This document shows positions 1-64,000 of a stretch of DNA of 64,000 nt, one piece after another (the first letter of the stretch is position 1; each line of letters starts with the position of its first letter). Source of the stretch: Hymenobacter aquaticus. GTDB taxonomy: Bacteria > Bacteroidota > Bacteroidia > Cytophagales > Hymenobacteraceae. The notes beneath the pieces were generated by a model. It saw nothing but the letters and a program-made list of their open reading frames with translations. It made no database searches and was not told where the DNA came from. The stretch covers positions 62,001 to 126,000 of the forward strand of contig NZ_SRLC01000002.1 in assembly GCF_004765605.1 (NCBI RefSeq). The letters are read 5' to 3'. The position numbers and the translations under genes were made by a program.

Positions 1-83
1 CTGGCAGCCAGGCGCTCAGCACTTAAAACGGGAGTAGCCATTAGGAAAAGGTCAGGGAAGAATGGGGTAGTAACCAACAAAAA

Positions 84-109
84 GCCCTTCGGTTTTGCTA
101 CCAAAGGGC
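84..109 (-). terminator. Probable intrinsic terminator of the DinB-like gene
   Basis: Short hairpin with arms GCCCTT and AAGGGC. On the minus strand it is followed by a run of five T (AAAAA just to the left on the plus strand). It lies 25 bp after the DinB-like stop codon. The stem is short, so confidence is moderate. Confidence 0.55.
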
Positions 110-134
110 CTGATGTGCTTGCTGCCGCCGAAGG

Positions 135-632
135 CTAGAGGCTGACCGTTGCGCGGCCGGCCGCCGACAGCTCGCGGCAGTAGGTGATGAAGTCGGTGTT
201 GATGGGCTCCAGGCCATTCTCGCGCAGGCGGGTAGCTACCTGGGCGCGGTGATAGTTGGCGTGCACCGGTACGTGAGTAAAAATGTCCGACACCTGGCTG
301 GTGTAGGAGTCGCCCACGGAGTTGGTGTACGAAATCTGGCGGTGCAGCTCGGTTGCATCGGCGCGGCTGATGAGCTGGTGCAGGTGCTCGGAGGTTTGCT
401 GGTGCAGCTGGTGCAAGCCGGCCAAATCGTGCTCCTGCCACACTTTTACCGGGCTTTTGGTGTCGGTGAGGCGGGCAATCCAGATGGCCTGGGCGTTGAG
501 TACGTGGCTGAACAAGCGCAGGCAGACGGCCGGAATTTCCTGCCCCGCGGCTACCAGGCCGTCGAGGTGGCGCAGCAGGGTTTCGTTAGCCCACACGTTG
601 TAGGCCCCCAGCTTTTCGTTGGTGTTAATCAT
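135..632 (-). CDS. DinB superfamily protein
   Basis: DinB-fold proteins are metal-binding four-helix bundles; characterised members are thiol-dependent transferases or hydrolases. The substrate here is unknown. Visible signs are the N-terminal helix with YNVWANETLL, then FSHVLNAQAIWI holding the first probable metal-binding His, and HVPVHANYHRAQ holding the two distal histidines of the usual triad. At 165 aa it has the normal family length. The ATG at 632 is preferred over a start seven codons upstream because the shorter form begins the way family members do. It is monocistronic, with a probable terminator just downstream. Confidence 0.8.
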   Translation of the reverse strand: MINTNEKLGAYNVWANETLLRHLDGLVAAGQEIPAVCLRLFSHVLNAQAIWIARLTDTKSPVKVWQEHDLAGLHQLHQQTSEHLHQLISRADATELHRQISYTNSVGDSYTSQVSDIFTHVPVHANYHRAQVATRLRENGLEPINTDFITYCRELSAAGRATVSL

Positions 633-691
633 AAGGGGTAAAAGTGAATGCAAAGGCCGAAGAAAGCGTGCCCGCCGACCGGTGAAGGTGC

Positions 692-1159
692 TTACCGGGG
701 GTCACGCCAAACCAGCAGCTCGCCGGTTTTGTTTTTGTCGAAGTCGGGGCATTGTCCGTCGCCGCGGCCCGTCAGGCCCCCTTCCGGGTGGCAGATGAGC
801 TTGCCTTTGGCGTCGTAGAGGTTCGAGAACTGGTCGCAGCAGCCCAGGGTTTCGTAGTACACCACCTTGCCTTTGTAGAGGTAGCGCGACACCTGCACGG
901 CGGGGTTTTGCTTGGGCTCGGCCAGGTGCGACTGAATGCGGGCTTCCAGCCAGCCGGGGCGGGAGGTGGTATCGAAGGCGGTGGCCCGGGGCGGGCGCAG
1001 GTCGGTGGTGTTGGTGCTGGTGGGGTTGGGCGTATCGGTGCCGTTCACGTTGCCGGTCACGGGCGGGTCGGTGGGCGTATTCACCGTGACGCCCCGGTTG
1101 CAGGCAGTACTCAGAAAAACCGCCAGGGACGTAACGGCAACGGACAGGAACAAACGCAT
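692..1159 (-). CDS. Putative lipoprotein, DUF6970-like
   Basis: 155 aa. A hydrophobic signal segment ends in a lipobox-like STAC with the lipidated Cys at residue 20, so the protein is probably anchored to a membrane. A Thr/Pro/Asn-rich linker (residues 24-60) leads to a compact C-terminal domain with YLYKGKVVYY, a CCDQFSNLYD motif, GGLTGRGDGQCPDFD and a final WRDPR. That pattern matches my memory of the Bacteroidota DUF6970 family, whose function is unknown. The paired cysteines suggest a disulfide-stabilised extracytoplasmic fold. Lipoprotein status is fairly sure; the family name less so. Confidence 0.7.
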   Translation of the reverse strand: MRLFLSVAVTSLAVFLSTACNRGVTVNTPTDPPVTGNVNGTDTPNPTSTNTTDLRPPRATAFDTTSRPGWLEARIQSHLAEPKQNPAVQVSRYLYKGKVVYYETLGCCDQFSNLYDAKGKLICHPEGGLTGRGDGQCPDFDKNKTGELLVWRDPR

Positions 1160-1220
1160 GGCACAGGAATTAGAGGGCGCGAATGTAGTGAACGGACGCT
1201 AAAACGGGAGGTTGCCTTCT

Positions 1221-1610
1221 TTAGCTCAGCAAGGCCCACACCCGCGGCCCAAACACCAGCCCGCCCACCACCAGCGCCGCCAGCGCCGTCAGCAGCACGG
1301 CCCCGGCCGCCACGTCCTTGGCCTTGCCGGCCAGCGGGTGGTATTCCGGCGAAACCAGGTCGACTACGGCTTCCAGGGCCGTGTTCAGCAGCTCGGCGGC
1401 CCACACCGTGCCCACGGCCAGCGCCACCAGCGCCCACTCGAGGCGGCCGATGCCAAAGTACCAGCCCAGCCCGATAACCACCACCGTGGCCAGGGCGTGA
1501 AAGCGCAGGTGCACCTCGGAGCCCAGCGCCGAAGTCACTCCCCGGACGGCGTGACCAAAGCTGGCCACGCGCCGCCGCAGCAGGCTGTCGTTCGGTTTGG
1601 GCTCAGCCAC
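1221..1610 (-). CDS. dgkA: Diacylglycerol kinase / undecaprenol kinase family membrane protein
   Basis: Small integral-membrane kinase of the DgkA family, which phosphorylates diacylglycerol or undecaprenol with ATP in the inner membrane. 129 aa with three hydrophobic segments (about residues 41-56, 58-80 and 101-120). The family signature is visible: SEVHLRFH (31-38), then AELLNTALEAVVD (72-84) holding the catalytic Glu region, then KAKDVAAGAVL (96-106). Which lipid is used cannot be read from sequence. Its start overlaps the end of the upstream acetyltransferase gene by 8 nt, so the two are probably translationally coupled. Confidence 0.88.
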   Translation of the reverse strand: MAEPKPNDSLLRRRVASFGHAVRGVTSALGSEVHLRFHALATVVVIGLGWYFGIGRLEWALVALAVGTVWAAELLNTALEAVVDLVSPEYHPLAGKAKDVAAGAVLLTALAALVVGGLVFGPRVWALLS

Positions 1611-2199
1611 GGGCGTCGAATTCGCGAAAAACGGTGAGTCGCAGCTGGTCCCACTCGGGCTTCAGAATACTGAAATACACCGAATCGCGCCGCAAGCCGC
1701 CCTGGGTAAACATGTGGCTGCGCAACACGCCTTCCTCGGTGGCCCCCATGCGGCGCATGGCCTCGCGCGACTTCCAGTTGCGGGCGTCGGTTTTCAGCTC
1801 TACCCGCTCGCAGCCCAGCTCCCCGAAGGCGTACTTGAGCAGCAAATGCTTGGCGGCCCGGTTGAGGCCCGTGCGCTGGTAGTCCCGCCCAATCCACGTC
1901 CAGCCGATTTCCAGGCGCTTTTCGGGCAGGGCGAAGCTGCCGTAGCTGGTGCTGCCCACCACGCGCCCCGTCTGCCGGTCGATGATGGCGAAGGGGTAGC
2001 GGCGGTGGTTTTCCCGGTCCTGCACGGCCTGGGTCAGGTAGGCGGCCAGGCCCACGGCGTCGCCGGGGTTGGGCAGCGTAGTATAGCGCCAGATTTCGTC
2101 GTCGAAGATGACGGCCTTCAGATCTTCAAAGTCCGACGTCTCCAACGGCCGCAGCCGGACGCGGGCGTTTTCGAGCGTGATGCAGCGGGAACAGTCCAT
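1603..2199 (-). CDS. GNAT family N-acetyltransferase (RimJ/RimL-like)
   Basis: 198 aa. Begins ITLENARVRLRPLETSDFEDL, the usual opening of RimJ/RimL-type acetyltransferases. The acetyl-CoA binding region is around IGWTWIGRDYQRTGLNRAAK, followed by LGCERVELKTDARNWKS and REAMRRMGATEEG, the classic C-terminal half of this subfamily. These enzymes acetylate protein N-termini or small amines; the substrate is unknown. An in-frame TTG lies 9 codons upstream, but the ATG at 2199 is preferred. The gene runs into dgkA with an 8-nt overlap. Confidence 0.85.
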   Translation of the reverse strand: MDCSRCITLENARVRLRPLETSDFEDLKAVIFDDEIWRYTTLPNPGDAVGLAAYLTQAVQDRENHRRYPFAIIDRQTGRVVGSTSYGSFALPEKRLEIGWTWIGRDYQRTGLNRAAKHLLLKYAFGELGCERVELKTDARNWKSREAMRRMGATEEGVLRSHMFTQGGLRRDSVYFSILKPEWDQLRLTVFREFDARG

Positions 2200-2230
2200 G
2201 CGGTGGGAATAGGCAGAAAAGGTCAAAACC

Positions 2231-2333
2231 AGAACGTCATTCCGAACGAAGTGAGGAATCTCGCGTGCTGATGTTGGAGTAGTAACTCAACTAAACACGC
2301 GAGATTCCTCGGCTTCGCTTGGAATGACGTTCT
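2231..2333. repeat. Dispersed intergenic inverted repeat, copy 1
   Basis: Two arms of about 39 bp (2231-2269 and 2295-2333) are near-perfect inverted copies. They share the core AGAACGTCATTCC at the outer ends and GAATCTCGCGTG at the inner ends, with an AT-richer 25-bp centre. The element ends 13 bp from the fumC stop codon. A related copy lies at 17369-17465, and right-half fragments at 5725-5803 and 61540-61590. It is probably a REP/MITE-like palindrome. Confidence 0.85.
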
Positions 2334-2346
2334 TACTCAGGCTCTA

Positions 2347-3750
2347 CTACTTCTTAATCTCCCCGACCATGTCCTCGGGCTTCAGCCACTCGTTGAACTG
2401 CTCCTCGGTGAGGTAGCCGAGCTGCAACGCCGTTTCCTTCAGCGTCGAGCCGTTTTTGTGGGCCGTCTGGGCAATTTCGGCGGCTTTGTAGTACCCGATG
2501 TGGGGGTTCAGGGCCGTGACCAGCATCAAGGACGAATCGACGTGCTTCTTGATGTTCTCCTCGATTGGCTTGATGCCCTCGGCGCACCGGTCGTTGAACG
2601 ACACGCACACGTCGCCGATCAGGCGGGCCGAGTGCAGGAAGTTGTAAATCATGACCGGCTTGAACACGTTCAGCTCGAAGTGGCCGTTCATGCCGCCGAT
2701 GTTGATGGCCACGTCGTTGCCCATCACCTGGGCCGCTACCATCGTCATGGCCTCGCTCTGGGTGGGGTTTACCTTGCCGGGCATGATGCTGGAGCCGGGC
2801 TCGTTGTCGGGGATGAACAGCTCGCCGATGCCGGCGCGGGGCCCCGAAGCCAGCAGGCGCACGTCGTTGGCAATCTTCATCAGCGAAGCGGCCACCGTCT
2901 TGAGGGCGCCGTGGGCTTCCACGATGGCATCGTGGGCGGCCAGGGCCTCAAACTTGTTTTCGGCCGTGATGAAGGGCAGGCCGGTCAGGTCGGCAATGTG
3001 CTTGGCCACGGCTTCGGAGTAGCCGGGCGGCGTGTTGATGCCCGTGCCGACGGCCGTGCCGCCCAGGGCCAGCTCCGAGAGGTGAGCCAGGGTGTTATTG
3101 ATAGCGCGCAGGCCGTGGTCGAGCTGGGAGGCGTAGCCCGAAAACTCCTGGCCCACGGTCAGCGGGGTGGCGTCCATCAGGTGCGTCCGGCCGATTTTCA
3201 CGATGTGCATGAACTCCTCGCTCTTGCGCTTGAGCGTGTCGCGCAGCTTGGTGATGCCCGGAATGGTTACCTCCACCAGCGTCTGGTAGGCGGCAATGTG
3301 CATGGCCGTGGGGAAGGTGTCGTTGCTCGACTGCGACTTGTTCACGTCGTCGTTCGGGGCCAGCACCTTCTTTTCGTCGGCGAGGCTGCCGCCTTGCAGC
3401 ACGTGGCCGCGGTAGGCAATAACCTCGTTCATGTTCATGTTCGACTGGGTGCCCGAGCCGGTTTGCCACACCACCAGCGGGAAGGCGTCGGCCAGCCCAC
3501 CGGCCAGGATTTCGTCACACACCTTGCCAATCAGCTCCGCTTTTTCGGCGGGCAATACGCCGGCGTCGCGGTTGGTGAGGGCCGCGGCCTTCTTCAGAAT
3601 GGCAAACGCCCGGATGATTTCCTTGGGCATGCGGTTGATATCCTGCGCAATCTGGAAGTTCTCGATAGAGCGCTGGGTCTGGGCGCCCCAGTAGGCGTCG
3701 GCCGGCACCTGCACGGTGCCCATGGTGTCTTTCTCGGTGCGGAATTGCAT
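2347..3750 (-). CDS. fumC: Fumarate hydratase, class II
   Basis: Catalyses fumarate + water to L-malate in the TCA cycle, in the cytoplasm. 467 aa, the standard length for oxygen-stable class II fumarases. Recognisable motifs are [15 protein letters not shown] near residue 100, the substrate-binding [14 protein letters not shown] region, and the superfamily signature [16 protein letters not shown] near residue 320. The start codon ATG is followed by [14 protein letters not shown], which aligns with FumC N-termini. A TAnnTTTA-like -7 element lies at 3790-3797. Very confident. Confidence 0.97.
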
Positions 3751-3789
3751 GTAGCGGGAATGAAGTGACGAATCCGTTTTTGGTGGCGG

Positions 3790-3797
3790 TAAAAGTA
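3790..3797 (-). promoter_or_regulatory. Possible -7 promoter element of fumC
   Basis: On the minus strand this reads TACTTTTA, one base from the Bacteroidota -7 consensus TAnnTTTG, about 40 bp upstream of the fumC start. No convincing -33 TTTG is seen at 19-21 bp, so this is tentative. Confidence 0.35.
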
Positions 3798-3842
3798 CAC
3801 AACAACCCGAACTCAGGCTTAAAAAGACGCCAGCCCCGCAAA

Positions 3843-4055
3843 CCTCACCCCCGGCCCCTCTCCTCAGGAGAGGGGAGCCTGATGGCGCTAACGAACGAGA
3901 GCCGCAGCTTCTCAGCTGCGGCTCTCGTATTTTTACTAAGTACTAGTTTTTACTAAGTACTAGGTCGCCGGTAGCAGTGGCGGAGGCGAGAGCCGACGCG
4001 GCTGCGCAGCACCTCGCGGCTGGCTCCCTCTCCTCGGGAGAGGGCCGGGGTGAGG
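3843..4055. repeat. MITE-like inverted-repeat element between fumC and the PorT-like gene
   Basis: About 213 bp bounded by terminal inverted repeats of roughly 35 bp (3843-3879 and 4021-4055), each beginning CCTCACCCC and containing its own small hairpin. Inside lies a perfect 13-bp stem (arms CGAGAGCCGCAGC at 3896-3908 and its complement at 3915-3927) followed by TATTTTT. A 17-bp sequence is then repeated in tandem (3930-3946 and 3947-3963). The right end is 1 bp from the stop codon of the PorT-like gene. No ORF is inside. Confidence 0.75.
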
Positions 4056-4056
4056 C

Positions 4057-4821
4057 TTAAAACGAGTAGTTCACCGAGGCTTTAATCACCCGGTTCTGGG
4101 CGTCGAAGTTGTTGTTCTTGTCCAACGACGACAGGCCGAAGTCGTAGCCGGCGCTCAGGCCCAGGCCGTTGTCGAACTGGTAGCCCAGGCCGCCCACCAC
4201 GCCAAAGTCAACCGAGCGGAACTGGTTTTTCACGTCGAAGTCGGTGGACAAGGCATTGAAGCCCAGGGCTCCGGCCTCAACGCGCACTTTGTTGCTCACC
4301 AGAAACGAGGCCTGCGGACCACCAAACAGGTAGAAGCCGGGGGTGAGGTAGCCTTTCAGCAGCACCGGCACGTCGATGTAGGACATGCGCGAGGTGGCCG
4401 TCACCTTGGTGTTGAGGAAGTCGAACTGCTCCCAGGGCAAGGTGCCCACCAGCTTGGCGCCCTTCTCGGAGTACGACACGCCGGGCTCGATGGCAAAGCC
4501 GGGGCCGAGCGGAATGGTGGCGTAGACGCCGGCGTGGAAGCCGGGCTTCATTTCCTTGGTCACGGCCCCGTTGGTGTAGCCGGCCAGGTCCATCACGCTC
4601 TGCACGGCATCACCCGACCAGTCGGACACGTTGACGCCGGCCCGCAGGCCAAACTGCACGCCCGGCGTAGAAGCCGCCGAGCGGGCCGGAGCCGAGTACA
4701 CGGGCCGGGCCGGCGCGGTAGAATAGGTGGAGCGGCGAACCTGCGCCTGAGCGGTGGAAAACGAAGCAGAAAGCAAAAGCGCGGCTACAGCCAAGCGCCC
4801 GAAAAGGCTTTTGGAGTTCAT
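4057..4821 (-). CDS. PorT-like outer-membrane beta-barrel protein
   Basis: 254 aa. Signal peptide MNSKSLFGRLAVAALLLSAS ending in AQAQ, then a linker rich in Ser/Pro/Ala. The rest is an eight-strand-type beta-barrel pattern: QFGLRAGVNVSDWSGD, GFHAGVYATIPLGPGFAIEPGVSYSEKG, VPVLLKGYLTPGFYLFGGPQASF, VVGGLGYQFDNGLGLSAGYD, ending KASVNYSF with the terminal Phe usual for barrels. Members of this family (PorT, OMP_b-brl_2) sit in the outer membrane; PorT itself is a T9SS component, but most paralogues have no assigned role. The ATG at 4821 is chosen because the signal peptide starts there. Confidence 0.82.
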   Translation of the reverse strand: MNSKSLFGRLAVAALLLSASFSTAQAQVRRSTYSTAPARPVYSAPARSAASTPGVQFGLRAGVNVSDWSGDAVQSVMDLAGYTNGAVTKEMKPGFHAGVYATIPLGPGFAIEPGVSYSEKGAKLVGTLPWEQFDFLNTKVTATSRMSYIDVPVLLKGYLTPGFYLFGGPQASFLVSNKVRVEAGALGFNALSTDFDVKNQFRSVDFGVVGGLGYQFDNGLGLSAGYDFGLSSLDKNNNFDAQNRVIKASVNYSF

Positions 4822-5184
4822 GGCAAAGGAATAAACAGGAGGGAGGATGTCAGAAAAGAAGGCGGACTGCGGCGGGGCGCCCAGTGCCGCAGCGGGCCTT
4901 CTGAGACTACACATTACAAAACCGTGCCAGTTGGCCGCCACCCGGTTTGCGGTGGTAGGTGGGTAAGGTAATAGGCTTTGTAAATCAGGTGTTTGCGTTG
5001 GAGCCGTATCGACGGAATCCGGCAAACTATCGACCGGCGCCGGGTTGGCAATAGTGGCTGGCGGCGGCGGGCGGGGTGGGAATAGCCGGCCGCGCGGTGA
5101 TTTTGCCCGGCTATTCCCCGGCAGTTTGTGCCCGCGCTACGTACACCCTGTTCTTACCGTCCAACCGCTAAACACCCCCGCCCC
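4822..5184. other. Divergent intergenic region
   Basis: 363 bp between divergent genes, GC-rich on the right side and more mixed near 4900-5000. It must hold promoters for both neighbours, but no clear TAnnTTTG element with a matching -33 box was recognised. Confidence 0.5.
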
Positions 5185-5568
5185 ATGAGCTCCATCAAAA
5201 AAGTAATCGAGGTATTGGCCTCGTCCGAGAAAAGCTTCGAAGACGCCCTGCAACGCGCCCTGACCGAGGCCAGCACCACCGTGCAGGGCATCAAGTCCAT
5301 CTACATCAAGGACCAGAGCTGCCGGGTGCGCGACAACAAGATTGTCGAGTACCGCGTCACGGCCAAAATCAGCTTCGAGGTGATGCACAAGTGGGACCCC
5401 AGCGCCCAGCACCAGCCCGCCGCGGCCATCGACTCGCCCACGCCCGCCGGCGACGGCAGCCCCGACTACAGCCAGGTGCAGATCAAAACCCAGCCCGACC
5501 TGCCCCGCGACGTGGAGCCCGGCGGCAGCGCCACCGAGCCCCAGAGCGGCGGCGGCTACAGCGGCTAA
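5185..5568 (+). CDS. Dodecin family protein with C-terminal extension
   Basis: Dodecins are about 70-residue proteins that assemble into hollow dodecamers storing flavin or CoA-like ligands. Residues 1-70 match: MSSIKKVIEVLASSEKSFED, then ALTEASTTVQGIKSIYIKDQ and a beta-strand with VRDNKIVEYRVTAKISFEV. The remaining 57 residues are Pro/Gly/Ser-rich (AIDSPTPAGDGSPDYSQV, then GGSATEPQSGGGYSG) and look disordered, making the protein (127 aa) nearly twice the usual length. The ATG at 5185 is preferred over one 19 codons upstream because the dodecin fold starts there. It is followed by a hairpin terminator. Confidence 0.85.
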   Translation: MSSIKKVIEVLASSEKSFEDALQRALTEASTTVQGIKSIYIKDQSCRVRDNKIVEYRVTAKISFEVMHKWDPSAQHQPAAAIDSPTPAGDGSPDYSQVQIKTQPDLPRDVEPGGSATEPQSGGGYSG

Positions 5569-5674
5569 GTAAGTAGGGGTAGGTATACCCTTTAAGCTGC
5601 CTGTCATCCTTCATCTGGTACACGCAAAGCAAAGGAACCGCCTCTTCTAAGCAACAAGGCCCATTCAAGACCCG

Positions 5675-5709
5675 AAAGCCCTTTATCGCCAGCGCGGTAA
5701 AGGGCTTTT
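5675..5709 (+). terminator. Intrinsic terminator of the dodecin gene
   Basis: Perfect 11-bp stem, arms AAAGCCCTTTA (5675-5685) and TAAAGGGCTTT (5698-5708), with a 12-nt loop and a short T run. A very similar hairpin with the same flank (CACGTT) occurs at 35837-35872, so it belongs to a dispersed sequence family. Confidence 0.75.
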
Positions 5710-5724
5710 CACGTTGAAGAAAGC

Positions 5725-5803
5725 TTGTCACTCAGGTGAGACAGGTCCTTCGCTCCACTTCGTCTCTGCTTCATGCGCAGAATGTTCAGGATGACAGGCG
5801 GAG
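5725..5803. repeat. Degenerate copy of a dispersed intergenic repeat
   Basis: Contains CTGCTTCATGCGCAGAATG and AGGATGACAGG, resembling the right half of the elements at 61540-61590 and 2295-2333. It lies between convergent genes and holds no ORF. Confidence 0.5.
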
Positions 5804-5830
5804 TAGAGCCGCTCTTGCTAACCAGAGGTG

Positions 5831-6991
5831 CTAAAAGCTGACGCTGATTTCCACGACCTGGTCGGTGCGGCGGCCGTTGGCGGCGCCGGGCTGCCAGGCC
5901 GGCCCCTCGCAGAGCAGGCGGATGGCCTCCTGGTCGTAGTCGCGGCGCATGCCCCGCACGATCTGGAAGTTTTCGAGCTTGCCCGCCGCCGTCACCGTAA
6001 ACTTCACCCGCACCGTGCCCGACAGCTCAATAGCCGGGTGTTCGGGCTCAAACTTGTTTTCGCGCCGCAGGTACTCGCGCAGGGCCAGGTAGCCGCCCAC
6101 GGGCTGGGGCGTCACGATGGCGGCCGGGGGCAGGGCGGCTTTGCGGGCGGCCCCTTCCTCGGCCACGGCCCGCTTGGCCTTGCCGGCCGGCGCGGAAGCC
6201 ACGGCCGCAGTCGTGGCCGGGGCCGGCAGGGTATCCGCCGCTTCCTTTAGCTCCTGCGCCGCCGGGCTGGCTTCCGACCGGGCTGCGCCGGCTGCCGGGG
6301 CGCTATACGCCACCGTGGGCGGAGCCTCCGCTACCACGGCGGCCACGTCGGCGCTGGCGGGCTCGGGGGCGGGCCGGCGGGCCGCAGCCGGCTGGGCCGG
6401 GCGGGTCCGCACCTGGGCCAGCACCCGGGGCCGGGCCGGGCGGGGTGCCGAGGCTACGGCCGGCGGGGCGGGCTCGGGGGCGGCCGGGGGCGCAGCAGCC
6501 ACGGCGGCCGTTTCGGCGGCAGTCGCGGCCAACTCGCCGGCCGGGGTTGCCGCGTCGGCCGTAGCTGCTGCTGCGTTGGTCGGGGCTGGGGCGGCGGGCG
6601 GCGGGGCTACGCGGGCCAGCTCGGGCGTGGGGGCGGGCTGGCGCAGATTCCACCACAGGGCGGTGCTGGCTATTAACAAGAGAAGCACGGCGGCCACGGC
6701 CTGCCAGGCCCGGATGGCGCGGCGCGGGGTGGCTTCCTGAGCTACGCGCTGGTGCAGGCGGTGCCGGAGCTGGCTTAGGGCTTGGTCGGTGGTGGCCGCG
6801 TCGGTCAGCTCCAGGCCTTCCAGGATTTCGGCGCAGCGGGGGCAGCTCAGGGTGTGGGCCTCGATGCGGTGCTGCTCGGCGGCGGGCAGGGCTCCGGCCA
6901 CGTACTGCCGCAGCAGGGGCAGCGGCAGGTGCCCGGCCGCGTCGGGAGCCGGGGGCTGGGGTGGCACAGGAGGCTGATTAGCGGGCCGCAT
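5831..6991 (-). CDS. Membrane anti-sigma factor with C-terminal TonB-type domain
   Basis: 386 aa. An N-terminal zinc-binding anti-sigma-like motif HTLSCPRC (His46, Cys50, Cys53; the HX3CX2C pattern) lies in the cytoplasmic part. One transmembrane segment (about 96-115) follows, then a long Ala/Pro-rich linker (about 120-295). The last 85 residues look like a TonB/energy-transducer C-terminal domain: GTVRVKFTVTAAGKLENFQI and DQEAIRLLCEGPAWQPG. Its start overlaps the sigma gene by 14 nt, so it should control that sigma factor. A TonB_C-like periplasmic domain on an anti-sigma factor suggests sensing at the envelope (inference). The linker is very GC-rich. Confidence 0.8.
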   Translation of the reverse strand: MRPANQPPVPPQPPAPDAAGHLPLPLLRQYVAGALPAAEQHRIEAHTLSCPRCAEILEGLELTDAATTDQALSQLRHRLHQRVAQEATPRRAIRAWQAVAAVLLLLIASTALWWNLRQPAPTPELARVAPPPAAPAPTNAAAATADAATPAGELAATAAETAAVAAAPPAAPEPAPPAVASAPRPARPRVLAQVRTRPAQPAAARRPAPEPASADVAAVVAEAPPTVAYSAPAAGAARSEASPAAQELKEAADTLPAPATTAAVASAPAGKAKRAVAEEGAARKAALPPAAIVTPQPVGGYLALREYLRRENKFEPEHPAIELSGTVRVKFTVTAAGKLENFQIVRGMRRDYDQEAIRLLCEGPAWQPGAANGRRTDQVVEISVSF

Positions 6992-7595
6992 TGGGAGCTG
7001 AGTCGAGGTAACGTTTGAGGTTGCGCTTGCCGTTTTGCAGGTGGCTTTTCACCAGGCCGAGGTCAAATCCGGTGAGTTCGGCAATGTCGCGGTAGCATTT
7101 CTTTTCCAGGTAAAACAGCTCCAGGCAGCGGCGCTGGCCCTCGGGCAGCTCGGCCAGGGCGTGTTCCAGGGCCTGCAGGCGGGCCTCGGTGAGTTCTTCA
7201 TCTTCAGTGGCATCACCTGCCTGATGCAGCACCCCGGCCGATTCCATATCGGCCGCGTCGGGAAAGTGCAGCACCAGGGCCCCGTCGGGCCCGGCCCGCT
7301 GCCGGGCCCGCAGAATCATCAGGCAGTGGTTGCGGGCCGTGGCTTGCAGCCAGGCCGGAAAGTTGCCGACCTCGTGCCGCCGCAGCGTGTCGATAAGCTT
7401 CTCGAAGAGCTGCATCACCGCGTCCTGGGCGTCTTCGTCGGGGCGCAGATACTTGCGGCACACCGCAAACACCAGGGGCATGTGCCGCTCGTAGAGCACG
7501 CCCAGATCGGCCACCGCGCCCTCGAGGCGGTAGCGGACCAGCAGCTCCTCATCGGAAAGCTCGGCGGGCAACTTAGGGCGGCGTTTGAAAAACAT
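6978..7595 (-). CDS. ECF-type RNA polymerase sigma-70 factor
   Basis: 205 aa. Sigma region 2 is visible at LGVLYERHMPLVFAVCRKYL and EDAQDAVMQLFEKL. Region 4 is at LAELPEGQRRCLELFYLEK and YRDIAELTGFDLGLVKSHLQ, including the helix-turn-helix. ECF sigma factors direct RNA polymerase to a small stress or nutrient regulon. An upstream-extended reading frame exists, but those codons run through a 21-bp tandem repeat, so the ATG at 7595 is chosen. A TATCTTGG sequence on the minus strand at 7625-7632 may be its -7 element. Co-transcribed with the overlapping anti-sigma gene. Confidence 0.9.
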   Translation of the reverse strand: MFFKRRPKLPAELSDEELLVRYRLEGAVADLGVLYERHMPLVFAVCRKYLRPDEDAQDAVMQLFEKLIDTLRRHEVGNFPAWLQATARNHCLMILRARQRAGPDGALVLHFPDAADMESAGVLHQAGDATEDEELTEARLQALEHALAELPEGQRRCLELFYLEKKCYRDIAELTGFDLGLVKSHLQNGKRNLKRYLDSAPNAAR

Positions 7596-7665
7596 AGACG
7601 GGGCAGGGCCGCTACGGGCTCGGGCCAAGATACGGCATCGGGCCCGTTGTTGGGTGCCCGGGCGC

Positions 7666-7854
7666 GGTTCCGAGTCGCACCCTCGCGACTTGGAGTCGCA
7701 GTATTCCGACCTAAAGCCGCGAGGGTGCGACTCCGAGTCGCGAGTTCCCGACCTAAAGCCGCAACCTCGCGGCTCGGAGTCACGAGTTCCCGACTCGGAG
7801 TCGCAGTATTCCGACTTGGAGTCGCAACCTCGCGACTCCGAGTCGGGACAGGGC
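7666..7854. repeat. Nine-copy 21-bp tandem repeat upstream of the ECF sigma gene
   Basis: Nine contiguous 21-bp units start at 7666, 7687, 7708, 7729, 7750, 7771, 7792, 7813 and 7834. The general form is GACNNNGAGTCGC plus a variable tail: AGTATTCC, GAGTTCCC or AACCTCGC. Two units carry CTAAAGCCGC in place of the core. Many units contain the palindrome GACTCCGAGTC or GACTCGGAGTC. The block lies 71 bp upstream of the sigma start codon. Confidence 0.9.
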
Positions 7855-7972
7855 GACAAACCGACGCGCCCGCCCGGTGCAGGACCGGACGGGCGCGGTA
7901 ATGGCACCGACCACCGTAGCGCGAATTACAACCGAAGGTCAGCGCAGCTACGGTTCGCGCTACGGGTGGGGG

Positions 7973-8455
7973 TTACTTATCTTCCTTTTTGGCTTTGGCG
8001 GTTTTGTTCAGGCGATACGCGTAGCGCTTGCGCATCTGGGCCAGAGGGGCCTGCACGGCGCTGGTTTCGCCGTTGTCTTTGCGCAGATCTTCGTAAATAT
8101 CGTCGGCTGTGACCATCACGTCGGCCCCCACGAGGCGGTAGGTATCTTCCACTTTCTGCGTCAAAGGCAGCAGCACCGCCCGTATTTCGCGCAGCTGGTT
8201 CATCAGCATTACGTCGCGCTCATACTCGGGCAGGTCGAAGGAGCGGCGGGTGAAGTCGAGGCTGGCCCGCACCGCGTCGAGGCCGGCCAGGGCATAGGGC
8301 ACCCCATCGGTTCCAATTTTGCGCAGGGCGTGGCTGTCTTCTGGCTCCAGGGTGATGAGGAAGTCGAGCTTGTCCTCAATGCTTTTGAGCAGGCTGATAA
8401 TCTGGGTCTGGTCGGCGGTGGGCAGCACGGCCGAAATACGGTTGCCTTGTTTCAT
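7973..8455 (-). CDS. Hypothetical protein, helical
   Basis: 160 aa, not recognised. No signal peptide or membrane segment. The N-terminus resembles a short amphipathic helix (ADQTQIISLLKSIEDKLDFL) and the middle is rich in Leu, Asp, Arg and Glu, compatible with a helical bundle. The C-terminus is lysine-rich (LNKTAKAKKEDK). The coding frame has normal GC-rich third positions, which supports a real gene. It is downstream of the lipoprotein array on the same strand. Confidence 0.7.
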   Translation of the reverse strand: MKQGNRISAVLPTADQTQIISLLKSIEDKLDFLITLEPEDSHALRKIGTDGVPYALAGLDAVRASLDFTRRSFDLPEYERDVMLMNQLREIRAVLLPLTQKVEDTYRLVGADVMVTADDIYEDLRKDNGETSAVQAPLAQMRKRYAYRLNKTAKAKKEDK

Positions 8456-8559
8456 GGGGCAGGAAACGGATAAAGGGGGTTGGATACAAAAGCCGGCCCG
8501 GCGTGGGCCCGGTTGCGGATAGCAATAGGCGGTAGGGTAGAGCGGAGAGGTAGAAGCAA

Positions 8560-9102
8560 TCAGAGTTTTTTGTCGAAGCGGCCCTGGGTGACTTTGATGG
8601 TGTCGCAGCCGGGCTGGGCCAGGGTAAAGGCGAAGGTGCCCGAGATGATGCCCGCTGCCAGGTCCAGGCGGGTGATGGTAAACTGGCCTTTACAGGAAGT
8701 GACACCATCATCACTTGCATAGCGGGTACATCCATTTTTTCGGCCTGCATCACTATATCGCGCAGCTGAATTACTGACTGTTCCGAAAGGAAAAGTTGTA
8801 CTAGAGGCAACCTGATTGCCTCCAAAGCTCAAATACTGAGCATTACTACCGGCTGAGTAGCTGTAGACTATTATATCCAAGCTGCCTCCCTGAAAACCAG
8901 GGTCATACAGCACGGCGAAGTTGGCGGTGCCATTGTTGCCGCTGGGCTGGTAGACCTGGCCGTTGACCAGGCAGCCGAAGGTGTTGGCCCCGGTCTGGGT
9001 GGCGGGGGGCAGCTGGCTTTCGGGCGCGGGGTCGTCTTGTTTGCATTTACTGCACTGGGTAAGTAGCAGCAGGGCAGCATACAGGAAGGGTTTGCCAGTC
9101 AT
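8560..9102 (-). CDS. Mosaic lipoprotein, copy 1 (DUF6252-like)
   Basis: 180 aa. Signal segment FLYAALLLLTQC with a probable lipidated Cys17 (Gln at -1 is unusual for a lipobox), then SKCKQDD, a linker and a beta-rich domain starting NTFGCLVNGQVYQPSGNNG. That start resembles DUF6252-type Bacteroidota lipoproteins of unknown function. The ends are nearly the same as in copies 2 and 3. The central part (SLDIIVYSYSAGSNAQYL onward) is almost identical to copy 3 but unrelated to copy 2. The central stretch is visibly less GC-rich than the flanks. Confidence 0.82.
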   Translation of the reverse strand: MTGKPFLYAALLLLTQCSKCKQDDPAPESQLPPATQTGANTFGCLVNGQVYQPSGNNGTANFAVLYDPGFQGGSLDIIVYSYSAGSNAQYLSFGGNQVASSTTFPFGTVSNSAARYSDAGRKNGCTRYASDDGVTSCKGQFTITRLDLAAGIISGTFAFTLAQPGCDTIKVTQGRFDKKL

Positions 9103-9269
9103 AGCGGTAGTAGTAATGGCGAAGGGTGAAAAGCAGAAAGCCAGCGGCCCGGCCGGCCCGGCAAGGGCGGCACTAGGAGCAACTGGCAATAGGAGTGGTG
9201 CGGGTAGGAAGGGGAGCGGTGGGGCAAGATACGCGCAGCGCTCAGACGGCCAATCAGAACGGGATATTT

Positions 9270-9383
9270 TTACACTGGCAGCAGGCGGCGGCCGTATTCT
9301 TCCAGGCAGGGGGCGGGGGACTGGGCGCGCAGCGGGGCCAGGGCGCTGAGCAGCAGCAGCCAGAGCAGGGTAACGTGTTTCAT
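9270..9383 (-). pseudogene. Short ORF remnant with signal peptide, internally deleted copy
   Basis: 37 codons: signal-peptide-like MKHVTLLWLLLLSALAPLRA, then a short tail ending LEEYGRRLLPV. Compared with the longer copy at 10126-10305 it has lost about 22 codons in frame. The tail matches the same part of the 1021-aa esterase at 20928-23993. It is most simply a decayed gene 5' end carried along by the duplication, but a short secreted peptide cannot be excluded. Confidence 0.6.
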
Positions 9384-9408
9384 GCGGATAGGGGGAATAG
9401 GGAGAGGA

Positions 9409-9957
9409 TCAGAGCTTCTTATCAAAGCGGCCCTGGGTGACTTTGATCGTGTCGCAGCCGGGCTGGGCCAGGGTGAAGGCGAACGTGCCGGAGATAATGC
9501 CCGCTGTCAGGTCCAGACGCGTGATGGTCAGGCTCCCGCGAGAGTACACTGTTGATTGGTCGCTTCTATATTCATTGCAAGGGCGCAACTTATGATCGTC
9601 AATGAAAGAGGCCCCCACATCTTTATTTAGGCCTAATTCATATGCGCCAATATGGTCGATATTTATCCCACCCAATGATACTTCTTGTGTCTTCGCGACT
9701 TTCGGTTCAGGATACCGATACGTGTATATTTGAAGGGTGCCTCCCTGAAATCCGGGTTCGTAGAGTACGGCGTAGTTGGCGGTGCCATTGTTGCCGCTGG
9801 GCAAGTAGACCTGGCCATTGACCAGGCAGCCGAAGGTATTGGCCCCGGTCTGGGTGGCGGGCGGCAGCTGGCTTTCGGGGCTGGGGTCGTCTTGTTTGCA
9901 CTTGCTGCACTGGGTAAGCAGCAGCAGGGCAGCATACAGGAAGGGTTTGCCAGTCAT
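9409..9957 (-). CDS. Mosaic lipoprotein, copy 2 (divergent centre)
   Basis: 182 aa. Signal segment and first 75 residues are nearly identical to copies 1 and 3 (SKCKQDDPSPESQLPP; NTFGCLVNGQVYLPSGNNG). The last 40 residues (LTITRLDLTAGIISGTFA to RFDKKL) are also shared. The middle, from about residue 77 to 140 (LQIYTYRYPEPKVAKTQEV onward, with LRPCNEYRSDQSTVYSRG), is unrelated to the middles of copies 1 and 3 and comes from low-GC DNA around 9540-9735. Probably an envelope lipoprotein with an exchangeable central beta region. Confidence 0.82.
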   Translation of the reverse strand: MTGKPFLYAALLLLTQCSKCKQDDPSPESQLPPATQTGANTFGCLVNGQVYLPSGNNGTANYAVLYEPGFQGGTLQIYTYRYPEPKVAKTQEVSLGGINIDHIGAYELGLNKDVGASFIDDHKLRPCNEYRSDQSTVYSRGSLTITRLDLTAGIISGTFAFTLAQPGCDTIKVTQGRFDKKL

Positions 9958-10125
9958 AGCGGTAGTAGTAATGGCGAAGGGTGAAAAGCAGAAAGCCAGC
10001 GGCCCGGCCGGCCCGGCAAGGGCGGCACTAGGAGCAGCTGGCAATAGGAGTGGTGCGGGTAGGAAGGGGAGCGGTGGGGGCAAGATACGCGCAGCGCTCG
10101 GAAGGCCAATCAGAACGGGATATTT

Positions 10126-10305
10126 TTATACTGGCAGCAGGCGGCGGCCGTATTCTTCCAGGAAGGGGGCGGGCAGCTGGGTTTTGTCGAGGGGGGCGAC
10201 GAGGTAGTCCAGGTGCTGACGCAGCGAGTCGGGGGCGGAGGACTGGGCGCGCAGCGGGGCCAGGGCGCTGAGCAGCAGCAGCCAGAGCAGGATAACGTGT
10301 TTCAT
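10126..10305 (-). pseudogene. Short ORF remnant of a large esterase-like gene (59 codons)
   Basis: Encodes MKHVILLWLLLLSALAPLRA and then a segment with YLVAPLDKTQLPAPFLEEY. The 1021-aa T9SS esterase of this window has YLFAPLDKSQIPTGFLADY at the same distance after its signal peptide. This ORF therefore looks like the first 59 codons of a relative of that gene, ending at a TAA where the rest is missing. It sits between lipoprotein copies 2 and 3. It may still be translated as a secreted peptide. Confidence 0.62.
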
Positions 10306-10330
10306 GCGGATAGGGGGAATAGGGAGAGGA

Positions 10331-10870
10331 TCAGAGTTTTTTATCGAAGCGGCCCTGCGTGACCTTAATGGTGTCGCAGCCGGGCTGGGCCAGGGTGAAG
10401 GCGAACGTGCCGGAGATAATGCCCGCCGTTAAGTCCAGGCGGGTGATGGTAAACTGGCCTTTACAGGAAGTGACACCATCATCACTTGCATAGCGGGTAC
10501 ATCCATTTTTTCGGCCTGCATCACTATATCGCGCAGCTGAATTACTGACTGTCCCGAAAGGAAAAGTTGTACTAGAGGCAACCTGATTGCCTCCAAAGCT
10601 CAGATACTGAGCATTATTACCGGCTGAGTAGCTGTAGACTATTATATCCAGGCTGCCTCCCTGAAAACCAGGGTCATAAAGTACGGCGTAGTTGGCGGTG
10701 CCATTGTTGCCGCTGGGCAAGTAGACCTGGCCATTGACCAGGCAGCCGAAGGTATTGGCCCCGGTCTGGGTGGCGGGCGGCAGCTGGCTTTCGGGGCTGG
10801 GGTCGTCTTGTTTGCACTTGCTGCACTGGGTAAGTAGCAGCAGGGCCGCGTAGAGGAGGTAGCGGGTCAT
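10331..10870 (-). CDS. Mosaic lipoprotein, copy 3
   Basis: 179 aa. First gene of the minus-strand array. The N-terminus differs slightly (MTRYLLYAALLLLTQC) but then continues like copy 2 (DDPSPESQLPP and QVYLPSGNNGTANYAVLY). From GSLDIIVYSYSAG to GVTSCKGQFTITRLDL it is nearly identical to copy 1. It is therefore a chimaera of the two other copies, which suggests gene conversion. Function unknown; probably exported and lipid-anchored. Confidence 0.82.
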   Translation of the reverse strand: MTRYLLYAALLLLTQCSKCKQDDPSPESQLPPATQTGANTFGCLVNGQVYLPSGNNGTANYAVLYDPGFQGGSLDIIVYSYSAGNNAQYLSFGGNQVASSTTFPFGTVSNSAARYSDAGRKNGCTRYASDDGVTSCKGQFTITRLDLTAGIISGTFAFTLAQPGCDTIKVTQGRFDKKL

Positions 10871-11047
10871 AAGAAGATAGGATAGCGTAGTCCGGCAATA
10901 GGCAGCAAGATAAGATTCCGGGCGAGACTACCGCCGCGCCGGGCGCGGGAAGTGGCGGCCCCGGCCCAAGAATTTTCCCGGCCCGGTGTGGAATCCGGGC
11001 GGCTTGGCGCATCAGACTGGTGAAACCCTTTATCCACCGTCTGCCTT

Positions 11048-13048
11048 ATGAACAAGCTATTCCTTTTGGGGCTCGGCTGCCTGCTGGCCGCCCCGGCGCT
11101 GGCCCAGCTGCCCGCCGCCCGCCCCCAGTCCGCCCAAACGGCCCCGCCGGCCGCCGCCGAGCGCACCATCTACGGCCGCATCACCGACCGCACCGACGGC
11201 CAGGGGCTGCCCGGCGTGACGGTGACGGTAAAAGGCACCAATGTCGGCGCGGCGAGCAACCCTGGCGGCCGCTACCGTATCCTTGTTCCGAAGGGCAGCA
11301 AGACGCTCGTGTTTACCTCGGTCGGCTACGTGAGCCGGGAAATGCGCGTGCCGACCACCGATTCGCTGAACGTCAGCCTCACGCCGGATACCAAGATGCT
11401 CAGTGAGGTCGTTGTGACGGGCACCGCGCCCGCGCCCACCCGGCGCGAGGTGTCGGGCTCGGTGGCGACGCTGGAAGGCAAAGCGGCCGGGGTGCAGATC
11501 CGGGGTGCGGCACCGGCGGGGAGGATGCGGAAAAGTAAGGCCCAGCGGAGTGCACCTGTTGCAGCAGATGGATTCCGGGGGTACGATTCCGCGCCTCCCC
11601 GCCCAGTGCCGGGCCAGGGCGAGGGCTACGCCGCCATCCGCGAGAATGGCTTCCACTCGGCCCAGAAAGAGCCCCTGAGTACGTTTTCGATTGACGTGGA
11701 CGCGGCCAGCTACGCCAACGTGCGCCGCTTCCTCAACCAGGGCCAGCTGCCCCCGCCCGATGCCGTGCGGGTCGAGGAAATGCTGAACTACTTCCACTAC
11801 CGCTACCCCCAGCCCTCCGGCCCCGACCCGGTTTCCATCGTGACGGAGCTGGCCGTGTGCCCCTGGAACCCCGCCCACCAGCTGCTGCACGTGGCCTTGC
11901 AGGGCCGGCAGATGAGCACCCAGCAGCTGCCGCCCGCCAACCTGGTATTCCTCATCGACGTGTCGGGCTCGATGGCCTCGGACGACAAGCTGCCGCTGGT
12001 GCAGGCCGGCCTGCGCCAGCTGGTGCGCGAGCTGCGCCCCCAGGATAAGGTGGCCATTGTCGTATATGCCGGGGCCGCCGGGCTGGTGCTGCCCGCCACG
12101 CCCGGCAACCAGAAAGAAACCATCCTGGCCGCCCTCGACCGGCTGAGCGCGGGCGGCTCGACGGCGGGCGGCGAGGGGCTGCGCCTGGCCTACCAGGTGG
12201 CGCGCGAGCAGTTCCGGAAGGAAGGCAACAACCGCGTGCTGCTGGCTACCGATGGCGACTTCAACGTGGGTGAAAGCTCGGACGACGCCATGGAAAAGCT
12301 CATCACCCAGGAGCGGGAGTCGGGCGTGTTCCTGACGGTGCTGGGCGTGGGCCAGGGCAATTTGCAGGACAGCAAGATGGAGCGCCTGGCCGACAAGGGC
12401 AACGGCAACTACGCCTACCTCGACAACCTCGACGAAGCCCGCCGGGTGCTGGTGCGGCAGTTTGGCGGCACGCTGTTCACCCTGGCCCAGGACGTGAAGC
12501 TTCAGCTGGAGTTCAACCCCGCCCGGGTGCAGCAGTACCGCCTGATCGGCTACGAAAACCGCGCCCTGGCCGACGAGGACTTCAACAATGACCGCAAAGA
12601 CGCCGGCGAGCTGGGCGCGGGCCACACCGTCACGGCCCTCTACGAGCTGATTCCGCCCGGCGCCCCCACCGGCATTGACCCGTTGAAATACCAGCCCAAC
12701 CCCGCGCCCGTGTCGCCGGCCCCCGCCTCCGCCGACCTGATGACGGTGAAGCTGCGCTATAAGCAGCCCCAGGGCCTGACCAGCAAATTGCTCGAAACCA
12801 CCCTGCGCGGCCCGGCCGGGCCCATTGCCCGGGCCTCCGAAAACCTGCGCTTCGCCGCCGCCGTGGCCCAGTTCGGCATGCTGCTGCGCCAGTCCGACCA
12901 CCGGGGCACGGCCACCTACGCCAGCACCGGCGAGCTAGCCCAAGCCGCCCGCGGCCAGGATGAGGACGGCTACCGCGCCGAGTTTGTGCGCCTCGTGAAG
13001 CTGGCCGAGGGCCTGAGCCCGGTGGCCGGCACCGTGGGCACCCGCTAA
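11048..13048 (+). CDS. von Willebrand factor A (YfbK-like) protein with carboxypeptidase-regulatory-like domain
   Basis: 666 aa. Signal peptide ends APALAQ near residue 20. Residues about 40-115 form a carboxypeptidase-regulatory-like beta sandwich (TIYGRITDRTDGQGLPGVTV, then KGTNVGAASNPGGRYRI). Next comes a short stretch resembling the start of a SusC-type plug (LSEVVVTGTAP, EVSGSVATLEG). The YfbK-type module follows: LSTFSIDVDAASYANVRRFL, then a VWA domain with MIDAS DVSGSM at residue 304, STAGG and TDGDFN, and a C-terminal DUF3520-like region. VWA domains bind proteins through a divalent metal. Probably an envelope or surface protein. A paralogue is at 14443-16059. Confidence 0.88.
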   Translation: MNKLFLLGLGCLLAAPALAQLPAARPQSAQTAPPAAAERTIYGRITDRTDGQGLPGVTVTVKGTNVGAASNPGGRYRILVPKGSKTLVFTSVGYVSREMRVPTTDSLNVSLTPDTKMLSEVVVTGTAPAPTRREVSGSVATLEGKAAGVQIRGAAPAGRMRKSKAQRSAPVAADGFRGYDSAPPRPVPGQGEGYAAIRENGFHSAQKEPLSTFSIDVDAASYANVRRFLNQGQLPPPDAVRVEEMLNYFHYRYPQPSGPDPVSIVTELAVCPWNPAHQLLHVALQGRQMSTQQLPPANLVFLIDVSGSMASDDKLPLVQAGLRQLVRELRPQDKVAIVVYAGAAGLVLPATPGNQKETILAALDRLSAGGSTAGGEGLRLAYQVAREQFRKEGNNRVLLATDGDFNVGESSDDAMEKLITQERESGVFLTVLGVGQGNLQDSKMERLADKGNGNYAYLDNLDEARRVLVRQFGGTLFTLAQDVKLQLEFNPARVQQYRLIGYENRALADEDFNNDRKDAGELGAGHTVTALYELIPPGAPTGIDPLKYQPNPAPVSPAPASADLMTVKLRYKQPQGLTSKLLETTLRGPAGPIARASENLRFAAAVAQFGMLLRQSDHRGTATYASTGELAQAARGQDEDGYRAEFVRLVKLAEGLSPVAGTVGTR

Positions 13049-13105
13049 GCCGCCGGCTCTTTTCCGGTATTCCTTTCTACTCCTATTTAATAAGCTACCC
13101 TCCCG

Positions 13106-13870
13106 ATGCGTAAGCCCCCGGTTACCCTGCATATTCCTGCTTCCTGCGCCCAGCCCTGGGCCGACATGACGCCCCAGGGCGCGGGCCGGCACTGCGCCGC
13201 CTGCCAGAAAGTGGTGGTCGACTTCACCCAAAAAACCGACGCCGAAATCCTGGCGGTGCTGGCCCAGGCGGCCGGCGCGGCGTGCGGGCGGTTCGGGGCC
13301 AGCCAGCTGGGCCGGGTCTTGCAGCCGCTACCCGCGCCGCAGGGCGCGGCGTGGTGGCAAACGGCCCTGGCCGCTACCGTGGCCCTCTTCAGCTTCCGCG
13401 CCCTGGCCCCCGACGCGGCCCGAGGGCAGCAACTACGGGTGCATCCTTGGTATAGCCGCCATTCTTCCGAGCCCGAGTTTAAGCCAACTGGCAAAGACAA
13501 GCTCGCCGAGGTGGCGTTGAACAGCGAAAAGGCAGACTCGGCGGTTGTAACTGGCCGGGTGCTGGACAAAACAACCGGAGACGGACTCCCGGGAGTAGCG
13601 GTGTTAATCAAAGGCACTACTCATTATGCTTTTACTGATTCCGATGGCAACTTCTCGCTGCCAGTAGCTAATGATGAGCGGAGGCTTCCGCTAACTTTTA
13701 AACAATTAGGCTACCTGGGCATAGAAATTCCGCAGCCTGCACAGCCGTTCGTGGAAGTAAAGATGGAAGTCGAGACAATGGGGTACTTGGCGCCATATAC
13801 TCCCAAAGGCATATGGCAGCGGCTAAGCTTGATTCCCTGGCGTGTGAAAAATGCCCTGCACCGGGAGTAG
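13106..13870 (+). CDS. Membrane-anchored protein with carboxypeptidase-regulatory-like domain
   Basis: 254 aa. The N-terminal 50 residues carry a Cys-rich pattern (IPASCAQPWADM, then HCAACQKVVVDFT), seen in many Bacteroidota proteins of this class and possibly metal-binding. A hydrophobic segment near residues 90-108 could be a membrane anchor. The C-terminal half holds VVTGRVLDKTTGDGLPGVAV and GTTHYAFTDSDGNFSLPV, the carboxypeptidase-D regulatory-like fold. It lies 57 bp after the first VWA gene in the same direction and is probably co-transcribed with it. The role is unknown. Confidence 0.8.
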   Translation: MRKPPVTLHIPASCAQPWADMTPQGAGRHCAACQKVVVDFTQKTDAEILAVLAQAAGAACGRFGASQLGRVLQPLPAPQGAAWWQTALAATVALFSFRALAPDAARGQQLRVHPWYSRHSSEPEFKPTGKDKLAEVALNSEKADSAVVTGRVLDKTTGDGLPGVAVLIKGTTHYAFTDSDGNFSLPVANDERRLPLTFKQLGYLGIEIPQPAQPFVEVKMEVETMGYLAPYTPKGIWQRLSLIPWRVKNALHRE

Positions 13871-14442
13871 CCATGAAAAGCGCTGCCCTTTTTGTGCTCC
13901 TCCGGCTGTGTCCGCAGGCCCAAACGGGTCTGCGGCGGCTGGGCCGACTGTGGCCCTGGCCCAACCGGGCCGGGCCGCCGGTGTGCCGGGCACCACCCGG
14001 GCGGGCCGAGGTCCGGCGGGTGTTACCGCTTCCCGCAACGCGGATCAATAGGAAAGAACTCCTGGCTGGTGGGCGACTGGTCAGGAGTTTTTGCGTGTAA
14101 AGGGTGGGGCTAACGATGGATATAGGATAGGTATTGTGCAATTGATGGCAATTTGTTTTGGCCAAAATTATATTAGAAAAAAGCGGCTTACTCCGGGTTA
14201 CGTATCGGCGGGGTGCGGTATAAACAACCACTATGCGGCGCTGATTTCGCCGCTCATCCGAAAAGATCTGCTCCGCCGGCAGAGCACTTTCGCCCGTTTT
14301 CAGGCCCGTCGGCGCGCGACGACCGGGCTTGACTACGCACCGCTTTTCCTGGAAAAGTTCTGAATCTGGTTTGCCGGGTTCGGTGGCGGAAGCATGGCCT
14401 TTTCGGAGGAGTATTTTCTCCTTTCCCTAACTCCCGACTGGT
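13871..14442. other. Intergenic region before the second VWA gene
   Basis: 572 bp. The left 230 bp are GC-rich with no credible gene (a 75-codon frame from 13873 overlaps the hairpin at 14057-14092 and looks spurious). The right part (14100-14200) is AT-richer and holds the 12-bp palindrome TTTTGGCCAAAA at 14155-14166. A promoter for 14443 is expected, but no clear -7/-33 pair was recognised. Confidence 0.5.
14057..14092 (+). terminator. Probable intrinsic terminator
   Basis: Arms AACTCCTG (14057-14064) and CAGGAGTT (14082-14089), 17-nt loop, followed by TTT. Located 190 bp after the 13106-13870 gene. Confidence 0.5.
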
Positions 14443-16059
14443 ATGAACCTAAACCGCTTGCGGCCCCTGTGGCTGCTGGCCGGCGGCTTGCTGCTGCCCG
14501 CCTGTCACCAACAATACTCTACCGAAGTGCAGCAGGACGTGGCCAGCGCCTACGAAACGCCCGAAGCGGCCCCGCTGCCCGAAGCCGCGCCGCCCGCGGT
14601 AGGCAACACCGAATCGTACGCCCGGCTGCCGGAAAACCGGTTTGAGGACGTGCGCCGGGCCCCGCTCAGCACCTTCGCCATCGACGTGGACCCGGCCAGC
14701 TACGCCAACGTGCGCCGCTTCCTGACCCAGAACCGCCAGCTGCCGCCCCCCGAGGCCGTGCGCTTAGAAGAGCTGATTAACTACTTCCACTACGACTACC
14801 CCCAGCCCCGCCAAACCGATGCTCCGGCCACGCTGAACGCCGAAGTGGCCCGCTGCCCCTGGAACCCCGCGCACCAGCTGGTGCTGGTGGGCGTGCAGGG
14901 CCGGGAAGTAGCCACGTCCGCGCTGCCGCCCGCCAACCTGGTGTTCCTGCTCGACGTGTCGGGCTCGATGGAAGACGAAAACAAGCTGCCCTTGCTCAAA
15001 GCCAGCCTGCGCCAGCTGCTGCCCACGCTGCGCCCCCAGGATTATGTCTCGATTGTGGTGTATGCCGGGGCGGCGGGCCTGGTGCTGCCGCCCACGCCGG
15101 GCAGCCGGCCCCAGGAAATACTGGCGGCGCTGGATAACCTGGAAGCCGGGGGCTCGACGGCCGGGGGCGCCGGGCTGCGGCTGGCCTACCAGGTAGCGCG
15201 CGAGCAGGCCCGCCCCGGCACCAACAACCGCATTATCCTGGCCACCGACGGCGACTTCAACGTGGGTGAAAGCTCGGACGCGGCCCTGGAGCAGCTCGTG
15301 ACTCGGGAGCGGCAATCGGGCGTGTTTCTCACGGTGCTGGGCTTCGGGCAGGGCAATTTGCAGGACAGTAAGATGGAAGTGCTGGCCGACAAGGGCAACG
15401 GCAACTACGCCTACATTGACAACCTGAATGAGGCCCGGCGGGTGCTGGTGCAGCAGTTTGGCGGCACCCTGTTTACGCTGGCCAAGGATGTGAAAGTGCA
15501 GGTCGAGTTCAACCCGGCCCAGGTGCAGCAGTATCGCCTGCTGGGCTACGAAAACCGCCTGCTGGCCGCCGAGGACTTCAACGACGATACCAAGGATGCC
15601 GGCGAGCTGGGGGCGGGCCAGCAGGTGACGGCCCTCTACGAAATCGTGCCGACCGGCGCCCAGCCCGGCGCCGACGCGCTGAAGTACCAGGCCGGTCCTG
15701 CGGCGTCGGCCGCTGCCAGTACCGAGCTGCTCACGGTGAAGCTGCGCTACCAGGAGCCGCGGGGCAGCGCCAGCCGCCTGCTCACCCTGCCGGTGCCCGG
15801 CCGCCACGGCGGCCCCATCGAAGCAGCCTCCGACAACCTGCGCCAAGCGGCGGCCGTGGCCGAGTTCGGGCTGCTGCTGCGGCAGTCGGAGCACCGGGGC
15901 ACGGCCAGCTACGCGGCGGCCGGGCAGCTGGCCGAGTCGGTACAGGGGCCGGATGCGGACGGCGCGCGCCGGGAGTTTGCCGAGCTGGTGCGGCAGGCCG
16001 CCGAGCTCAGCGCCGAAGCCGCCCGGGTACCGGACGAAGAGGGGCGGCGCTACCGGTAA
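14443..16059 (+). CDS. von Willebrand factor A (YfbK-like) lipoprotein
   Basis: 538 aa. Signal segment LWLLAGGLLLPAC with lipidated Cys near residue 22, then a Glu/Ala/Pro-rich spacer. From residue 65 on it parallels the 666-aa protein upstream: LSTFAIDVDPASYANVRRFL, VWA domain with MIDAS DVSGSM at residue 171, GGSTAGG and ATDGDFNVGESSD, then the DUF3520-like C-terminus (EFNPAQVQQYRLLGYENRLL). It lacks the carboxypeptidase-regulatory and plug-like segments of its paralogue. Probably arose by duplication and is lipid-anchored. Confidence 0.88.
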   Translation: MNLNRLRPLWLLAGGLLLPACHQQYSTEVQQDVASAYETPEAAPLPEAAPPAVGNTESYARLPENRFEDVRRAPLSTFAIDVDPASYANVRRFLTQNRQLPPPEAVRLEELINYFHYDYPQPRQTDAPATLNAEVARCPWNPAHQLVLVGVQGREVATSALPPANLVFLLDVSGSMEDENKLPLLKASLRQLLPTLRPQDYVSIVVYAGAAGLVLPPTPGSRPQEILAALDNLEAGGSTAGGAGLRLAYQVAREQARPGTNNRIILATDGDFNVGESSDAALEQLVTRERQSGVFLTVLGFGQGNLQDSKMEVLADKGNGNYAYIDNLNEARRVLVQQFGGTLFTLAKDVKVQVEFNPAQVQQYRLLGYENRLLAAEDFNDDTKDAGELGAGQQVTALYEIVPTGAQPGADALKYQAGPAASAAASTELLTVKLRYQEPRGSASRLLTLPVPGRHGGPIEAASDNLRQAAAVAEFGLLLRQSEHRGTASYAAAGQLAESVQGPDADGARREFAELVRQAAELSAEAARVPDEEGRRYR

Positions 16060-16113
16060 AACAGGGCCTCCAGACCCGGCGCGGGCGGCCGTTTGTGGGG
16101 CGGCTACCGAACG

Positions 16114-16145
16114 TTTGTTCGTAGCAAGCGGCAAAATTTAATTTG
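16114..16145 (+). promoter_or_regulatory. Promoter of the Phe/Tyr operon leader
   Basis: A -33 TTTG (16114-16117) is separated by exactly 20 bp from TTAATTTG (16138-16145), one base from the Bacteroidota -7 consensus TAnnTTTG. Transcription should start near 16151, about 45 nt before the first leader peptide. Confidence 0.65.
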
Positions 16146-16195
16146 GAATTGCCAGAACTCGGCCCCACCTTGCCGCCGCAAAGCACCTGATTCTC

Positions 16196-16255
16196 ATGAC
16201 CCAGTACACCGGCCGCTTCTATTTTAGCTATTACTTCTACTACGCCCACGCGTAG
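16196..16255 (+). CDS. Aromatic leader peptide 1
   Basis: 19-residue peptide MTQYTGRFYFSYYFYYAHA with six Tyr and three Phe, eight of them packed between residues 8 and 16 (codons 16217-16243). It is followed by an antiterminator arm and a strong terminator upstream of pheA. In leader-peptide attenuation a ribosome starved of Phe- or Tyr-tRNA stalls at such codons and lets transcription continue. The stop codon TAG at 16253-16255 overlaps the first base of the antiterminator arm. The density of aromatic codons and the position make chance very unlikely. No strong Shine-Dalgarno is seen, as is usual in Bacteroidota. Confidence 0.88.
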   Translation: MTQYTGRFYFSYYFYYAHA

Positions 16256-16308
16256 TCGAGCGGTCCTCCTGTAGCTTTTCCCCACCGAAATTCTCAGCGC
16301 CTCTCGAC
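16255..16308 (+). promoter_or_regulatory. Predicted antiterminator pairing of attenuator 1
   Basis: GTCGAG (16255-16260) is complementary to CTCGAC (16303-16308) inside the 5' arm and loop of terminator 1. GGT (16262-16264) can extend the helix against GCC (16299-16301) around one mismatch. The two structures exclude each other. A ribosome resting on the leader stop codon would cover the first arm and allow termination; one stalled on the Phe/Tyr codons would leave it free. Confidence 0.7.
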
Positions 16309-16330
16309 CACCTCGGGAGGCGCTTTTTTT
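16296..16330 (+). terminator. Attenuator terminator 1
   Basis: 12-bp stem: arm AGCGCCTCTCGA (16296-16307), loop CCACC, arm TCGGGAGGCGCT (16313-16324), with a single G-T wobble, followed by seven T (16324-16330). It is a textbook Rho-independent terminator 41 nt after leader peptide 1 and before leader peptide 2. Confidence 0.9.
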
Positions 16331-16350
16331 ACGCTCATTTTCTGCCTCAC

Positions 16351-16431
16351 ATGCCTGCTTCAGTGTTCTTCTATTACGGCTACTACTACTTCTTCTTTAC
16401 GAAGAAGCGGGGCCCCGTTTGCCAAAGCTGA
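16351..16431 (+). CDS. Aromatic leader peptide 2
   Basis: 26-residue peptide starting MPASVFFYYGYYYFFF, with five Phe and five Tyr between residues 6 and 16 (codons 16366-16398). Its last ten residues contain no aromatic residue and are encoded across the GC-rich palindrome CGGGGCCCCG. It begins 20 nt after terminator 1 and is followed by its own terminator. It should act as a second, independent sensor of Phe and Tyr charging. It ends at TGA 16429-16431. A frame opening at TTG 16419 into pheA overlaps it and is not the pheA start. Confidence 0.87.
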   Translation: MPASVFFYYGYYYFFFTKKRGPVCQS

Positions 16432-16467
16432 CCACCAGTACAGCACCAGAAGCAAAACAGGCCCCGC
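16407..16467 (+). promoter_or_regulatory. Predicted antiterminator pairing of attenuator 2
   Basis: GCGGGGCC (16407-16414), inside codons 19-22 of leader peptide 2, is perfectly complementary to GGCCCCGC (16460-16467), which includes the 5' arm of terminator 2. The first arm starts 8 nt after the last Phe codon. It is therefore free when a ribosome stalls in the aromatic run and covered when translation proceeds. Confidence 0.68.
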
Positions 16468-16486
16468 ACTCCGGAGGCCTTTTTTT
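16459..16486 (+). terminator. Attenuator terminator 2
   Basis: Arms AGGCCCC (16459-16465) and GGAGGCCT (16473-16480), 7 bp with one bulged A, loop GCACTCC, then seven T (16480-16486). It is weaker than terminator 1. The upstream AAAA can extend pairing with the T tract. It ends 25 nt before the pheA start codon. Confidence 0.78.
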
Positions 16487-16511
16487 ATGTCCATTTCCAA
16501 TACCCCGCAGT

Positions 16512-17345
16512 ATGCTTTCCACCGTCGCCATCCAGGGCTTTGAAGGTAGTTTTCACCAGATAGCCGCCCGCCACTACTTCGGCCCCGCGGCCCTGACGGC
16601 GCCCTGCGCCACGTTTGGGGAAGTGGTGCGCCAGGTGAGCAGCGGCACGGCCGGGCACGGGCTGATGGCCATTGAAAACTCCATTGCCGGCAGCATCTTG
16701 CCCAACTACAACCTGCTGCGCCAGGCCGGCCTGCGCGTGACCGGGGAAGTGTACCTGCAAATCCGCCAGCACCTGATGGCGTTGCCCGGCCAGCCGCTCG
16801 ACGACATCAGGGAAGTGCACTCCCACCCCATGGCCCTGCTGCAGTGCGCCGACTTCCTGAGCCAGCACGGCCCCTGGCGCCTGGTCGAGACGGAGGACAC
16901 GGCCCTGAGCGCCCAGCGCATCCGGGAGGGGCTGCGCACCGGCACCGCCGCCGTGGCCGGCAAGCTGGCCGCCGAGCTGTTCGATCTGGAAATCCTGGCC
17001 AAGGACATTCACTCCGAAAAGAAGAACTACACCCGCTTTCTAGTGGTCGACCGGCCCGAAAATGCGGCGGCGGTGGTGGCGCCCAACAAGGCCTCGCTCT
17101 ACTTCCACACCACCCACGCCCAGGGCAGCCTGGCCCAGGTGCTCATCCGCATTGCCGACCAAGGCATCAACCTCTCCAAGCTGCAGTCCTTCCCGATTCC
17201 GGCCAAAACCTGGCACTACTACTTCCACGCCGACCTCGAATTCGACGACCCGGCCCAGCTCGAAGCGGCGTTGCAAGCCATGAAGCCGGTGACCGAGGGC
17301 CTGGAAGTGCTGGGCATCTACCACAAAGGCACCACGCATAAGTGA
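16512..17345 (+). CDS. pheA: Prephenate dehydratase
   Basis: Converts prephenate to phenylpyruvate, the committed step to phenylalanine. 277 aa. Catalytic domain: VAIQGFEGSFHQIAARHYFG at the start, VMAIENS-type segment GLMAIENSIAGSI, and the catalytic TRF motif at residues 174-176 (KKNYTRFLVV). C-terminal ACT domain (about 195-270): GINLSKLQSFPIPAKTWHYY, the usual Phe-binding regulatory site. No fused chorismate mutase; that domain is on the DAHP synthase downstream. The ATG at 16512 is chosen because it directly precedes the conserved domain and follows attenuator 2. Confidence 0.95.
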   Translation: MLSTVAIQGFEGSFHQIAARHYFGPAALTAPCATFGEVVRQVSSGTAGHGLMAIENSIAGSILPNYNLLRQAGLRVTGEVYLQIRQHLMALPGQPLDDIREVHSHPMALLQCADFLSQHGPWRLVETEDTALSAQRIREGLRTGTAAVAGKLAAELFDLEILAKDIHSEKKNYTRFLVVDRPENAAAVVAPNKASLYFHTTHAQGSLAQVLIRIADQGINLSKLQSFPIPAKTWHYYFHADLEFDDPAQLEAALQAMKPVTEGLEVLGIYHKGTTHK

Positions 17346-17368
17346 GCCCGAACCCGTAGAATAAGAAC

Positions 17369-17465
17369 GTCATGCAGAGCGAAGCGAAGCATCTCGCGTG
17401 CTGACGTTGCCAGAGTAATCTGATTACCACTGCACGCGAGATGCTTCGGCTCCGCCTCTGCATGA
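17369..17465. repeat. Dispersed intergenic inverted repeat inside the Phe/Tyr operon
   Basis: Arms of 33-34 bp (17369-17401 and 17432-17465), with outer ends GTCATGCAGAG and inner ends CATCTCGCGTGC. It is the same family as 2231-2333. It starts 24 bp after the pheA stop and ends 22 bp before the aminotransferase start, so it is transcribed within the operon. Confidence 0.85.
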
Positions 17466-17487
17466 CCAACGAAAAAGCAGAACCCCC

Positions 17488-18654
17488 ATGCAAGTCTCCG
17501 TCGCCAGCCGTTTGCAGCACACCCAGGAATACTACTTCTCCCGTAAGCTGCGCGAAATTGACGCTATGAATAAAGCCGGGGCCCAGGTTATCAACCTCGG
17601 CATCGGCAGCCCCGACCTGCCGCCCCACCCGCGCGTGGTTGCCGCCCTTACCTCGGCCGCCGAGCAGCCCAATACCCACGCCTACCAGAACTACAAGGGC
17701 GTGCCGGCCCTGCGCCAGGCCATGACCAGCTGGTATGAGCGCAGCTACGGCGTGACGCTGGACCCCGAAACCGAGGTGCTGCCCCTGCTGGGCTCCAAGG
17801 AAGGCATTATCCATGTGAGCATGACCTTCCTGGAAGCCGGCGACGAAGTGCTGATTCCGAACCCCGGCTACCCGGCCTACCGCGCCGCCGCCCACCTGGC
17901 CGGCGCCACGCCCCTGGACTACGACCTGACCGCCGAAAACCACTGGCTGCCCGACCTGGAAGCCCTGGCCCGGCGCGACCTGAGCCGGGTGAAGCTGATG
18001 TGGGTCAACTACCCCCACATGCCCACCGGCACTCCGCCCGACGCGGCTTTCTTCGCCCGGCTGGTGGCCTTTGCCACCGCGCACGACATCCTGCTGGTCC
18101 ACGACAACCCCTACAGCTTCATCCTGAACCAGGAGCCGGCTCAGAGCCTGCTGGCCGTGCCCGGGGCCCGGGAAGTGGTGCTGGAGCTCAACTCGCTGAG
18201 CAAGTCGCACAACATGGCGGGCTGGCGCGTGGGCATGCTCGTGGGCCGCGCCGACCTCTTGCAGGAAGTGCTGCGCTTTAAGAGCAACCTCGACTCGGGT
18301 ATGTTCTTGCCGGTGCAGCTGGCCGCCGTCGAAGCCCTGAGCCTGGATGAAAGCTGGTACCAGGAGCTCAACGCCCACTACGCCGCCCGCCGGGAGCTGG
18401 TCTTCGCGCTGCTCGACACCATCGGCTGCCGCTACGAGCGAAACCAGGTGGGCCTGTTCGTGTGGGCCGCCATTCCGGCCGGGTACGCCGACGGCTACGC
18501 CCTGAGCGACGAGCTACTGCACGCGGCCAAGGTATTTATTACCCCCGGCGGCATCTTCGGCTCCAACGGCAACGGTTTCATCCGCGTCAGCCTCTGCCAA
18601 ACCACCCAGGTGCTGGAACAAGCATTAACCCGAATCAAAGCCAGCAGAAGCTAA
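17488..18654 (+). CDS. PLP-dependent class I/II aminotransferase (aromatic amino acid)
   Basis: 388 aa, fold-type I aminotransferase. Visible: NLGIGSPDLPPHP, HAYQNYKGVPALRQAMTSWY, PNPGYPAYRAAA, a variant WVNYPHMPTG in place of the usual NYPNNPTG, and the PLP lysine in SLSKSHNMAGWRVG at Lys239. Lying between pheA and tyrA, it most likely transaminates phenylpyruvate and 4-hydroxyphenylpyruvate, or prephenate. By sequence alone it resembles LL-diaminopimelate or aspartate aminotransferases; the aromatic assignment is from context. Cytoplasmic. Confidence 0.88.
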   Translation: MQVSVASRLQHTQEYYFSRKLREIDAMNKAGAQVINLGIGSPDLPPHPRVVAALTSAAEQPNTHAYQNYKGVPALRQAMTSWYERSYGVTLDPETEVLPLLGSKEGIIHVSMTFLEAGDEVLIPNPGYPAYRAAAHLAGATPLDYDLTAENHWLPDLEALARRDLSRVKLMWVNYPHMPTGTPPDAAFFARLVAFATAHDILLVHDNPYSFILNQEPAQSLLAVPGAREVVLELNSLSKSHNMAGWRVGMLVGRADLLQEVLRFKSNLDSGMFLPVQLAAVEALSLDESWYQELNAHYAARRELVFALLDTIGCRYERNQVGLFVWAAIPAGYADGYALSDELLHAAKVFITPGGIFGSNGNGFIRVSLCQTTQVLEQALTRIKASRS

Positions 18655-18718
18655 TACGCCCACTGCGAACCTCAGCGCCACCCGCCGCGGACCTCCGCGG
18701 GAAACTCTTCCAGAACAC

Positions 18719-19561
18719 ATGATTACGACAATAATCGGCTTAGGACTTATCGGCGGCTCCCTGGCCATCAGCCTGAAAGAACAAGGCCTGACCCAGCACG
18801 TCATCGGCGTAGACCACAGCCCCGCAAACCTGCGAAAGGCCCAGGACCTGCGCCTCATCGACGAAGGCACCGCCGACCTAGCCGCCGCCGTGCGCCGCGC
18901 CAACCTGGTGGTGGTGGCCGTGCCGATGGACGCCATGCTGACCGTGCTGCCCCAGGTGCTGGACGACGTGGATCAGCAGGTGGTTATCGACGTGGGCTCT
19001 ACCAAGTCGATGCTGCTGGCGGCCGTGGCCGGGCACCCGCGCCGGGGCCGCTTCGTGGCGGTACACCCCATGGCCGGCACCGAGTACTCCGGCCCCGAAG
19101 CCGCCGTGCCCGGGCTGTTTACCGACAAAACCCTGGTTATCTGCGACGCCGAGCAGAGCGACGCCGACGCCGTGAACCAGGTGCAGCGCCTGTTCGAGCA
19201 GCTCCGGATGCGCATCGAATACCTCGACGCCGCCGCCCACGACTTGCACACGGCTTACGTCTCGCACATTTCCCACATTACCTCTTTTGCCCTGGCCCTC
19301 ACGGTATTAGAGAAAGAAAAAGAGGAGCAACAGATTTTTGCCCTGGCCAGCGGCGGCTTCGCCTCCACGGTGCGCCTGGCCAAAAGCTCGCCCGATATGT
19401 GGGTGCCCATCTTCCGCCAAAACCGCGTCAACGTCCTCGACGTGCTCGACGAGCACATCCACCAGCTTCAGCACCTGCGCCACCTCATTGCCCAGGAAGA
19501 CTACCCCGCCGTCTACCAGCAAATCGAGCAAGCCAACCTGATTAAGAAGATTTTGAAGTAA
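18719..19561 (+). CDS. tyrA: Prephenate dehydrogenase
   Basis: Oxidises prephenate to 4-hydroxyphenylpyruvate using NAD(P)+, the tyrosine branch. 280 aa. Rossmann motif IIGLGLIGGSLA at residues 4-15, followed by VIGVDHSPANLRKAQ, then DVGSTKSMLL and the substrate-site HPMAGTEYSGPEAA. The C-terminal helical domain contains HTAYVSHISHITSFALAL. There is no ACT domain, so feedback control may rest on transcription attenuation and the ACT domain of PheA (inference). It is third gene of the operon. Confidence 0.94.
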   Translation: MITTIIGLGLIGGSLAISLKEQGLTQHVIGVDHSPANLRKAQDLRLIDEGTADLAAAVRRANLVVVAVPMDAMLTVLPQVLDDVDQQVVIDVGSTKSMLLAAVAGHPRRGRFVAVHPMAGTEYSGPEAAVPGLFTDKTLVICDAEQSDADAVNQVQRLFEQLRMRIEYLDAAAHDLHTAYVSHISHITSFALALTVLEKEKEEQQIFALASGGFASTVRLAKSSPDMWVPIFRQNRVNVLDVLDEHIHQLQHLRHLIAQEDYPAVYQQIEQANLIKKILK

Positions 19562-19583
19562 GAACAACAGCTAGCAAGCTAAG

Positions 19584-19736
19584 AAGCTAGAAAACTAGTT
19601 CCCCTCCTCAGATGAGGAGGGGCTAGGGGTGGTTGAAACCGCAGAACGACGTTTAGAACTAGCTTCCAACTCTTAGTAAACCACCCCGCCCTTCGGGCAC
19701 CCCTCCTTGAAAAAAGGAGGGGAACTAGAATAGCTT
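19584..19736. repeat. Large inverted repeat inside the Phe/Tyr operon
   Basis: Arms of about 52-58 bp (19584-19635 and 19679-19736) pair as GAAGCTAG...GGTGGTT against its complement. Each arm holds its own hairpin of CCCCTCC and GGAGGGG. Starts 23 bp after the tyrA stop. Similar in style to the ends of the element at 3843-4055. No ORF. Confidence 0.8.
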
Positions 19737-19778
19737 CTCGCTCAACTCCCCACAAAAAACTCAAACCCAACATACATC

Positions 19779-20849
19779 ATGCAATCCGCACTTTTCAACC
19801 GCCAGCCCGACGACAAACCCTTCCTGATTTCGGGCCCCTGCTCGGCTGAAACCGAGGAGCAAGTCCTCGAAACCTGCCAGCGCCTGGCCGCCACTGGCAA
19901 GGTGCAGGCCCTGCGCGCCGGCATCTGGAAGCCCCGCACCAAGCCCGGCGGCTTCGAGGGCATCGGCACCAAGGGCCTGCCCTGGCTTAAGAAAGCCGGC
20001 GAGCTGACCGGCCTGCCCATTGCCGTGGAAGTAGCCACCGCCAAGCACGTGGAAGACTGCCTGGCCTTCGGCGTGGATATTCTCTGGGTGGGCGCCCGCA
20101 CCACTGGTAACCCGTTCTCGGTGCAGGAAATTGCCAACGTGCTGCGCGGCGTGCAGGTGCCGGTGCTGGTCAAGAACCCGATTCACCCCGAGCTGGAGCT
20201 GTGGGTGGGCGCCGTGGAGCGCCTCAAAAAGGCCGGTCTGGAGAAAGTCGGCCTCATTCACCGGGGCTTCAGCTCCTACGGCAACACCGACTTCCGCAAC
20301 GCCCCGATGTGGCACCTACCCATCGAAATGAAGCGCCGCCACCCCGACATGCCCCTGCTCTGCGACCCCAGCCACATCTGCGGCCGCCGCGACACGCTCT
20401 TCGCCGTGGCCCAGCAGGCCCTCAACCTGGGCTTCGACGGCAACATGATTGAAAGCCACATCGACCCCGATAACGCCTGGAGCGACGCCAAGCAGCAGAT
20501 TACCCCCGAAGTGCTCCGCGACCTGATCCAGGACCTGGTGTGGCGCCACGAAACCACCGACCAGCGCGAGTTTCTGACCGCCCTGTCCAGCCTGCGTGAG
20601 CAAATCAACCAGCTCGACGCCGAAATCATCCAGCTGTTGGGCCGCCGCATGGCCGTGGCCGAGAAAATTGGGGTCTACAAGAAGGAAAACGACATCACCA
20701 TTCTCCAGACCGGCCGTTGGAACGAGGTGCTGGAGCGGGCCCAGCGTCAGGGCAGCTCCGTGGGCCTCACCCCGGAGTTTATCGAGCAGTACTTCGCCGC
20801 CGTGCATTTGGAGTCCATCAACCACCAAAACAAGGTGATGGAAGGCTAA
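19779..20849 (+). CDS. aroF: Bifunctional DAHP synthase / chorismate mutase
   Basis: 356 aa. Residues 1-255 form a KDPG-aldolase-type 3-deoxy-7-phosphoheptulonate synthase: FLISGPCSAETEEQV, RAGIWKPRTKPGGFEGIG, then CDPSHICGRRD and GNMIESHIDPDNAWSDAKQQ. This enzyme starts the shikimate pathway from PEP and erythrose-4-phosphate. Residues about 264-350 form an AroQ chorismate mutase (LREQINQLDAEIIQLLGRRM, then AEKIGVYKKENDI). The order synthase-mutase is the usual Bacteroidota fusion. Last gene of the attenuated operon, followed by a strong terminator. Confidence 0.95.
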   Translation: MQSALFNRQPDDKPFLISGPCSAETEEQVLETCQRLAATGKVQALRAGIWKPRTKPGGFEGIGTKGLPWLKKAGELTGLPIAVEVATAKHVEDCLAFGVDILWVGARTTGNPFSVQEIANVLRGVQVPVLVKNPIHPELELWVGAVERLKKAGLEKVGLIHRGFSSYGNTDFRNAPMWHLPIEMKRRHPDMPLLCDPSHICGRRDTLFAVAQQALNLGFDGNMIESHIDPDNAWSDAKQQITPEVLRDLIQDLVWRHETTDQREFLTALSSLREQINQLDAEIIQLLGRRMAVAEKIGVYKKENDITILQTGRWNEVLERAQRQGSSVGLTPEFIEQYFAAVHLESINHQNKVMEG

Positions 20850-20869
20850 GCCCCGTACCTGGCACAATC

Positions 20870-20907
20870 AAAAAAGCCCCGCATCGTAGCTGATGCGGGG
20901 CTTTTTT
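20870..20907. terminator. Bidirectional intrinsic terminator
   Basis: Perfect 16-bp stem, arm AAAAAAGCCCCGCATC (20870-20885), 6-nt loop, complementary arm to 20907. T runs appear on both strands, so it serves the Phe/Tyr operon (plus) and the esterase gene (minus, stop at 20928). Confidence 0.93.
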
Positions 20908-20927
20908 GAGGGTAGTCGGATAATTGC

Positions 20928-23900
20928 CTAGTGCGTCACCTGGATCTGCTCCCGGCTCAGCACCTTCTTCCCGTCAAGCACGTGCAGGAAGTAGATGCCC
21001 GGGGCCAGCCGGCGGGTGTCGAGCTGCAGGGCCGCGCCGGTCAGCTGCTTGCTGAGCTGCTCCCGGCTGTAGGAGTCGTAGAGGCGTACCGTGAGCGGCG
21101 CACTGGTCACCACCGGCCGCTGCACCGTCAGGCGGTCCTGCACGGGGTTCGGGTAGGTCGACACCACCACTTCGTCTTTCTTGGTACCGCGGTATACCGG
21201 GCAGAACACGTAGGGCGGCAGGTTCGGGGTATTCACGTAGGTACCGGCCCAGGTCTGGGTGTTGCAGGTGCTGGCCGATACGGCCACGGACGTGCCGGAG
21301 TTACCGGCCGCAACCTCAATATCGGCCATGCCATCGTACTGCGGGCTGGGCACGCCGTTAATCTCCCAGTGGTAGTCGCCGTCGGTGCCAATGGAGCTGA
21401 CGCTGAAGTAAACCGGGAAGCCGGGGCAGGCTTCGGTAGCGGAGGCGGTGAGCTGCAGGCGGCCGTAGCCAATGGCAATCTGCAGGGGTTGCGAATTGCT
21501 GACGAAGCAGCCGTTGCCCATCTGCGCGGTCAGCGTCACGGTGCCGACGCTGTTGGCCGATACCGGCGTCAGCGTCACCTCGTTCGAGCCCGGCGTGCTG
21601 CTGGCCGTCACAATACCGGCCGGCGACACCGTCCAGCCCGTTACGGCTCCGAAGGGCGGCGTAATCGTGTAGAGGCTGGCGGCCCCCGAGCAGATTACGT
21701 TGGAGCCGCTGATGTTCGTTGCGGGGTAGGGGTTGCACTGCGAGGTGCAGTTTAGCACCGTATTGCTGCGGCCCTCCAACTCGTTGAAAATCCACTGTCC
21801 GTTCCGGTCGGTGAAGACGGTGTGGGGCTGGTTGTAATACGTGCGGCCAAACGTGGAGAAGCTTTCCTGGGCAATGAACTTGTTGACGGTCGGCGTGGTG
21901 CTGACCCCGTAGATGTAGGCACTCTGCAGGCTGTTCTGGTCGATGATGGAGGCGTCGATGCCGCTGGCCGTGGGCAGGAAGCTGAACGACTCCACGGCTT
22001 CGGCATGCACGGAAGCATCAATGAAGGGCATCCAGCTGCCGCCGTAGCGCTGGCGGAAGCCCCCGGGCACCCCCGATACCGGCTCGGTGCCGCCGGGCAC
22101 CCCGTCCCAGGCCAGCAGGCCGCTGGGGCAGTTGTACTGGCGCTGAAACAGCGTCTGCGTGCTGGTAAACAGCCCGAACAGCAACCGAATCTTCTGCTTC
22201 AGGGAAATGTACGATACCCGTCTCGACTGCCCGCCGGCGGGCAGAGCGTTGACCACCAGCTCGGTTTCGTAGCTTACCCGGGAAATCCAGGGCAGCGGGG
22301 AGATAAACAACCGGCCGTTGAGGCGGGCCAGCTCGGCGTAGGGGGCAAACAGGCTGACGCCGCACTGCGAGCCCTGACTGACGGCCACCGTGCGGTAGGC
22401 CGGCTGGGTGGCGCCAAACGTAATCATGTTGCGGTAGGTGCCGTTGAGGAAGGTATTGGCTTCGAAGCCGCCCGAGCCGTCGGTGGCGCGGTGCACCAGC
22501 AGCTGGCGGGTGGCGGGCTCATCGAGCAGCAGGTTGGCCTGCTTCAGCGCGTCGCTCATGTCGGCCGTCGAGAAGGGGCCCACGTTGAACACGGCCTGCC
22601 GGCTCAGGGCCTGAATGCCCAGCGGGACGTTGGCGCCGCGCTGGGGGCTGTCCTGCAAAATCAGCAGCCGCGTGTGGGAGTTGCGGCCCGCCTTGGTCAT
22701 TTCGGCCAGCTTGTAGCGCGAAATCAACCCGCCCATCGAAATGCCAATCACGGCGTTGGCCTGCCCCGAGGCAATGCCGCCGACTTTGTTGGCATTCACG
22801 TAGTTCACCACTTCCTCAAACACCTGCGCATTGCGCAGCAAGTCGTCGGTGCCGTTTTTGAAGTCGATAAACACAATGTCGTACTGCCCCAGGTTGTCCA
22901 GGTCGTTGTAGAGGTTGTAGTTGCCGGGGTTGCTGATTTCCTGCATGAACTGCGTGATGGAGTAGTTATCCTTCTGAATAGCAGGGGCAATGAAGTGCTT
23001 GTCGTAGCCTTCTACCACAATCAGGGGCTTGGTCAGCTGGGTGTGGGTGCCGCCGTAGCGGATGGATACCGTGGCGCCGGCGTGCACCCCGGCCCGGGCC
23101 GGAAAGTCGATGTTGGGCGTGGCGGTGCCGTAGCGGCAGTTGGTGCAGGCGGGCTGAGCAACTTCGATGTCGAAGTGGCTTTCGTAGCTGACCGTATTCT
23201 TAATAGGAATGGCAATCTGGTCCTTTTTGCTCTTGCCGGGCTGCTCTTTGGCGTCGACGGGGAAGAACGACAGGCTGAACGTAGCCCGCACCTTGATGCG
23301 CTTGGTGCCGGCCGTGCCGTAGTTGGCCGATATGGGCTGCCCGAAGCCGGTAGTCACGTAGCCGCGCCCGTCGCCGAAGTCGATGCTCAGGCTCGAAGGA
23401 GCGTTGCCGCCGTTCTGAATGAACAGGTCCTGCGGAAACACGAAGGACACCGTGCCGGACGCGGAATAGGTGGTGGCGGGGGCGGCGGCAAACACCGTTT
23501 TGACGGCGTAAGGGCTCTGGGCGCGGCCCGGCACGTCGTACACCTGCCCGTTCTGGTAGGAAAGCAGGTTGGCACTGAAGGCATCGGGGCGCACGGCCGA
23601 GTAGCTGATGCGCTGCACCATGAGCGGAATAGCGTTGCCCGCGGCCGCCACGTCCGCGTCAATCCGCGCGTTCAGGGTCTGGAGCGTGGGCAGCGGGTTG
23701 TTGCCGGTGATGTTAGCCGTGTACACCGTGCCGTAGAGGTAGCGGAAACCATCCGGGGTGGTGCGGCTGCTGTCGGTGAGCGTACCGTTGAAAATATCGA
23801 GCGGCACGAGCGGAATGGCGTAGTCCGCTAAAAAGCCGGTCGGAATCTGGCTCTTGTCGAGCGGCGCAAACAGGTAGTTCTGCTCCTGCTGGCCGATCTG

Positions 23901-23993
23901 CTGAGTAGGAACGCTGACGGCCATGCTTTTCTGCGCACGCGCCGGCCCGAAGCCCAGCAGCATGGCTGCCAGGAATAAGTAATGTTTTTTCAT
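20928..23993 (-). CDS. Large secreted alpha/beta-hydrolase with type IX secretion sorting domain
   Basis: 1021 aa. Signal peptide (MKKHYLFLAAMLLGFGPARA). Beta-rich N-terminal half, then KPLIVVEGYDKHFIAPA and the nucleophile elbow GISMGG with Ser419, typical of lipases and esterases of the alpha/beta-hydrolase fold. After about residue 750 come PKD-like modules (VICSGAASLYTITPPFGAV, GNGCFVSNSQPLQIAIGYG). The C-terminus is a T9SS type A domain: STYPNPVQDRLTVQRP, then LAPGIYFLHVLDGKKVL. It should be exported and surface-attached or secreted. Two short ORFs at 9.3 and 10.1 kb match its first 50 residues. The substrate is unknown. Confidence 0.85.
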   Translation of the reverse strand: MKKHYLFLAAMLLGFGPARAQKSMAVSVPTQQIGQQEQNYLFAPLDKSQIPTGFLADYAIPLVPLDIFNGTLTDSSRTTPDGFRYLYGTVYTANITGNNPLPTLQTLNARIDADVAAAGNAIPLMVQRISYSAVRPDAFSANLLSYQNGQVYDVPGRAQSPYAVKTVFAAAPATTYSASGTVSFVFPQDLFIQNGGNAPSSLSIDFGDGRGYVTTGFGQPISANYGTAGTKRIKVRATFSLSFFPVDAKEQPGKSKKDQIAIPIKNTVSYESHFDIEVAQPACTNCRYGTATPNIDFPARAGVHAGATVSIRYGGTHTQLTKPLIVVEGYDKHFIAPAIQKDNYSITQFMQEISNPGNYNLYNDLDNLGQYDIVFIDFKNGTDDLLRNAQVFEEVVNYVNANKVGGIASGQANAVIGISMGGLISRYKLAEMTKAGRNSHTRLLILQDSPQRGANVPLGIQALSRQAVFNVGPFSTADMSDALKQANLLLDEPATRQLLVHRATDGSGGFEANTFLNGTYRNMITFGATQPAYRTVAVSQGSQCGVSLFAPYAELARLNGRLFISPLPWISRVSYETELVVNALPAGGQSRRVSYISLKQKIRLLFGLFTSTQTLFQRQYNCPSGLLAWDGVPGGTEPVSGVPGGFRQRYGGSWMPFIDASVHAEAVESFSFLPTASGIDASIIDQNSLQSAYIYGVSTTPTVNKFIAQESFSTFGRTYYNQPHTVFTDRNGQWIFNELEGRSNTVLNCTSQCNPYPATNISGSNVICSGAASLYTITPPFGAVTGWTVSPAGIVTASSTPGSNEVTLTPVSANSVGTVTLTAQMGNGCFVSNSQPLQIAIGYGRLQLTASATEACPGFPVYFSVSSIGTDGDYHWEINGVPSPQYDGMADIEVAAGNSGTSVAVSASTCNTQTWAGTYVNTPNLPPYVFCPVYRGTKKDEVVVSTYPNPVQDRLTVQRPVVTSAPLTVRLYDSYSREQLSKQLTGAALQLDTRRLAPGIYFLHVLDGKKVLSREQIQVTH

Positions 23994-24411
23994 AAAAAAA
24001 TATAATTAAAAATAAACCTGTACTAACGATAATAGGCCCGGGATAACACGACTTGTTTTAGGTAGTGGGCTTTAAAACAAGTGCTTAACAGAATAATTGG
24101 CCGCGCGGTAAAGGCAGCGACAGGCCGGTGAGCTACGCGGCGCGCACTGCTACGGATACGGAAAGCAAGCAGAGTGAAGCCGTAGTAACGCCGGAGATAC
24201 TATAACATAATTGGCGTCGGCTTCGGGCAGCGTAACAAACTTACCACCGGGCCCGGGCTACCGAAATAAATTACACCTACTGGCTTTCCTGCGGTATCAA
24301 CCCACGGTGTGGCAGGACTTACCCGTGCTTTCGGGTGGTGCTTCCGGGCCGGTACTTCGCCGCCTGCCCGGCTGATTTGCCCGTCTGCCGCGTTTGGCCG
24401 TACTTAGGCAC
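23994..24411. other. Divergent intergenic region, AT-rich near the esterase start
   Basis: 418 bp. The first 50 bp beside the esterase start are almost only A and T. An operator-like inverted repeat lies at 24051-24082. The rest is GC-mixed with no ORF and no clear -7/-33 pair. Confidence 0.5.
24051..24082. promoter_or_regulatory. Operator-like inverted repeat upstream of the T9SS esterase
   Basis: Perfect 10-bp arms ACTTGTTTTA (24051-24060) and TAAAACAAGT (24073-24082). Arm centres are 22 bp apart, about two helical turns, as for a dimeric regulator binding one face. 58-89 bp upstream of the esterase start. Confidence 0.45.
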
Positions 24412-25803
24412 ATGCTCTTTTATACCGTAATGAAGCCCGTGGTGCAGGTGGCGCTGCGCGTGTTTTTCCGTCGCCTCGAAATTCGCCACCACGAGCGGCT
24501 GGAGCAGCCCGGCCCCATGCTCATCGTGTCGAACCACCCCAACACGCTCATGGACCCGCTGGTGGTGGCCGCCAACCGCCGCGCTCCGATTGCCTTTCTG
24601 GCCAAAAGCACGTTTTTCAAGAACCCCATTTCCCGCGCCATCTTCCTGTCGGGCAACTGCATCCCCATCTACCGCCGCCAGGATGCCGAAAGCGGCGACG
24701 CCGGCGTGAGCCCCGAGGAGCTGGCCCAGCGCAACGAGGCGGCCTTCGGCCAGTGCTACGACTACTTCGACAAGGGCGGTACCATCCAGATTTTCCCCGA
24801 GGGCACCAGCGTGAGCGAGCGGCGCCTGCGGCCCCTGAAAACCGGCGCGGCCCGCATCAGCCTCGGCGCCGAGGCCCGCCACGACTTCCGGCTGGGCCTG
24901 AAGATCTTGCCCATCGGTATCAACTACTTCGACCCCAGTCGGTTCCGCTCCGACGTGTTTGTCAACATCGGCAAGCCCATCGTGGTGGCCGACTATGCCG
25001 CCGCCTACCACGCCGACTCCGAAGCCGCCGCCGATGAGCTGACCGAGGAAATCCGCCGCCGGCTGGAGCAGCGCCTGGTTATCACCCGCGACGCGGCCGA
25101 GGACGAACTGGTCTTGCAGATTGAGCGCACCTTCGGCGAGCACCTCATCCCCGACGACGAGGAAACCCTCTACGACAACTTCTTGCTGAGCCGGGCCCTG
25201 CTCGAAGCCGTGCCCTACTTCGAAAAGCACGACCCCGCCCGCCTCACCCAGGTGCGCGCCACGCTCAGCGCCTACCTGCTCGACCTGGACCGCCTGCGCC
25301 TCACCGACGAAGCCCTGGAATCGGGCAAGGGCCCCGGCCAGCGCTGGACGCGGGCCGCCATTTCGGGCCTGAAGCTGGTGCTGGGCTTTCCCCTGTACCT
25401 GTACGGGCTGCTGAACAACTACATTCCTTACATTCTGCCCTCCCTCATTGCCAAAAGGGCCACCAAAGACCTGGAGTTTGTGGCCCCGATAATGATGGTT
25501 ACCGGCATTCTCACCTTCGGCCTGGGCTACGCCCTGCAGATCGGGCTGGTGCACCACTTCACCCAGCACTGGCCCTGGACGCTGCTCTACGCCCTGAGCT
25601 TGCCGCCGACGGGCTTTTACGCGCTGAGCTACTGGAACAATCTGCGGGCCCGGCTGCTGCGGCTGCGGGCCCTGAAGCTGTTCCGAACCAAGCGGGCGGT
25701 GATGGAAGACTTGCTGCGGCAGCGCCAGGCCGTCCTGCGCCTGCTCAGCGAGGCCCGGAGTGCGTTTCTGGCCGCGGTGAGCGTGGCGTCGCCGCGCCGG
25801 TAG
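24412..25803 (+). CDS. 1-acyl-glycerol-3-phosphate acyltransferase family protein (PlsC-like)
   Basis: 463 aa. Acyltransferase domain in the first 220 residues: the catalytic NHPNTLMD (HX4D) near residue 41, FLAKSTFFKNPISRAIF, and FPEGTS near residue 128. These enzymes transfer acyl chains to lysophospholipids at the inner membrane. The C-terminal part (about 300-420) has membrane segments (LGFPLYLYGLLNNYIPYI, APIMMVTGILTFGLGYAL), so it is longer than plain PlsC and resembles the two-part GPAT/DHAPAT-like acyltransferases of Bacteroidota. The ATG at 24412 is used; a TTG 6 codons upstream is less likely. Confidence 0.87.
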   Translation: MLFYTVMKPVVQVALRVFFRRLEIRHHERLEQPGPMLIVSNHPNTLMDPLVVAANRRAPIAFLAKSTFFKNPISRAIFLSGNCIPIYRRQDAESGDAGVSPEELAQRNEAAFGQCYDYFDKGGTIQIFPEGTSVSERRLRPLKTGAARISLGAEARHDFRLGLKILPIGINYFDPSRFRSDVFVNIGKPIVVADYAAAYHADSEAAADELTEEIRRRLEQRLVITRDAAEDELVLQIERTFGEHLIPDDEETLYDNFLLSRALLEAVPYFEKHDPARLTQVRATLSAYLLDLDRLRLTDEALESGKGPGQRWTRAAISGLKLVLGFPLYLYGLLNNYIPYILPSLIAKRATKDLEFVAPIMMVTGILTFGLGYALQIGLVHHFTQHWPWTLLYALSLPPTGFYALSYWNNLRARLLRLRALKLFRTKRAVMEDLLRQRQAVLRLLSEARSAFLAAVSVASPRR

Positions 25804-25831
25804 CGGCTTCTGCTCAGTGCTGTTTCAAGTG

Positions 25832-25866
25832 GGCTCGGGCCCGGCCGGTGCGGCCGGGCCCGAGCC
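25832..25866 (+). terminator. Intrinsic terminator of the acyltransferase gene
   Basis: Perfect 15-bp GC stem, arm GGCTCGGGCCCGGCC (25832-25846), 5-nt loop, complementary arm to 25866, then TTGTTGTG. 28 bp after the stop codon. Confidence 0.85.
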
Positions 25867-26077
25867 TTGTTGTGCCCCCAGTCAGCGGCATTCCAGAGTA
25901 TTTATATACTCGGAAAAGAACAATTTGTGTTTATTGAAGAACTTTAATATTTAAGCAAAAACACTTGGATATTTAATGAGCAAATTATTAATTTAGTAGC
26001 GTCAAGGGCCTGTGTAATAGGACTTAGGCAATGTATTGGGATGGAGGAGTAAATCTTTCAACATTTAAATCCTTGCT

Positions 26078-26359
26078 ATGTACAAAATCTTACTCATTCT
26101 CTTTTGCGCCTTCCTGACCCTGCTGGATCCGCAAACCGTACTGGCAACTTCTGCGGAAGCCGGCACGACTTCTACCGAACTGGTTGAGGAAGCGGCGACG
26201 CCCCGCCCCAACTACAAGCCCTACCGCGGCAACAGCCGCCACAAGGCCAAGAAGCTGGGCGTATTTCGCCGCTGGAAGCTGCGCCGCAAGGCCATGCGCA
26301 AACGCAAACACAAGGCTCTGCCCGTCATCAAAGTAGATAAGCCAACCCGCAATAAATAG
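26078..26359 (+). CDS. Small secreted cationic protein, copy A
   Basis: 93 aa, not recognised. Signal peptide MYKILLILFCAFLTLLDPQT to about residue 24, a short acidic Thr/Glu stretch (25-40), then a strongly basic C-terminus opening PRPNYKPYRGNSRHKAKK and continuing with RRWKLRRKAMRKRKHKA. A paralogue with the same plan lies at 27301-27579. The AT-rich 200 bp upstream may hold its promoter. The mature part (isoelectric point clearly very high) could bind nucleic acid, lipopolysaccharide or membranes; this is speculation. Confidence 0.75.
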   Translation: MYKILLILFCAFLTLLDPQTVLATSAEAGTTSTELVEEAATPRPNYKPYRGNSRHKAKKLGVFRRWKLRRKAMRKRKHKALPVIKVDKPTRNK

Positions 26360-26394
26360 CCGCGCCCCGCGCCGCGCCTGTTCTACCCGGTAAG

Positions 26395-26464
26395 CCCCGG
26401 CCCACTGTTTCTGCTACGTGCTGCTCCTTCGGGTGCGGCCGGCGGCCGAAATGTTGGGCCGGGG
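26395..26464 (+). terminator. Possible terminator of small protein copy A
   Basis: Arms CCCCGGCCCA (26395-26404) and TGGGCCGGGG (26455-26464) followed by TTTT. The 50-nt loop is unusually long, so this may be a simple inverted repeat instead. Confidence 0.4.
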
Positions 26465-26678
26465 TTTTGGCTTCTATGGGGCTTGATAATGGGGCGAGGA
26501 GCTGCGTGGGAAACAGTAAATAATTGAGTGGTAGTGACATGTATGCGGAAAGCAACGGCCGAACCGGTTCGTTGGCTTTCACCGCCGCCCACTCAACCTG
26601 CCGGGGCTTGCCGCAGTAGTAGGATTGGCAATGCCAGTTCCTCTATATTGTCGTTCCACTCTGTTTTCCCTCCCTTCT

Positions 26679-27083
26679 ATGGCCGAGCAACAACTTCACA
26701 CTGTCACCACTTTTTTGAGCTTAAGTGAATCCCTGGAAACCAACCCGGAGGCCTACGCGCAGGTGCTGCATCCGGAAGTAGAGCAGATCGAATACCCCAA
26801 CCTGCTCAACAAAACCATTCAGCGCCGCTCGTTCGAGGAAATCCTGGACAACATCCGGGCGGGGCGGGAGCTGTTGCTAAACCCCCATTTCGAGTTGCAG
26901 CAGGCCCACGCCAGCGCCAGTGGGGAGGTGATTGTTGAAGCGCGGTGGCACGCTACGCTGGCCAACGACATCGGGCCGCTGGTGCGGGGGCAGCTGCTGG
27001 CCGCGCAGTTCTGCATGGTATTCGAGCTGCGCGACGACAAAATCATTCAGCAGCGCACCTACAACTGCTTCGACCCATTCTAA
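26679..27083 (+). CDS. SnoaL-like / NTF2-fold protein
   Basis: 134 aa. Pattern of nuclear transport factor 2-like polyketide-cyclase folds: an N-terminal helix (VTTFLSLSESLETNPEAYAQ), VLHPEVEQIEYPN, RRSFEEILDNIRAGRELL, then strands with EVIVEARWHATLAND and AAQFCMVFELRDDKIIQQRT, ending YNCFDPF. Such proteins are often small hydrolases, isomerases or binding proteins; the substrate is unknown. The ATG at 26679 is chosen because the upstream extension (18 codons) lacks family similarity. Confidence 0.82.
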   Translation: MAEQQLHTVTTFLSLSESLETNPEAYAQVLHPEVEQIEYPNLLNKTIQRRSFEEILDNIRAGRELLLNPHFELQQAHASASGEVIVEARWHATLANDIGPLVRGQLLAAQFCMVFELRDDKIIQQRTYNCFDPF

Positions 27084-27300
27084 TGGGCTTTGTCAGCGGG
27101 CCAGCGGCGGCCGAAAAGAGAATTTTGCGGTGGGCTGAATCCCAGGTGAACTTTTTTTCGTTTTATGAAAACGCCATTTCATCCTGGTATAGTATTCGCT
27201 AGCAGGAGTGGAGGGATTCGTTCAGCAGACTTGTAAGGCAGTAGAAAGGCACTGTTCAGGCTGTTTGTGCGAAGTGTAAGGCCATTTTCTCTTCTTCGTT

Positions 27301-27579
27301 ATGTACAAGCTCTTCCTTCTGCTGCTGCTCATTGTTCTCACCTTAGCCGAGCCAGGCTCGGCTGCGGCCGAACCCGCCGCCTTCGTGCCGGCCACCGAGG
27401 CCACCGTGGATGCGCGGCCGGTGCCGCGCCCCAACTACAAGCGCTACAAGGGCCGCAAAAAGCACCGCAAGCCCGGATTCTTCAAGCGTTGGGCCGCCCG
27501 CCGCAAAGCCAAGCGTAAGCAGAAGGTAGCCCCCAGAAAAGGCGTTATCACCGTCGATCCGCCCACGCGCACCCAATAG
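27301..27579 (+). CDS. Small secreted cationic protein, copy B
   Basis: 92 aa, a paralogue of 26078-26359. Signal peptide MYKLFLLLLLIVLTLAEPGS, short Ala/Glu-rich linker, then PRPNYKRYKGRKKHRKPGFF and KRWAARRKAKRKQK, ending VDPPTRTQ (copy A ends VDKPTRNK). The shared core is PRPNYKxYxG, basic block, F-RW, basic block. Both are on the plus strand with the NTF2-like gene in between. No known family recognised. Confidence 0.78.
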   Translation: MYKLFLLLLLIVLTLAEPGSAAAEPAAFVPATEATVDARPVPRPNYKRYKGRKKHRKPGFFKRWAARRKAKRKQKVAPRKGVITVDPPTRTQ

Positions 27580-28047
27580 GTCCTGCGCCGGATAAACCGC
27601 CCGGGCCCGTAGCCCGCCACTCTATCTTCAGCCGTCCTTTCCACTTGTGGAGTAGGGCGGCTGAATTGCTTTACGCCCGGGCCGCCGGGCCGGTGCGGTG
27701 GTTCGCGTACCGGCCGTTGCCATTCGATACTGCCCGGCTTTGGTCCCGATTTCCTACGCCCGGCCCTATCCCCGGCCGCCCCGACGCTTTGGGGCCCGTT
27801 TGCCTACGGTCTGCTGCGGGCCATGCGGCTTGCCTCGGTGGTATCGAACATCGGAGCCTGGGGTGAGTACCAGCGGCAGCACTACCGCCCCACGCGCGAA
27901 GATTAGGGCGTGGAAGGGCAGGTGCGGTAGTTTCACAACGGTAGTGTTCCGCCCCGCGTCACGCATTTCCTGGCTTTCCCCAAAACCCCGAACGTAGGAG
28001 TTACCGCGCCCTTCGACGCCTTGGAAGGCCAGCAGTAGCCACCCGTA
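27580..28047. other. Intergenic region without recognised gene
   Basis: About 470 bp of GC-rich sequence after small protein copy B. Several short open frames exist on both strands, but none has a signal peptide, a motif or a consistent start. I see no promoter or terminator except the hairpin immediately to the right. Confidence 0.5.
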
Positions 28048-28113
28048 CCAACCGGCCATAACCAGCAACGCCACCCCGGACAGGAGGTGGCGTTGCTGGT
28101 TATGGCCGGTTGG
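28048..28113 (-). terminator. Perfect 28-bp hairpin downstream of the TPM-domain gene
   Basis: Arms 28048-28075 and 28086-28113 are perfect inverted copies with a 10-nt loop. It starts 6 nt after the TPM gene stop codon (28120-28122). No T run follows on the minus strand, so it may act as a 3' RNA-stabilising or blocking structure instead of a classical terminator. The arm length is exceptional. Confidence 0.7.
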
Positions 28114-28119
28114 CGCTGC

Positions 28120-29382
28120 TTACCAGGAGCCGCTGCTGTTATTGTCGGTGTCGTCGAAGCCACCCCCGCCCGAGTCGCCTGAAGAAGGGTCGTCGTAGGA
28201 CGAGGTGTCGTCGGAGGAGAAGTAATCGGGCGAGTCGTTGGCGGAAGCCTCGTCGGAGAAGTAATCCGGGGCCCCGGTTTCGGCCGTGCCCGAGTCGTTA
28301 TCCAGGGCCGGAAAGCCGCCGCTGGTAGCTGGGCCGGCCGTGCCATAGCCCAGGTTGGGGTTCACGCTGTTAGGGTTGAGCTGGTCGTTGTGGGGTGTGT
28401 CGTGGTCGTTGCCGTGGGCCATGCGGTTGCCGATATACGCCCCGGCCGCCGCCGCCGCGCCGGTCATCAGCATACCGCCGACGCCGCTGCCCCCACCACC
28501 ACCACCCGAGCGGCCCAGGAAGTCAGGGGCCTGCTGCCGGCCGTAGCCGCCATTCGCATTGCCAGTGTTCGGCCGGTTGGGCAAAAAATCGGGGCCGCTA
28601 CCGGTGGCCGGGCCTGCGGCAGAGCTGCTGCCGCGCCGAAACAGGCGGGTGATAAGCCAGATAACGCCGCCAATCAGCAGGGCCCCGAGGGCCAGGGTGC
28701 CCAGGCCGAAGCCCCCCGACGACTCCGGCTCCGGCGTGGCCACGGGCGCGGGGTTAAACGGCTCCGACTCCGGGGCTACGGCCGCCGCCGGTTGGTTGTC
28801 GTTCAGGCCGGGTGCAATACCGTCGTTAGCCGCCGGGGCGGGTTCGGTAGTAGCGGCGGGCGGGCTGTTGCGCGGGTTTGAGTCGGGATTGACGGCCAGC
28901 ATCAGCGTATTCAGACCCGCCCGCAGGCCGGCGAAGTAGTTATTCTGCTTGAAGCGGGGCGTCATGTCCTGGTTGATGACGCGGGCCGTCAGCGCGGGCG
29001 TAACGACGCTGCGCAGGCCCGAGCCCGCCTGAATCGTGACCTTGCGCTCCTGGGCCCCGAGCAACACTACCAAGCCGTTGTTTTTGTCGCGCTGCCCAAT
29101 GCCCCAGGCCTCCCCCAGGGCCCGGCCGTAGTCGGCCACGTCGCGGCCGCCGAGGGTGGGCACCGTGACCAGCACAATCTGGGTGCCGGTGTTGTCGGCG
29201 TAGCGGCGCAGGCCGCTTTCCAGCGTCTTCACCTCGTTGGGCTTGAGCAGCTGGGCCTGGTCGTTCACGAACTGAAACGGCACGGGCCGGGCCGGCAGGT
29301 CGTCGGCGGTAGGGGCGGCCAGCACCAGCTGGCTTGTCCCCGTCGTGATAAAGACAAAGAGCAAAAACAAAAGGCGGGACAT
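28120..29382 (-). CDS. TPM-domain (YgcG-like) protein
   Basis: 420 aa. Signal peptide to about residue 22. The TPM domain (about 35-160) begins FQFVNDQAQLLKPNEVKTLE and contains GTQIVLVTVPTLGGRDVADY, then GIGQRDKNNGLVVLLGAQER. A Pro/Ala linker, one membrane segment (LGTLALGALLIGGVIWLITR, near 245) and a Gly/Ser/Asp-rich tail follow. The tail ends in repeated acidic-aromatic units (SANDSPDYFSSDDTSSYDD) and GGGGFDDTDNNSSGSW. This is the architecture of YgcG proteins, whose TPM domain is periplasmic; linked to phosphatase activity or photosystem II repair in other organisms. Confidence 0.88.
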   Translation of the reverse strand: MSRLLFLLFVFITTGTSQLVLAAPTADDLPARPVPFQFVNDQAQLLKPNEVKTLESGLRRYADNTGTQIVLVTVPTLGGRDVADYGRALGEAWGIGQRDKNNGLVVLLGAQERKVTIQAGSGLRSVVTPALTARVINQDMTPRFKQNNYFAGLRAGLNTLMLAVNPDSNPRNSPPAATTEPAPAANDGIAPGLNDNQPAAAVAPESEPFNPAPVATPEPESSGGFGLGTLALGALLIGGVIWLITRLFRRGSSSAAGPATGSGPDFLPNRPNTGNANGGYGRQQAPDFLGRSGGGGGGSGVGGMLMTGAAAAAGAYIGNRMAHGNDHDTPHNDQLNPNSVNPNLGYGTAGPATSGGFPALDNDSGTAETGAPDYFSDEASANDSPDYFSSDDTSSYDDPSSGDSGGGGFDDTDNNSSGSW

Positions 29383-29472
29383 GGCAACGGCAGTAAGGTG
29401 GAGAAAACCAGTTAGGCGCTCCTTCTACGCATCGGGTCCGCAAGTGGCCGTCCTGCCCGCGCCCCGCCGGGG

Positions 29473-30027
29473 TTAGCGCGGTGCCAGCCGGGAGTACACC
29501 GCCGAATCCAGGAAGCGGCCCTGGAAGTAGCAGTTCTCCCGAAAGTAGCCCTCCCGCACAAAGCCCTGCTTTTCCAGCAGCCGGATGGAAGCCGCGTTGG
29601 CGGGATCTACGTGGGCTTCCAGGCTGTGCAGGCCCAGCAGTCCGAAGGCGTAGTGCACTACGGCTTCCAGGGCCTCGGTCATCAGGCCCTGCCCACCGTG
29701 GGCCGGGTGCAGACCATAGCCTACTTCGGCGCGGTAATTCTCGGGCTGAAACTGCCACAGGCAAATGGTGCCCAGCAATTCCTCGGGCCGCTCTTCCCGG
29801 CAAAGGCCCCAGGCGATACCTTCATTGGTGCGCAGCAGCTGGTCGAGCAGGTTCAGGTGCGCCTGGGCCTGGGCCAGAGTGGTTTCGGGCAGCCGCGGAA
29901 TGTAGCGCAGAAACTCCGGGTCGGAGCGGAAAAGCTGGATGACCGGGGCATCGGTGCTGGTCAGCTGCCGCAGGGTGAGGCGCGCCGTGCGCAGCACCGG
30001 AAATGGGAGTAGCTGTATATTCAACAT
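29473..30027 (-). CDS. GNAT family N-acetyltransferase
   Basis: 184 aa, RimJ/RimL type. FPVLRTARLTLRQLTSTDAP at the start, GTICLWQFQPENYRAEVGYG, acetyl-CoA loop region LHPAHGGQGLMTEALEAVVH, LHSLEAHVDPANAASIRLLE and GFVREGYFRENCYFQGRFLD, the complete C-terminal pattern. Probably acetylates a protein N-terminus or small amine. It lies 41 bp downstream of another acetyltransferase gene on the same strand, perhaps one transcript. Confidence 0.88.
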   Translation of the reverse strand: MLNIQLLPFPVLRTARLTLRQLTSTDAPVIQLFRSDPEFLRYIPRLPETTLAQAQAHLNLLDQLLRTNEGIAWGLCREERPEELLGTICLWQFQPENYRAEVGYGLHPAHGGQGLMTEALEAVVHYAFGLLGLHSLEAHVDPANAASIRLLEKQGFVREGYFRENCYFQGRFLDSAVYSRLAPR

Positions 30028-30068
30028 GAGCCAAGTGGGGAGAGAGCAGGGAACAGGCGAAAGTAACG

Positions 30069-30620
30069 TCAGGCTCCGGCCGGGGTGGGCTCTACGGTCC
30101 GCTCGAAGCGCAGCCGGCCGTCGGGGGCTAGGCCCGCCAGCGCAAAGCCGTTGCGGCGCAGCACCTCCTCGGCCGCCGGCTCGTGCGGGAGCGTGTGGGC
30201 CACCAGCTGCCGCACCATGCCCGTTTGCTCGGCCTGCTGCACCAGGCCCGCCACCAACTCGGTGGCCAGGCCCTGCCGCCGCCAGTCGGTGGCGATGGAG
30301 TAGTTGATTTCGGCCGTGCCCGCCGCGTCGGGCGGACCCAGAAACCCGCCGGCCCCGACCAGCGTGACGGGCGTGGTATCGGTGGCTTTGAGCAGGGCGT
30401 ACCAGCCGTACCAGCCCGCCGCCGTGCGTCCCCCGGCCGTAAGCTTGTCCAGGAAGTGATGCATGGTAGCCTCGTCGTAGGCGCCGGGCGGCCAGTCGGT
30501 GGGCATGGCGGCCCCCAGCAGAATGGGGAAGTAGCGGGGCTTATGCAGCTCGGCCGTGAGCAGGGCCCGGCTGGCGGCAATCAGGGTGAGGCGGGGCGTG
30601 TGGGTGATGAGCGGAATCAT
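30069..30620 (-). CDS. GNAT family N-acetyltransferase
   Basis: 183 aa. THTPRLTLIAASRALLTAEL at the start, WYALLKATDTTPVTLVGAGG, AEINYSIATDWRRQGLATEL with the RRQGLA acetyl-CoA loop, and EEVLRRNGFALAG. The ATG at 30620 fits the family start; the longer frame upstream runs through two hairpins and the -7 element, so it is rejected. Not close to its downstream neighbour in sequence, so not a recent duplicate. Confidence 0.85.
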   Translation of the reverse strand: MIPLITHTPRLTLIAASRALLTAELHKPRYFPILLGAAMPTDWPPGAYDEATMHHFLDKLTAGGRTAAGWYGWYALLKATDTTPVTLVGAGGFLGPPDAAGTAEINYSIATDWRRQGLATELVAGLVQQAEQTGMVRQLVAHTLPHEPAAEEVLRRNGFALAGLAPDGRLRFERTVEPTPAGA

Positions 30621-30652
30621 AGCGGGGTATACGGCCTGCGGTGGCCGGCAGA

Positions 30653-30660
30653 CAAAGATA
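30653..30660 (-). promoter_or_regulatory. -7 promoter element of the acetyltransferase gene
   Basis: Minus-strand TATCTTTG, an exact match to TAnnTTTG, 33 bp upstream of the ATG at 30620. No good -33 TTTG is visible at the expected distance. Confidence 0.55.
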
Positions 30661-30683
30661 ACCGCCGCATCAGCACGGCCGGC

Positions 30684-30735
30684 GGTGCGTTGCGGCGGGC
30701 CGCAACGCACCGCGCCCCGGCGGGAGGCCGGGGCA
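30684..30735. repeat. Two adjacent hairpins in a divergent promoter region
   Basis: Hairpin 1 has perfect 12-bp arms GGTGCGTTGCGG (30684-30695) and its complement (30700-30711) with a CGGG loop. Hairpin 2 has arms GCCCCGG and CCGGGGC (about 30714-30735). Both are just upstream of the -7 element at 30653-30660. The remaining 290 bp to the next plus-strand gene hold the small inverted repeat AGTTAC/GTAACT near 30880 and no ORF. Confidence 0.65.
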
Positions 30736-31023
30736 CGGTTGGGAAAACGGGGCAAAACCGGGTGCTGGCCGCCTCCATTCCCGGCCTTTCCCATCCCGCT
30801 GCGGCTGGGCGCGGGCTGGCCAGCCGCAAAACCGGACACCCTGCCCGCACCCGGACACTTTTTTACCGGCGCTTAGCAGTTACTTGGTTGGTAACTAATT
30901 GAAATAGCGAAGATTACTTACCTGGCACGGCGGTTGGCTACCTATACTCAGCCCCGAACCAGTAGCGTCCGAAAGCGCACAGTGTTCGGGGCTGCATCCA
31001 TCCACTCTTTTCACCCTACTGCT

Positions 31024-31467
31024 ATGAAAACCTTGTCTGCCGCCCCGCGCCCCGCCTTCGTGGCCCGATTGTCTTCCCGTGCCCTGCTGCTGCTGGGCCT
31101 GAGCCTGGGGCTGGCGGCCGCCCGGCCGGCCTGGGCCCAGCAGGCCAGCCCTATTCGGGTAGAAGCCGCCGACGCGGAAAGCATCCGGCTGCGCGTCGAT
31201 AACAGCGCGCTGCTGCCCGGCCGGGTGCAGGTGCAAAGCCTGACTACCGGGCAGGTGCTGTTCGACGAAGCCTACTCCGGCCCCGCTTACGGCAAGCGGT
31301 TCAACTTCCGCGGGTTGCCCGCCGGCCGCTACGCCCTGCTGCTGCGCACCGGCGCTACCCAGCACCGCTACCTGCTCCAGGTGCAGAGCGGGCCGACCGG
31401 CGAGGCCGTGGCCGTGCGCACCATCAAAACCCGGCTGCCCAAGCCCCAGACCCTGGCCCGGCTGTAG
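31024..31467 (+). CDS. Hypothetical secreted protein
   Basis: 147 aa. Arg-containing N-terminus and a long hydrophobic signal peptide ending ARPAWAQ near residue 39. The mature part looks like one small beta-sandwich: VEAADAESIRLRVDNSALLP, VQVQSLTTGQVLFDEAYSG and FNFRGLPAGRYALLLRTGAT, reminiscent of Bacteroidota surface domains that resemble the T9SS C-terminal fold, without a sorting motif. Specific function not recognised. It is followed by a strong terminator. Confidence 0.72.
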   Translation: MKTLSAAPRPAFVARLSSRALLLLGLSLGLAAARPAWAQQASPIRVEAADAESIRLRVDNSALLPGRVQVQSLTTGQVLFDEAYSGPAYGKRFNFRGLPAGRYALLLRTGATQHRYLLQVQSGPTGEAVAVRTIKTRLPKPQTLARL

Positions 31468-31487
31468 GCGCGGCCGGTAGTGCCAAA

Positions 31488-31518
31488 AAGGCCCGCAACA
31501 GCAACTGTTGCGGGCCTT
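31488..31518 (+). terminator. Intrinsic terminator
   Basis: Perfect 14-bp stem, arm AAGGCCCGCAACAG (31488-31501), loop CAA, complementary arm 31505-31518. 20 bp after the stop codon at 31467. Confidence 0.85.
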
Positions 31519-31572
31519 CGTTGTTAGTAGGCGGTCAACCCCACGGAACCAGAGCGTTTATTCGGCCGGCCG

Positions 31573-31580
31573 TATATTTG
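31573..31580 (+). promoter_or_regulatory. -7 element only 7 nt before a start codon
   Basis: TATATTTG matches TAnnTTTG exactly. The ATG of the next gene is at 31588, so transcription should begin at or within about two bases of the start codon, giving a leaderless or nearly leaderless mRNA. The -33 box is not clear. Confidence 0.55.
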
Positions 31581-31587
31581 CTAGGTA

Positions 31588-32022
31588 ATGCCCAACTCCC
31601 GCGCCCTCAAGCTCTATTTTGAAAATACCGCTGCCCGCCTGACCCAGGACCCCAATGGCTTCCTGCGGGTGCGCTGGACCAGCAAGGCGCGCCGGCTGGA
31701 GGAAACCCAGGCCGTGTTTACCCACATGCGCCTGGCCCTGGAGCGGTTTGGCTGGAGCCGGATTCTGATTGACCAGACGGCCATGCTGCCCTTCACCACG
31801 GCCGAGCAGCAGTGGATATCCCAGCAGTGGCTGCCCCGGGCCGTGCAGGAAGGCGGCTACCGGCACGGGGCCGTGGTGGTGTCGCCGGAGGTGATGGTGC
31901 GGCTGGCCACGTCCTACATTACCACCCAGGTGCTGGGTTTGCCGCTGGTCTATCGTTCCTTCGAGCACGAAACCGAGGCCGTGCAGTGGCTGCTGAGCCA
32001 GCCCGCCGCGCCCCTGGGGTAG
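31588..32022 (+). CDS. Hypothetical protein, STAS/SpoIIAA-like fold possible
   Basis: 144 aa. Not assigned. MPNSRALKLYFENTAARLTQ followed by a strand and helix pattern (VFTHMRLALERFGWSRILID, MVRLATSYITTQVLGLPLVY, RSFEHETEAVQWLLSQP). The final segment is typical of the small STAS-like proteins frequent in Hymenobacter (frame ends with an 'aW L' helix), where they may act as intracellular switches. Convergent with the 32047 gene; only 24 bp separate the stops. The start is fixed by the ATG right behind a -7 element, unless transcription begins further upstream. Confidence 0.7.
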   Translation: MPNSRALKLYFENTAARLTQDPNGFLRVRWTSKARRLEETQAVFTHMRLALERFGWSRILIDQTAMLPFTTAEQQWISQQWLPRAVQEGGYRHGAVVVSPEVMVRLATSYITTQVLGLPLVYRSFEHETEAVQWLLSQPAAPLG

Positions 32023-32046
32023 CTGCGGCTGGCCGCTTCGCCGCGC

Positions 32047-32625
32047 CTACCCGCTGCGGGAATTTACTGCGGCGTCGGTCGGGGGCAGGCGTAGCCGCAG
32101 GTACTGCTGCAGCCACACCGGATACAGGTTGTAGCCCACGTTGAGCACCAGCAGCAGCCCGGCCCAGCCGAGGTGGCCCCGCATCAGGGCGTAGAGGCTG
32201 ACCAACCCGAAAAACACCAGCAGCACCCCGTGAAACCGCTCCAGGTGGTAGCTCTCCGCCACCAGGCGCCGCCCGGCTTGGCGGTGGGGTACGCGGCGGT
32301 AGTGGGGGTAGCGGCGACGCAGCCACTGGTGTACCAGGGTGCCGTGCTGGGTGAAGCGCGCCACCACCGGCACCCCGAGCCGCTCGTAGCGTCGCCGCGC
32401 CCGGCTCAGCTGCCAGTACCGAAACCACGACCTGGGCACCGCGTAGCCCAGCAGACTAACACCCAGCAAGCCCCACAGCCAGGGCCGGGCTACGTGCTGG
32501 TAGCAAAACACGCTCAGCGGCCCCAGCGCCAGCCCCGACCACAGCACGCTCGGCACGGCGTTGAGGGCCGCGAGCAGGGCCGCCGAGGGCCGGGCGGGTG
32601 GCGGGTCGTTGGGCATGATGGGCAT
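32047..32625 (-). CDS. Membrane protein, possible CrtO-like glycosyl carotenoid acyltransferase
   Basis: 192 aa. At least four hydrophobic segments. The C-terminal part HLERFHGVLLVFFGLVSLYA and NVGYNLYPVWLQQYLRLRL resembles the end of CrtO-family acyltransferases, which carry an ExxHxx-type segment then N-x-P-x3-Q-x-YNR-x-RL. Those enzymes acylate glycosylated carotenoids such as staphyloxanthin; carotenoid pigments are common in this group of bacteria. Similarity is partial (no conserved NR), so the function is tentative. ATG at 32625, with a second Met three codons later. Confidence 0.5.
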   Translation of the reverse strand: MPIMPNDPPPARPSAALLAALNAVPSVLWSGLALGPLSVFCYQHVARPWLWGLLGVSLLGYAVPRSWFRYWQLSRARRRYERLGVPVVARFTQHGTLVHQWLRRRYPHYRRVPHRQAGRRLVAESYHLERFHGVLLVFFGLVSLYALMRGHLGWAGLLLVLNVGYNLYPVWLQQYLRLRLPPTDAAVNSRSG

Positions 32626-32665
32626 GGCACTGACGGTAAGCGGCCGGTGGCTCCAACCGCTCCGG

Positions 32666-33925
32666 CTAGTCCCGCATGTGCTCGGCCTTCCAGCGCATGG
32701 CCGACTGCACCCGGGTGTGGCCGCTGGGGTGGTCGAAAAAGATGATTTCCTCCCAGGGGCTGGGGTCAATCTTGCGGTACTCCGAGAGCTTCATGGCCGT
32801 GCTGGCAAAGCCGTCGGGCTGGCGGGCGGCATTCAGGCCAAACGTGTCGGCCTCCTGCTCCTGGGTGCGGATGATGGTGTTGAAGCCGGGCCGGGCCAGC
32901 AGCATAAACACGCTGAACAGCGCCGCCGCCAAGGGCAGCCCGCCCACGTCGCCGATGCTGCTGATGCCCCAGCGGCTGCCGTAGCGGCCCAGCAGGCGGT
33001 GAAAGGCCCAGTCGACGAAGGCCAGGCCCAGGCCGACGATGAGCACGAAGAAGATCAGCATCTTGGGAATGTGGTTCAGCACGTAGTGGCCCAGCTCGTG
33101 GCCCATCACGGCCTGCACCTCGGCCGGGGTGCCGCGGTTCAGCAGGTTGTCGTTGAGCGACACCCGAATGGTGCTGCCCAGCCCGCTCACGTTGGCGCTG
33201 ATGCGCTTGCTCTGCCGGGAAGCATCTACCACGTACACGTTGTCGGCCGGCACGCCGTTGGCCCGGGCCATGCTCAGAATCTGGCTGCGCACCGGGCCGG
33301 CGGGCAGCGGGGTGTACTTGTTGAACAGCGGGCTGATGAAAATCGGTGACAGAAACACGCCCACCACCAGGAAAATGGCGGCCAGGCCCGTGGCCCACGC
33401 CCACCAGCTCCGGCCGGTGCGCCGGATGGCCGCGTACAAAGCCAGCAGCACCAGGCTGCCCACCACCATCGAAATGGCCAGGTTTTTCAAGTCATCGGTG
33501 AGCCAGGCCCCGAACGACTGGTTCGACAGCCCGTACTGGTGCTCCCGGAAGTAGTCGGTGTAGAGGCTCAGGGGAAAGCTCAGGGCGTAGCTCAGCCCGA
33601 TGTAGAGGGCGAAGTAGGCCAGCTTGGGCAGCACCCGGCCCGGCAGCCGCCCGGCCCAGGCTTGCATGCGGCGCGAGAGGCCCAGCCCCAGAAACACCGC
33701 CGCCACGGCCAGCCCGTAGAGCAGGCCCCAGAGCTGCAGCCAATAGCCGCCCTCGAAATAGGCGTCGGAGCTGGCTTTCTGGGCCGGGCTCAGGGTGTTG
33801 AGGTAGTGCTGGGTGGCGGCTTCCACGTTGAAGGCCGCCGAATCGGCGGGGGCGGCGGCCAGCAGGGGCAGGGCCAAGAGCAGCAAGGCCAGCAGCGGCA
33901 GCAGCCGTTTCGGAACAAAGAACAT
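32666..33925 (-). CDS. M48 family zinc metallopeptidase (Ste24/CAAX protease-like)
   Basis: 419 aa. Signal-like first segment, several membrane segments, and the zinc motif HELGH at residues 276-280 (AVMGHELGHYVLNH), with the third ligand expected in EQEADTFGLNAA. The long N-terminal membrane part and SPLFNKYTPLPAGPVRSQIL identify the Ste24 branch. These proteases sit in the membrane and degrade or process membrane-associated peptides. In bacteria they act in envelope quality control. It is 40 bp upstream of the CrtO-like gene on the same strand. Confidence 0.92.
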   Translation of the reverse strand: MFFVPKRLLPLLALLLLALPLLAAAPADSAAFNVEAATQHYLNTLSPAQKASSDAYFEGGYWLQLWGLLYGLAVAAVFLGLGLSRRMQAWAGRLPGRVLPKLAYFALYIGLSYALSFPLSLYTDYFREHQYGLSNQSFGAWLTDDLKNLAISMVVGSLVLLALYAAIRRTGRSWWAWATGLAAIFLVVGVFLSPIFISPLFNKYTPLPAGPVRSQILSMARANGVPADNVYVVDASRQSKRISANVSGLGSTIRVSLNDNLLNRGTPAEVQAVMGHELGHYVLNHIPKMLIFFVLIVGLGLAFVDWAFHRLLGRYGSRWGISSIGDVGGLPLAAALFSVFMLLARPGFNTIIRTQEQEADTFGLNAARQPDGFASTAMKLSEYRKIDPSPWEEIIFFDHPSGHTRVQSAMRWKAEHMRD

Positions 33926-34091
33926 ACGGATAGGAATACGGGCGTTACCGCCGGGCCCAGTCGCCCGGCATGCCCAAGCTAATACTTCTGTTCCTATATA
34001 TAATGCCGCCTCCGCCCGACTCTTGGGGGCAGTAGCCGGGCTTCTAAAGCCGCATCCTGCTCGGCATCCCGATAGTCGGGTACTGGGGGGA

Positions 34092-34099
34092 TATATTTA
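34092..34099 (+). promoter_or_regulatory. Possible -7 element of the cpREC gene
   Basis: TATATTTA, one base from TAnnTTTG, 32 bp upstream of the ATG at 34132. Confidence 0.4.
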
Positions 34100-34131
34100 C
34101 CGCCACTTCGCCCCTCTTTCTACAGACGTTT

Positions 34132-34449
34132 ATGCCCGGTTACAAACTCTACCTCGATGATATTCGCAACCCGAAGGGAGAGGGCTGGGTGGTGGTCCGC
34201 AGCTTCGAGGAGTTTGTCGCTACCATTGAAGCCTTGGGCCTACCCGAGGAAATATCCTTCGACCACGACTTGGGCTGGGACCAGGAGCAGAATTGCGAGC
34301 TGAAAAGCGGCTACGACTGCGCCAAGTGGCTCGTCGAACAGGACTTGGCTATAGAAAACTTTAACGTCCACTCGGCCAACCCGGTCGGGGCCGAGAACAT
34401 CAGAAGTCTACTCCAAAACTTCCTGAAGTTTAAGCAGAACCTACGCTAG
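34132..34449 (+). CDS. Stand-alone cyclic-phosphate-processing receiver-like protein (cpREC)
   Basis: 105 aa. LYLDDIRNPKGEGWVVVRSF, then EEISFDHDLG, CAKWLVEQDL and NVHSANPVGAENIRSLLQNF. The acidic DD near the N-terminus, the FDHDLG strand and the H-S-x-NP-x-G element match the cyclic-phosphate-processing receiver family (a receiver-domain relative proposed to act on cyclic phosphate ends of nucleotides or RNA). Its role in cells is largely undefined. Here it is a single-gene unit with no RNA-repair neighbour in the window. Confidence 0.82.
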   Translation: MPGYKLYLDDIRNPKGEGWVVVRSFEEFVATIEALGLPEEISFDHDLGWDQEQNCELKSGYDCAKWLVEQDLAIENFNVHSANPVGAENIRSLLQNFLKFKQNLR

Positions 34450-34465
34450 CCCTGCCCCGCAGTCA

Positions 34466-34606
34466 CCCCACGCTGGCGCGCGTCTCTGACGCGTGCCCCC
34501 CGGCTTCGCGTCTCTGACGCGGCCGCCAGAACGGCTTTCCCTCCACGATTCGCGTCGGAGACGCGGTGCCGGAAGTCACGCGTCAGAGACGCGCGCCCGC
34601 GTGGGG
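34466..34606. repeat. Palindromic element built from GCGTCTCTGACGC repeats
   Basis: Outer arms of about 30 bp (34466-34495 and 34577-34606). Inside are further copies, CGCGTCTCTGACGCG (34507-34521) and CGCGTCGGAGACGCG (34551-34565). It starts 16 bp after the cpREC stop codon. No ORF. Confidence 0.8.
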
Positions 34607-34686
34607 TAGGGTAGGCAAGGTCCTCCGATTACCGGGGGGAAGCCAGGCACCGGAGATTCGGGCGAGGCAACAGCTTCGCCCTGGCC

Positions 34687-35703
34687 TTAGCGGATAGCCT
34701 TTTCAAAGAAGGCAATAACGCTGGCATTCATGCTCTGGTGGAAGGCTTTTCTATCAAACTGGCCCTGGTCGGTGCACAGCAGCGGCGGGGCCAGGGGGCC
34801 GCAGGGGGCCAGAAACGAGAAATGCCCGGCTCCCGGCACCGAATGAAACTCGGCCCCGGCCCCGAGGGCCTGCCGCACCGGCTGGATGTTGGTGGCATAG
34901 GAAACGACCGTGTCCTGGTCGCCGCTCCACAGCTGCACCGGCACTCGCACGGCGGTCAGCGCGCCGGGGCCCAGCGTAAAGCCCAGGCCGGGGGCCGCCA
35001 CCACGGCGGCCTTGATTCTCGCGTCGGGCAGGTAGCGGTTGCCCTTGGCCGCCTCATCGGGGTTCAGCAGGGGAGAGTTGCCGGCTCGGAGCAAGTTACA
35101 GATAGCCTCCGGGGTGTCGGCGCAATGCTGGGCAATCCGGGCAAGGTCGGGCTGGGCCCCCACGGCCGTCAGGACGGTAATGCCGCCGGCCGAGAAGCCA
35201 AAGGCCCCGATCCGGTTGGGGTCTATCTGCGCGTGCCCCGGCCAGGTCTTGAGCAGGTAGTCGAGGGTGGCGTGCAGCTGCCGGGTGCGGCCCCCCAGCC
35301 AGCCGACGGTGCCGGCCGCGCTTTGGTCGGCGTAGTTGTCGCCGCCGTGCATGGGGGCCGCCACGATATAGCCCGCGTTGGCCAAGGCCAGGGCCAGGTC
35401 GGCGTGGCTGCCCGGGCCGCCGGAGTTGCCGTGCGAAATCACCACGAGGGGCAAGCTGCGGCCCGCCACGGGCGCATCGGCGGCCACGTCCATCAGGCCC
35501 AGGCCCAGCCACGTCGTCGGCCAGGTCCGGGCCTGGGTGGGGTACCAGATACCGACGGCCAAGGGCTTGCCGTCCGGGTCAGTGGTCCGCGCCAGCTCAA
35601 ACCCAACCGGCCGCTCCGTGCGCTGCGCCGTCCAGACCATAACTACCCCGAACCCAACAACCAGCACCACAATGACCAGCAGCAACCGACGAATCCATTT
35701 CAT
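34687..35703 (-). CDS. Alpha/beta hydrolase (dienelactone hydrolase / PAF-acetylhydrolase-like)
   Basis: 338 aa. N-terminal hydrophobic segment (LLLVIVVLVVGFGVVMVW) may be a signal anchor. ADLALALANAGYIVAAPMHG, then the nucleophile elbow FGFSAGGITVL, and a C-terminal AGHFSFL holding the catalytic His. Opening FELARTTDPDGKPLAVGIWY and PLVVISHGNSGGPGSHADL match hydrolases annotated as dienelactone hydrolase or platelet-activating-factor acetylhydrolase-like. Probably periplasm-facing or lipid-linked; substrate unknown. Confidence 0.85.
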   Translation of the reverse strand: MKWIRRLLLVIVVLVVGFGVVMVWTAQRTERPVGFELARTTDPDGKPLAVGIWYPTQARTWPTTWLGLGLMDVAADAPVAGRSLPLVVISHGNSGGPGSHADLALALANAGYIVAAPMHGGDNYADQSAAGTVGWLGGRTRQLHATLDYLLKTWPGHAQIDPNRIGAFGFSAGGITVLTAVGAQPDLARIAQHCADTPEAICNLLRAGNSPLLNPDEAAKGNRYLPDARIKAAVVAAPGLGFTLGPGALTAVRVPVQLWSGDQDTVVSYATNIQPVRQALGAGAEFHSVPGAGHFSFLAPCGPLAPPLLCTDQGQFDRKAFHQSMNASVIAFFEKAIR

Positions 35704-35836
35704 CTTTTTATCCAGCAGTAAAAAAGAGTGTATAGTGCTTCAATATAGAGTAAATCCATTATTCGCTACCCCTTCTGTCCGCAAGCACTAGCCTTCTGGC
35801 CCCGCCGCGCGACGGCCGAAGAACTCAATTACATGC
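35704..35836. other. Start of the 245-bp gap after the hydrolase start
   Basis: A modestly AT-rich stretch upstream of the hydrolase (35704-35765), which likely holds its promoter, and then sequence leading to the terminator at 35837-35872. No -7/-33 pair that I can defend. Confidence 0.4.
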
Positions 35837-35872
35837 AAAAAGCCCTCTACCGCACCAGCAGTAAAGGGCTTT
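35837..35872 (-). terminator. Intrinsic terminator of the 35949-36644 gene
   Basis: 12-bp stem with one mismatch (AAAGCCCTCTAC against GTAAAGGGCTTT), 10-nt loop, T run on the minus strand. Near-copy of the hairpin at 5675-5709, including the adjoining CACGTT. Confidence 0.65.
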
Positions 35873-35948
35873 GTCACGTTGGTACTCCCTGCCGTGGGGT
35901 AGGCGAGGAAGGTCCTTCGGCTCCGCCTCAGGACGGCAGACGAAAAAG

Positions 35949-36644
35949 CTAGTAGCTCTCCTTCTGGAACCCGAACTCCCGGAGCTTGGCCTCGAAGGTA
36001 TCCGGAAACTGGGCCTTGATGTGGTGAATCAGGGCGCGCAGGGCCTTGCGCACCTGCTCCTCGCCCTGGTCCTTGGTGCTGACCTTGCCGCTGCGCTCCC
36101 CGCTGGTGTCGGTGCTGTCCTGCACCAGCTGCTTGTATTCCGTCACCAGCGGCTCCCAGTGGGCGGTGCCGTACTTGTTCTTGTCGAACTTGTGCGCCTT
36201 GAGGGCCTTGAGCAGCTTGCCCAGCGCCTTCACCCGCTCGGGGCGGGCTTTGGGTAGCCGGTACGTCGAGCCCGACTTCTCGATGCCGAACTCCCCGTAG
36301 TAGGCGGTTTTGTCGTCGTTGGCTTCGGCCAGGTAGCCTTTCACGTAGCGCAGGCTCTTATCCAAGAGCGTATCCAGGGTTTTCAGGCGCTTCGATTGGG
36401 GAGTACGGGCGTCCCCGGCGGCATCGGCCTCGTCGCGGCTGTCGGCGAAGGCCGCGGCTTGCGACGCAAAGTCGGCCTTGGTGAGCCAGAGCAGCCCTGG
36501 CAGCTCCGAGCTTTGCCAGGCTTTGGCGGCGTTGGTTGCCACTTCCGCCAGGGCAATAGCATTAGTGGGTAATTGGTTGGCCCGCTTGGCGGACTTAACG
36601 GGTTTGGCCGGCGTAGTAGCCGACTCAGCAGGATTAGTAGGCAT
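35949..36644 (-). CDS. Hypothetical protein
   Basis: 231 aa, not recognised. Begins with a Ser/Thr/Ala/Pro/Lys-rich low-complexity stretch, followed by a predicted all-helical part: LAEVATNAAKAWQSSELPGL, ADAAGDARTPQSKRLKTLDT, RPERVKALGKLLKALKAHKF and RKALRALIHHIKAQFPDTFE. No signal peptide or membrane segment. The ATG at 36644 is preferred; the upstream extension runs through a long hairpin. Confidence 0.72.
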   Translation of the reverse strand: MPTNPAESATTPAKPVKSAKRANQLPTNAIALAEVATNAAKAWQSSELPGLLWLTKADFASQAAAFADSRDEADAAGDARTPQSKRLKTLDTLLDKSLRYVKGYLAEANDDKTAYYGEFGIEKSGSTYRLPKARPERVKALGKLLKALKAHKFDKNKYGTAHWEPLVTEYKQLVQDSTDTSGERSGKVSTKDQGEEQVRKALRALIHHIKAQFPDTFEAKLREFGFQKESY

Positions 36645-36727
36645 TGATAAAGGAGTTAAAGGATACAACTTCAGGAATATAGGATTCTGCTCAACCACTA
36701 GCAACAAGTTGCCCCAGCCCGCCAACA

Positions 36728-36853
36728 AATGGTGGAAAGCCGGGGCAAGGTTGACCCAAGGCAAAAACAATCGTTGGAAGGCCGGTACCAATCCTCCCGG
36801 GCTTCCAACGATTGTTTTTGCCTCGGGAGGAATCCTCCCAGCCCTCCACCATT
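36728..36853. repeat. Nested long hairpin upstream of the 35949-36644 gene
   Basis: Inner arms 36760-36780 and 36802-36822 are perfect 21-bp inverted copies (starting GGCAAAAACAATCG). Outer arms near 36728-36744 and 36836-36853 (AATGGTGGA and TCCACCATT) are also complementary. GGCGGATT- and GGAAGCC-containing half repeats continue to about 36915. No ORF. Confidence 0.75.
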
Positions 36854-36924
36854 CGTTGGAAGCCCGGGCGGATTCCTCCCGGCTTGGAAATAATCGGAGG
36901 AAAGCCGGGCGGATTACCCCCCTG

Positions 36925-37190
36925 GCAGTCGCTCGGCTAAGCCGAGTGACGCCTACGCCGGAGGGGCTCCGCCGCGAATCCGCCCGCGCCGCCTGCGTGT
37001 AGAGACGCGTATTCGCGTCTCAATCGTTGCTGATGGTGGTACTAAGCGGGCTGGGTCGTTCAACGAGGAGACGCAAGTATGCGTCTCTACATCGGGCCCC
37101 AGCGGCCGAGGCAACCAGCCCACGCGGCGCGGGACGCTCGGGGCAAAGCCCCTTCGGCGTAGGCATCACTCGGCACAGCCGAGCGACTGC
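36925..37190. repeat. MITE-like element, copy A
   Basis: 266 bp with terminal inverted repeats of about 45 bp starting GCAGTCGCTCGGCT (36925 onward, and reversed to 37190). The interior holds GTAGAGACGCG and CGCGTCTC hairpins at 36999-37020 and about 37067-37090, a motif also widespread in other bacteria. It ends 6 bp from the stop codon of the 37197-37625 gene. No ORF. Confidence 0.82.
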
Positions 37191-37196
37191 GGGGAG

Positions 37197-37625
37197 TTAT
37201 TTAAGCTCGAAATAGCTGATAATGCGGTTTGCTTCTTCTGGACTAAAGTCGCCTTGGTGCTGGGCTAGGGCTGCTTTTACGTTTGCCACTGTTTGGCCTT
37301 CCTCCTGCTTTATCGTGGAAATACCCGAAAGGCCTTTAATGAAGTATTGCGCCGTAAAGTGAGAAGATGCGGTACTTTCAATCTTAATCAGGCCGATGTG
37401 GTTTGTGGCTGCTACTTCCGTGAGGCAAACATCCGGCCTGCGGATATCGACTATCCAGCTGGTATTATTTTGCTCGGAGATGAACCTTGAAAGGGCCTTC
37501 TTTTCTCGGTGCGTAAGACCGAGGCTTTCGATACTGCTGCACCTGGCTGGCAGTGGAAGGGACTGTATGGGTTTACAGCCACCTACTACTATCAGGCTAA
37601 TAAGTGCTAAGTAGAGATGATTCAT
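37197..37625 (-). CDS. Putative lipoprotein of unknown family
   Basis: 142 aa. Signal segment MNHLYLALISLIVVGGC with lipidated Cys near residue 17. Mature part VCLTEVAATNHIGLIKIEST and TAQYFIKGLSGISTIKQEEG, suggestive of a small beta protein. Clearly lower GC than the surrounding genes. Flanked on both sides by related MITE-like elements (36925-37190 and 37673-37822), so the gene may have moved with them. The ATG at 37625 is chosen because the signal peptide starts there. Confidence 0.7.
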   Translation of the reverse strand: MNHLYLALISLIVVGGCKPIQSLPLPARCSSIESLGLTHREKKALSRFISEQNNTSWIVDIRRPDVCLTEVAATNHIGLIKIESTASSHFTAQYFIKGLSGISTIKQEEGQTVANVKAALAQHQGDFSPEEANRIISYFELK

Positions 37626-37672
37626 CTGAAACCAATTAGTGTTATGAATCTGCCCGCTTCGTTGGCTCAACG

Positions 37673-37822
37673 GCAGTCGCTCGGCTGTGCCGAGTGACGA
37701 CTACGCCGGAGGGGCTCCGCCCCGAGCGTCCCGCGCCGGTAGGTGTCGTTCTATCGGCGCGGTCTAGTTCGCAGCATAGCTGCTCAGAGCGTAAGCGTCA
37801 CTCGGCAGAGCCGCGCGACTGT
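37673..37822. repeat. MITE-like element, copy B
   Basis: 150 bp with ends matching copy A. Left GCAGTCGCTCGGCTGTGCCG, continuing with ACTACGCCGGAGGGGCTCCG and GAGCGTCCCGCGCCGG as in copy A's right end reversed. The right end is the imperfect inverted copy. It ends 8 bp from the stop codon of the 37831-38157 gene. No ORF. Confidence 0.8.
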
Positions 37823-37830
37823 GGGTACGT

Positions 37831-38157
37831 TCAGGGAGCGTAAATGTCCCAGAGGCTAAACTTCCCTTCAGAAAGCGGCTTATAGGCAACAATTCGCACC
37901 ATCAGGTCGCTTAAGCTGCCGTTCACCCAAAGGAAGTGGTCAACCAGAACCTCAGTGTTTTCGGGTGAGAAGGCAACGTACTGCCTTATCTCACTGCCTG
38001 ATGGTGGCAGAGTTAACCGCCCATGTTCAGCTATAACCGCTGTGATATCGTCGGCGCACAGCCGTTTCTCTTGGCTTTCGTCAACTAACTGCTGGTATCT
38101 TCCCGCTACTAGAGTAGCCACGATGTGATTAATAAGCGGGACTAGCTCTTTATTCAT
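37831..38157 (-). CDS. Small hypothetical protein, DUF7668-like
   Basis: 108 aa. ELVPLINHIVATLVAGRYQQ, RLCADDITAVIAEHGRLTLP and VLVDHFLWVNGSLSDLMVRI resemble a small Bacteroidota family I recall as DUF7668, sometimes found near toxin or immunity genes. No function known. ATG at 38157 is preferred. The gene is AT-richer than its neighbours and follows a terminator, so it has its own transcript. Confidence 0.6.
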   Translation of the reverse strand: MNKELVPLINHIVATLVAGRYQQLVDESQEKRLCADDITAVIAEHGRLTLPPSGSEIRQYVAFSPENTEVLVDHFLWVNGSLSDLMVRIVAYKPLSEGKFSLWDIYAP

Positions 38158-38226
38158 GCTGCTTTTATGCTGTTGATAGAGCTTATAGTTGTTGCTTGGC
38201 TGTGCCGAGTGGCTGAATAGGAGAAC

Positions 38227-38259
38227 AAAAAACCCCAAACTCTTACGCTTGGGGCTTTT
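38227..38259 (-). terminator. Intrinsic terminator downstream of the toxin-antitoxin-like pair
   Basis: Stem CCCCAA (38233-38238) with TTGGGG (38249-38254), 10-nt loop, T run on the minus strand (AAAAAA at 38227-38232). It should end the nrdA transcript after the two small genes. Confidence 0.7.
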
Positions 38260-38280
38260 GATTATTTAGGTTTTACTAGA

Positions 38281-38469
38281 CTACGAAGCCATCTGCCAGT
38301 TAGCATCAGGTGGTAGTTGACCGGTTTTACGAAGATGAGCTAAGAACTCCTGCTTTGTCAGCAGGCCGCCGGTGCGGCTGTGCTCATACTCCTCTACCGT
38401 TTTACCGGCCATCGAAAGATTAGAGGTCGGCTGCGAGTTGGCGGAGAATGACGTCTTGGATGGTTTCAT
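38281..38469 (-). CDS. Small protein, possible antitoxin partner
   Basis: 62 aa if started at 38469; 43 aa if started at the internal Met at 38412. The longer form overlaps the preceding gene by 50 nt, the shorter begins 7 nt after its stop. Core MAGKTVEEYEHSRTGGLLTK and EFLAHLRKTGQLPPDANWQ. Small, polar, partly helical, located second after a toxin-like ORF, which fits an antitoxin role (inference). Not recognised as a named family. Confidence 0.5.
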   Translation of the reverse strand: MKPSKTSFSANSQPTSNLSMAGKTVEEYEHSRTGGLLTKQEFLAHLRKTGQLPPDANWQMAS

Positions 38470-38707
38470 AGCTCGGCAAAATTACGTCTTCGATGACAAC
38501 GTGGTCATCATGTAACGTAAAGGTAACCGAAAGAAATTTCCGATGTTTCGTATATCCGACAACTTCGTAGGCCCCAGCTTCTTTCGGGTAAAGCCCACTA
38601 CGAGGAGGAAGTAGAAGAAGCTCTTCTATTTCCTCCTGTAGAATGCTGTAACTGCTACACCAGTTCCAGTTGACCTTACCGAAGTCGACCCTATAGCCGT
38701 CTAACAT
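38420..38707 (-). CDS. Small protein, possible BrnT/RelE-type toxin
   Basis: 95 aa, ATG 1 nt after the last base of the nrdA stop codon (TAAG-ATG), so cotranscribed with nrdA. Helix ILQEEIEELLLLPPRSG, then AYEVVGYTKHRKFLSVTFTL and DHVVIEDVILPS. The order helix, short loop, three or four strands, final helix is like small RelE/BrnT-type toxins (compare GRY-x-G-T-x-x-GR-x-L-x-V-x-F in that superfamily). Motif similarity is weak and functional assignment uncertain. Confidence 0.55.
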   Translation of the reverse strand: MLDGYRVDFGKVNWNWCSSYSILQEEIEELLLLPPRSGLYPKEAGAYEVVGYTKHRKFLSVTFTLHDDHVVIEDVILPSYETIQDVILRQLAADL

Positions 38708-38708
38708 C

Positions 38709-41087
38709 TTACGACCCGCAAGCCTCGCAAGCGTCGGGGTTATCCAGGGAGCAGGCCATATCCGAGGCGTTCTGGGCCATAGCGTTCAGGGGCTCCAGGG
38801 TTTCGGCGGCTTGCTTCTGCACCGTGAACTTGATGGCGTCGGCGGCGGCTTTGGTGCGCAGGTAGTACATGCCGGTTTTCAGGCCCTTCTTCCAGGAGTG
38901 GAAGTGCATGCTGGTCAGCTTGCCGAAGTTCACGTTCTGCACGTGCAGGTTCAGGCTCTGGCTCTGGCAGATGTAAGCGCCCCGGTCGGCCGACATGTCG
39001 ATGATGCGGCGCTGGGAAATCTCCCACACCGTCTTGTACAGGTCCTTGATGTGCTGGGGAATCCGGTCGATGTTCTGCACCGAGCCGTTGGCGGCGATGA
39101 TGTCGTTCTTCATCTGCTCGTTCCAGATGCCGAGCTTCACCAGGTCTTTCAGCAGGTGCTTGTTCACCACCATAAACTCCCCGCTGAGCACGCGCCGCAC
39201 GTAGATGTTGGAGGTGTAGGGCTCAAACGACTCGTTGTTGCCCAGGATCTGGGCCGTGCTGGCCGTCGGCATGGGCGCTACCAGCAGGGAGTTGCGCACG
39301 CCGTGCTCCATTACTTCCTGGCGCAGCGTTTCCCAGTCCCAACGGTTGCTTTCGGGCGTCACGCCCCAGAGGTCGAACTGGAACTTGCCCTTGCTCAGGG
39401 GCGAGCCGGGGAAGGTTTCGTAGGCACCGTCCTTCTTGGCCAGGTCCTTGGAGGCCGTCATGGCCGCGAAGTAGATGGTCTCGAAGATGTCCTTGTTCAG
39501 GCCGCTGGCTTCGTCGCTCTCGAAGGGCATGCGCAGGGCAATGAAGGTATCGGCCAGGCCCTGCACGCCGAGGCCGATGGGGCGGTGGCGGCGGTTGCTG
39601 GTTTCGGCTTCCGGAACGGGGTAATAGTTGATGTCGATTACCTTGTTCAGGTTCTTGGTGGCGTGGTAGGTCACCTCGTAGAGCTTCTGGTGGTCGAACA
39701 CCAGGTGGCCGCCTTCTTCCTTCAGGAAGCGGGGCAGGGCCAGCGAAGCCAGGTTGCAGACGGCAATTTCGTTCTCGTCGGTGTACTCCATAATCTCGGT
39801 GCACAGGTTCGACGACTTGATGGTGCCCAGGTTCTGCTGGTTGCTCTTGCTGTTGGCGGCGTCCTTGAAGAGCATGTAGGGCGTGCCCGTCTCGGTCTGG
39901 CTTTCCAGGATGGCGAACCACAGGTCCTGGGCCTTCACGGTGCGGCGGCCGCGGCCTTCGCGCTCATACTTGGCGTAGAGCTTCTCGAACTCCTCGCCCC
40001 AGGTGTCGCCCAGGCCGGGGCACTCGTTGGGGCACATCAGCGTCCAGTCGCCGTTGGCTTCCACCCGCTTCATGAACAGGTCGGGCGTCCAGAGGGCGTA
40101 GAACAGGTCGCGGGCGCGGTTTTCCTCCTTGCCGTGGTTCTTTTTCAGGTCCAGGAAGTCGAAGATGTCGGCGTGCCAGGGCTCGATGTAGATGGCGAAG
40201 GCACCCTTGCGCTTGCCGCCGCCCTGGTCTACGTAGCGGGCCGTGTCGTTGAACACCTTCAGCATCGGGATGATGCCGTTGGAGGTGCCATTCGTACCCT
40301 TGATGTAGGAGCCCGTGGCCCGCACGTTATGGATGCTCAGGCCAATGCCGCCGGCCGACTGCGAAATCTGGGCGCAGTTCTTCAGCGTGTCGTAGATGCC
40401 CGTGATGGAGTCGTCCTTCATCGTGAGCAGGAAGCAGGACGAGAGCTGGGGCTTAGGCGAGCCGGCGTTGAACAGGGTCGGGGTAGCGTGGGTAAACCAC
40501 CGCTCCGACATCAGGTTGTAGGTTTCAATGGCCGACTCGATATCCTCCTTGTGGATACCGATAGCCACGCGCATGATCATGTGCTGGGGCCGCTCAATGA
40601 CTTTGCCATCCACGCGCAGCAAATACGAGCGTTCCAGGGTCTTGAAGCCGAAGTAGTCGTAGGAGTAGTCCCGGTCGTAGATGATGGCCGAGTCCAGGGT
40701 AGCGGCGTGCTTGTGCACGATTTCCCACACGTCCTTGGCAATGAGAGAGGCATTTTCGCCGGTCTTGGGGTCCTCGTAGGTGTAGAGGCGCTTCATGGTG
40801 CTCGAAAACGACTTCGAGGTCACCTTGTGCAGGTTGCTGACCGCAATGCGGGCCGCCAGGATGGCGTAGTCGGGGTGCTTGGTGGTGAGCGAGGCGGCGG
40901 TTTCGGCGGCCAGGTTGTCGAGTTCCACGGTGGTCACGCCGTCGTAGATACCGTCGATGACCTTTTTGGCCACCTCAATCGGGGAGACGAAGTTTTGGTT
41001 GAGCCCGTAGCAGAGCTTCTCGATGCGGGCCGTGACTTTGTCGAATTTCACGGATTCGCGGCGGCCGTCGCGTTTGATTACCAGCAT
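38709..41087 (-). CDS. nrdA: Ribonucleoside-diphosphate reductase, alpha (large) subunit
   Basis: Reduces ribonucleoside diphosphates to deoxyribonucleotides with NrdB. 792 aa. N-terminal ATP-cone ([20 protein letters not shown]) for allosteric control. Substrate Cys in [10 protein letters not shown], catalytic NLCTEI, and [13 protein letters not shown]. The C-terminal redox pair is CEACGS at the very end, served by thioredoxin-like partners. Class Ia/NrdA type. A probable promoter with an overlapping DnaA-box-like site is at 41228-41255. Two small genes follow directly. nrdB is not adjacent but lies one gene upstream on the same strand. Confidence 0.97.
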
Positions 41088-41227
41088 AAGCGTGCGAGGT
41101 TGTGTTGGATGTTGATGTATGAAAACACCACGCCGTGAAAGGGCGGGGGACTACGTGCGGAAAGCAGCGGGCCGGGAGCTTTTCCGGCCTTCCTGATGCG
41201 GAAGTTATCGGCTTCCGCTGGGTAGGA

Positions 41228-41255
41228 CAAACCTAAACTTTAGAAGTTTTCCACA
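41228..41255 (-). promoter_or_regulatory. nrdA promoter with DnaA-box-like site
   Basis: Minus-strand TAGGTTTG (41235-41228) matches TAnnTTTG exactly. The plus-strand sequence TTTTCCACA at 41247-41255, one base from the DnaA box TTATCCACA, sits 11 bp upstream, between the -7 and -33 positions. The surrounding bases AAGTTTTCCACATTAGG resemble AAGTTATCCACATTTAG upstream of nrdB. Confidence 0.55.
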
Positions 41256-41416
41256 TTAGGCTAAAACGGTGCAGTTCAGGCCCTTTTTCGTGATTGTCGG
41301 CTTGCTATATAGGGGTGAAACGCCGCGCAAAACAGGGTTGGCAAAGTGCCCGGGATTCGGTATTGTCGGGGTAGCAACGCAGAGCCGTAACGGGCCACTT
41401 GCCTTAGCCGCCAGCA

Positions 41417-42223
41417 TCAAGGAATCCAGTTGCGGTAGGTTTGTCCATCGTGGCTGTGGGCACACAGGCAGTCGGGCTTGAGCGGGCGGTCCGGAAACAA
41501 AGACTGGTAGAGCTTCACCCGGTCAACTTCGCCGGGGCCTACCGCCAGCGGGTCCTGATGATTGCGCAGGAAATAGCTGAAGCCCAGCAGCGGGTCGTGC
41601 AGTGGTGGGCGCCAGCCGTCGTAAAACTCAACTCGGGTGTGGTAGCGAAAATGCATGCCCACGATGCGCTCCGCCACGTAGGTTTGCGGCAGCCTCTGAG
41701 CCAGGTTATGCGTAGTGAGCCGGTGCTGTTGGGCCAATTGGGTGGCTATACCTTCTATAGCCTGGTACTCGTGGTAAAACCACAGCTGAGCCGGTAGCAG
41801 CAGCAAGGAACCCAGCAGGCCAACTAGCCAGGCTCCGCGCAACGGGCTTCGGCCAATCCGCCACAGAATCTGCAATCCGAAAAGTACCGGCACCCAACTC
41901 ACCAGCGGAAATAGCAGGAAGGCCAGGAGCAGCGTCCAAATCAGGGTGGCGGGCTGTAAAAACAGCACGCAATAGCAGCAAATGGTAAAAGCCACGCCTT
42001 GCAGGAAGACGGCACCATACTGAACCGGCTTGGGAGCCCGCGTGAGCCACGGCCACGCCAGAAAGGCCCCGAAGGCTGCCAGCAGGGTCAGCGCAGCCCA
42101 AGTCACGGGCTGACAGAACGTCTGTACGAAGTAGTTGGTCGTGAGGGCAGCGGCCGCCAGCCAGATATTGAGAAACGGCAGCCGCTGCCGGAGCCGGTAA
42201 ACCACACGCTTTAGTCGAGACAT
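41417..42223 (-). CDS. Hypothetical membrane protein
   Basis: 268 aa. Five to six hydrophobic segments in the first 180 residues (for example LTLLAAFGAFLAWPWL, TICCYCVLFLQPATLIWTLL, WLVGLLGSLLLLPAQLWFY), then a soluble C-terminal domain with RLPQTYVAERIVGMHFRYHT and YDGWRPPLHDPLLGFSYFLR. Not recognised. Start at 42223 (MSRLKRVVYR) chosen because of the positive-inside N-terminus. It separates nrdB from nrdA; both are on the same strand, but nrdB ends in a terminator before this gene. Confidence 0.7.
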   Translation of the reverse strand: MSRLKRVVYRLRQRLPFLNIWLAAAALTTNYFVQTFCQPVTWAALTLLAAFGAFLAWPWLTRAPKPVQYGAVFLQGVAFTICCYCVLFLQPATLIWTLLLAFLLFPLVSWVPVLFGLQILWRIGRSPLRGAWLVGLLGSLLLLPAQLWFYHEYQAIEGIATQLAQQHRLTTHNLAQRLPQTYVAERIVGMHFRYHTRVEFYDGWRPPLHDPLLGFSYFLRNHQDPLAVGPGEVDRVKLYQSLFPDRPLKPDCLCAHSHDGQTYRNWIP

Positions 42224-42266
42224 GAGCTCTGCAACGGCTGAGCCGTGAGTTTCTTGCGTGAGTAGC

Positions 42267-42301
42267 AAAAAGCCCGGCTCTCCTTGCGGATGAGCCGGGC
42301 T
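42267..42301 (-). terminator. Intrinsic terminator of nrdB
   Basis: 10-bp stem AGCCCGGCTC / GAGCCGGGCT (42271-42280, 42292-42301) with 11-nt loop and a TTTTT run on the minus strand. 22 bp after the nrdB stop. Confidence 0.85.
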
Positions 42302-42323
42302 GAAAAAAGGAGGCTGTAAGGGC

Positions 42324-43283
42324 TTAAAAGTCCTCGTCGAGCGAAAAGGCGTTTTCGGTCCGCTCGCTCATCACGCCGGCCTTCTGGTACTCGGCCACGC
42401 GCTTCTCGAAGAAGTTGGTTTTGCCCTGCAGCGAAATCATCTCCATGAAGTCGAAGGGGTTCGAGGAGTTGTAGATCTTGCTGTAGCCCAGGCTCTGCAA
42501 GAGGCGGTCGGCCACAAACTCGATGTACTGGGCCATGCTCTTGGCGTTCATGCCGATCAGGTTCACCGGCAGCGCATCGGTCACGAACTCCTGCTCGATG
42601 CTCACCGCGTCGCGGATGATGCTGTGCACGCGCTCCTCCGAGAGCTTGTTTTGCAGGTAGCTGTAGAGCAGGCAGGCGAAGTCACAGTGCAGGCCTTCGT
42701 CTCTGGAAATCAGCTCGTTGCTGAACGTCAGGCCCGGCATCAGGCCGCGCTTCTTCAGCCAGAAGATCGAGCAGAACGAGCCCGAGAAGAAGATGCCTTC
42801 CACGGCGGCAAAGGCAATGATGCGCTCGGCGAAGTTCTCGGAGTTGATCCACTTCAGAGCCCACTCGCCCTTCTTCTTCACGCAGGGCACGGTTTCCAGG
42901 GCGTTGAAGAGGCGGTCCTTTTCCTGGGGGTTCTTGATGTAGGTGTCAATCAGCAGGGAGTAAGTCTCCGAGTGAATGTTCTCCATCATGATCTGGAAGC
43001 CGTAGAAGCAGCGCGCCTCGGGCATCTGCACCTCCTGCATGAAGTTGACGGCCAGGTTTTCGTTCACGATGCCGTCGGAGGCGGCGAAGAAGGCCAGCAC
43101 GTGCGAAATGAAGTGCCGCTCGTTGTCGTTGAGGTTGTCCCAGTCTTTCTGGTCCTGGGAGAGGTCAATTTCTTCGGCCGTCCAGAAGGAGGCTTCGGCC
43201 TTTTTGTACATCTGCCACACGTCGTCGTTCTGGATGGGGAAGAGCACAAAGCGGTTGGGGTTCTCGACGAGCAAGGGTTCCAT
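42324..43283 (-). CDS. nrdB: Ribonucleoside-diphosphate reductase, beta (small) subunit
   Basis: Holds the dinuclear metal site and stable radical used by NrdA. 319 aa. Metal ligands recognised: Asp70 in [13 protein letters not shown], Glu101 and His104 in [13 protein letters not shown], and later RDEGLHCDF. Tyr108, four residues after His104, is at the position of the radical tyrosine, so this is a tyrosyl-radical type and not the Phe (class Ic) variant. C-terminus FSLDEDF provides the acidic tail for NrdA binding. The ATG at 43283 is preferred; the upstream extension runs through the -7 element. Confidence 0.96.
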
Positions 43284-43412
43284 AGCGGGGAGGTAAGGCG
43301 TGGAAAAGACTTCTAAGAAAACCTGAACAAGGCAGGAAGACCAGCGTGCCAACCCGGCGCCCAGCAGAAATGTTTGGGGCGTTTTCGGGGCAACTTGGCC
43401 GGGTCGAAGCAT

Positions 43413-43420
43413 CAAATATA
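43413..43420 (-). promoter_or_regulatory. -7 promoter element of nrdB
   Basis: Minus-strand TATATTTG matches TAnnTTTG exactly. Predicted start near 43407 gives a leader of about 124 nt. The DnaA-box cluster lies 60-166 bp upstream. Confidence 0.6.
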
Positions 43421-43479
43421 AACTCCGGCCCTGCCTCATTCACGTTTTTTCTCCGCTAATTTTTCTGTATGACCCCGAG

Positions 43480-43586
43480 ATATCCACACGCCGCCTTTCT
43501 CCCAAAATGGGGCGAAAACCGACCAAAACCCCCGATTTTGGAAAAGTTATCCACATTTAGCCTGTGGACAATCTGATTTATCCACA
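43480..43586. promoter_or_regulatory. DnaA-box cluster between nrdB and rplU
   Basis: TTATCCACA (exact consensus) at 43547-43555 and 43578-43586. TGTGGACAA (reverse-strand TTGTCCACA) is at 43563-43571. ATATCCACA is at 43480-43488. The three right-hand boxes are spaced 15-16 bp centre to centre. Adjacent sequence includes AT-rich runs at 43446-43470. Could regulate nrdB, or be part of a replication origin. Confidence 0.7.
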
Positions 43587-43700
43587 AATTTAGTATGCGC
43601 ACACCCGCTCAGGCGTTCCTTAAGGGACTATTACCGGGGGCAAGGGTGGGCGAGTTGGTCGCCCGGACCGACCCGACTGAATGACGATTAGTGAGTTAGG

Positions 43701-43732
43701 TTTGCTTTTGTGAAATGGAACTTCTACTTTTG
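43701..43732 (+). promoter_or_regulatory. Promoter of rplU-rpmA
   Basis: TTTG (43701-43704) then 20 bp, then TACTTTTG (43725-43732), an exact TAnnTTTG match. Predicted start near 43738, 27 nt before the rplU ATG. The best full Bacteroidota-type promoter in the window. Confidence 0.82.
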
Positions 43733-43764
43733 CCTTCCATTTTTCAGAAACCGCGAAGACGCCG

Positions 43765-44070
43765 ATGTACGCAATTGTCAACATAGCCGGGAAACAGACC
43801 AAGGTCGAAGCCAATAAATTTGTATACGCCCACCGTTTGGCTGGCAACGTCGGCGATACGGTAGAGCTGGGCAAAGCCCTGCTGACCGACAGCGACGGAA
43901 CCATCACCATTGGTTCGCCCACGCTGGACGTAACCGTAACGGGCACCATCCTGTCGCACGTGCAGGGCGACAAGGTGCTGGTATTTAAGAAGAAGCGCCG
44001 CAAGGGCTACAAGAAGCTGAACGGTCACCGTCAGCAGTTCACCAAAGTAATGATCAACAGCATCGGCTAA
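43765..44070 (+). CDS. rplU: 50S ribosomal protein L21
   Basis: 101 aa, normal length. MYAIVNIAGKQTKVEANKFV at the start, GDKVLVFKKKRRKGYKKLNG and HRQQFTKVMINSI at the end, the RNA-binding basic tail. It binds 23S rRNA in the large subunit. Pairs with rpmA downstream, as in most bacteria. Confidence 0.97.
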   Translation: MYAIVNIAGKQTKVEANKFVYAHRLAGNVGDTVELGKALLTDSDGTITIGSPTLDVTVTGTILSHVQGDKVLVFKKKRRKGYKKLNGHRQQFTKVMINSIG

Positions 44071-44176
44071 GTAGGGCTTAGTTGTTAGTGCTTGGTACCT
44101 GGAGTCTTCTCCAGCGTCGCTCGGCTCTAACGCGACATTCTAAGCACTGATAACCAAGCACTAAGTACTAAATACA
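44071..44176. repeat. Inverted repeat in the rplU-rpmA spacer
   Basis: TTAGTGCTTGGT near 44085-44096 is complementary to ACCAAGCACTAA near 44153-44164, with GGAGTCTTCTCC inside. It could fold into a long hairpin within the operon transcript. Confidence 0.55.
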
Positions 44177-44455
44177 ATGGCACACAAGAAAGGCGTAGGT
44201 AGCTCCAACAACGGCCGCGAATCACATTCTAAGCGCTTGGGCGTGAAGATCTTCGGCGGTCAAGATATCATTGCTGGTAACATCATCGTGCGTCAGCGCG
44301 GCACCAAGCACCACCCCGGCCAGAACGTGGGTATCGGCAAGGACCACACGCTGTTCGCCATGGTTGACGGCACGGTTCAGTTCCGCAAAGGCCGCAAAGA
44401 CCGTTCGTTCGTAACGGTAGTTCCGGTGTCGGAAGTAGCTGAAGCTGCTGCTTAA
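44177..44455 (+). CDS. rpmA: 50S ribosomal protein L27
   Basis: 92 aa. Begins [20 protein letters not shown] with no cleavable N-terminal extension, then [20 protein letters not shown] and [21 protein letters not shown]27 reaches the peptidyl-transferase centre of the ribosome. Terminated by a strong hairpin. Confidence 0.97.
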
Positions 44456-44494
44456 GTAACTGCTCAGCAGCTCTTCGGAGTTGTATTGACATAG

Positions 44495-44527
44495 AAAAGG
44501 GATAGTCCTGCCGGGCTATCCCTTTTT
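44495..44527 (+). terminator. Intrinsic terminator of rplU-rpmA
   Basis: 11-bp stem, arm AAAAGGGATAG (44495-44505), 10-nt loop, complementary arm from 44516, then five T. 40 bp after the rpmA stop. Confidence 0.9.
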
Positions 44528-44564
44528 GCGTTGCCCGGGTTTGCGGGCCCGCACGTGGGGTATG

Positions 44565-45323
44565 CTACGTGAGCCGGTAGAGCACGGGTTTGCTCGGGCT
44601 GGCGTCCAGCTCCAGGCTGGTTACCTGCAGGTTGAGCAGGTACAGGCCATCGGAGACGGTGCTAGGCACGAAGATGAGCTCGGTGATGGTGCAGTGGGTG
44701 CGGATTTGGGCGGGGTATTGCCAGAACGCATGGTGGGCCAGCAGCTCGCCGTTGTCTTCTTCCCTATCCACGCTGGGCAGGTCGAGCAGCAGGTGCTGGA
44801 CGTTCCGGGCCACCAGGTACTGGGCCAGGGCGGGCTCCAGGTACGTGGGATTGGTGCCCGAGTACTGCCGGCTGCGCTTGGTCTCGTCGTTGGGCAGGGT
44901 GCGCAGAACCAGGGCCTCGGGCCGGGCCACGGCGGCTTCGAGCAGCGGCTGCACGTCGGCCAGCAGTACTACCAGGTCGCCGTTGGGCTGGGGCCGGGGC
45001 GCTACCGACACCAGCTGGGCCACGAACAGGAAGCGGCGCAGGCAGCGGTTCAGCGTGGCTGCCGGGTCGGGGCTGATGTGGCCGTAACATTCGGTGTGGG
45101 TGCCGTTGCCGTGGGGCGTCAGGTGCACGCGCTGGTAGTTGGTGCTGCCGCCTAGGGCCACGCTGCCCACGAAGCTGCCCACCCGGATGGTGTCGAACTG
45201 CACCGGCTCGGCCCAGAAGCAGTTTACCTGGTCGGGACCGGGGGCCAGGGGCAGGGAAATATCCAGCGGCTGAGCAGGGTCGAAGGAATAGGTCTGACCG
45301 AGGTGCGGGTAGGTGGCAAGCAT
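44565..45323 (-). CDS. Cyclase family protein (kynurenine formamidase-like)
   Basis: 252 aa. The metal-binding motif HGNGTHTECYGH fits the HxGTHxDxxxH pattern of the cyclase/kynurenine-formamidase family (Zn or Mn hydrolases). Opening PLDISLPLAPGPDQVNCFWA; LLLDLPSVDREEDNGELLAH aligns with the family's second metal segment, and HHAFWQYPAQIRTHCTITEL with its end. The third metal residue Asp is Glu here. Substrate unknown; kynurenine formamidases hydrolyse N-formylkynurenine, but no kynurenine genes are nearby. Confidence 0.82.
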   Translation of the reverse strand: MLATYPHLGQTYSFDPAQPLDISLPLAPGPDQVNCFWAEPVQFDTIRVGSFVGSVALGGSTNYQRVHLTPHGNGTHTECYGHISPDPAATLNRCLRRFLFVAQLVSVAPRPQPNGDLVVLLADVQPLLEAAVARPEALVLRTLPNDETKRSRQYSGTNPTYLEPALAQYLVARNVQHLLLDLPSVDREEDNGELLAHHAFWQYPAQIRTHCTITELIFVPSTVSDGLYLLNLQVTSLELDASPSKPVLYRLT

Positions 45324-45353
45324 GAACGGGGCGAGAAAAAGGCGGAAAGCCAG

Positions 45354-46043
45354 TTAGTTGTTCAGGGGCAAGGCGTTGAGAATCCGGCTGATTTCAGGAG
45401 CGTGGCTGAGCACCATAAAGTGGGTGCCGCCCGGAATCAGGTGGTCGACGGGGGCCGGGCCGGGCGGAAACACCCGGTCGTGGGAGCCCAGAATCTGAAT
45501 GCTACTGCCCACGTTAGTACTGTCCCAGTGCAGCAGCCGGTCGATGGCCCAGCGGGTGTAGCGGGGCTCCATGTCGCGCAGAATCTGCTTGAAGGTCTGA
45601 TATTCTTCCCCATTCTGAACCCCGAAATACCACTGCCCGGCCCGCGGAAACAGCTTCAGCAGCTGCGGCGGCACGAGCTTATAAACGCCGGTGGCCCGAA
45701 TCAGGCGCAGCAGGCGGGGCAGGGAGTCGGCATCCGGAATGCTGGACACCAGCACGGCCCGGGCGTGGGGCCGCAGCCGGGCTATTTCCAGCGCCACGAC
45801 GCCCCCGAACGACACACCCACGACCAAGCAGGGCTGCGCGGGTGGCACCGCCTCGGCCATGCGGGCCACGTAGTGCGGCAGGGTTTCGGTGGGCGCGGGC
45901 TGGGGCCAGGTCAGCACGTGCGCCTCGCCCTCCAGCAGGGGCAGCAGGTACTTGAAGACCCGCTCATCGGCTCCCAGGCCGGGAATCAGGTAGAAAACGC
46001 GGGGCGAAGCGGCGGAGTCGGGCACGGAAAACCAGATTAGCAA
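45354..46043 (-). CDS. Alpha/beta hydrolase
   Basis: 229 aa. FYLIPGLGADERVFKYLLPL, then the nucleophile elbow GVSFGGVVALEIA, catalytic Asp region ILGSHDRVFPPG and His in GGTHFMVLSHAPEISRIL. Standard small alpha/beta hydrolase of unknown substrate. Two starts are possible: TTG at 46043 or GTG at 46025; no ATG fits. The gene is 20 bp downstream of a hypothetical gene on the same strand. Confidence 0.85.
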   Translation of the reverse strand: MLIWFSVPDSAASPRVFYLIPGLGADERVFKYLLPLLEGEAHVLTWPQPAPTETLPHYVARMAEAVPPAQPCLVVGVSFGGVVALEIARLRPHARAVLVSSIPDADSLPRLLRLIRATGVYKLVPPQLLKLFPRAGQWYFGVQNGEEYQTFKQILRDMEPRYTRWAIDRLLHWDSTNVGSSIQILGSHDRVFPPGPAPVDHLIPGGTHFMVLSHAPEISRILNALPLNN

Positions 46044-46063
46044 CAGACAGAGGATCAGCCGGC

Positions 46064-46483
46064 TCAGGGCTCCAGGCGCATAAATACTCCTTCCAGGTAG
46101 AAGATATTATGCGGCATGCTGTCTTCGTCTTCCTCGGGCTCGTCGGCGGGGTAGGTGCAGGAGAGCTTCATGGCCACGCCATCCAGCGGCACGGGCGGGG
46201 CGTCTTCGTGGGTGTACTCCAGCAGGCATGGCCAGTCGGTCACGGTGGCCAGGGCGTCGGCTACCTGCTCCTGCAAGGCTTCGGCGCGCGGCCCGGCCAG
46301 GCGCAGCAGCAGGTCGAGGGCGGGAAACTGCAGGCCCAGGTGGAAAAAGTGAATGTCATCATCAAAAAACGTGGTGGCCCACACCGTCACATCGTCGGTG
46401 TTATCGAAGACAATGGCGGTAATCTGGACCTGCTCGACGAAAAAGTCGGCGTCATCCACGAGAGCATCAACAAGGCGTTTCAT
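46064..46483 (-). CDS. Hypothetical protein, acidic
   Basis: 139 aa. Not recognised. Strongly acidic throughout (VDALVDDADFFVEQVQITAI, then VFDNTDDVTVWATTFFDDD, and EEDEDSMPHNIFYLEG near the end). No membrane segment or signal peptide. The reading frame is preserved with normal codon use, which supports a real gene. It may form a transcript with the alpha/beta hydrolase gene just downstream. Confidence 0.65.
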   Translation of the reverse strand: MKRLVDALVDDADFFVEQVQITAIVFDNTDDVTVWATTFFDDDIHFFHLGLQFPALDLLLRLAGPRAEALQEQVADALATVTDWPCLLEYTHEDAPPVPLDGVAMKLSCTYPADEPEEDEDSMPHNIFYLEGVFMRLEP

Positions 46484-46629
46484 CTTCTGAACATACGCAA
46501 ATCCGGGCCACGGATTACCCTCAGAAGGCAGATTTCCCGGATTTTGGCCGCCGCCGCCCCACCGCGTTCGGCAAGCAGCTAAAAAGGAAGTAGTTAGCCG
46601 AAACCCCGCAAAACGGCGGGAGCCGGATT

Positions 46630-47772
46630 TTACGCCTCCGGTTCCAGAAACAGCTCCAGCGTAATCTGGTCGGCCAGCAGCTTGCCCCGGTCGGTGAGCA
46701 CCAGCTGGGGGCCGCGCACGGTGGCCCAGCCGTTGCGGGCCAGCTCCAGCAGGTAGGCGGCGCGGCTGGTGCGCAGGTCGGTGCCCAGGGTGTGGTGCAG
46801 GTAGTCTAGGTCGCAGCCGCGGCTGGTGCGCAAGGAGGTCATCAGGTACTCGTTGGCCCGGTCGGTGGCCGACAGGGTTTCGACGGTAGCCGGCACCTCG
46901 CCCCGCTCCAGCACGCTGGTCACGTACTGCGGGTTGTTGGCCACCGCGTATTGCCGGCTAAAGCCGTTGAAGGAGTGGGCGCTGGGTCCCAGCCCCAGGT
47001 AGGGCACCCCGCGCCAGTAGTTGGCGTTGTGGCGCGACTCGCGGCCGGGGCGGCAGAAGTTGCTGATTTCGTACTGCTCGTAGCCCTGGCTTGGCAGCGC
47101 GGCCAGCAGCATTTCAAACTGCCGGGCGACGAAGTCGTCGGGCGGGGCGGCGAAGGTGCCTTTGCGCAGCTTGCGGCCAAACACCGTGTCGGGCTCGATG
47201 GTGAGGGCGTAGCAGGAAAGGTGGGGCACGTTGAGCGCAAAGGCCTGCGCCATATCCTGCTCCCAGAGGCTATGGTCGGGGGCGGGCACGCCGTAAATCA
47301 GGTCGATGGAAATATTCTCGAAGCCCGCATCCTGGGCCGCGCGCACCGCCAGCGTCGACTCGGTGGCCGAGTGGGCCCGGTTCATCAGGCGCAGGTGGGG
47401 CTCGTGGAAGCTTTGCAGGCCGATGCTCAGCCGGTTGATGGGCGAGGCCGCCAGCTCGCGCAGCTTGGCCGCCGTGAGGTCGTCGGGGTTGGCTTCCAGG
47501 GTAATTTCGGCCTGCGGGGCCACCGGGAAGGTGCGGTAGATGGCCTCAAACAGCGTGGCCAGCTCGGCCTCGGTCAGCAACGACGGCGTGCCGCCCCCGA
47601 AGTAGATGGTGTCGAGCGTGGCGCCGGGCCCCAGGTAGTCGCGCCGGAGTTCCAGCTCCCGCACCAGGGCCTCCACCAGCCAGCTTTTCAGGCCCATCGA
47701 GGTGCTGAAGTGGAAGTCGCAGTAGTGACAGGCCTGCTTGCAGAAGGGAATATGGAGGTAGATGCCGGCCAT
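46630..47772 (-). CDS. hemW: Radical SAM protein HemW (heme chaperone / coproporphyrinogen III oxidase-like)
   Basis: 380 aa. Radical-SAM cluster motif CKQACHYC at Cys11, Cys15, Cys18 (MAGIYLHIPFCKQACHYCDF). YFGGGTPSLLTEAELATLF, EITLEANPDDLTAAKLREL and GVNRLSIGLQSF-type segment SPINRLSIGLQSFHEPHL follow. C-terminal HemN-like part (NEYLMTSLRTSRGCDLDYLH). HemW binds heme and delivers it; HemN proper is an anaerobic oxidase. Start at 47772 fixes the motif at the N-terminus; the upstream extension reads through the promoter region of the divergent gene. Confidence 0.9.
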   Translation of the reverse strand: MAGIYLHIPFCKQACHYCDFHFSTSMGLKSWLVEALVRELELRRDYLGPGATLDTIYFGGGTPSLLTEAELATLFEAIYRTFPVAPQAEITLEANPDDLTAAKLRELAASPINRLSIGLQSFHEPHLRLMNRAHSATESTLAVRAAQDAGFENISIDLIYGVPAPDHSLWEQDMAQAFALNVPHLSCYALTIEPDTVFGRKLRKGTFAAPPDDFVARQFEMLLAALPSQGYEQYEISNFCRPGRESRHNANYWRGVPYLGLGPSAHSFNGFSRQYAVANNPQYVTSVLERGEVPATVETLSATDRANEYLMTSLRTSRGCDLDYLHHTLGTDLRTSRAAYLLELARNGWATVRGPQLVLTDRGKLLADQITLELFLEPEA

Positions 47773-47920
47773 GAAGGGAAGGAATCGGGGCCCAAAAGCA
47801 GGCCGCGTAACGCCAGAAAACAGCGGCGGCCGGGTGGTTCGTTCACGGCGGCCGCGGCAAACAGGTCCGGCGGTGTATTTTCGGGAAATTAAAAGCGCGT
47901 TTTCGCGTTTGTATCTCCAA

Positions 47921-49798
47921 ATGTACGCCCGCGTCCTCGTTTTCCTGCTGCTCTGCGGCGGCCTGCTCAGTAGGCCGGGGGGCGGGGCGTGGGCCCAGAC
48001 CCCGACGCTGCCGGTGCCCAACCAGCCGGCCCTGCAAACGCCGCCCCTGCCGCCGGCCCCCGCCCGGCCCGACTCCAGCCTGACCCGCCGAGCCCAGCGC
48101 GCGGCGGTCCGCAAGTTCGTTCGGCTGGAAACCGAGGCGGCCGACCGCGCCCTGCTGCGGCGCTACCGCTACCGTACCGCCGTCCCCGATTCGCTGGCGG
48201 CCTTCCGGGAAGTGCGCGACGTGGTGCTGGCTTTGCAGGCCGATGCCTACCTCACGGCCTCGGCCGACGGCATGCGCTGGAGCCACGACACCTTGCGGGT
48301 GCAGCTCTACGTGGGCGAGAAATTCCGCTGGGCGCGCCTGCGCAACGGCAACCTCGGCGACGGGCTCATGACCCGGGCCGGCTACCGGGAGCGGCTGTTT
48401 TCGGGCAAGCCCTTCGAGCCCAACGAGTGGGCCCGCCTGCAGCAAAATCTGCTGACGGAAGCCGAAAACCAGGGCTACCCCTTCGCCGCCGTCCGCCTCG
48501 ACTCGCTGCAGCTACAGGGCGGCGACATCTCCGGCCGCGTCGTGCTCGACCGGGGCCGGGTGGTGCTGTTCGACTCGATTCAGCTGGTGGGCAAGACCAA
48601 AACCAAAAAGCGGTTCCTGACCAAGTACCTGCAGATTTTTCCCAATCAGCCCTACAACCAGCAGCGCGTGGATGCCGCCGCCCGCCTGCTGCGCCAGCTG
48701 CCCTACCTGCAAGTGAAAGCCGAGCCGGAAGTACGCTTTGCCCAAGGCCGCGCCCGGGTGTACCTGCTGCTGGAAGATAGGCCCTCCAACCAGTTCGACG
48801 CCATTGTGGGCGTGCTGCCCAACGCCACGCCGGGGCCGGGGCAGAAAAAGGTGCAGCTCACCGGCGACGTGACCATCAACCTGCGCAACCTGAGCGGGGG
48901 CGGCAAGCAGATCGGGTTGCAGTGGCGCAAGCTCGACGCTCTGTCGCAGCTGCTCGATGCTCACTACGTGCACCCCAACTTCTTCGGGACGCCCTTGGAG
49001 CTGGGCGGCACCTTTAACCTCTACAAGCAATCCAACTCGTTTCTGACTTTGCAGCCGCGCCTGCAGGTGACTTACCCCACGGTGCAGGCCGGGCGGATTT
49101 CCTTTTTCACCGAGCGGCGCAGCTCCCGGCTGCTGGCCGACACGGCCAACTCGCTCAAGGACCTCACCGTGCTGCCCCCGAACATCGACTCTCAGTACAA
49201 CTCCTACGGCCTCGACTACAACTGGAACAGCCTCGACGACCTGCTTTTTCCGCGCCGGGGCTTTCTGGCGGCCGTGCAGGGCGCGGTGGGCACCAAGCGC
49301 ATCACCAAGAACTCGGACCTGAACGACACGCTCTACAACCGGGTACCGCTGCGCACGACCCAAGTCACGCTGGGTTTGCGGCTCGAGCGGTACTACCGCA
49401 TCGGGCGGGGCGGGGTGCTGCTCACCCGGCTGCGGGGCGAGTCGTTGGTGAATGAGCGGCTGTTTCTCAACGACATGTTCCGCATCGGGGGGCTGGCCAC
49501 GCTGCGGGGCTTCAACGAGTACGCCTTTTACGCCAACACCTACGGCGTGGGCACCGTGGAGTACCGGCAGTTCACCGGCGCCGACTCCTACGTCTTCGTC
49601 TTTGCCGACCAGGGCTACCTGCGCCGCGACCTGGAAAAAGACCGGGGCCGCGACGCGCCCACCGGCCTGGGCGCGGGCTTGAGCTTCCGGACCGGGGCCG
49701 GCCTGTTCCAGTTCGTGTACTCGGTGGGCCGGTCCGAAAACCAGAAGATGGCGCTCAGCAACTCCAAGATTCACTTCGGCATCACCAGCCGGTTTTAG
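47921..49798 (+). CDS. BamA/TamA-family outer-membrane protein
   Basis: 625 aa. Signal peptide to GAWAQ near residue 24. Periplasmic POTRA-like modules (about 80-270): RWARLRNGNLGDGLMTRAGY, LFDSIQLVGKTKTKKRFLTK, IFPNQPYNQQRVDAAARLLR. Barrel half (290-625): VTINLRNLSGGGKQIGLQWR, VHPNFFGTPLELGGTFNLYK, IGGLATLRGFNEYAFYANTY with the conserved L-R-G-F loop, ending HFGITSRF with a terminal Phe. Omp85 members insert or translocate outer-membrane proteins or lipids; this one lacks the full BamA POTRA set, so it is a second, BamA-like protein. Divergent from hemW. Confidence 0.88.
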   Translation: MYARVLVFLLLCGGLLSRPGGGAWAQTPTLPVPNQPALQTPPLPPAPARPDSSLTRRAQRAAVRKFVRLETEAADRALLRRYRYRTAVPDSLAAFREVRDVVLALQADAYLTASADGMRWSHDTLRVQLYVGEKFRWARLRNGNLGDGLMTRAGYRERLFSGKPFEPNEWARLQQNLLTEAENQGYPFAAVRLDSLQLQGGDISGRVVLDRGRVVLFDSIQLVGKTKTKKRFLTKYLQIFPNQPYNQQRVDAAARLLRQLPYLQVKAEPEVRFAQGRARVYLLLEDRPSNQFDAIVGVLPNATPGPGQKKVQLTGDVTINLRNLSGGGKQIGLQWRKLDALSQLLDAHYVHPNFFGTPLELGGTFNLYKQSNSFLTLQPRLQVTYPTVQAGRISFFTERRSSRLLADTANSLKDLTVLPPNIDSQYNSYGLDYNWNSLDDLLFPRRGFLAAVQGAVGTKRITKNSDLNDTLYNRVPLRTTQVTLGLRLERYYRIGRGGVLLTRLRGESLVNERLFLNDMFRIGGLATLRGFNEYAFYANTYGVGTVEYRQFTGADSYVFVFADQGYLRRDLEKDRGRDAPTGLGAGLSFRTGAGLFQFVYSVGRSENQKMALSNSKIHFGITSRF

Positions 49799-49805
49799 CA
49801 CCATT

Positions 49806-49842
49806 AAAAAGCGGCTGCCCCCACCGGGAGCAGCCGCTTTTT
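49806..49842. terminator. Bidirectional intrinsic terminator
   Basis: Arms AAAAAGCGGCTGC (49806-49818) and GCAGCCGCTTTTT (49830-49842). Serves both convergent genes ending at 49798 and 49871. Confidence 0.92.
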
Positions 49843-49870
49843 GATATAGGCCAAAACCGTGGCGCGGAGT

Positions 49871-51031
49871 TTACTTCAGCGCGTTTTTCAGCTCGCCGGC
49901 GGCCAGGGCCTGCGCCTCCTTGGCCTGGGGCACGACGGCACCCATGCCGAAGAACTCGTGGGTTACGTTGTCGTAGTTCTGGTACTTCACCGCAATACCG
50001 GCCGCCTGCAGCTTGTCGGCGTAGGCTTTGCCCTCGCTCATCAGCGGGTCGATGCCGGCGGTGATAACCGTGGCCGGTGCCAGGCCCTTCACGTTAGGCG
50101 CTTTCACCAGCGAAATCATCGGGCTGTTGCCATCGGCCGGGGTGCGGAGGTAGTGCTTGAAAAACCACCCCATGAACGGCTTGCTCAGCGGCTTGGCCTG
50201 CGCGTTTTTCTGGTACGAAGGCGTATTCATGCTGTAGTCGGCAATGGGGTAGACCAACAGCTGGTGCTTGGGCTGCATGGCGCCTTTGTCGCGGGCCATC
50301 ATGCACACGGCGGCGGCCAGGTTGCCCCCGGCGCTTTCGCCGGCTACGGCCACGCGCTTGGGGTCACCTTTGATGGACGCCGCGTTTTTCAGCACCCACT
50401 GGTAGGCCGCGAAGGAGTCGTTGTGGGCCGTGGGAAACTTGTTTTCCGGAGCCTGCCGGTACGCTACCGATACGAAAATAGCGCCCGTTTGCTCGGCCAG
50501 GGCCCGCACCGAGGGGTCGTACGTATCCAGGTTGGCAATAACCCAGCCGCCGCCGTGGTAATACACCACCACGGGCAGGGGCCCGGTGGCACCTTTCGGG
50601 GTGTAGATGCGGGCCTTCACGCCCGGCGCGACTTCCCGGCTCATGGTATCGAGGGGCGAGGGCGGCATCGGGATGCCGAAGTCCTTCATGACGGCCATCG
50701 TGGCGTCGGTGGCGGAGGGGGCTTTGCGTACTTCGGCCGGCGTAAGCTGCTCGGGCGGGGTGGGGCCCTGCAGGCTGGCCAGCTTCTCAATGACGGTCTG
50801 CATCTCGGGGCCGATGTTGGGCGCCCAGGCCGGGGCCGGACCGGCGGGCTTCACCGGCCGGGGCGCGGCGCTGGTGTCGGCCATTGCCGCGGTGGTGTCA
50901 GCGGTTTGCTGGGTGATATCGGCGGCCTGCTCGGTGGGCTTGCTGTTGCAGGAAGAGAAGCCGAGGCTGGTCAGAAAGACGGCCGCCGCCAAAGAGGCCG
51001 GCCGGGTCGTGGATAGGAAAGAAGATGTCAT
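49871..51031 (-). CDS. Alpha/beta hydrolase lipoprotein, hormone-sensitive lipase type
   Basis: 386 aa. Signal peptide with lipobox FSSC near residue 28 (TSLGFSSCNSK), Thr/Ala/Pro linker to about 75. Catalytic domain: oxyanion motif YYHGGGWVIAN, nucleophile GESAGGNLAA, then ITAGIDPLMSEGKAYADKL and the catalytic His in DNVTHEFFGM. This is the HSL/bEST family IV esterase type. It is anchored outside the cytoplasm and likely hydrolyses short-chain esters. Its upstream region (51032-51230) is AT-rich. Confidence 0.9.
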   Translation of the reverse strand: MTSSFLSTTRPASLAAAVFLTSLGFSSCNSKPTEQAADITQQTADTTAAMADTSAAPRPVKPAGPAPAWAPNIGPEMQTVIEKLASLQGPTPPEQLTPAEVRKAPSATDATMAVMKDFGIPMPPSPLDTMSREVAPGVKARIYTPKGATGPLPVVVYYHGGGWVIANLDTYDPSVRALAEQTGAIFVSVAYRQAPENKFPTAHNDSFAAYQWVLKNAASIKGDPKRVAVAGESAGGNLAAAVCMMARDKGAMQPKHQLLVYPIADYSMNTPSYQKNAQAKPLSKPFMGWFFKHYLRTPADGNSPMISLVKAPNVKGLAPATVITAGIDPLMSEGKAYADKLQAAGIAVKYQNYDNVTHEFFGMGAVVPQAKEAQALAAGELKNALK

Positions 51032-51253
51032 GGTGTGGTAGTGAGGGGTTGAAAAAGCAGAACAGTGGTTACGCAGCCCGTAGGTGATAGTTGGATAATA
51101 TGTGGTATTAATATGGTGTATCAGGAATAGGTTATATTGAATAGTGTTGCTTGCAGCGTGTCGGGTAAAAAATATTACGCCTGATACTCAGCGGGAAAAG
51201 GCAGGGAAGGGCTGTATTTTAGGGCACTATGCAGCATTTCCGAAAAACCCTCT
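51032..51253. other. AT-rich intergenic region before the initiator tRNA
   Basis: About 220 bp between the lipase start and the tRNA promoter, with TATTAATATGG and AATATT stretches near 51110-51180. It must carry the lipase promoter (minus strand); no exact TAnnTTTG was seen there. Confidence 0.4.
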
Positions 51254-51261
51254 TACATTTG
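51254..51261 (+). promoter_or_regulatory. -7 element of the initiator tRNA gene
   Basis: TACATTTG matches TAnnTTTG exactly and lies 13 bp upstream of the mature tRNA 5' end. Confidence 0.65.
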
Positions 51262-51274
51262 CATCACCAAACAG

Positions 51275-51347
<73 letters not shown>

Positions 51348-51478
51348 CCTAGAAGGGCGTTTCCTAATCGGAGACGCCCTTTTCTTTTGTCCCCGCCTCT
51401 GAAGTTGAGCCAATAATGGCCGGCCGCGCGGCCGCAGTCGTATGCACGGGTGGCGGGGCTACTCCCCGTCTTACTGCT

Positions 51479-51904
51479 ATGCAAGACACTGCCAAAACAA
51501 CGACGTTGCAGGATGTGGGCCGGGGCGTGCTGGGCGCCTTTATGGTCGGGGCCGGGGTGGGCCACCTCACCTTCGCGCGGGTACCGTTTCAGGCCCAGGT
51601 ACCCGATTTTGTGCCGATGGACAAAGACACCGTGGTGCTGCTGTCGGGCGTGGTAGAAATCGGGCTGGGCCTTGCCCTGCTGCTGGCCCGGCGGCGCAAG
51701 GTGCCGATGGGCCTGGGGCTGGCCGCGTTTTACGTGCTGGTGTTTCCCGGCAACGTGCATCAGTACACCCACCACCTCGACGCCTTCGGGCTCAACTCGG
51801 ACGCCAAGCGCCTGGGGCGGCTGTTCTTCCAGCCCGTGCTGGTCGCCTGGGCCCTGTGGTCGACGGGGGCATTGCTGGCGTTGCGGAAAAGGAAAAGCGC
51901 CTGA
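51479..51904 (+). CDS. DoxX-like membrane protein
   Basis: 141 aa with four hydrophobic segments (about 13-32, 50-68, 75-92 and 112-132). RGVLGAFMVGAGVGHLTFAR, VVLLSGVVEIGLGLALLLAR and GLAAFYVLVFPGNVHQYTHH with a long C-terminal helix resemble DoxX/MauE-type small membrane proteins. Some DoxX proteins partner oxidoreductases; no such gene is adjacent. ATG at 51479 is chosen over a start 21 codons upstream. Confidence 0.72.
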   Translation: MQDTAKTTTLQDVGRGVLGAFMVGAGVGHLTFARVPFQAQVPDFVPMDKDTVVLLSGVVEIGLGLALLLARRRKVPMGLGLAAFYVLVFPGNVHQYTHHLDAFGLNSDAKRLGRLFFQPVLVAWALWSTGALLALRKRKSA

Positions 51905-52016
51905 AATGCCCCGTAAGGCCAGGAAACCCGGCGCCGGGAGTCCCGGTTTTCGGTGGAGCTTAAGCTGGTGGCGGGTGGCGCCAAGGAGGCGGACTGGATA
52001 AGCCATGGCGTAAGCG

Positions 52017-52048
52017 TTGGCCGAATCCCGCGCCCGGTCGTATCTTTG
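52017..52048 (+). promoter_or_regulatory. Promoter directly at a start codon
   Basis: TTG (52017-52019), 21 bp, then TATCTTTG (52041-52048), an exact TAnnTTTG. The GTG start codon of the following gene is at 52055, 6 nt after the -7 element. Confidence 0.6.
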
Positions 52049-52054
52049 GGCCCC

Positions 52055-52471
52055 GTGATACGCCCCGTCCTCGCCCTTTTCCTGAGTGTGCTCATGCTGG
52101 TGAGCAGCCTGGTTCCGCAGAATGATGTGGAAGAGCTGGGCAAGCTGCCGCAACTCGTGCAGCACTTCCGTTCCCACGCCGCGCAGGCGCGTGGGCAGCT
52201 GTCGGTAAGCCAGTTTCTGGGGCTGCACTACGGGGCCGCCAGCACCCGCCACGACCAGTACGTGCGGGCCGTGCGCCACAGCCAGGAGCACGACAACCTG
52301 CCGCTGCGGGGCCAGCACAACTTCCCCAACCTCGACTATATCGTACCCGCCGGCCGCGTGGCCGTGCTGGCTTGCCGCCGCGTGCGGTCTAGCGCTGCCT
52401 ACCGGGCTCCGGCCCGGTCGTTGTATGCTTTTGCTTTGGCTAACAGCTTGTTGCAGCCGCCCCGGGTCTAG
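52055..52471 (+). CDS. Hypothetical exported protein
   Basis: 138 aa if read from GTG 52055; 124 aa from ATG 52097. The first 25 residues (IRPVLALFLSVLMLVSSLVP) look like a signal peptide. The rest is QNDVEELGKLPQLVQHFRSH, FLGLHYGAASTRHDQYVRAV and a C-terminal YIVPAGRVAVLACRRVR, unassigned. Bacteroidota often carry such a small protein next to CusA-type pumps; the pump begins 240 bp downstream, but no shared promoter is visible. His-rich segments may bind metal (speculation). Confidence 0.65.
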   Translation: MIRPVLALFLSVLMLVSSLVPQNDVEELGKLPQLVQHFRSHAAQARGQLSVSQFLGLHYGAASTRHDQYVRAVRHSQEHDNLPLRGQHNFPNLDYIVPAGRVAVLACRRVRSSAAYRAPARSLYAFALANSLLQPPRV

Positions 52472-52714
52472 CTTGATTCCGGCCGAGGAGTAGCAGGCGC
52501 GGCGGCAGGTACGCCGCCAGCCCGTGCCGCTCCCTTTTTTTTAGACTGCTGCCCGCCTGCCCGCCCGCTGAGTTCAGCGGTGCTGGCCCCGTGGCCCGCG
52601 GCAGTCCATTTTTTCTTGTTGCCTTCGTTAGCTGCTCCGTGCCGGAGTGGCTGGGTTCTGCCGTAGCCGGATTTCGGGCGGCGGGCCGGGCGAAGGAGTA
52701 ACATCCCCTTGCTT

Positions 52715-57087
<4,373 letters not shown>

Positions 57088-57088
<1 letters not shown>

Positions 57089-58299
57089 TGGCAGCTTCCT
57101 CTTCGCTTTTCCGCATGAATCGTTTTTCAGTTGCCTCCTGGGCACTACTCCTTAGTAGCGTTGGATTCAGCTCCTGCCAGTCCGACAGCCAGGCCGCCAA
57201 AACGGCCCCGCCGGCCGCTGAAGCTCCCGCCGCCCCGGCTTCGCCCGACCAGGTGACCATCAGCGCGGCCCAGCTGGCGGCGGCCGGCATCGAAATCGGG
57301 GGCTTCACCCACAAGAACATGACCACCAACGTGCTGGCCAACGGCGTGGTCGACGTGCCGCCCCAGAACCGGGTGTCCATCAGTCCCGTGATGGGCGGCT
57401 ACGTGCAGCGGGTCGACGTGCTGCCCGGCCAGCAGGTGAAAAAGGGCGAGGTAGTGGCCATCCTGCGCCACCCCGACTACCTGCGGCTCCAGCAGGAATA
57501 TTTGCAGGCCCGGGCCCGGCTGAAGTTTCTGAGCCAGGAATTGCAGCGCCAGCAAACCCTGGATGCCGAGGACGTGGGCGCCAAGCGCAAGCTCCAGCAG
57601 GCCCAGGCCGACTACGCCACCGAGCAGGCCACCGAGCGGGCCCTGGCCGGGCAGCTGCGCCTGCTGGGCCTGGTGCCGGAACGATTGAAGGCCTCGTCCC
57701 TGACGCCCAACGTGGCCCTGACCACCCCGCTCAGCGGCTTCGTGAAGGCCGTCAACATCAACCCCGGGCAGTACGCCAACCCCCAGGACGTGCTGGTCGA
57801 AATCCTGAATCACGCCGATCTGCACCTGGAGCTCAAGGTGTTTGAGAAGGACATTGCCCGGCTGCGCAAAAACCAGAAAATCCTGTTCAAAGTGCCCAGC
57901 AGCGCGGTGCAGCAGGAGTTTTCGGCCCACATCTACCTCATTGGCCAGGACTTCGACGGCGAGGCCCGCACCGTGAACGTGCACGCCCACCTCGACGACA
58001 ACAAGGCCCCGGTGCTGCCCGGCCAGTACGTGGCGGCCCAGATTCAGACCGGCGGGGCCCGGCAGCCCACCCTGCCCGAGGAGGCCGTCATTCAGGCCGG
58101 GGAGCTGAGCTATATTTTTGCCCGCGTGGGCAAGACCGGAAACCACTTCCGGCGTTACCGCGTTCAGACGGGCCCGGTGCAGAGCGGCGACGTGGCCATC
58201 CGGCCCCTCGACGAGCTGCCCGATACCACGCAGCTGGTGCGGCGCGGGGCGTATTTTCTGGAAGCTGAGCTGAGCAAAGGCCAGCAGCAGGAAGAATAA
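57088..58299 (+). CDS. Efflux RND transporter periplasmic adaptor (CusB/HlyD-like)
   Basis: 403 aa. Overlaps the pump stop codon by one base (TAATG). Probable lipoprotein: LLLSSVGFSSC around residue 30, and an alternative ATG at 57115 would give a cleaner signal peptide. Barrel-sandwich segment ISPVMGGYVQRVDVLPGQQV and its partner LTTPLSGFVKAVNINPGQYA, with a helical hairpin of Gln-rich heptads between (QQEYLQARARLKFLSQELQ). Beta-barrel part RKNQKILFKVPSSAV. It bridges pump and outer-membrane channel. C-terminus is not His-rich, so metal specificity cannot be read. Confidence 0.93.
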
Positions 58300-58390
58300 G
58301 CCCCGCGCGGCCTGTTGCTCCGGCCTGGGCTGCCATCGGCGGCCGGGCCTCCGTTCCTTCTTCCGCTATATCCCACCTGGTTTACCGTTT

Positions 58391-58427
58391 CCGCCCGGCT
58401 CCTTAGCCGGGCGGACGGCTTTTTTTT
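58391..58427 (+). terminator. Intrinsic terminator of the metal-efflux operon
   Basis: Perfect 10-bp stem CCGCCCGGCT / AGCCGGGCGG, loop CCTT, then ACGGC and eight T (58420-58427). 91 bp after the adaptor stop. Confidence 0.87.
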
Positions 58428-58451
58428 GTTCAGTATTGCCTTCGCGCGCAG

Positions 58452-59639
58452 ATGGGAAAAACGAAATTATTGCCGCTGGCCCTGGGTGGGCTGGCCATTG
58501 GTACCACCGAGTTTGTGATGATGGGGCTGCTGCCCAACATTGCCGCCGAGTTCCGGGTCACGATTCCGCAGGCGGGCTACGTTATTTCGGGCTACGCGCT
58601 GGGCGTGGTCATCGGGGCGCCGCTGCTGGCCGTGGTGGGCGGGGGCGTGCCGCCCAAAAAAATGCTGATGCTGCTGATGCTGCTCTTTGCGGGGTTCAAC
58701 ACGCTGTCGGCCTTCGCGCCGAATAACACCGTGCTGTTCATCACCCGGCTGTTGTCGGGCTTGCCGCACGGGGCCTTTTTCGGGGTGGGCTCGGTGGTGG
58801 CCAGCCGGCTGGCCGCGCAGGGCAAGCAGGCCCAGGCCATTTCCATCATGTTTGCCGGCCTCACGGTGGCCAACCTGCTCATGGTGCCCATCGGTACCTA
58901 CGTCGGCCACCACTACTCCTGGCGCTACACCCTGGCCGGCGTGGGCCTGATCGGGCTGCTGACGGTGCTGGCCGTGCAACTGGTGCTGCCGGCCCTGGAA
59001 GCCGAGCAGAACGGCTCCGTCAAGTCGCAGCTGGCGGCCTTCAACAAGCTGGAAACCTGGCTGATCGTGCTGCTCACGGCCATTGGCACCGGCGGCCTGT
59101 TCTGCTGGATCAGCTACATTGCCCCATTGCTCACCGACGTATCCGGCTTCGCGCCCGAGCAGGTGCCCTACATGCTGATGGTGGCCGGCCTGGGCATGGT
59201 GGTCGGCAACGTGGCCGGCGGCAAGCTGGCCGATAAGCTCAGTCCGCTCAACGCCTGCCTGGTGCTGCTGCTGACGATGGCCGCCACGCTGCTGGGTATC
59301 TACTTCGTGGCCGAAAGCCGGCTGCTGTCGGTGCTGATGACCTTCGTGGCCGGCGGCTGCTCCCTGGCCGTGGCCGCCCCCATCCAGATCATGATGATTC
59401 ACGCCTCGAAAGGAGCCGAAACCCTGGGCGCGTCCGTCACGCAGGCGGCCTTCAACATCGGCAACGCCCTGGGGGCTTTCCTGGGCGGGCTGCCCATTGC
59501 GGCCGGCTACGGCTACACCTCGCCGGCCCTGGTGGGCGTGGGCATGGCCCTGGCCGGCGCCGGCTTTGCCCTGGCCCTGATCCGGCTGAAAGCCAGCCAG
59601 GCGCAGCCCGCGCCGGTGGCCCAGGTCGTGGCCGGCTAG
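58452..59639 (+). CDS. MFS exporter (DHA1/AraJ-like)
   Basis: 395 aa, twelve hydrophobic segments. Loop 2-3 region VVGGGVPPKKMLMLLMLLF takes the place of the common GxxxDRxGR motif A. SGLPHGAFFGVGSVVASRLA and VPIGTYVGHHYSWRYTLAGV are typical of the DHA1 AraJ/YdhP-like drug or sugar efflux branch. Exports small solutes using the proton gradient; substrate unknown. Independent of the metal operon because of the terminator just upstream. Confidence 0.88.
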   Translation: MGKTKLLPLALGGLAIGTTEFVMMGLLPNIAAEFRVTIPQAGYVISGYALGVVIGAPLLAVVGGGVPPKKMLMLLMLLFAGFNTLSAFAPNNTVLFITRLLSGLPHGAFFGVGSVVASRLAAQGKQAQAISIMFAGLTVANLLMVPIGTYVGHHYSWRYTLAGVGLIGLLTVLAVQLVLPALEAEQNGSVKSQLAAFNKLETWLIVLLTAIGTGGLFCWISYIAPLLTDVSGFAPEQVPYMLMVAGLGMVVGNVAGGKLADKLSPLNACLVLLLTMAATLLGIYFVAESRLLSVLMTFVAGGCSLAVAAPIQIMMIHASKGAETLGASVTQAAFNIGNALGAFLGGLPIAAGYGYTSPALVGVGMALAGAGFALALIRLKASQAQPAPVAQVVAG

Positions 59640-59642
59640 GGG

Positions 59643-59687
59643 AAAAGGCCGGGCTGCGTCGGAAGGTAGGCCGGCGGCCGGCTTTTT
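59643..59687 (+). terminator. Probable terminator of the MFS gene
   Basis: AAAAGGCCGG pairs with CCGGCTTTT with one bulged G, ending in six T. Right after the stop codon. The loop region contains further GCCGGC repeats, so the exact fold is uncertain. Confidence 0.45.
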
Positions 59688-59815
59688 TCGGCCGGCCGGG
59701 TGGAGGCTTTTCCCGGATTCCCGTAGAAGAAAAACAGGCGCTGCCCCGGCGCTCCGGCGTTGATTTGTGCGGTAGATACTCGCTTTTGTGTCTTCTTTGG
59801 CCGGTGTGCCGCGGG

Positions 59816-59823
59816 TAATTTTG
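59816..59823 (+). promoter_or_regulatory. -7 element of the DUF983 gene
   Basis: TAATTTTG matches TAnnTTTG exactly, 31 bp upstream of the ATG. A TTTG at 59796-59799 leaves a 16-bp spacer, shorter than the usual 19-21 bp. Confidence 0.5.
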
Positions 59824-59854
59824 CCGTGTTATCTACCACTGGACTTCCACCGCT

Positions 59855-60292
59855 ATGAAACCGATTGATTCGTCTGCCCTGGCCTTGCTCGACTTGCGCT
59901 GCCCCCGCTGCCACCAGGGGCCGCTGTTTTCGTATCCGGCCTATAAGCTCACCAAATACGCCGTGATGCCCGAGCGGTGCCCGGTCTGCGGCGTGGCCTA
60001 CGAGCCCGAGCCGGGCTTCTACTGGGGAGCCATGTTCGTGAGCTACGCCTTTTCGGTGGCCTGGTTTGCCATCGGCGGCGTGGTGGCCTACTACCTGTTC
60101 AATAACCCTTCGGTGTGGGTCTACGTGCTGCTGGTCACGGGTTTGGTGCTGGTCACGGCCCCGGCCACGCTGCGCTACTCCCGGGCCATCATGCTCTACC
60201 TGTTCGGCGGCATTAAGTACGACCCCAACCTGCGGCGGCTGTCCGGCGAAACAGACCCGCCGAAACGGGCCAACGCCCCGGCTCCTTTATAA
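59855..60292 (+). CDS. DUF983 family membrane protein
   Basis: 145 aa. Two CxxC pairs at the N-terminus (LRCPRCHQGPLF, ERCPVCGVAYEPEPGFYWGA) form a zinc-ribbon-like element, followed by two membrane segments (VSYAFSVAWFAIGGVVAYYL, VLLVTGLVLVTAPATLRYS). This is the DUF983 pattern. These small inner-membrane proteins often sit near cytochrome oxidase genes in other bacteria, but there are none here; role unknown. Expressed from its own promoter. Confidence 0.9.
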   Translation: MKPIDSSALALLDLRCPRCHQGPLFSYPAYKLTKYAVMPERCPVCGVAYEPEPGFYWGAMFVSYAFSVAWFAIGGVVAYYLFNNPSVWVYVLLVTGLVLVTAPATLRYSRAIMLYLFGGIKYDPNLRRLSGETDPPKRANAPAPL

Positions 60293-60294
60293 GC

Positions 60295-60332
60295 GAAGCC
60301 CCGCCGTCAGTGAAGCCTGGCGGCGGGGCTTC
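60295..60332 (+). terminator. Intrinsic terminator of the DUF983 gene
   Basis: 12-bp stem GAAGCCCCGCCG / CGGCGGGGCTTC (60295-60306, 60321-60332), 14-nt loop, followed by TTGCTTG. Confidence 0.82.
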
Positions 60333-60469
60333 TTGCTTGAGTAAGGCAAGCTGTTTGTCGCGCAGGGGCCGGCTTTCTTGCGGCGGCGGGCCGCCCCGCT
60401 TCGTGTTGCTGCGCAATCCGCGTAGCTTGCGGCGGCAGGCGCGGCTCCGGTGGCCGGGTTTGCCGCCGC

Positions 60470-61333
60470 ATGAAAACTCCCGCCCTGCCCGTTCTGGCCA
60501 TCCATTCGTTTGCGCCGGCCGGCACCAATCATTGGTACTACGTTCAGCAGCTCGCCGCCCACGTGCGCCAGTTTCCGCACGTGCGGGAGCCTCACGCCCA
60601 CGATTTCTACCTGCTGCTCTGCGTCACCCAGGGCCAGGGCACCCACACCATCGACCAGATTACCTACGAGCTGCAACCTGGCAGCCTGTTTTTCCTGGCC
60701 CCGGGTCAGGCTCACTCCTGGGCACTGTCGGCCGACGCGCAGGGGTTTATTCTATTCTTTACCGCCGAGTTCTACCTGCAATACTACCCGGCCAGCCGCC
60801 TGGCCGAATACCCGTTCTTCCACCCGGCCTTCCCGCCGGTAATCCAGCTGCCCCCGGCCGAAACCGACATTCTGCCGCTGTTCGAGCGAATGTACGGGGA
60901 GGAGAAAACGGCGGCGCCCAACCGCGCCGAAGTGGTGGGTGCCTACGTGTATCTGGTGCTGGAGCTGGCTACCCGGGCCTATCCGCGGGCCGTGGCCGGG
61001 GCACCGTCGGCCTACGGTCTGCAACAGGTGCGCGCGTTTGGCCTGCTGCTCGACGAGCATTTCCGAACCGAGAAATCGGTGCGCTTCTACGCCGCAAGCC
61101 TGGCCCTGACGGCCAACCACCTCAACGCCATCTGCCGCCGCATCCTCAACAAAACTGCCAGTGACCTGATTCACGAGCGGGTAGTGGCCGAGGCCAAGCG
61201 TCAGCTCACGCACTCGGCGCAGTCGGTGGCCCAGGTGGCGGATGCGCTGGGCTTTGAGGAGGCTTCCTACTTTGCGCGCTACTTTAAAAAGTACGTGGGC
61301 CAGACGCCGGAGGCTTTTCGGCACAAGCACTAA
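60470..61333 (+). CDS. AraC family transcriptional regulator
   Basis: 287 aa. N-terminal cupin-type ligand-binding half (HAHDFYLLLCVTQGQGTHTI, ELQPGSLFFLAPGQAHSWAL, GFILFFTAEFYLQYYP). C-terminal double helix-turn-helix: LALTANHLNAICRRILNKTA, then KRQLTHSAQSVAQVADALGF and ASYFARYFKKYVGQTPEAFR, the family signature. AraC regulators act as dimers at target promoters. It converges with the TonB-receptor gene and may control it, which is an inference from adjacency only. Confidence 0.93.
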   Translation: MKTPALPVLAIHSFAPAGTNHWYYVQQLAAHVRQFPHVREPHAHDFYLLLCVTQGQGTHTIDQITYELQPGSLFFLAPGQAHSWALSADAQGFILFFTAEFYLQYYPASRLAEYPFFHPAFPPVIQLPPAETDILPLFERMYGEEKTAAPNRAEVVGAYVYLVLELATRAYPRAVAGAPSAYGLQQVRAFGLLLDEHFRTEKSVRFYAASLALTANHLNAICRRILNKTASDLIHERVVAEAKRQLTHSAQSVAQVADALGFEEASYFARYFKKYVGQTPEAFRHKH

Positions 61334-61341
61334 CGGGTGGT

Positions 61342-61438
61342 TTTGTAGCATTCAAAAACGGGCGGGAGCGGAATGCTACAGTTCTGTAGCATTGAAAATT
61401 AAATTCTTTGGGAATGCTACAAACCCCAGGTAGCATTC
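61342..61438. repeat. Phased GTAGCATT inverted repeats
   Basis: Five copies of the half-site TGTAGCATTC or its reverse: 61344-61353, 61371-61380 (reverse), 61385-61393, 61412-61421 (reverse), 61430-61438. The first two pairs repeat with a period of exactly 41 bp. GAATGCTACA, four bases, TGTAGCATT (61371-61393) also forms a tight hairpin. It lies between convergent genes. Confidence 0.85.
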
Positions 61439-61539
61439 CGACTCACCTGCGTCCGACATCCTAAGTTCGCCCCGTCTGCATCATCCCGCCTGAAAAGACA
61501 TCGAAGCATAGCCGCACTGATTACCGCGACAGCCGGCAA

Positions 61540-61590
61540 GATTCCTCGGACTCTGCTTGATGCGCAGAATGCTCGGAATGACGGGCTGGG
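61540..61590. repeat. Partial copy of the dispersed intergenic repeat
   Basis: AGATTCCTCGG and CGGAATGACGG match the right arm of the element at 2231-2333, with the CTGCTTGATGCGCAGAATG middle also seen at 5725-5803. It ends 8 bp from the TonB-receptor stop codon at 61598. Confidence 0.65.
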
Positions 61591-61597
61591 CTGGTCG

Positions 61598-63790
61598 TTA
61601 CAGCTTCAGCGTCATCGACAGGTTCAGCACCCGGCCTTCGAGCGGGGCCCAGAGCTGGCGGAACGCGGGGTTGGTAAAGCGGCCCTGGGCGTCGCTGAGC
61701 ACCACGGCCTCGCGGCGGGTCTGGCGGTAGTCGAGCAGGTTTTCGCCGTTGAGCACGAAGGCCACCGGGCCGGTACCGTAGCGCAGCATGGCGGCCGTAA
61801 TGAAGTAGCCGGGCGTGCGGGTGCCGTCGTCGAGGTACTGCCGGCCCACGTAGCTGGCCTCGGCCCCCAGGCGCCAGTGCTGGCCCAGCTCCAGGGTGCC
61901 CACGCCCGCTACTTTGTGCCGGGCAATCAAGCTCAGGTAGGGGTTGGGCGTGTCGTGCTGGCGGCGGGCATCGGTAAACACGTAGCCCAGGTACAGCTCC
62001 GTCTCGTCCTGCTTGAAGCGCACGTACGTTTCCGAGCCCTGGGTCAGGAAAGGCGTCGGGGCGTTGAAAAAGCTGATCAGGCCGGTGGCCGCGTCCTGGC
62101 TGACGAGCAGCGGGTGGGCAATGCGGGTCAGGAAAAACGACTGGTTGATGGTCAGCACAAACGAGTCTTCGCCCGTGCCGCTGGTGGTCTGGAAGTTCAC
62201 GTCGGCGTTGGCCCCGGCCGACTGTTCGGCCCGCACCGCGCCGGCGAACGGCAGCACGTGGGCAAAGTCCCGCTCGTCTAGCTCGTTGGCAAAAAACGAC
62301 GGTGCCTTGTAGCCCAGCCCGCCCCCAATGCGCGACGACAAGGCCGGGCTGAACTGCAGCAGGGCGCTGGCCCGGGGCAGCACGAAGGTGCCGTACTGGT
62401 TGTGGTGGTCGAGGCGCAGGCCGGTTTGCAGCGTCAGCAAGGAAGTCGGCTTCCAGTCGTCCTGCACGAACACGCCCGGCGTCACGTAGTCGTAGGCGCG
62501 CAGTTGGAGCTGCTCGGGGTGGCGGGGCCGGAAACTTTCGCCCGTGACGTTCAGCCCCGCTACCAGCGTGTGGTGGGCCCAGAGCAGCAGCTGGCTGGCC
62601 TCGGAGTAGTAGGAAAGCTGGCGGGCGTCGAGGCCGGTGGTGTTGGTGCGGGCCGTGCGCCGGAAGTCGCTCAGGCTGCCCTTGAGCGTGAGCTGGTTGC
62701 CGCTGGCGCGGGTGTAGTCGTAGCGCACCTCGCCGGTGTGCCGCCAGCTGGTGTTGTCGATGAAAAACTGGTGCTGGGCGTCGGGCTGGCCGTCGAGCAC
62801 CTGCATGTCGCCGCCGCGGCGCTGCTCGTAGGTGCCGGTGTAGCCCACGATGAGCTTCTGGCTCGGGCTGGGGTAGTAGAACAGCCGCGGGTGCAGGGTG
62901 AGGCCGCGCAGGCGGGGCAGGTCGGAGAAATCGTCCTGGTTCACGTCGACGGCCTGCTGCCGGGTGCCGCCGGCAAAAAACGTGTAGCCCAGCCGCTCGG
63001 AGCGGCCCGAGGCAAAGCCGTGGAGGTTGGTTTCCCGCAGGGTGCTCTGGTTGACCAGCACCGTGCGCTCGGGCCCGCTGCGCTGGGGCTCCCGCGACAC
63101 GAGGTTAATCATGCCGGCAATGGCCCCGCCCCCGTAGAGCGTGCTGGAAGCGCCCTTGATGAGCTCCACCTGCCGTAAATCGAGGGGCGGAATCTGCAGG
63201 ATGCCGAAGCTGCCCGCGTAGCCCCCGAACAGCGGCACCCCGTCGCGCAGCAGCTGGGTGTACTTGCCCGACAGGCCCTGAATCCGCAGGTCGGCGTTGC
63301 CGGTGGTAGCCGAGGTGGGCTGCACCTGAATGCCGGCCACGTCGCCGAGCAGGCTGGCAATGTTACCGGGCTTGAGGCCGCCTTCTTCCTGAACTTCCTC
63401 GGAGCCAATGACTTCGATACGGGTCGGCAGGTCCTCGATGCGGGAGTTGGTGCGGGTACTGGTCACCACGACTTCGCCCAGCTCGGCCGGGGCCGGGGCC
63501 AGCAGCACCAGCCGCTCGGCGCCGGCCGGCTGGGGCAGCACCAGCCGCAGCCGCCGGGGCTGGTAGCCCAGCAGCGAGAATACCACCGTGGTGCTGCCCG
63601 CCGGCAGGTTGCGCAGCACTACGTGGCCGGCGGCATCGGCCGCGCCGCCGGTGCGGGCCGCCGGTACCACGGCCGTGGTACCGGCCAGGGGCTGGCGCGT
63701 CAGGCTGTCGAGCACCACCGCCCGCAGGTCGGCCTGGGCCTGGGCCGCCAGGCTGAGCAGCAGCAGAAAACTCGTGAGAAGAAGGCGCAT
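61598..63790 (-). CDS. TonB-dependent outer-membrane receptor
   Basis: 730 aa. Signal peptide to AAQAQA (residue about 20), then a carboxypeptidase-regulatory-like domain (DLRAVVLDSLTRQPLAGTTA), then the plug (GEVVVTSTRTNSRIEDLPTR, DLRIQGLSGKYTQLLRDGVP, LRQVELIKGASSTLYGGGAI) and a 22-strand-type barrel. C-terminus LEGRVLNLSMTLKL. TonB receptors import chelated metals, vitamins or peptides; the plug start resembles BtuB/FecA-type receptors, not SusC. The substrate is not readable. The start at 63790 fits the signal peptide. The nearby metal-efflux pump does not show metal import. Confidence 0.93.
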   Translation of the reverse strand: MRLLLTSFLLLLSLAAQAQADLRAVVLDSLTRQPLAGTTAVVPAARTGGAADAAGHVVLRNLPAGSTTVVFSLLGYQPRRLRLVLPQPAGAERLVLLAPAPAELGEVVVTSTRTNSRIEDLPTRIEVIGSEEVQEEGGLKPGNIASLLGDVAGIQVQPTSATTGNADLRIQGLSGKYTQLLRDGVPLFGGYAGSFGILQIPPLDLRQVELIKGASSTLYGGGAIAGMINLVSREPQRSGPERTVLVNQSTLRETNLHGFASGRSERLGYTFFAGGTRQQAVDVNQDDFSDLPRLRGLTLHPRLFYYPSPSQKLIVGYTGTYEQRRGGDMQVLDGQPDAQHQFFIDNTSWRHTGEVRYDYTRASGNQLTLKGSLSDFRRTARTNTTGLDARQLSYYSEASQLLLWAHHTLVAGLNVTGESFRPRHPEQLQLRAYDYVTPGVFVQDDWKPTSLLTLQTGLRLDHHNQYGTFVLPRASALLQFSPALSSRIGGGLGYKAPSFFANELDERDFAHVLPFAGAVRAEQSAGANADVNFQTTSGTGEDSFVLTINQSFFLTRIAHPLLVSQDAATGLISFFNAPTPFLTQGSETYVRFKQDETELYLGYVFTDARRQHDTPNPYLSLIARHKVAGVGTLELGQHWRLGAEASYVGRQYLDDGTRTPGYFITAAMLRYGTGPVAFVLNGENLLDYRQTRREAVVLSDAQGRFTNPAFRQLWAPLEGRVLNLSMTLKL

Positions 63791-63982
63791 AAAGCAGGGT
63801 AGAAGCAAACCAAGGCACAAAAAATGGCAATGAATCTGAAGATTGTCTGGGGCCCCAACCCGGGAACCCCGCCGACGCTGTTGCCTTTTATTCAGGAAGA
63901 CCTATGTTCTGATTGAACTCGGCGGGGCAAAAAAACCGTTGTTGTTCCTTTATCTTTACCTGTCTTACCCCGACCGTCCCGT
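63791..63982. other. Divergent intergenic region upstream of the TonB-receptor gene
   Basis: 192 bp. Contains complementary segments CCCCGCCGA (63867-63875) and TCGGCGGGG (63919-63927), separated by 43 nt. No cobalamin or thiamine riboswitch consensus was seen. A plus-strand -7-like TATCTTTA is at 63951-63958. Confidence 0.45.
63951..63958 (+). promoter_or_regulatory. -7-like element for the gene entering at the right edge
   Basis: TATCTTTA, one base from TAnnTTTG, 24 bp before the ATG at 63983. Confidence 0.4.
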
Positions 63983-64000
63983 ATGCCGCCTACGCTTCCC
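63983..64000 (+). CDS. Start of an unidentified gene (cut by the window end)
   Basis: ATG with six codons (MPPTLP) before the window ends, downstream of a -7-like element. Too short to identify; the frame may also be accidental. Confidence 0.3.

Follow-up and report, generated by a model that had tools for sequence, protein, structure and literature searches.

The region upstream of pheA in the analysed window (the whole 64-kb stretch of DNA, from a Hymenobacter genome) is most probably a double ribosome-mediated transcription attenuator, a reading to which the comparison of genomes and RNA folding give a probability of about 90%. A preliminary description of this DNA had proposed that two attenuators act one after the other on the Phe/Tyr operon, and the proposal is backed by the conservation of both leaders in 82 of 105 same-genus loci and by the folding results. 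The features are listed in Table 1.

Table 1. Features of the pheA upstream region and of the genes that follow it, in positions of the window.
Feature	Position	Strand	Basis or content
Promoter-like element TTTG-N-TA-TTTG	16114..16145	+	pattern match
Leader ORF 1, MTQYTGRFYFSYYFYYAHA	16196..16255	+	19 codons, 6 Tyr, 3 Phe
Attenuator 1, possible 1:2 hairpin (16236-16245 x 16250-16259)	16236..16259	+	inverted repeat I8, 9/10 pairs
Attenuator 1, antiterminator (16255-16263 x 16300-16308)	16255..16308	+	pairing tests and folding
Terminator 1	hairpin 16296-16324, T-run to 16330	+	consensus scan and folding
Leader ORF 2, MPASVFFYYGYYYFFFTKKRGPVCQS	16351..16431	+	26 codons, 5 Tyr, 5 Phe
Attenuator 2, 1:2 hairpin (16389-16395 x 16401-16407)	16389..16407	+	92.8% of cells paired (shuffles 89.3%)
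Attenuator 2, antiterminator (16407-16422 x 16452-16467)	16407..16467	+	pairing tests and folding
Terminator 2	hairpin 16459-16480, T-run to 16486	+	folding
pheA, prephenate dehydratase	16512..17345	+	PF00800
Class I/II aminotransferase	17488..18654	+	PF00155
tyrA, prephenate dehydrogenase	18719..19561	+	PF02153 and PF20463
DAHP synthase/chorismate mutase (aroG/CM)	19779..20849	+	PF00793 and PF01817

Organization of the pheA upstream region

The interval upstream of pheA extends from the end of a vWA-domain gene at 16059 to the pheA start at 16512 and contains two short ORFs. Concerning the genes downstream, strand and spacing suggest that pheA, the aminotransferase gene, tyrA and the DAHP synthase/chorismate mutase gene constitute a single operon, and from the functions that this gene set combines, the presumed operon would make both Phe and Tyr.

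Leaders 1 and 2 are the only ORFs of their kind on both strands of the window, under a criterion of 12-40 codons, an ATG start and at least eight Phe/Tyr within 11 residues. The two aromatic leader ORFs of the preliminary description (19 and 26 codons, with 9 and 10 Phe/Tyr codons) were recovered with the same coordinates and composition, and both are short and rich in codons for the products of the operon, as in known attenuators. A promoter had also been placed before them. The pattern TTTG-N-TA-TTTG, which we take to be the Bacteroidota promoter consensus, is indeed present, but a sigma-70 promoter scan of the region found none. Of the 105 same-genus loci, 17 have the pattern before leader 1, against a mean of 0.25 in letter shuffles, and its strict form is missing from the other 88.

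The Rfam scan of the 64-kb window gave a tRNA gene (51275-51347) as its only match, and neither a T-box nor any other Rfam leader family was found at the gathering score (0 matches in 8 sources). A known Rfam element was therefore ruled out as the identity of the leader region, where the covariance models gave no match.

About 90 bases separate the end of leader 1 from leader 2, and 80 bases separate the end of leader 2 from pheA. These distances bear on the idea that the leaders act by translation, through reinitiation or exposure of the pheA start, and not by transcription termination. Reinitiation at leader genes has been proposed for bacteria, with a distance peak reported also in Bacteroidetes (PMC4833913). 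However, this peak lies at 11-14 bp in the same study, far from both gaps (PMC4833913), and the 80-base gap between leader 2 and pheA is occupied by a hairpin with a T-run. Hence, a translational mechanism is considered very improbable, and transcription attenuation is the reading followed below.

In the same genome, trpE is preceded by one leader with three Trp codons and then a terminator-like hairpin (L267, 1237-1323). Upstream of hisG, ilvD and two homoserine dehydrogenase matches, 1.5 kb of DNA showed no pair of leaders rich in product codons; for all these genes, one stretch per gene was inspected.

Terminators and alternative pairings

The consensus terminator scan of the + strand listed terminator 1 only, and terminator 2 came from folding. 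In both units an intrinsic terminator is located between the leader ORF and the next unit or gene. The hairpin and T-run described earlier after each leader, with a competing alternative pairing, were recovered by the scan, by folding and by the search for inverted repeats. Terminators were detected in 102 of 105 first units and in 82 of 82 second units of the same-genus loci, with medians of -18.9 kcal/mol (unit 1) and -15.1 kcal/mol (unit 2). In the three first units that were missed (L056, L057 and L063), the T-run after terminator 1 is interrupted by C; these loci were excluded from the unit 1 counts, which leaves 79 of 82. The possibility that terminator 1 is the end of the upstream vWA gene was ruled out, since this gene adjoins in only 7 of the 105 loci.

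The alternative pairing of each unit makes use of the 5' arm of the terminator. When compared with the median of 10 shuffles, the cognate antiterminator duplex was the stronger one in 78 of 79 loci (unit 1) and 75 of 79 (unit 2). Pairing across units was weaker than cognate pairing in 74 of 79 loci for the arm of unit 1 and in 73 of 79 for that of unit 2, and therefore the two units seem to be largely insulated from each other. In unit 2, the antiterminator gained little with its own arm (-16.3) relative to the arms of other loci (-14.7).

Covariation was evaluated in alignments where identical sequences had been collapsed (97 and 79 rows). At least one double change was present in 6 of 12 (unit 1) and 4 of 8 (unit 2) terminator stem pairs, and in 4 of 8 outer antiterminator pairs of each unit. 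Paired cells were slightly above shuffles (71.8% vs 63.3% and 75.5% vs 72.2%), double changes also appeared in slid control versions of the stems (as many as 4 of 8), and the antiterminator is almost invariant in the largest unit 1 subgroup. Because of these small margins, the changes in slid versions and the invariant subgroup, the pairing evidence is supportive and not decisive, and the stems appear to covary modestly.

Folding with the ribosome in place

The RNA was folded with the ribosome stepped codon by codon along each leader, at the stage where the 3' arm of the terminator is still unmade. In unit 1, the predicted capture of the terminator 5' arm fell from 0.78 to 0.21 over A-site codons -4 to -1 (79 loci), the last aromatic codon of leader 1 being usually at -5. 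In unit 2, it fell from 0.67 to 0.28 over A-site codons -12 to -10 (82 loci), and the last aromatic codon of leader 2 is usually at -12. In both units, the antiterminator holds the 5' arm with the ribosome at or before the aromatic run and releases it just past the run. It is likewise held with the ribosome on early, non-aromatic codons, so this folding locates the switch and does not indicate that the aromatic codons cause stalling.

The same switch was obtained for both units of Chitinophaga. In the sister genus g3 and the family f27, it was weaker in unit 1, and in unit 2 it preceded the last aromatic residue, because leader 2 ends there in an isolated Tyr.

Equilibrium folding of the window gave a different picture for each unit. 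Terminator 1 prevails wherever the ribosome is placed (P at least 0.93), which means that unit 1 would have to act kinetically. Unit 2 shows a sharp switch from 0.01 to 0.92, and terminator 2 does not form when the ribosome is omitted (P 0.00), unlike in classical attenuators.

Conservation in Hymenobacter and other Bacteroidota

Of 120 same-genus genomes, 107 gave a PheA match, and the upstream DNA was read for 105 of these 107 (G107 and G114 offered fragments only). Leaders were called with at least five aromatic residues in 10 (4 or 6 in single counts), a rule that also catches chance ORFs, which were set aside by eye. All 105 pheA loci carry at least one aromatic leader; two are present in 82 and one in 23. 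Conservation in other Hymenobacter genomes was the check that the preliminary description had called for, and both leaders are kept in the 82 loci; the lack of conservation that was to speak against the proposal did not appear.

The single leaders resemble leader 1 and belong to two groups, ending in TPPA and RAAVL, which are placed in separate parts of the PheA tree. These 23 single-leader loci, which occupy at least two distinct positions in the tree, are what one would expect if only one attenuator mattered and the other were a relic, redundant or decaying, that hardly affected expression. Nevertheless, both leaders are present in 82 of the 105 loci, where the terminators and antiterminators of both units are maintained, and such a relic is considered unlikely next to a functional double attenuator. 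Regarding the sequence between the units, a [TC]GTAG motif (16270-16274 in the window) starts 12-17 bases past the leader 1 stop in 98 of 105 loci, its position in the RAAVL group being measured from the usual stop site; it follows leader 2 in 0 of 82.

Beyond the genus, tandem leaders were read in 4 of 4 loci of the nearest genus g5 and in 9 of 27 of g3, and single leaders in 8 of 8 loci of g4 and 4 of 4 of g6. About 17 of 40 loci chosen from the wider order, class and phylum present an aromatic leader with a terminator, as judged by eye, and one of these 40 is tandem (L170, family f27). Moreover, 23 of the 80 best named loci are labelled Chitinophaga. Twenty-two of these were readable, the other (L217) having only 117 bases upstream, and all 22 are tandem. 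They have two terminators each under a looser T-run rule, applied after the strict one had missed terminators in several Chitinophaga units.

Phe and Tyr codons of the two leaders

Over the 82 tandem loci, Phe makes up 34% of the last five aromatic codons of leader 1 and 53% of those of leader 2. The Chitinophaga leaders go in the same direction (leader 1, 54 Tyr, 34 Phe and 22 Trp; leader 2, 68 Phe and 42 Tyr). This could indicate a division of labour in which leader 1 mainly reads Tyr charging and leader 2 mainly reads Phe charging, giving a joint signal. However, each leader carries both codons, the Tyr share is higher in leader 1 than in leader 2 of the same locus in only 52 of 82 cases, and g3 is free of this bias (leader 1, 36 Phe and 9 Tyr; leader 2, 27 Phe and 18 Tyr). 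Such a division is therefore doubtful, and the Tyr bias of leader 1 across Hymenobacter appears only as a trend. The case for the two differently biased sensors proposed at first is thus weak.

A Trp codon is found among the last five aromatic codons of leader 1 in 22 of 22 Chitinophaga loci (L200-L259), and therefore the operon may also read Trp charging there. In a reading-frame test of synonymous changes in the leaders, frame 0 did not stand out, since frame +2 reached the same score, and the test was uninformative.

Genomes without pheA

Thirteen same-genus genomes gave no PheA match. Two of them (G096 and G097, 81% complete) were left out, and in the eleven examined, which are 99-100% complete (G001, G003, G005, G020, G021, G042, G056, G059, G066, G087 and G117), the PF00800 domain was found in none. 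These eleven organisms may be auxotrophic for Phe, or they may make it by a different route. In three genomes lacking PF00800 and PF02153, no aromatic leader was found in about 4 kb before the operon-type aroG. In four of the eleven, two leaders and two terminators still precede the aminotransferase gene, tyrA and aroG; when these four loci were refolded, all eight units kept leader and terminator and gave the same switch.

The four pheA-less leader pairs total 13 Phe and 35 Tyr codons, against 707 Phe and 660 Tyr in the 82 tandem loci with pheA, that is, 3.25 vs 8.62 Phe and 8.75 vs 8.05 Tyr per pair. Omission of the first four residues gives totals of 10 Phe and 35 Tyr against 684 and 659 (2.50 vs 8.34 Phe and 8.75 vs 8.04 Tyr per pair). 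Trimmed or untrimmed, the combined Phe share of each pheA-less locus is below that of all 82 loci with pheA. A Fisher test gave p = 0.001 (0.0002 trimmed), a value which assumes that codons are independent and rests on two lineages; the aminotransferase tree, from which the short L123 was omitted, requires two separate losses of pheA.

The reduction is distributed differently among the loci. Leader 1 of L334 and L335 has zero Phe, as has leader 2 of L333 past residue 2; Phe is within the spread of the pheA-containing loci in leader 1 of L333 and L336 and, if no residue is omitted, in leader 2 of L334 and L335. After the loss of pheA, Phe codons thus fell in leader 1 in some genomes and in leader 2 in others, which argues against one unit being a relic. 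The division of labour does not fit well either, as all core Phe was lost from leader 1 in two genomes and from leader 2 in one. Since Phe codons drop with the loss of pheA and Tyr codons do not change, it seems that the codons follow the products of the operon, with effects in both leaders. In these two lineages, the product codons agree with the enzymes present, and the pheA-less genomes amount to a natural experiment that links leader codons to the end product.

History of the operon and of the tandem leaders

In the PheA tree, the proteins of Hymenobacter and g5 group with those of Chitinophagaceae, apart from other genera of their own family. This closeness (16512-17345; L200-L266) suggests that the operon moved laterally between lineages. 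The tandem members of g3 are also apart from its single-leader members, on a long branch. On well supported branches, the tandem label must have changed four times or more, so the tandem state would have been gained or lost repeatedly. This is a quick tree of 140 chosen rows, to which a long-branch warning applies, and it excludes L259 (with a stop) and those Chitinophagaceae loci whose leaders were unclear.

With 46 chosen rows, the best tree joins Hymenobacter to the single-leader Chitinophagaceae. Holding Chitinophaga and Hymenobacter tandem loci together gave a p-AU of 0.32, and holding Chitinophaga with the single-leader Chitinophagaceae gave 0.29.

Comparison with known attenuators

Some attenuators were reportedly predicted in Bacteroidetes/Chlorobi by Vitreschak et al. 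in 2004. Signs that leader peptides attenuate amino acid operons are mentioned for Flavobacterium psychrophilum (PMC9723704), and short ORFs reminiscent of leader peptides for Bacteroides thetaiotaomicron (PMC7366714).

The Hymenobacter region resembles attenuators of the E. coli trp, his and pheA type in its short ORFs with product codons, alternative pairings and intrinsic terminators, and in preceding an operon for the same amino acids. It differs from them in having two full units in series, each with Phe and Tyr codons. The preliminary description took a single leader as the known arrangement. The proposed mechanism itself is indeed classical, but tandem attenuators exist in Salmonella mgtCBR (PMC3641672), with two leader ORFs in one leader RNA of one operon. 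Their signals differ (ATP and proline), their stem-loops are described there as unlike intrinsic terminators, and their effects are reported as additive (PMC3641672). Both Hymenobacter units, in contrast, carry Phe and Tyr codons and have a hairpin with a T-run, and this tandem does not fit a class with different signals and no intrinsic terminators.

Other systems share part of the architecture. The mefA/msrD operon has a second ribosome-mediated attenuator and an intrinsic terminator, but it senses drugs and its second unit controls the downstream gene only (PMC10314930). In ermB, two leader peptides precede one gene, but the attenuation is translational and drug-induced (PMC8274638). The tandem riboswitches of B. 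clausii metE place two independent sensors and two predicted intrinsic terminators in series; there, however, the RNA binds its signals directly and the ligands are two different ones (PMC3641672).

The open-access literature searched, in which subscription papers are sparsely covered, gave no description of a biosynthetic operon preceded by stacked units that read the same signal and have intrinsic terminators. Ribosome-mediated attenuation in series is well backed by the comparison of genomes; its mechanism would be classical, and the novelty would lie in stacking two such units on a biosynthetic operon.

Proposed mechanism and biological meaning

Once past the promoter, the RNA polymerase would make leader 1 first. 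With ample charged tRNA-Tyr and tRNA-Phe, the ribosome would reach the stop codon and cover the antiterminator arm, and terminator 1 would form. A ribosome stalled on an aromatic codon would let the antiterminator form and the polymerase continue. About 90 bases further on, leader 2 would repeat the same decision independently, and only the transcripts that pass both units would reach pheA, the aminotransferase gene, tyrA and aroG. Since passage through both units would be required, basal leak and fractional responses would multiply. In this way, termination, the response to starvation and multiplied read-through would be expected at both units.

It is tentatively proposed, at somewhat less than even odds, that serial same-signal attenuators are a recurrent Bacteroidota way to raise the steepness and range of Phe/Tyr operon control, in which the log sensitivities of two races would add and the leaks multiply. 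According to this proposal, leader 1 would be tuned to Tyr and leader 2 to Phe in the Hymenobacter and Chitinophaga lineages, and the gain, loss and retuning of leaders would track the enzymes of the operon. Both the codons and the number of attenuators (none, one or two) change from genome to genome along with the enzymes, so that attenuation sensitivity theory (PMC1183508) could be tested on real leaders, and the Phe/Tyr operon of Hymenobacter would offer a testable case of stacked sensors for the same nutrients.
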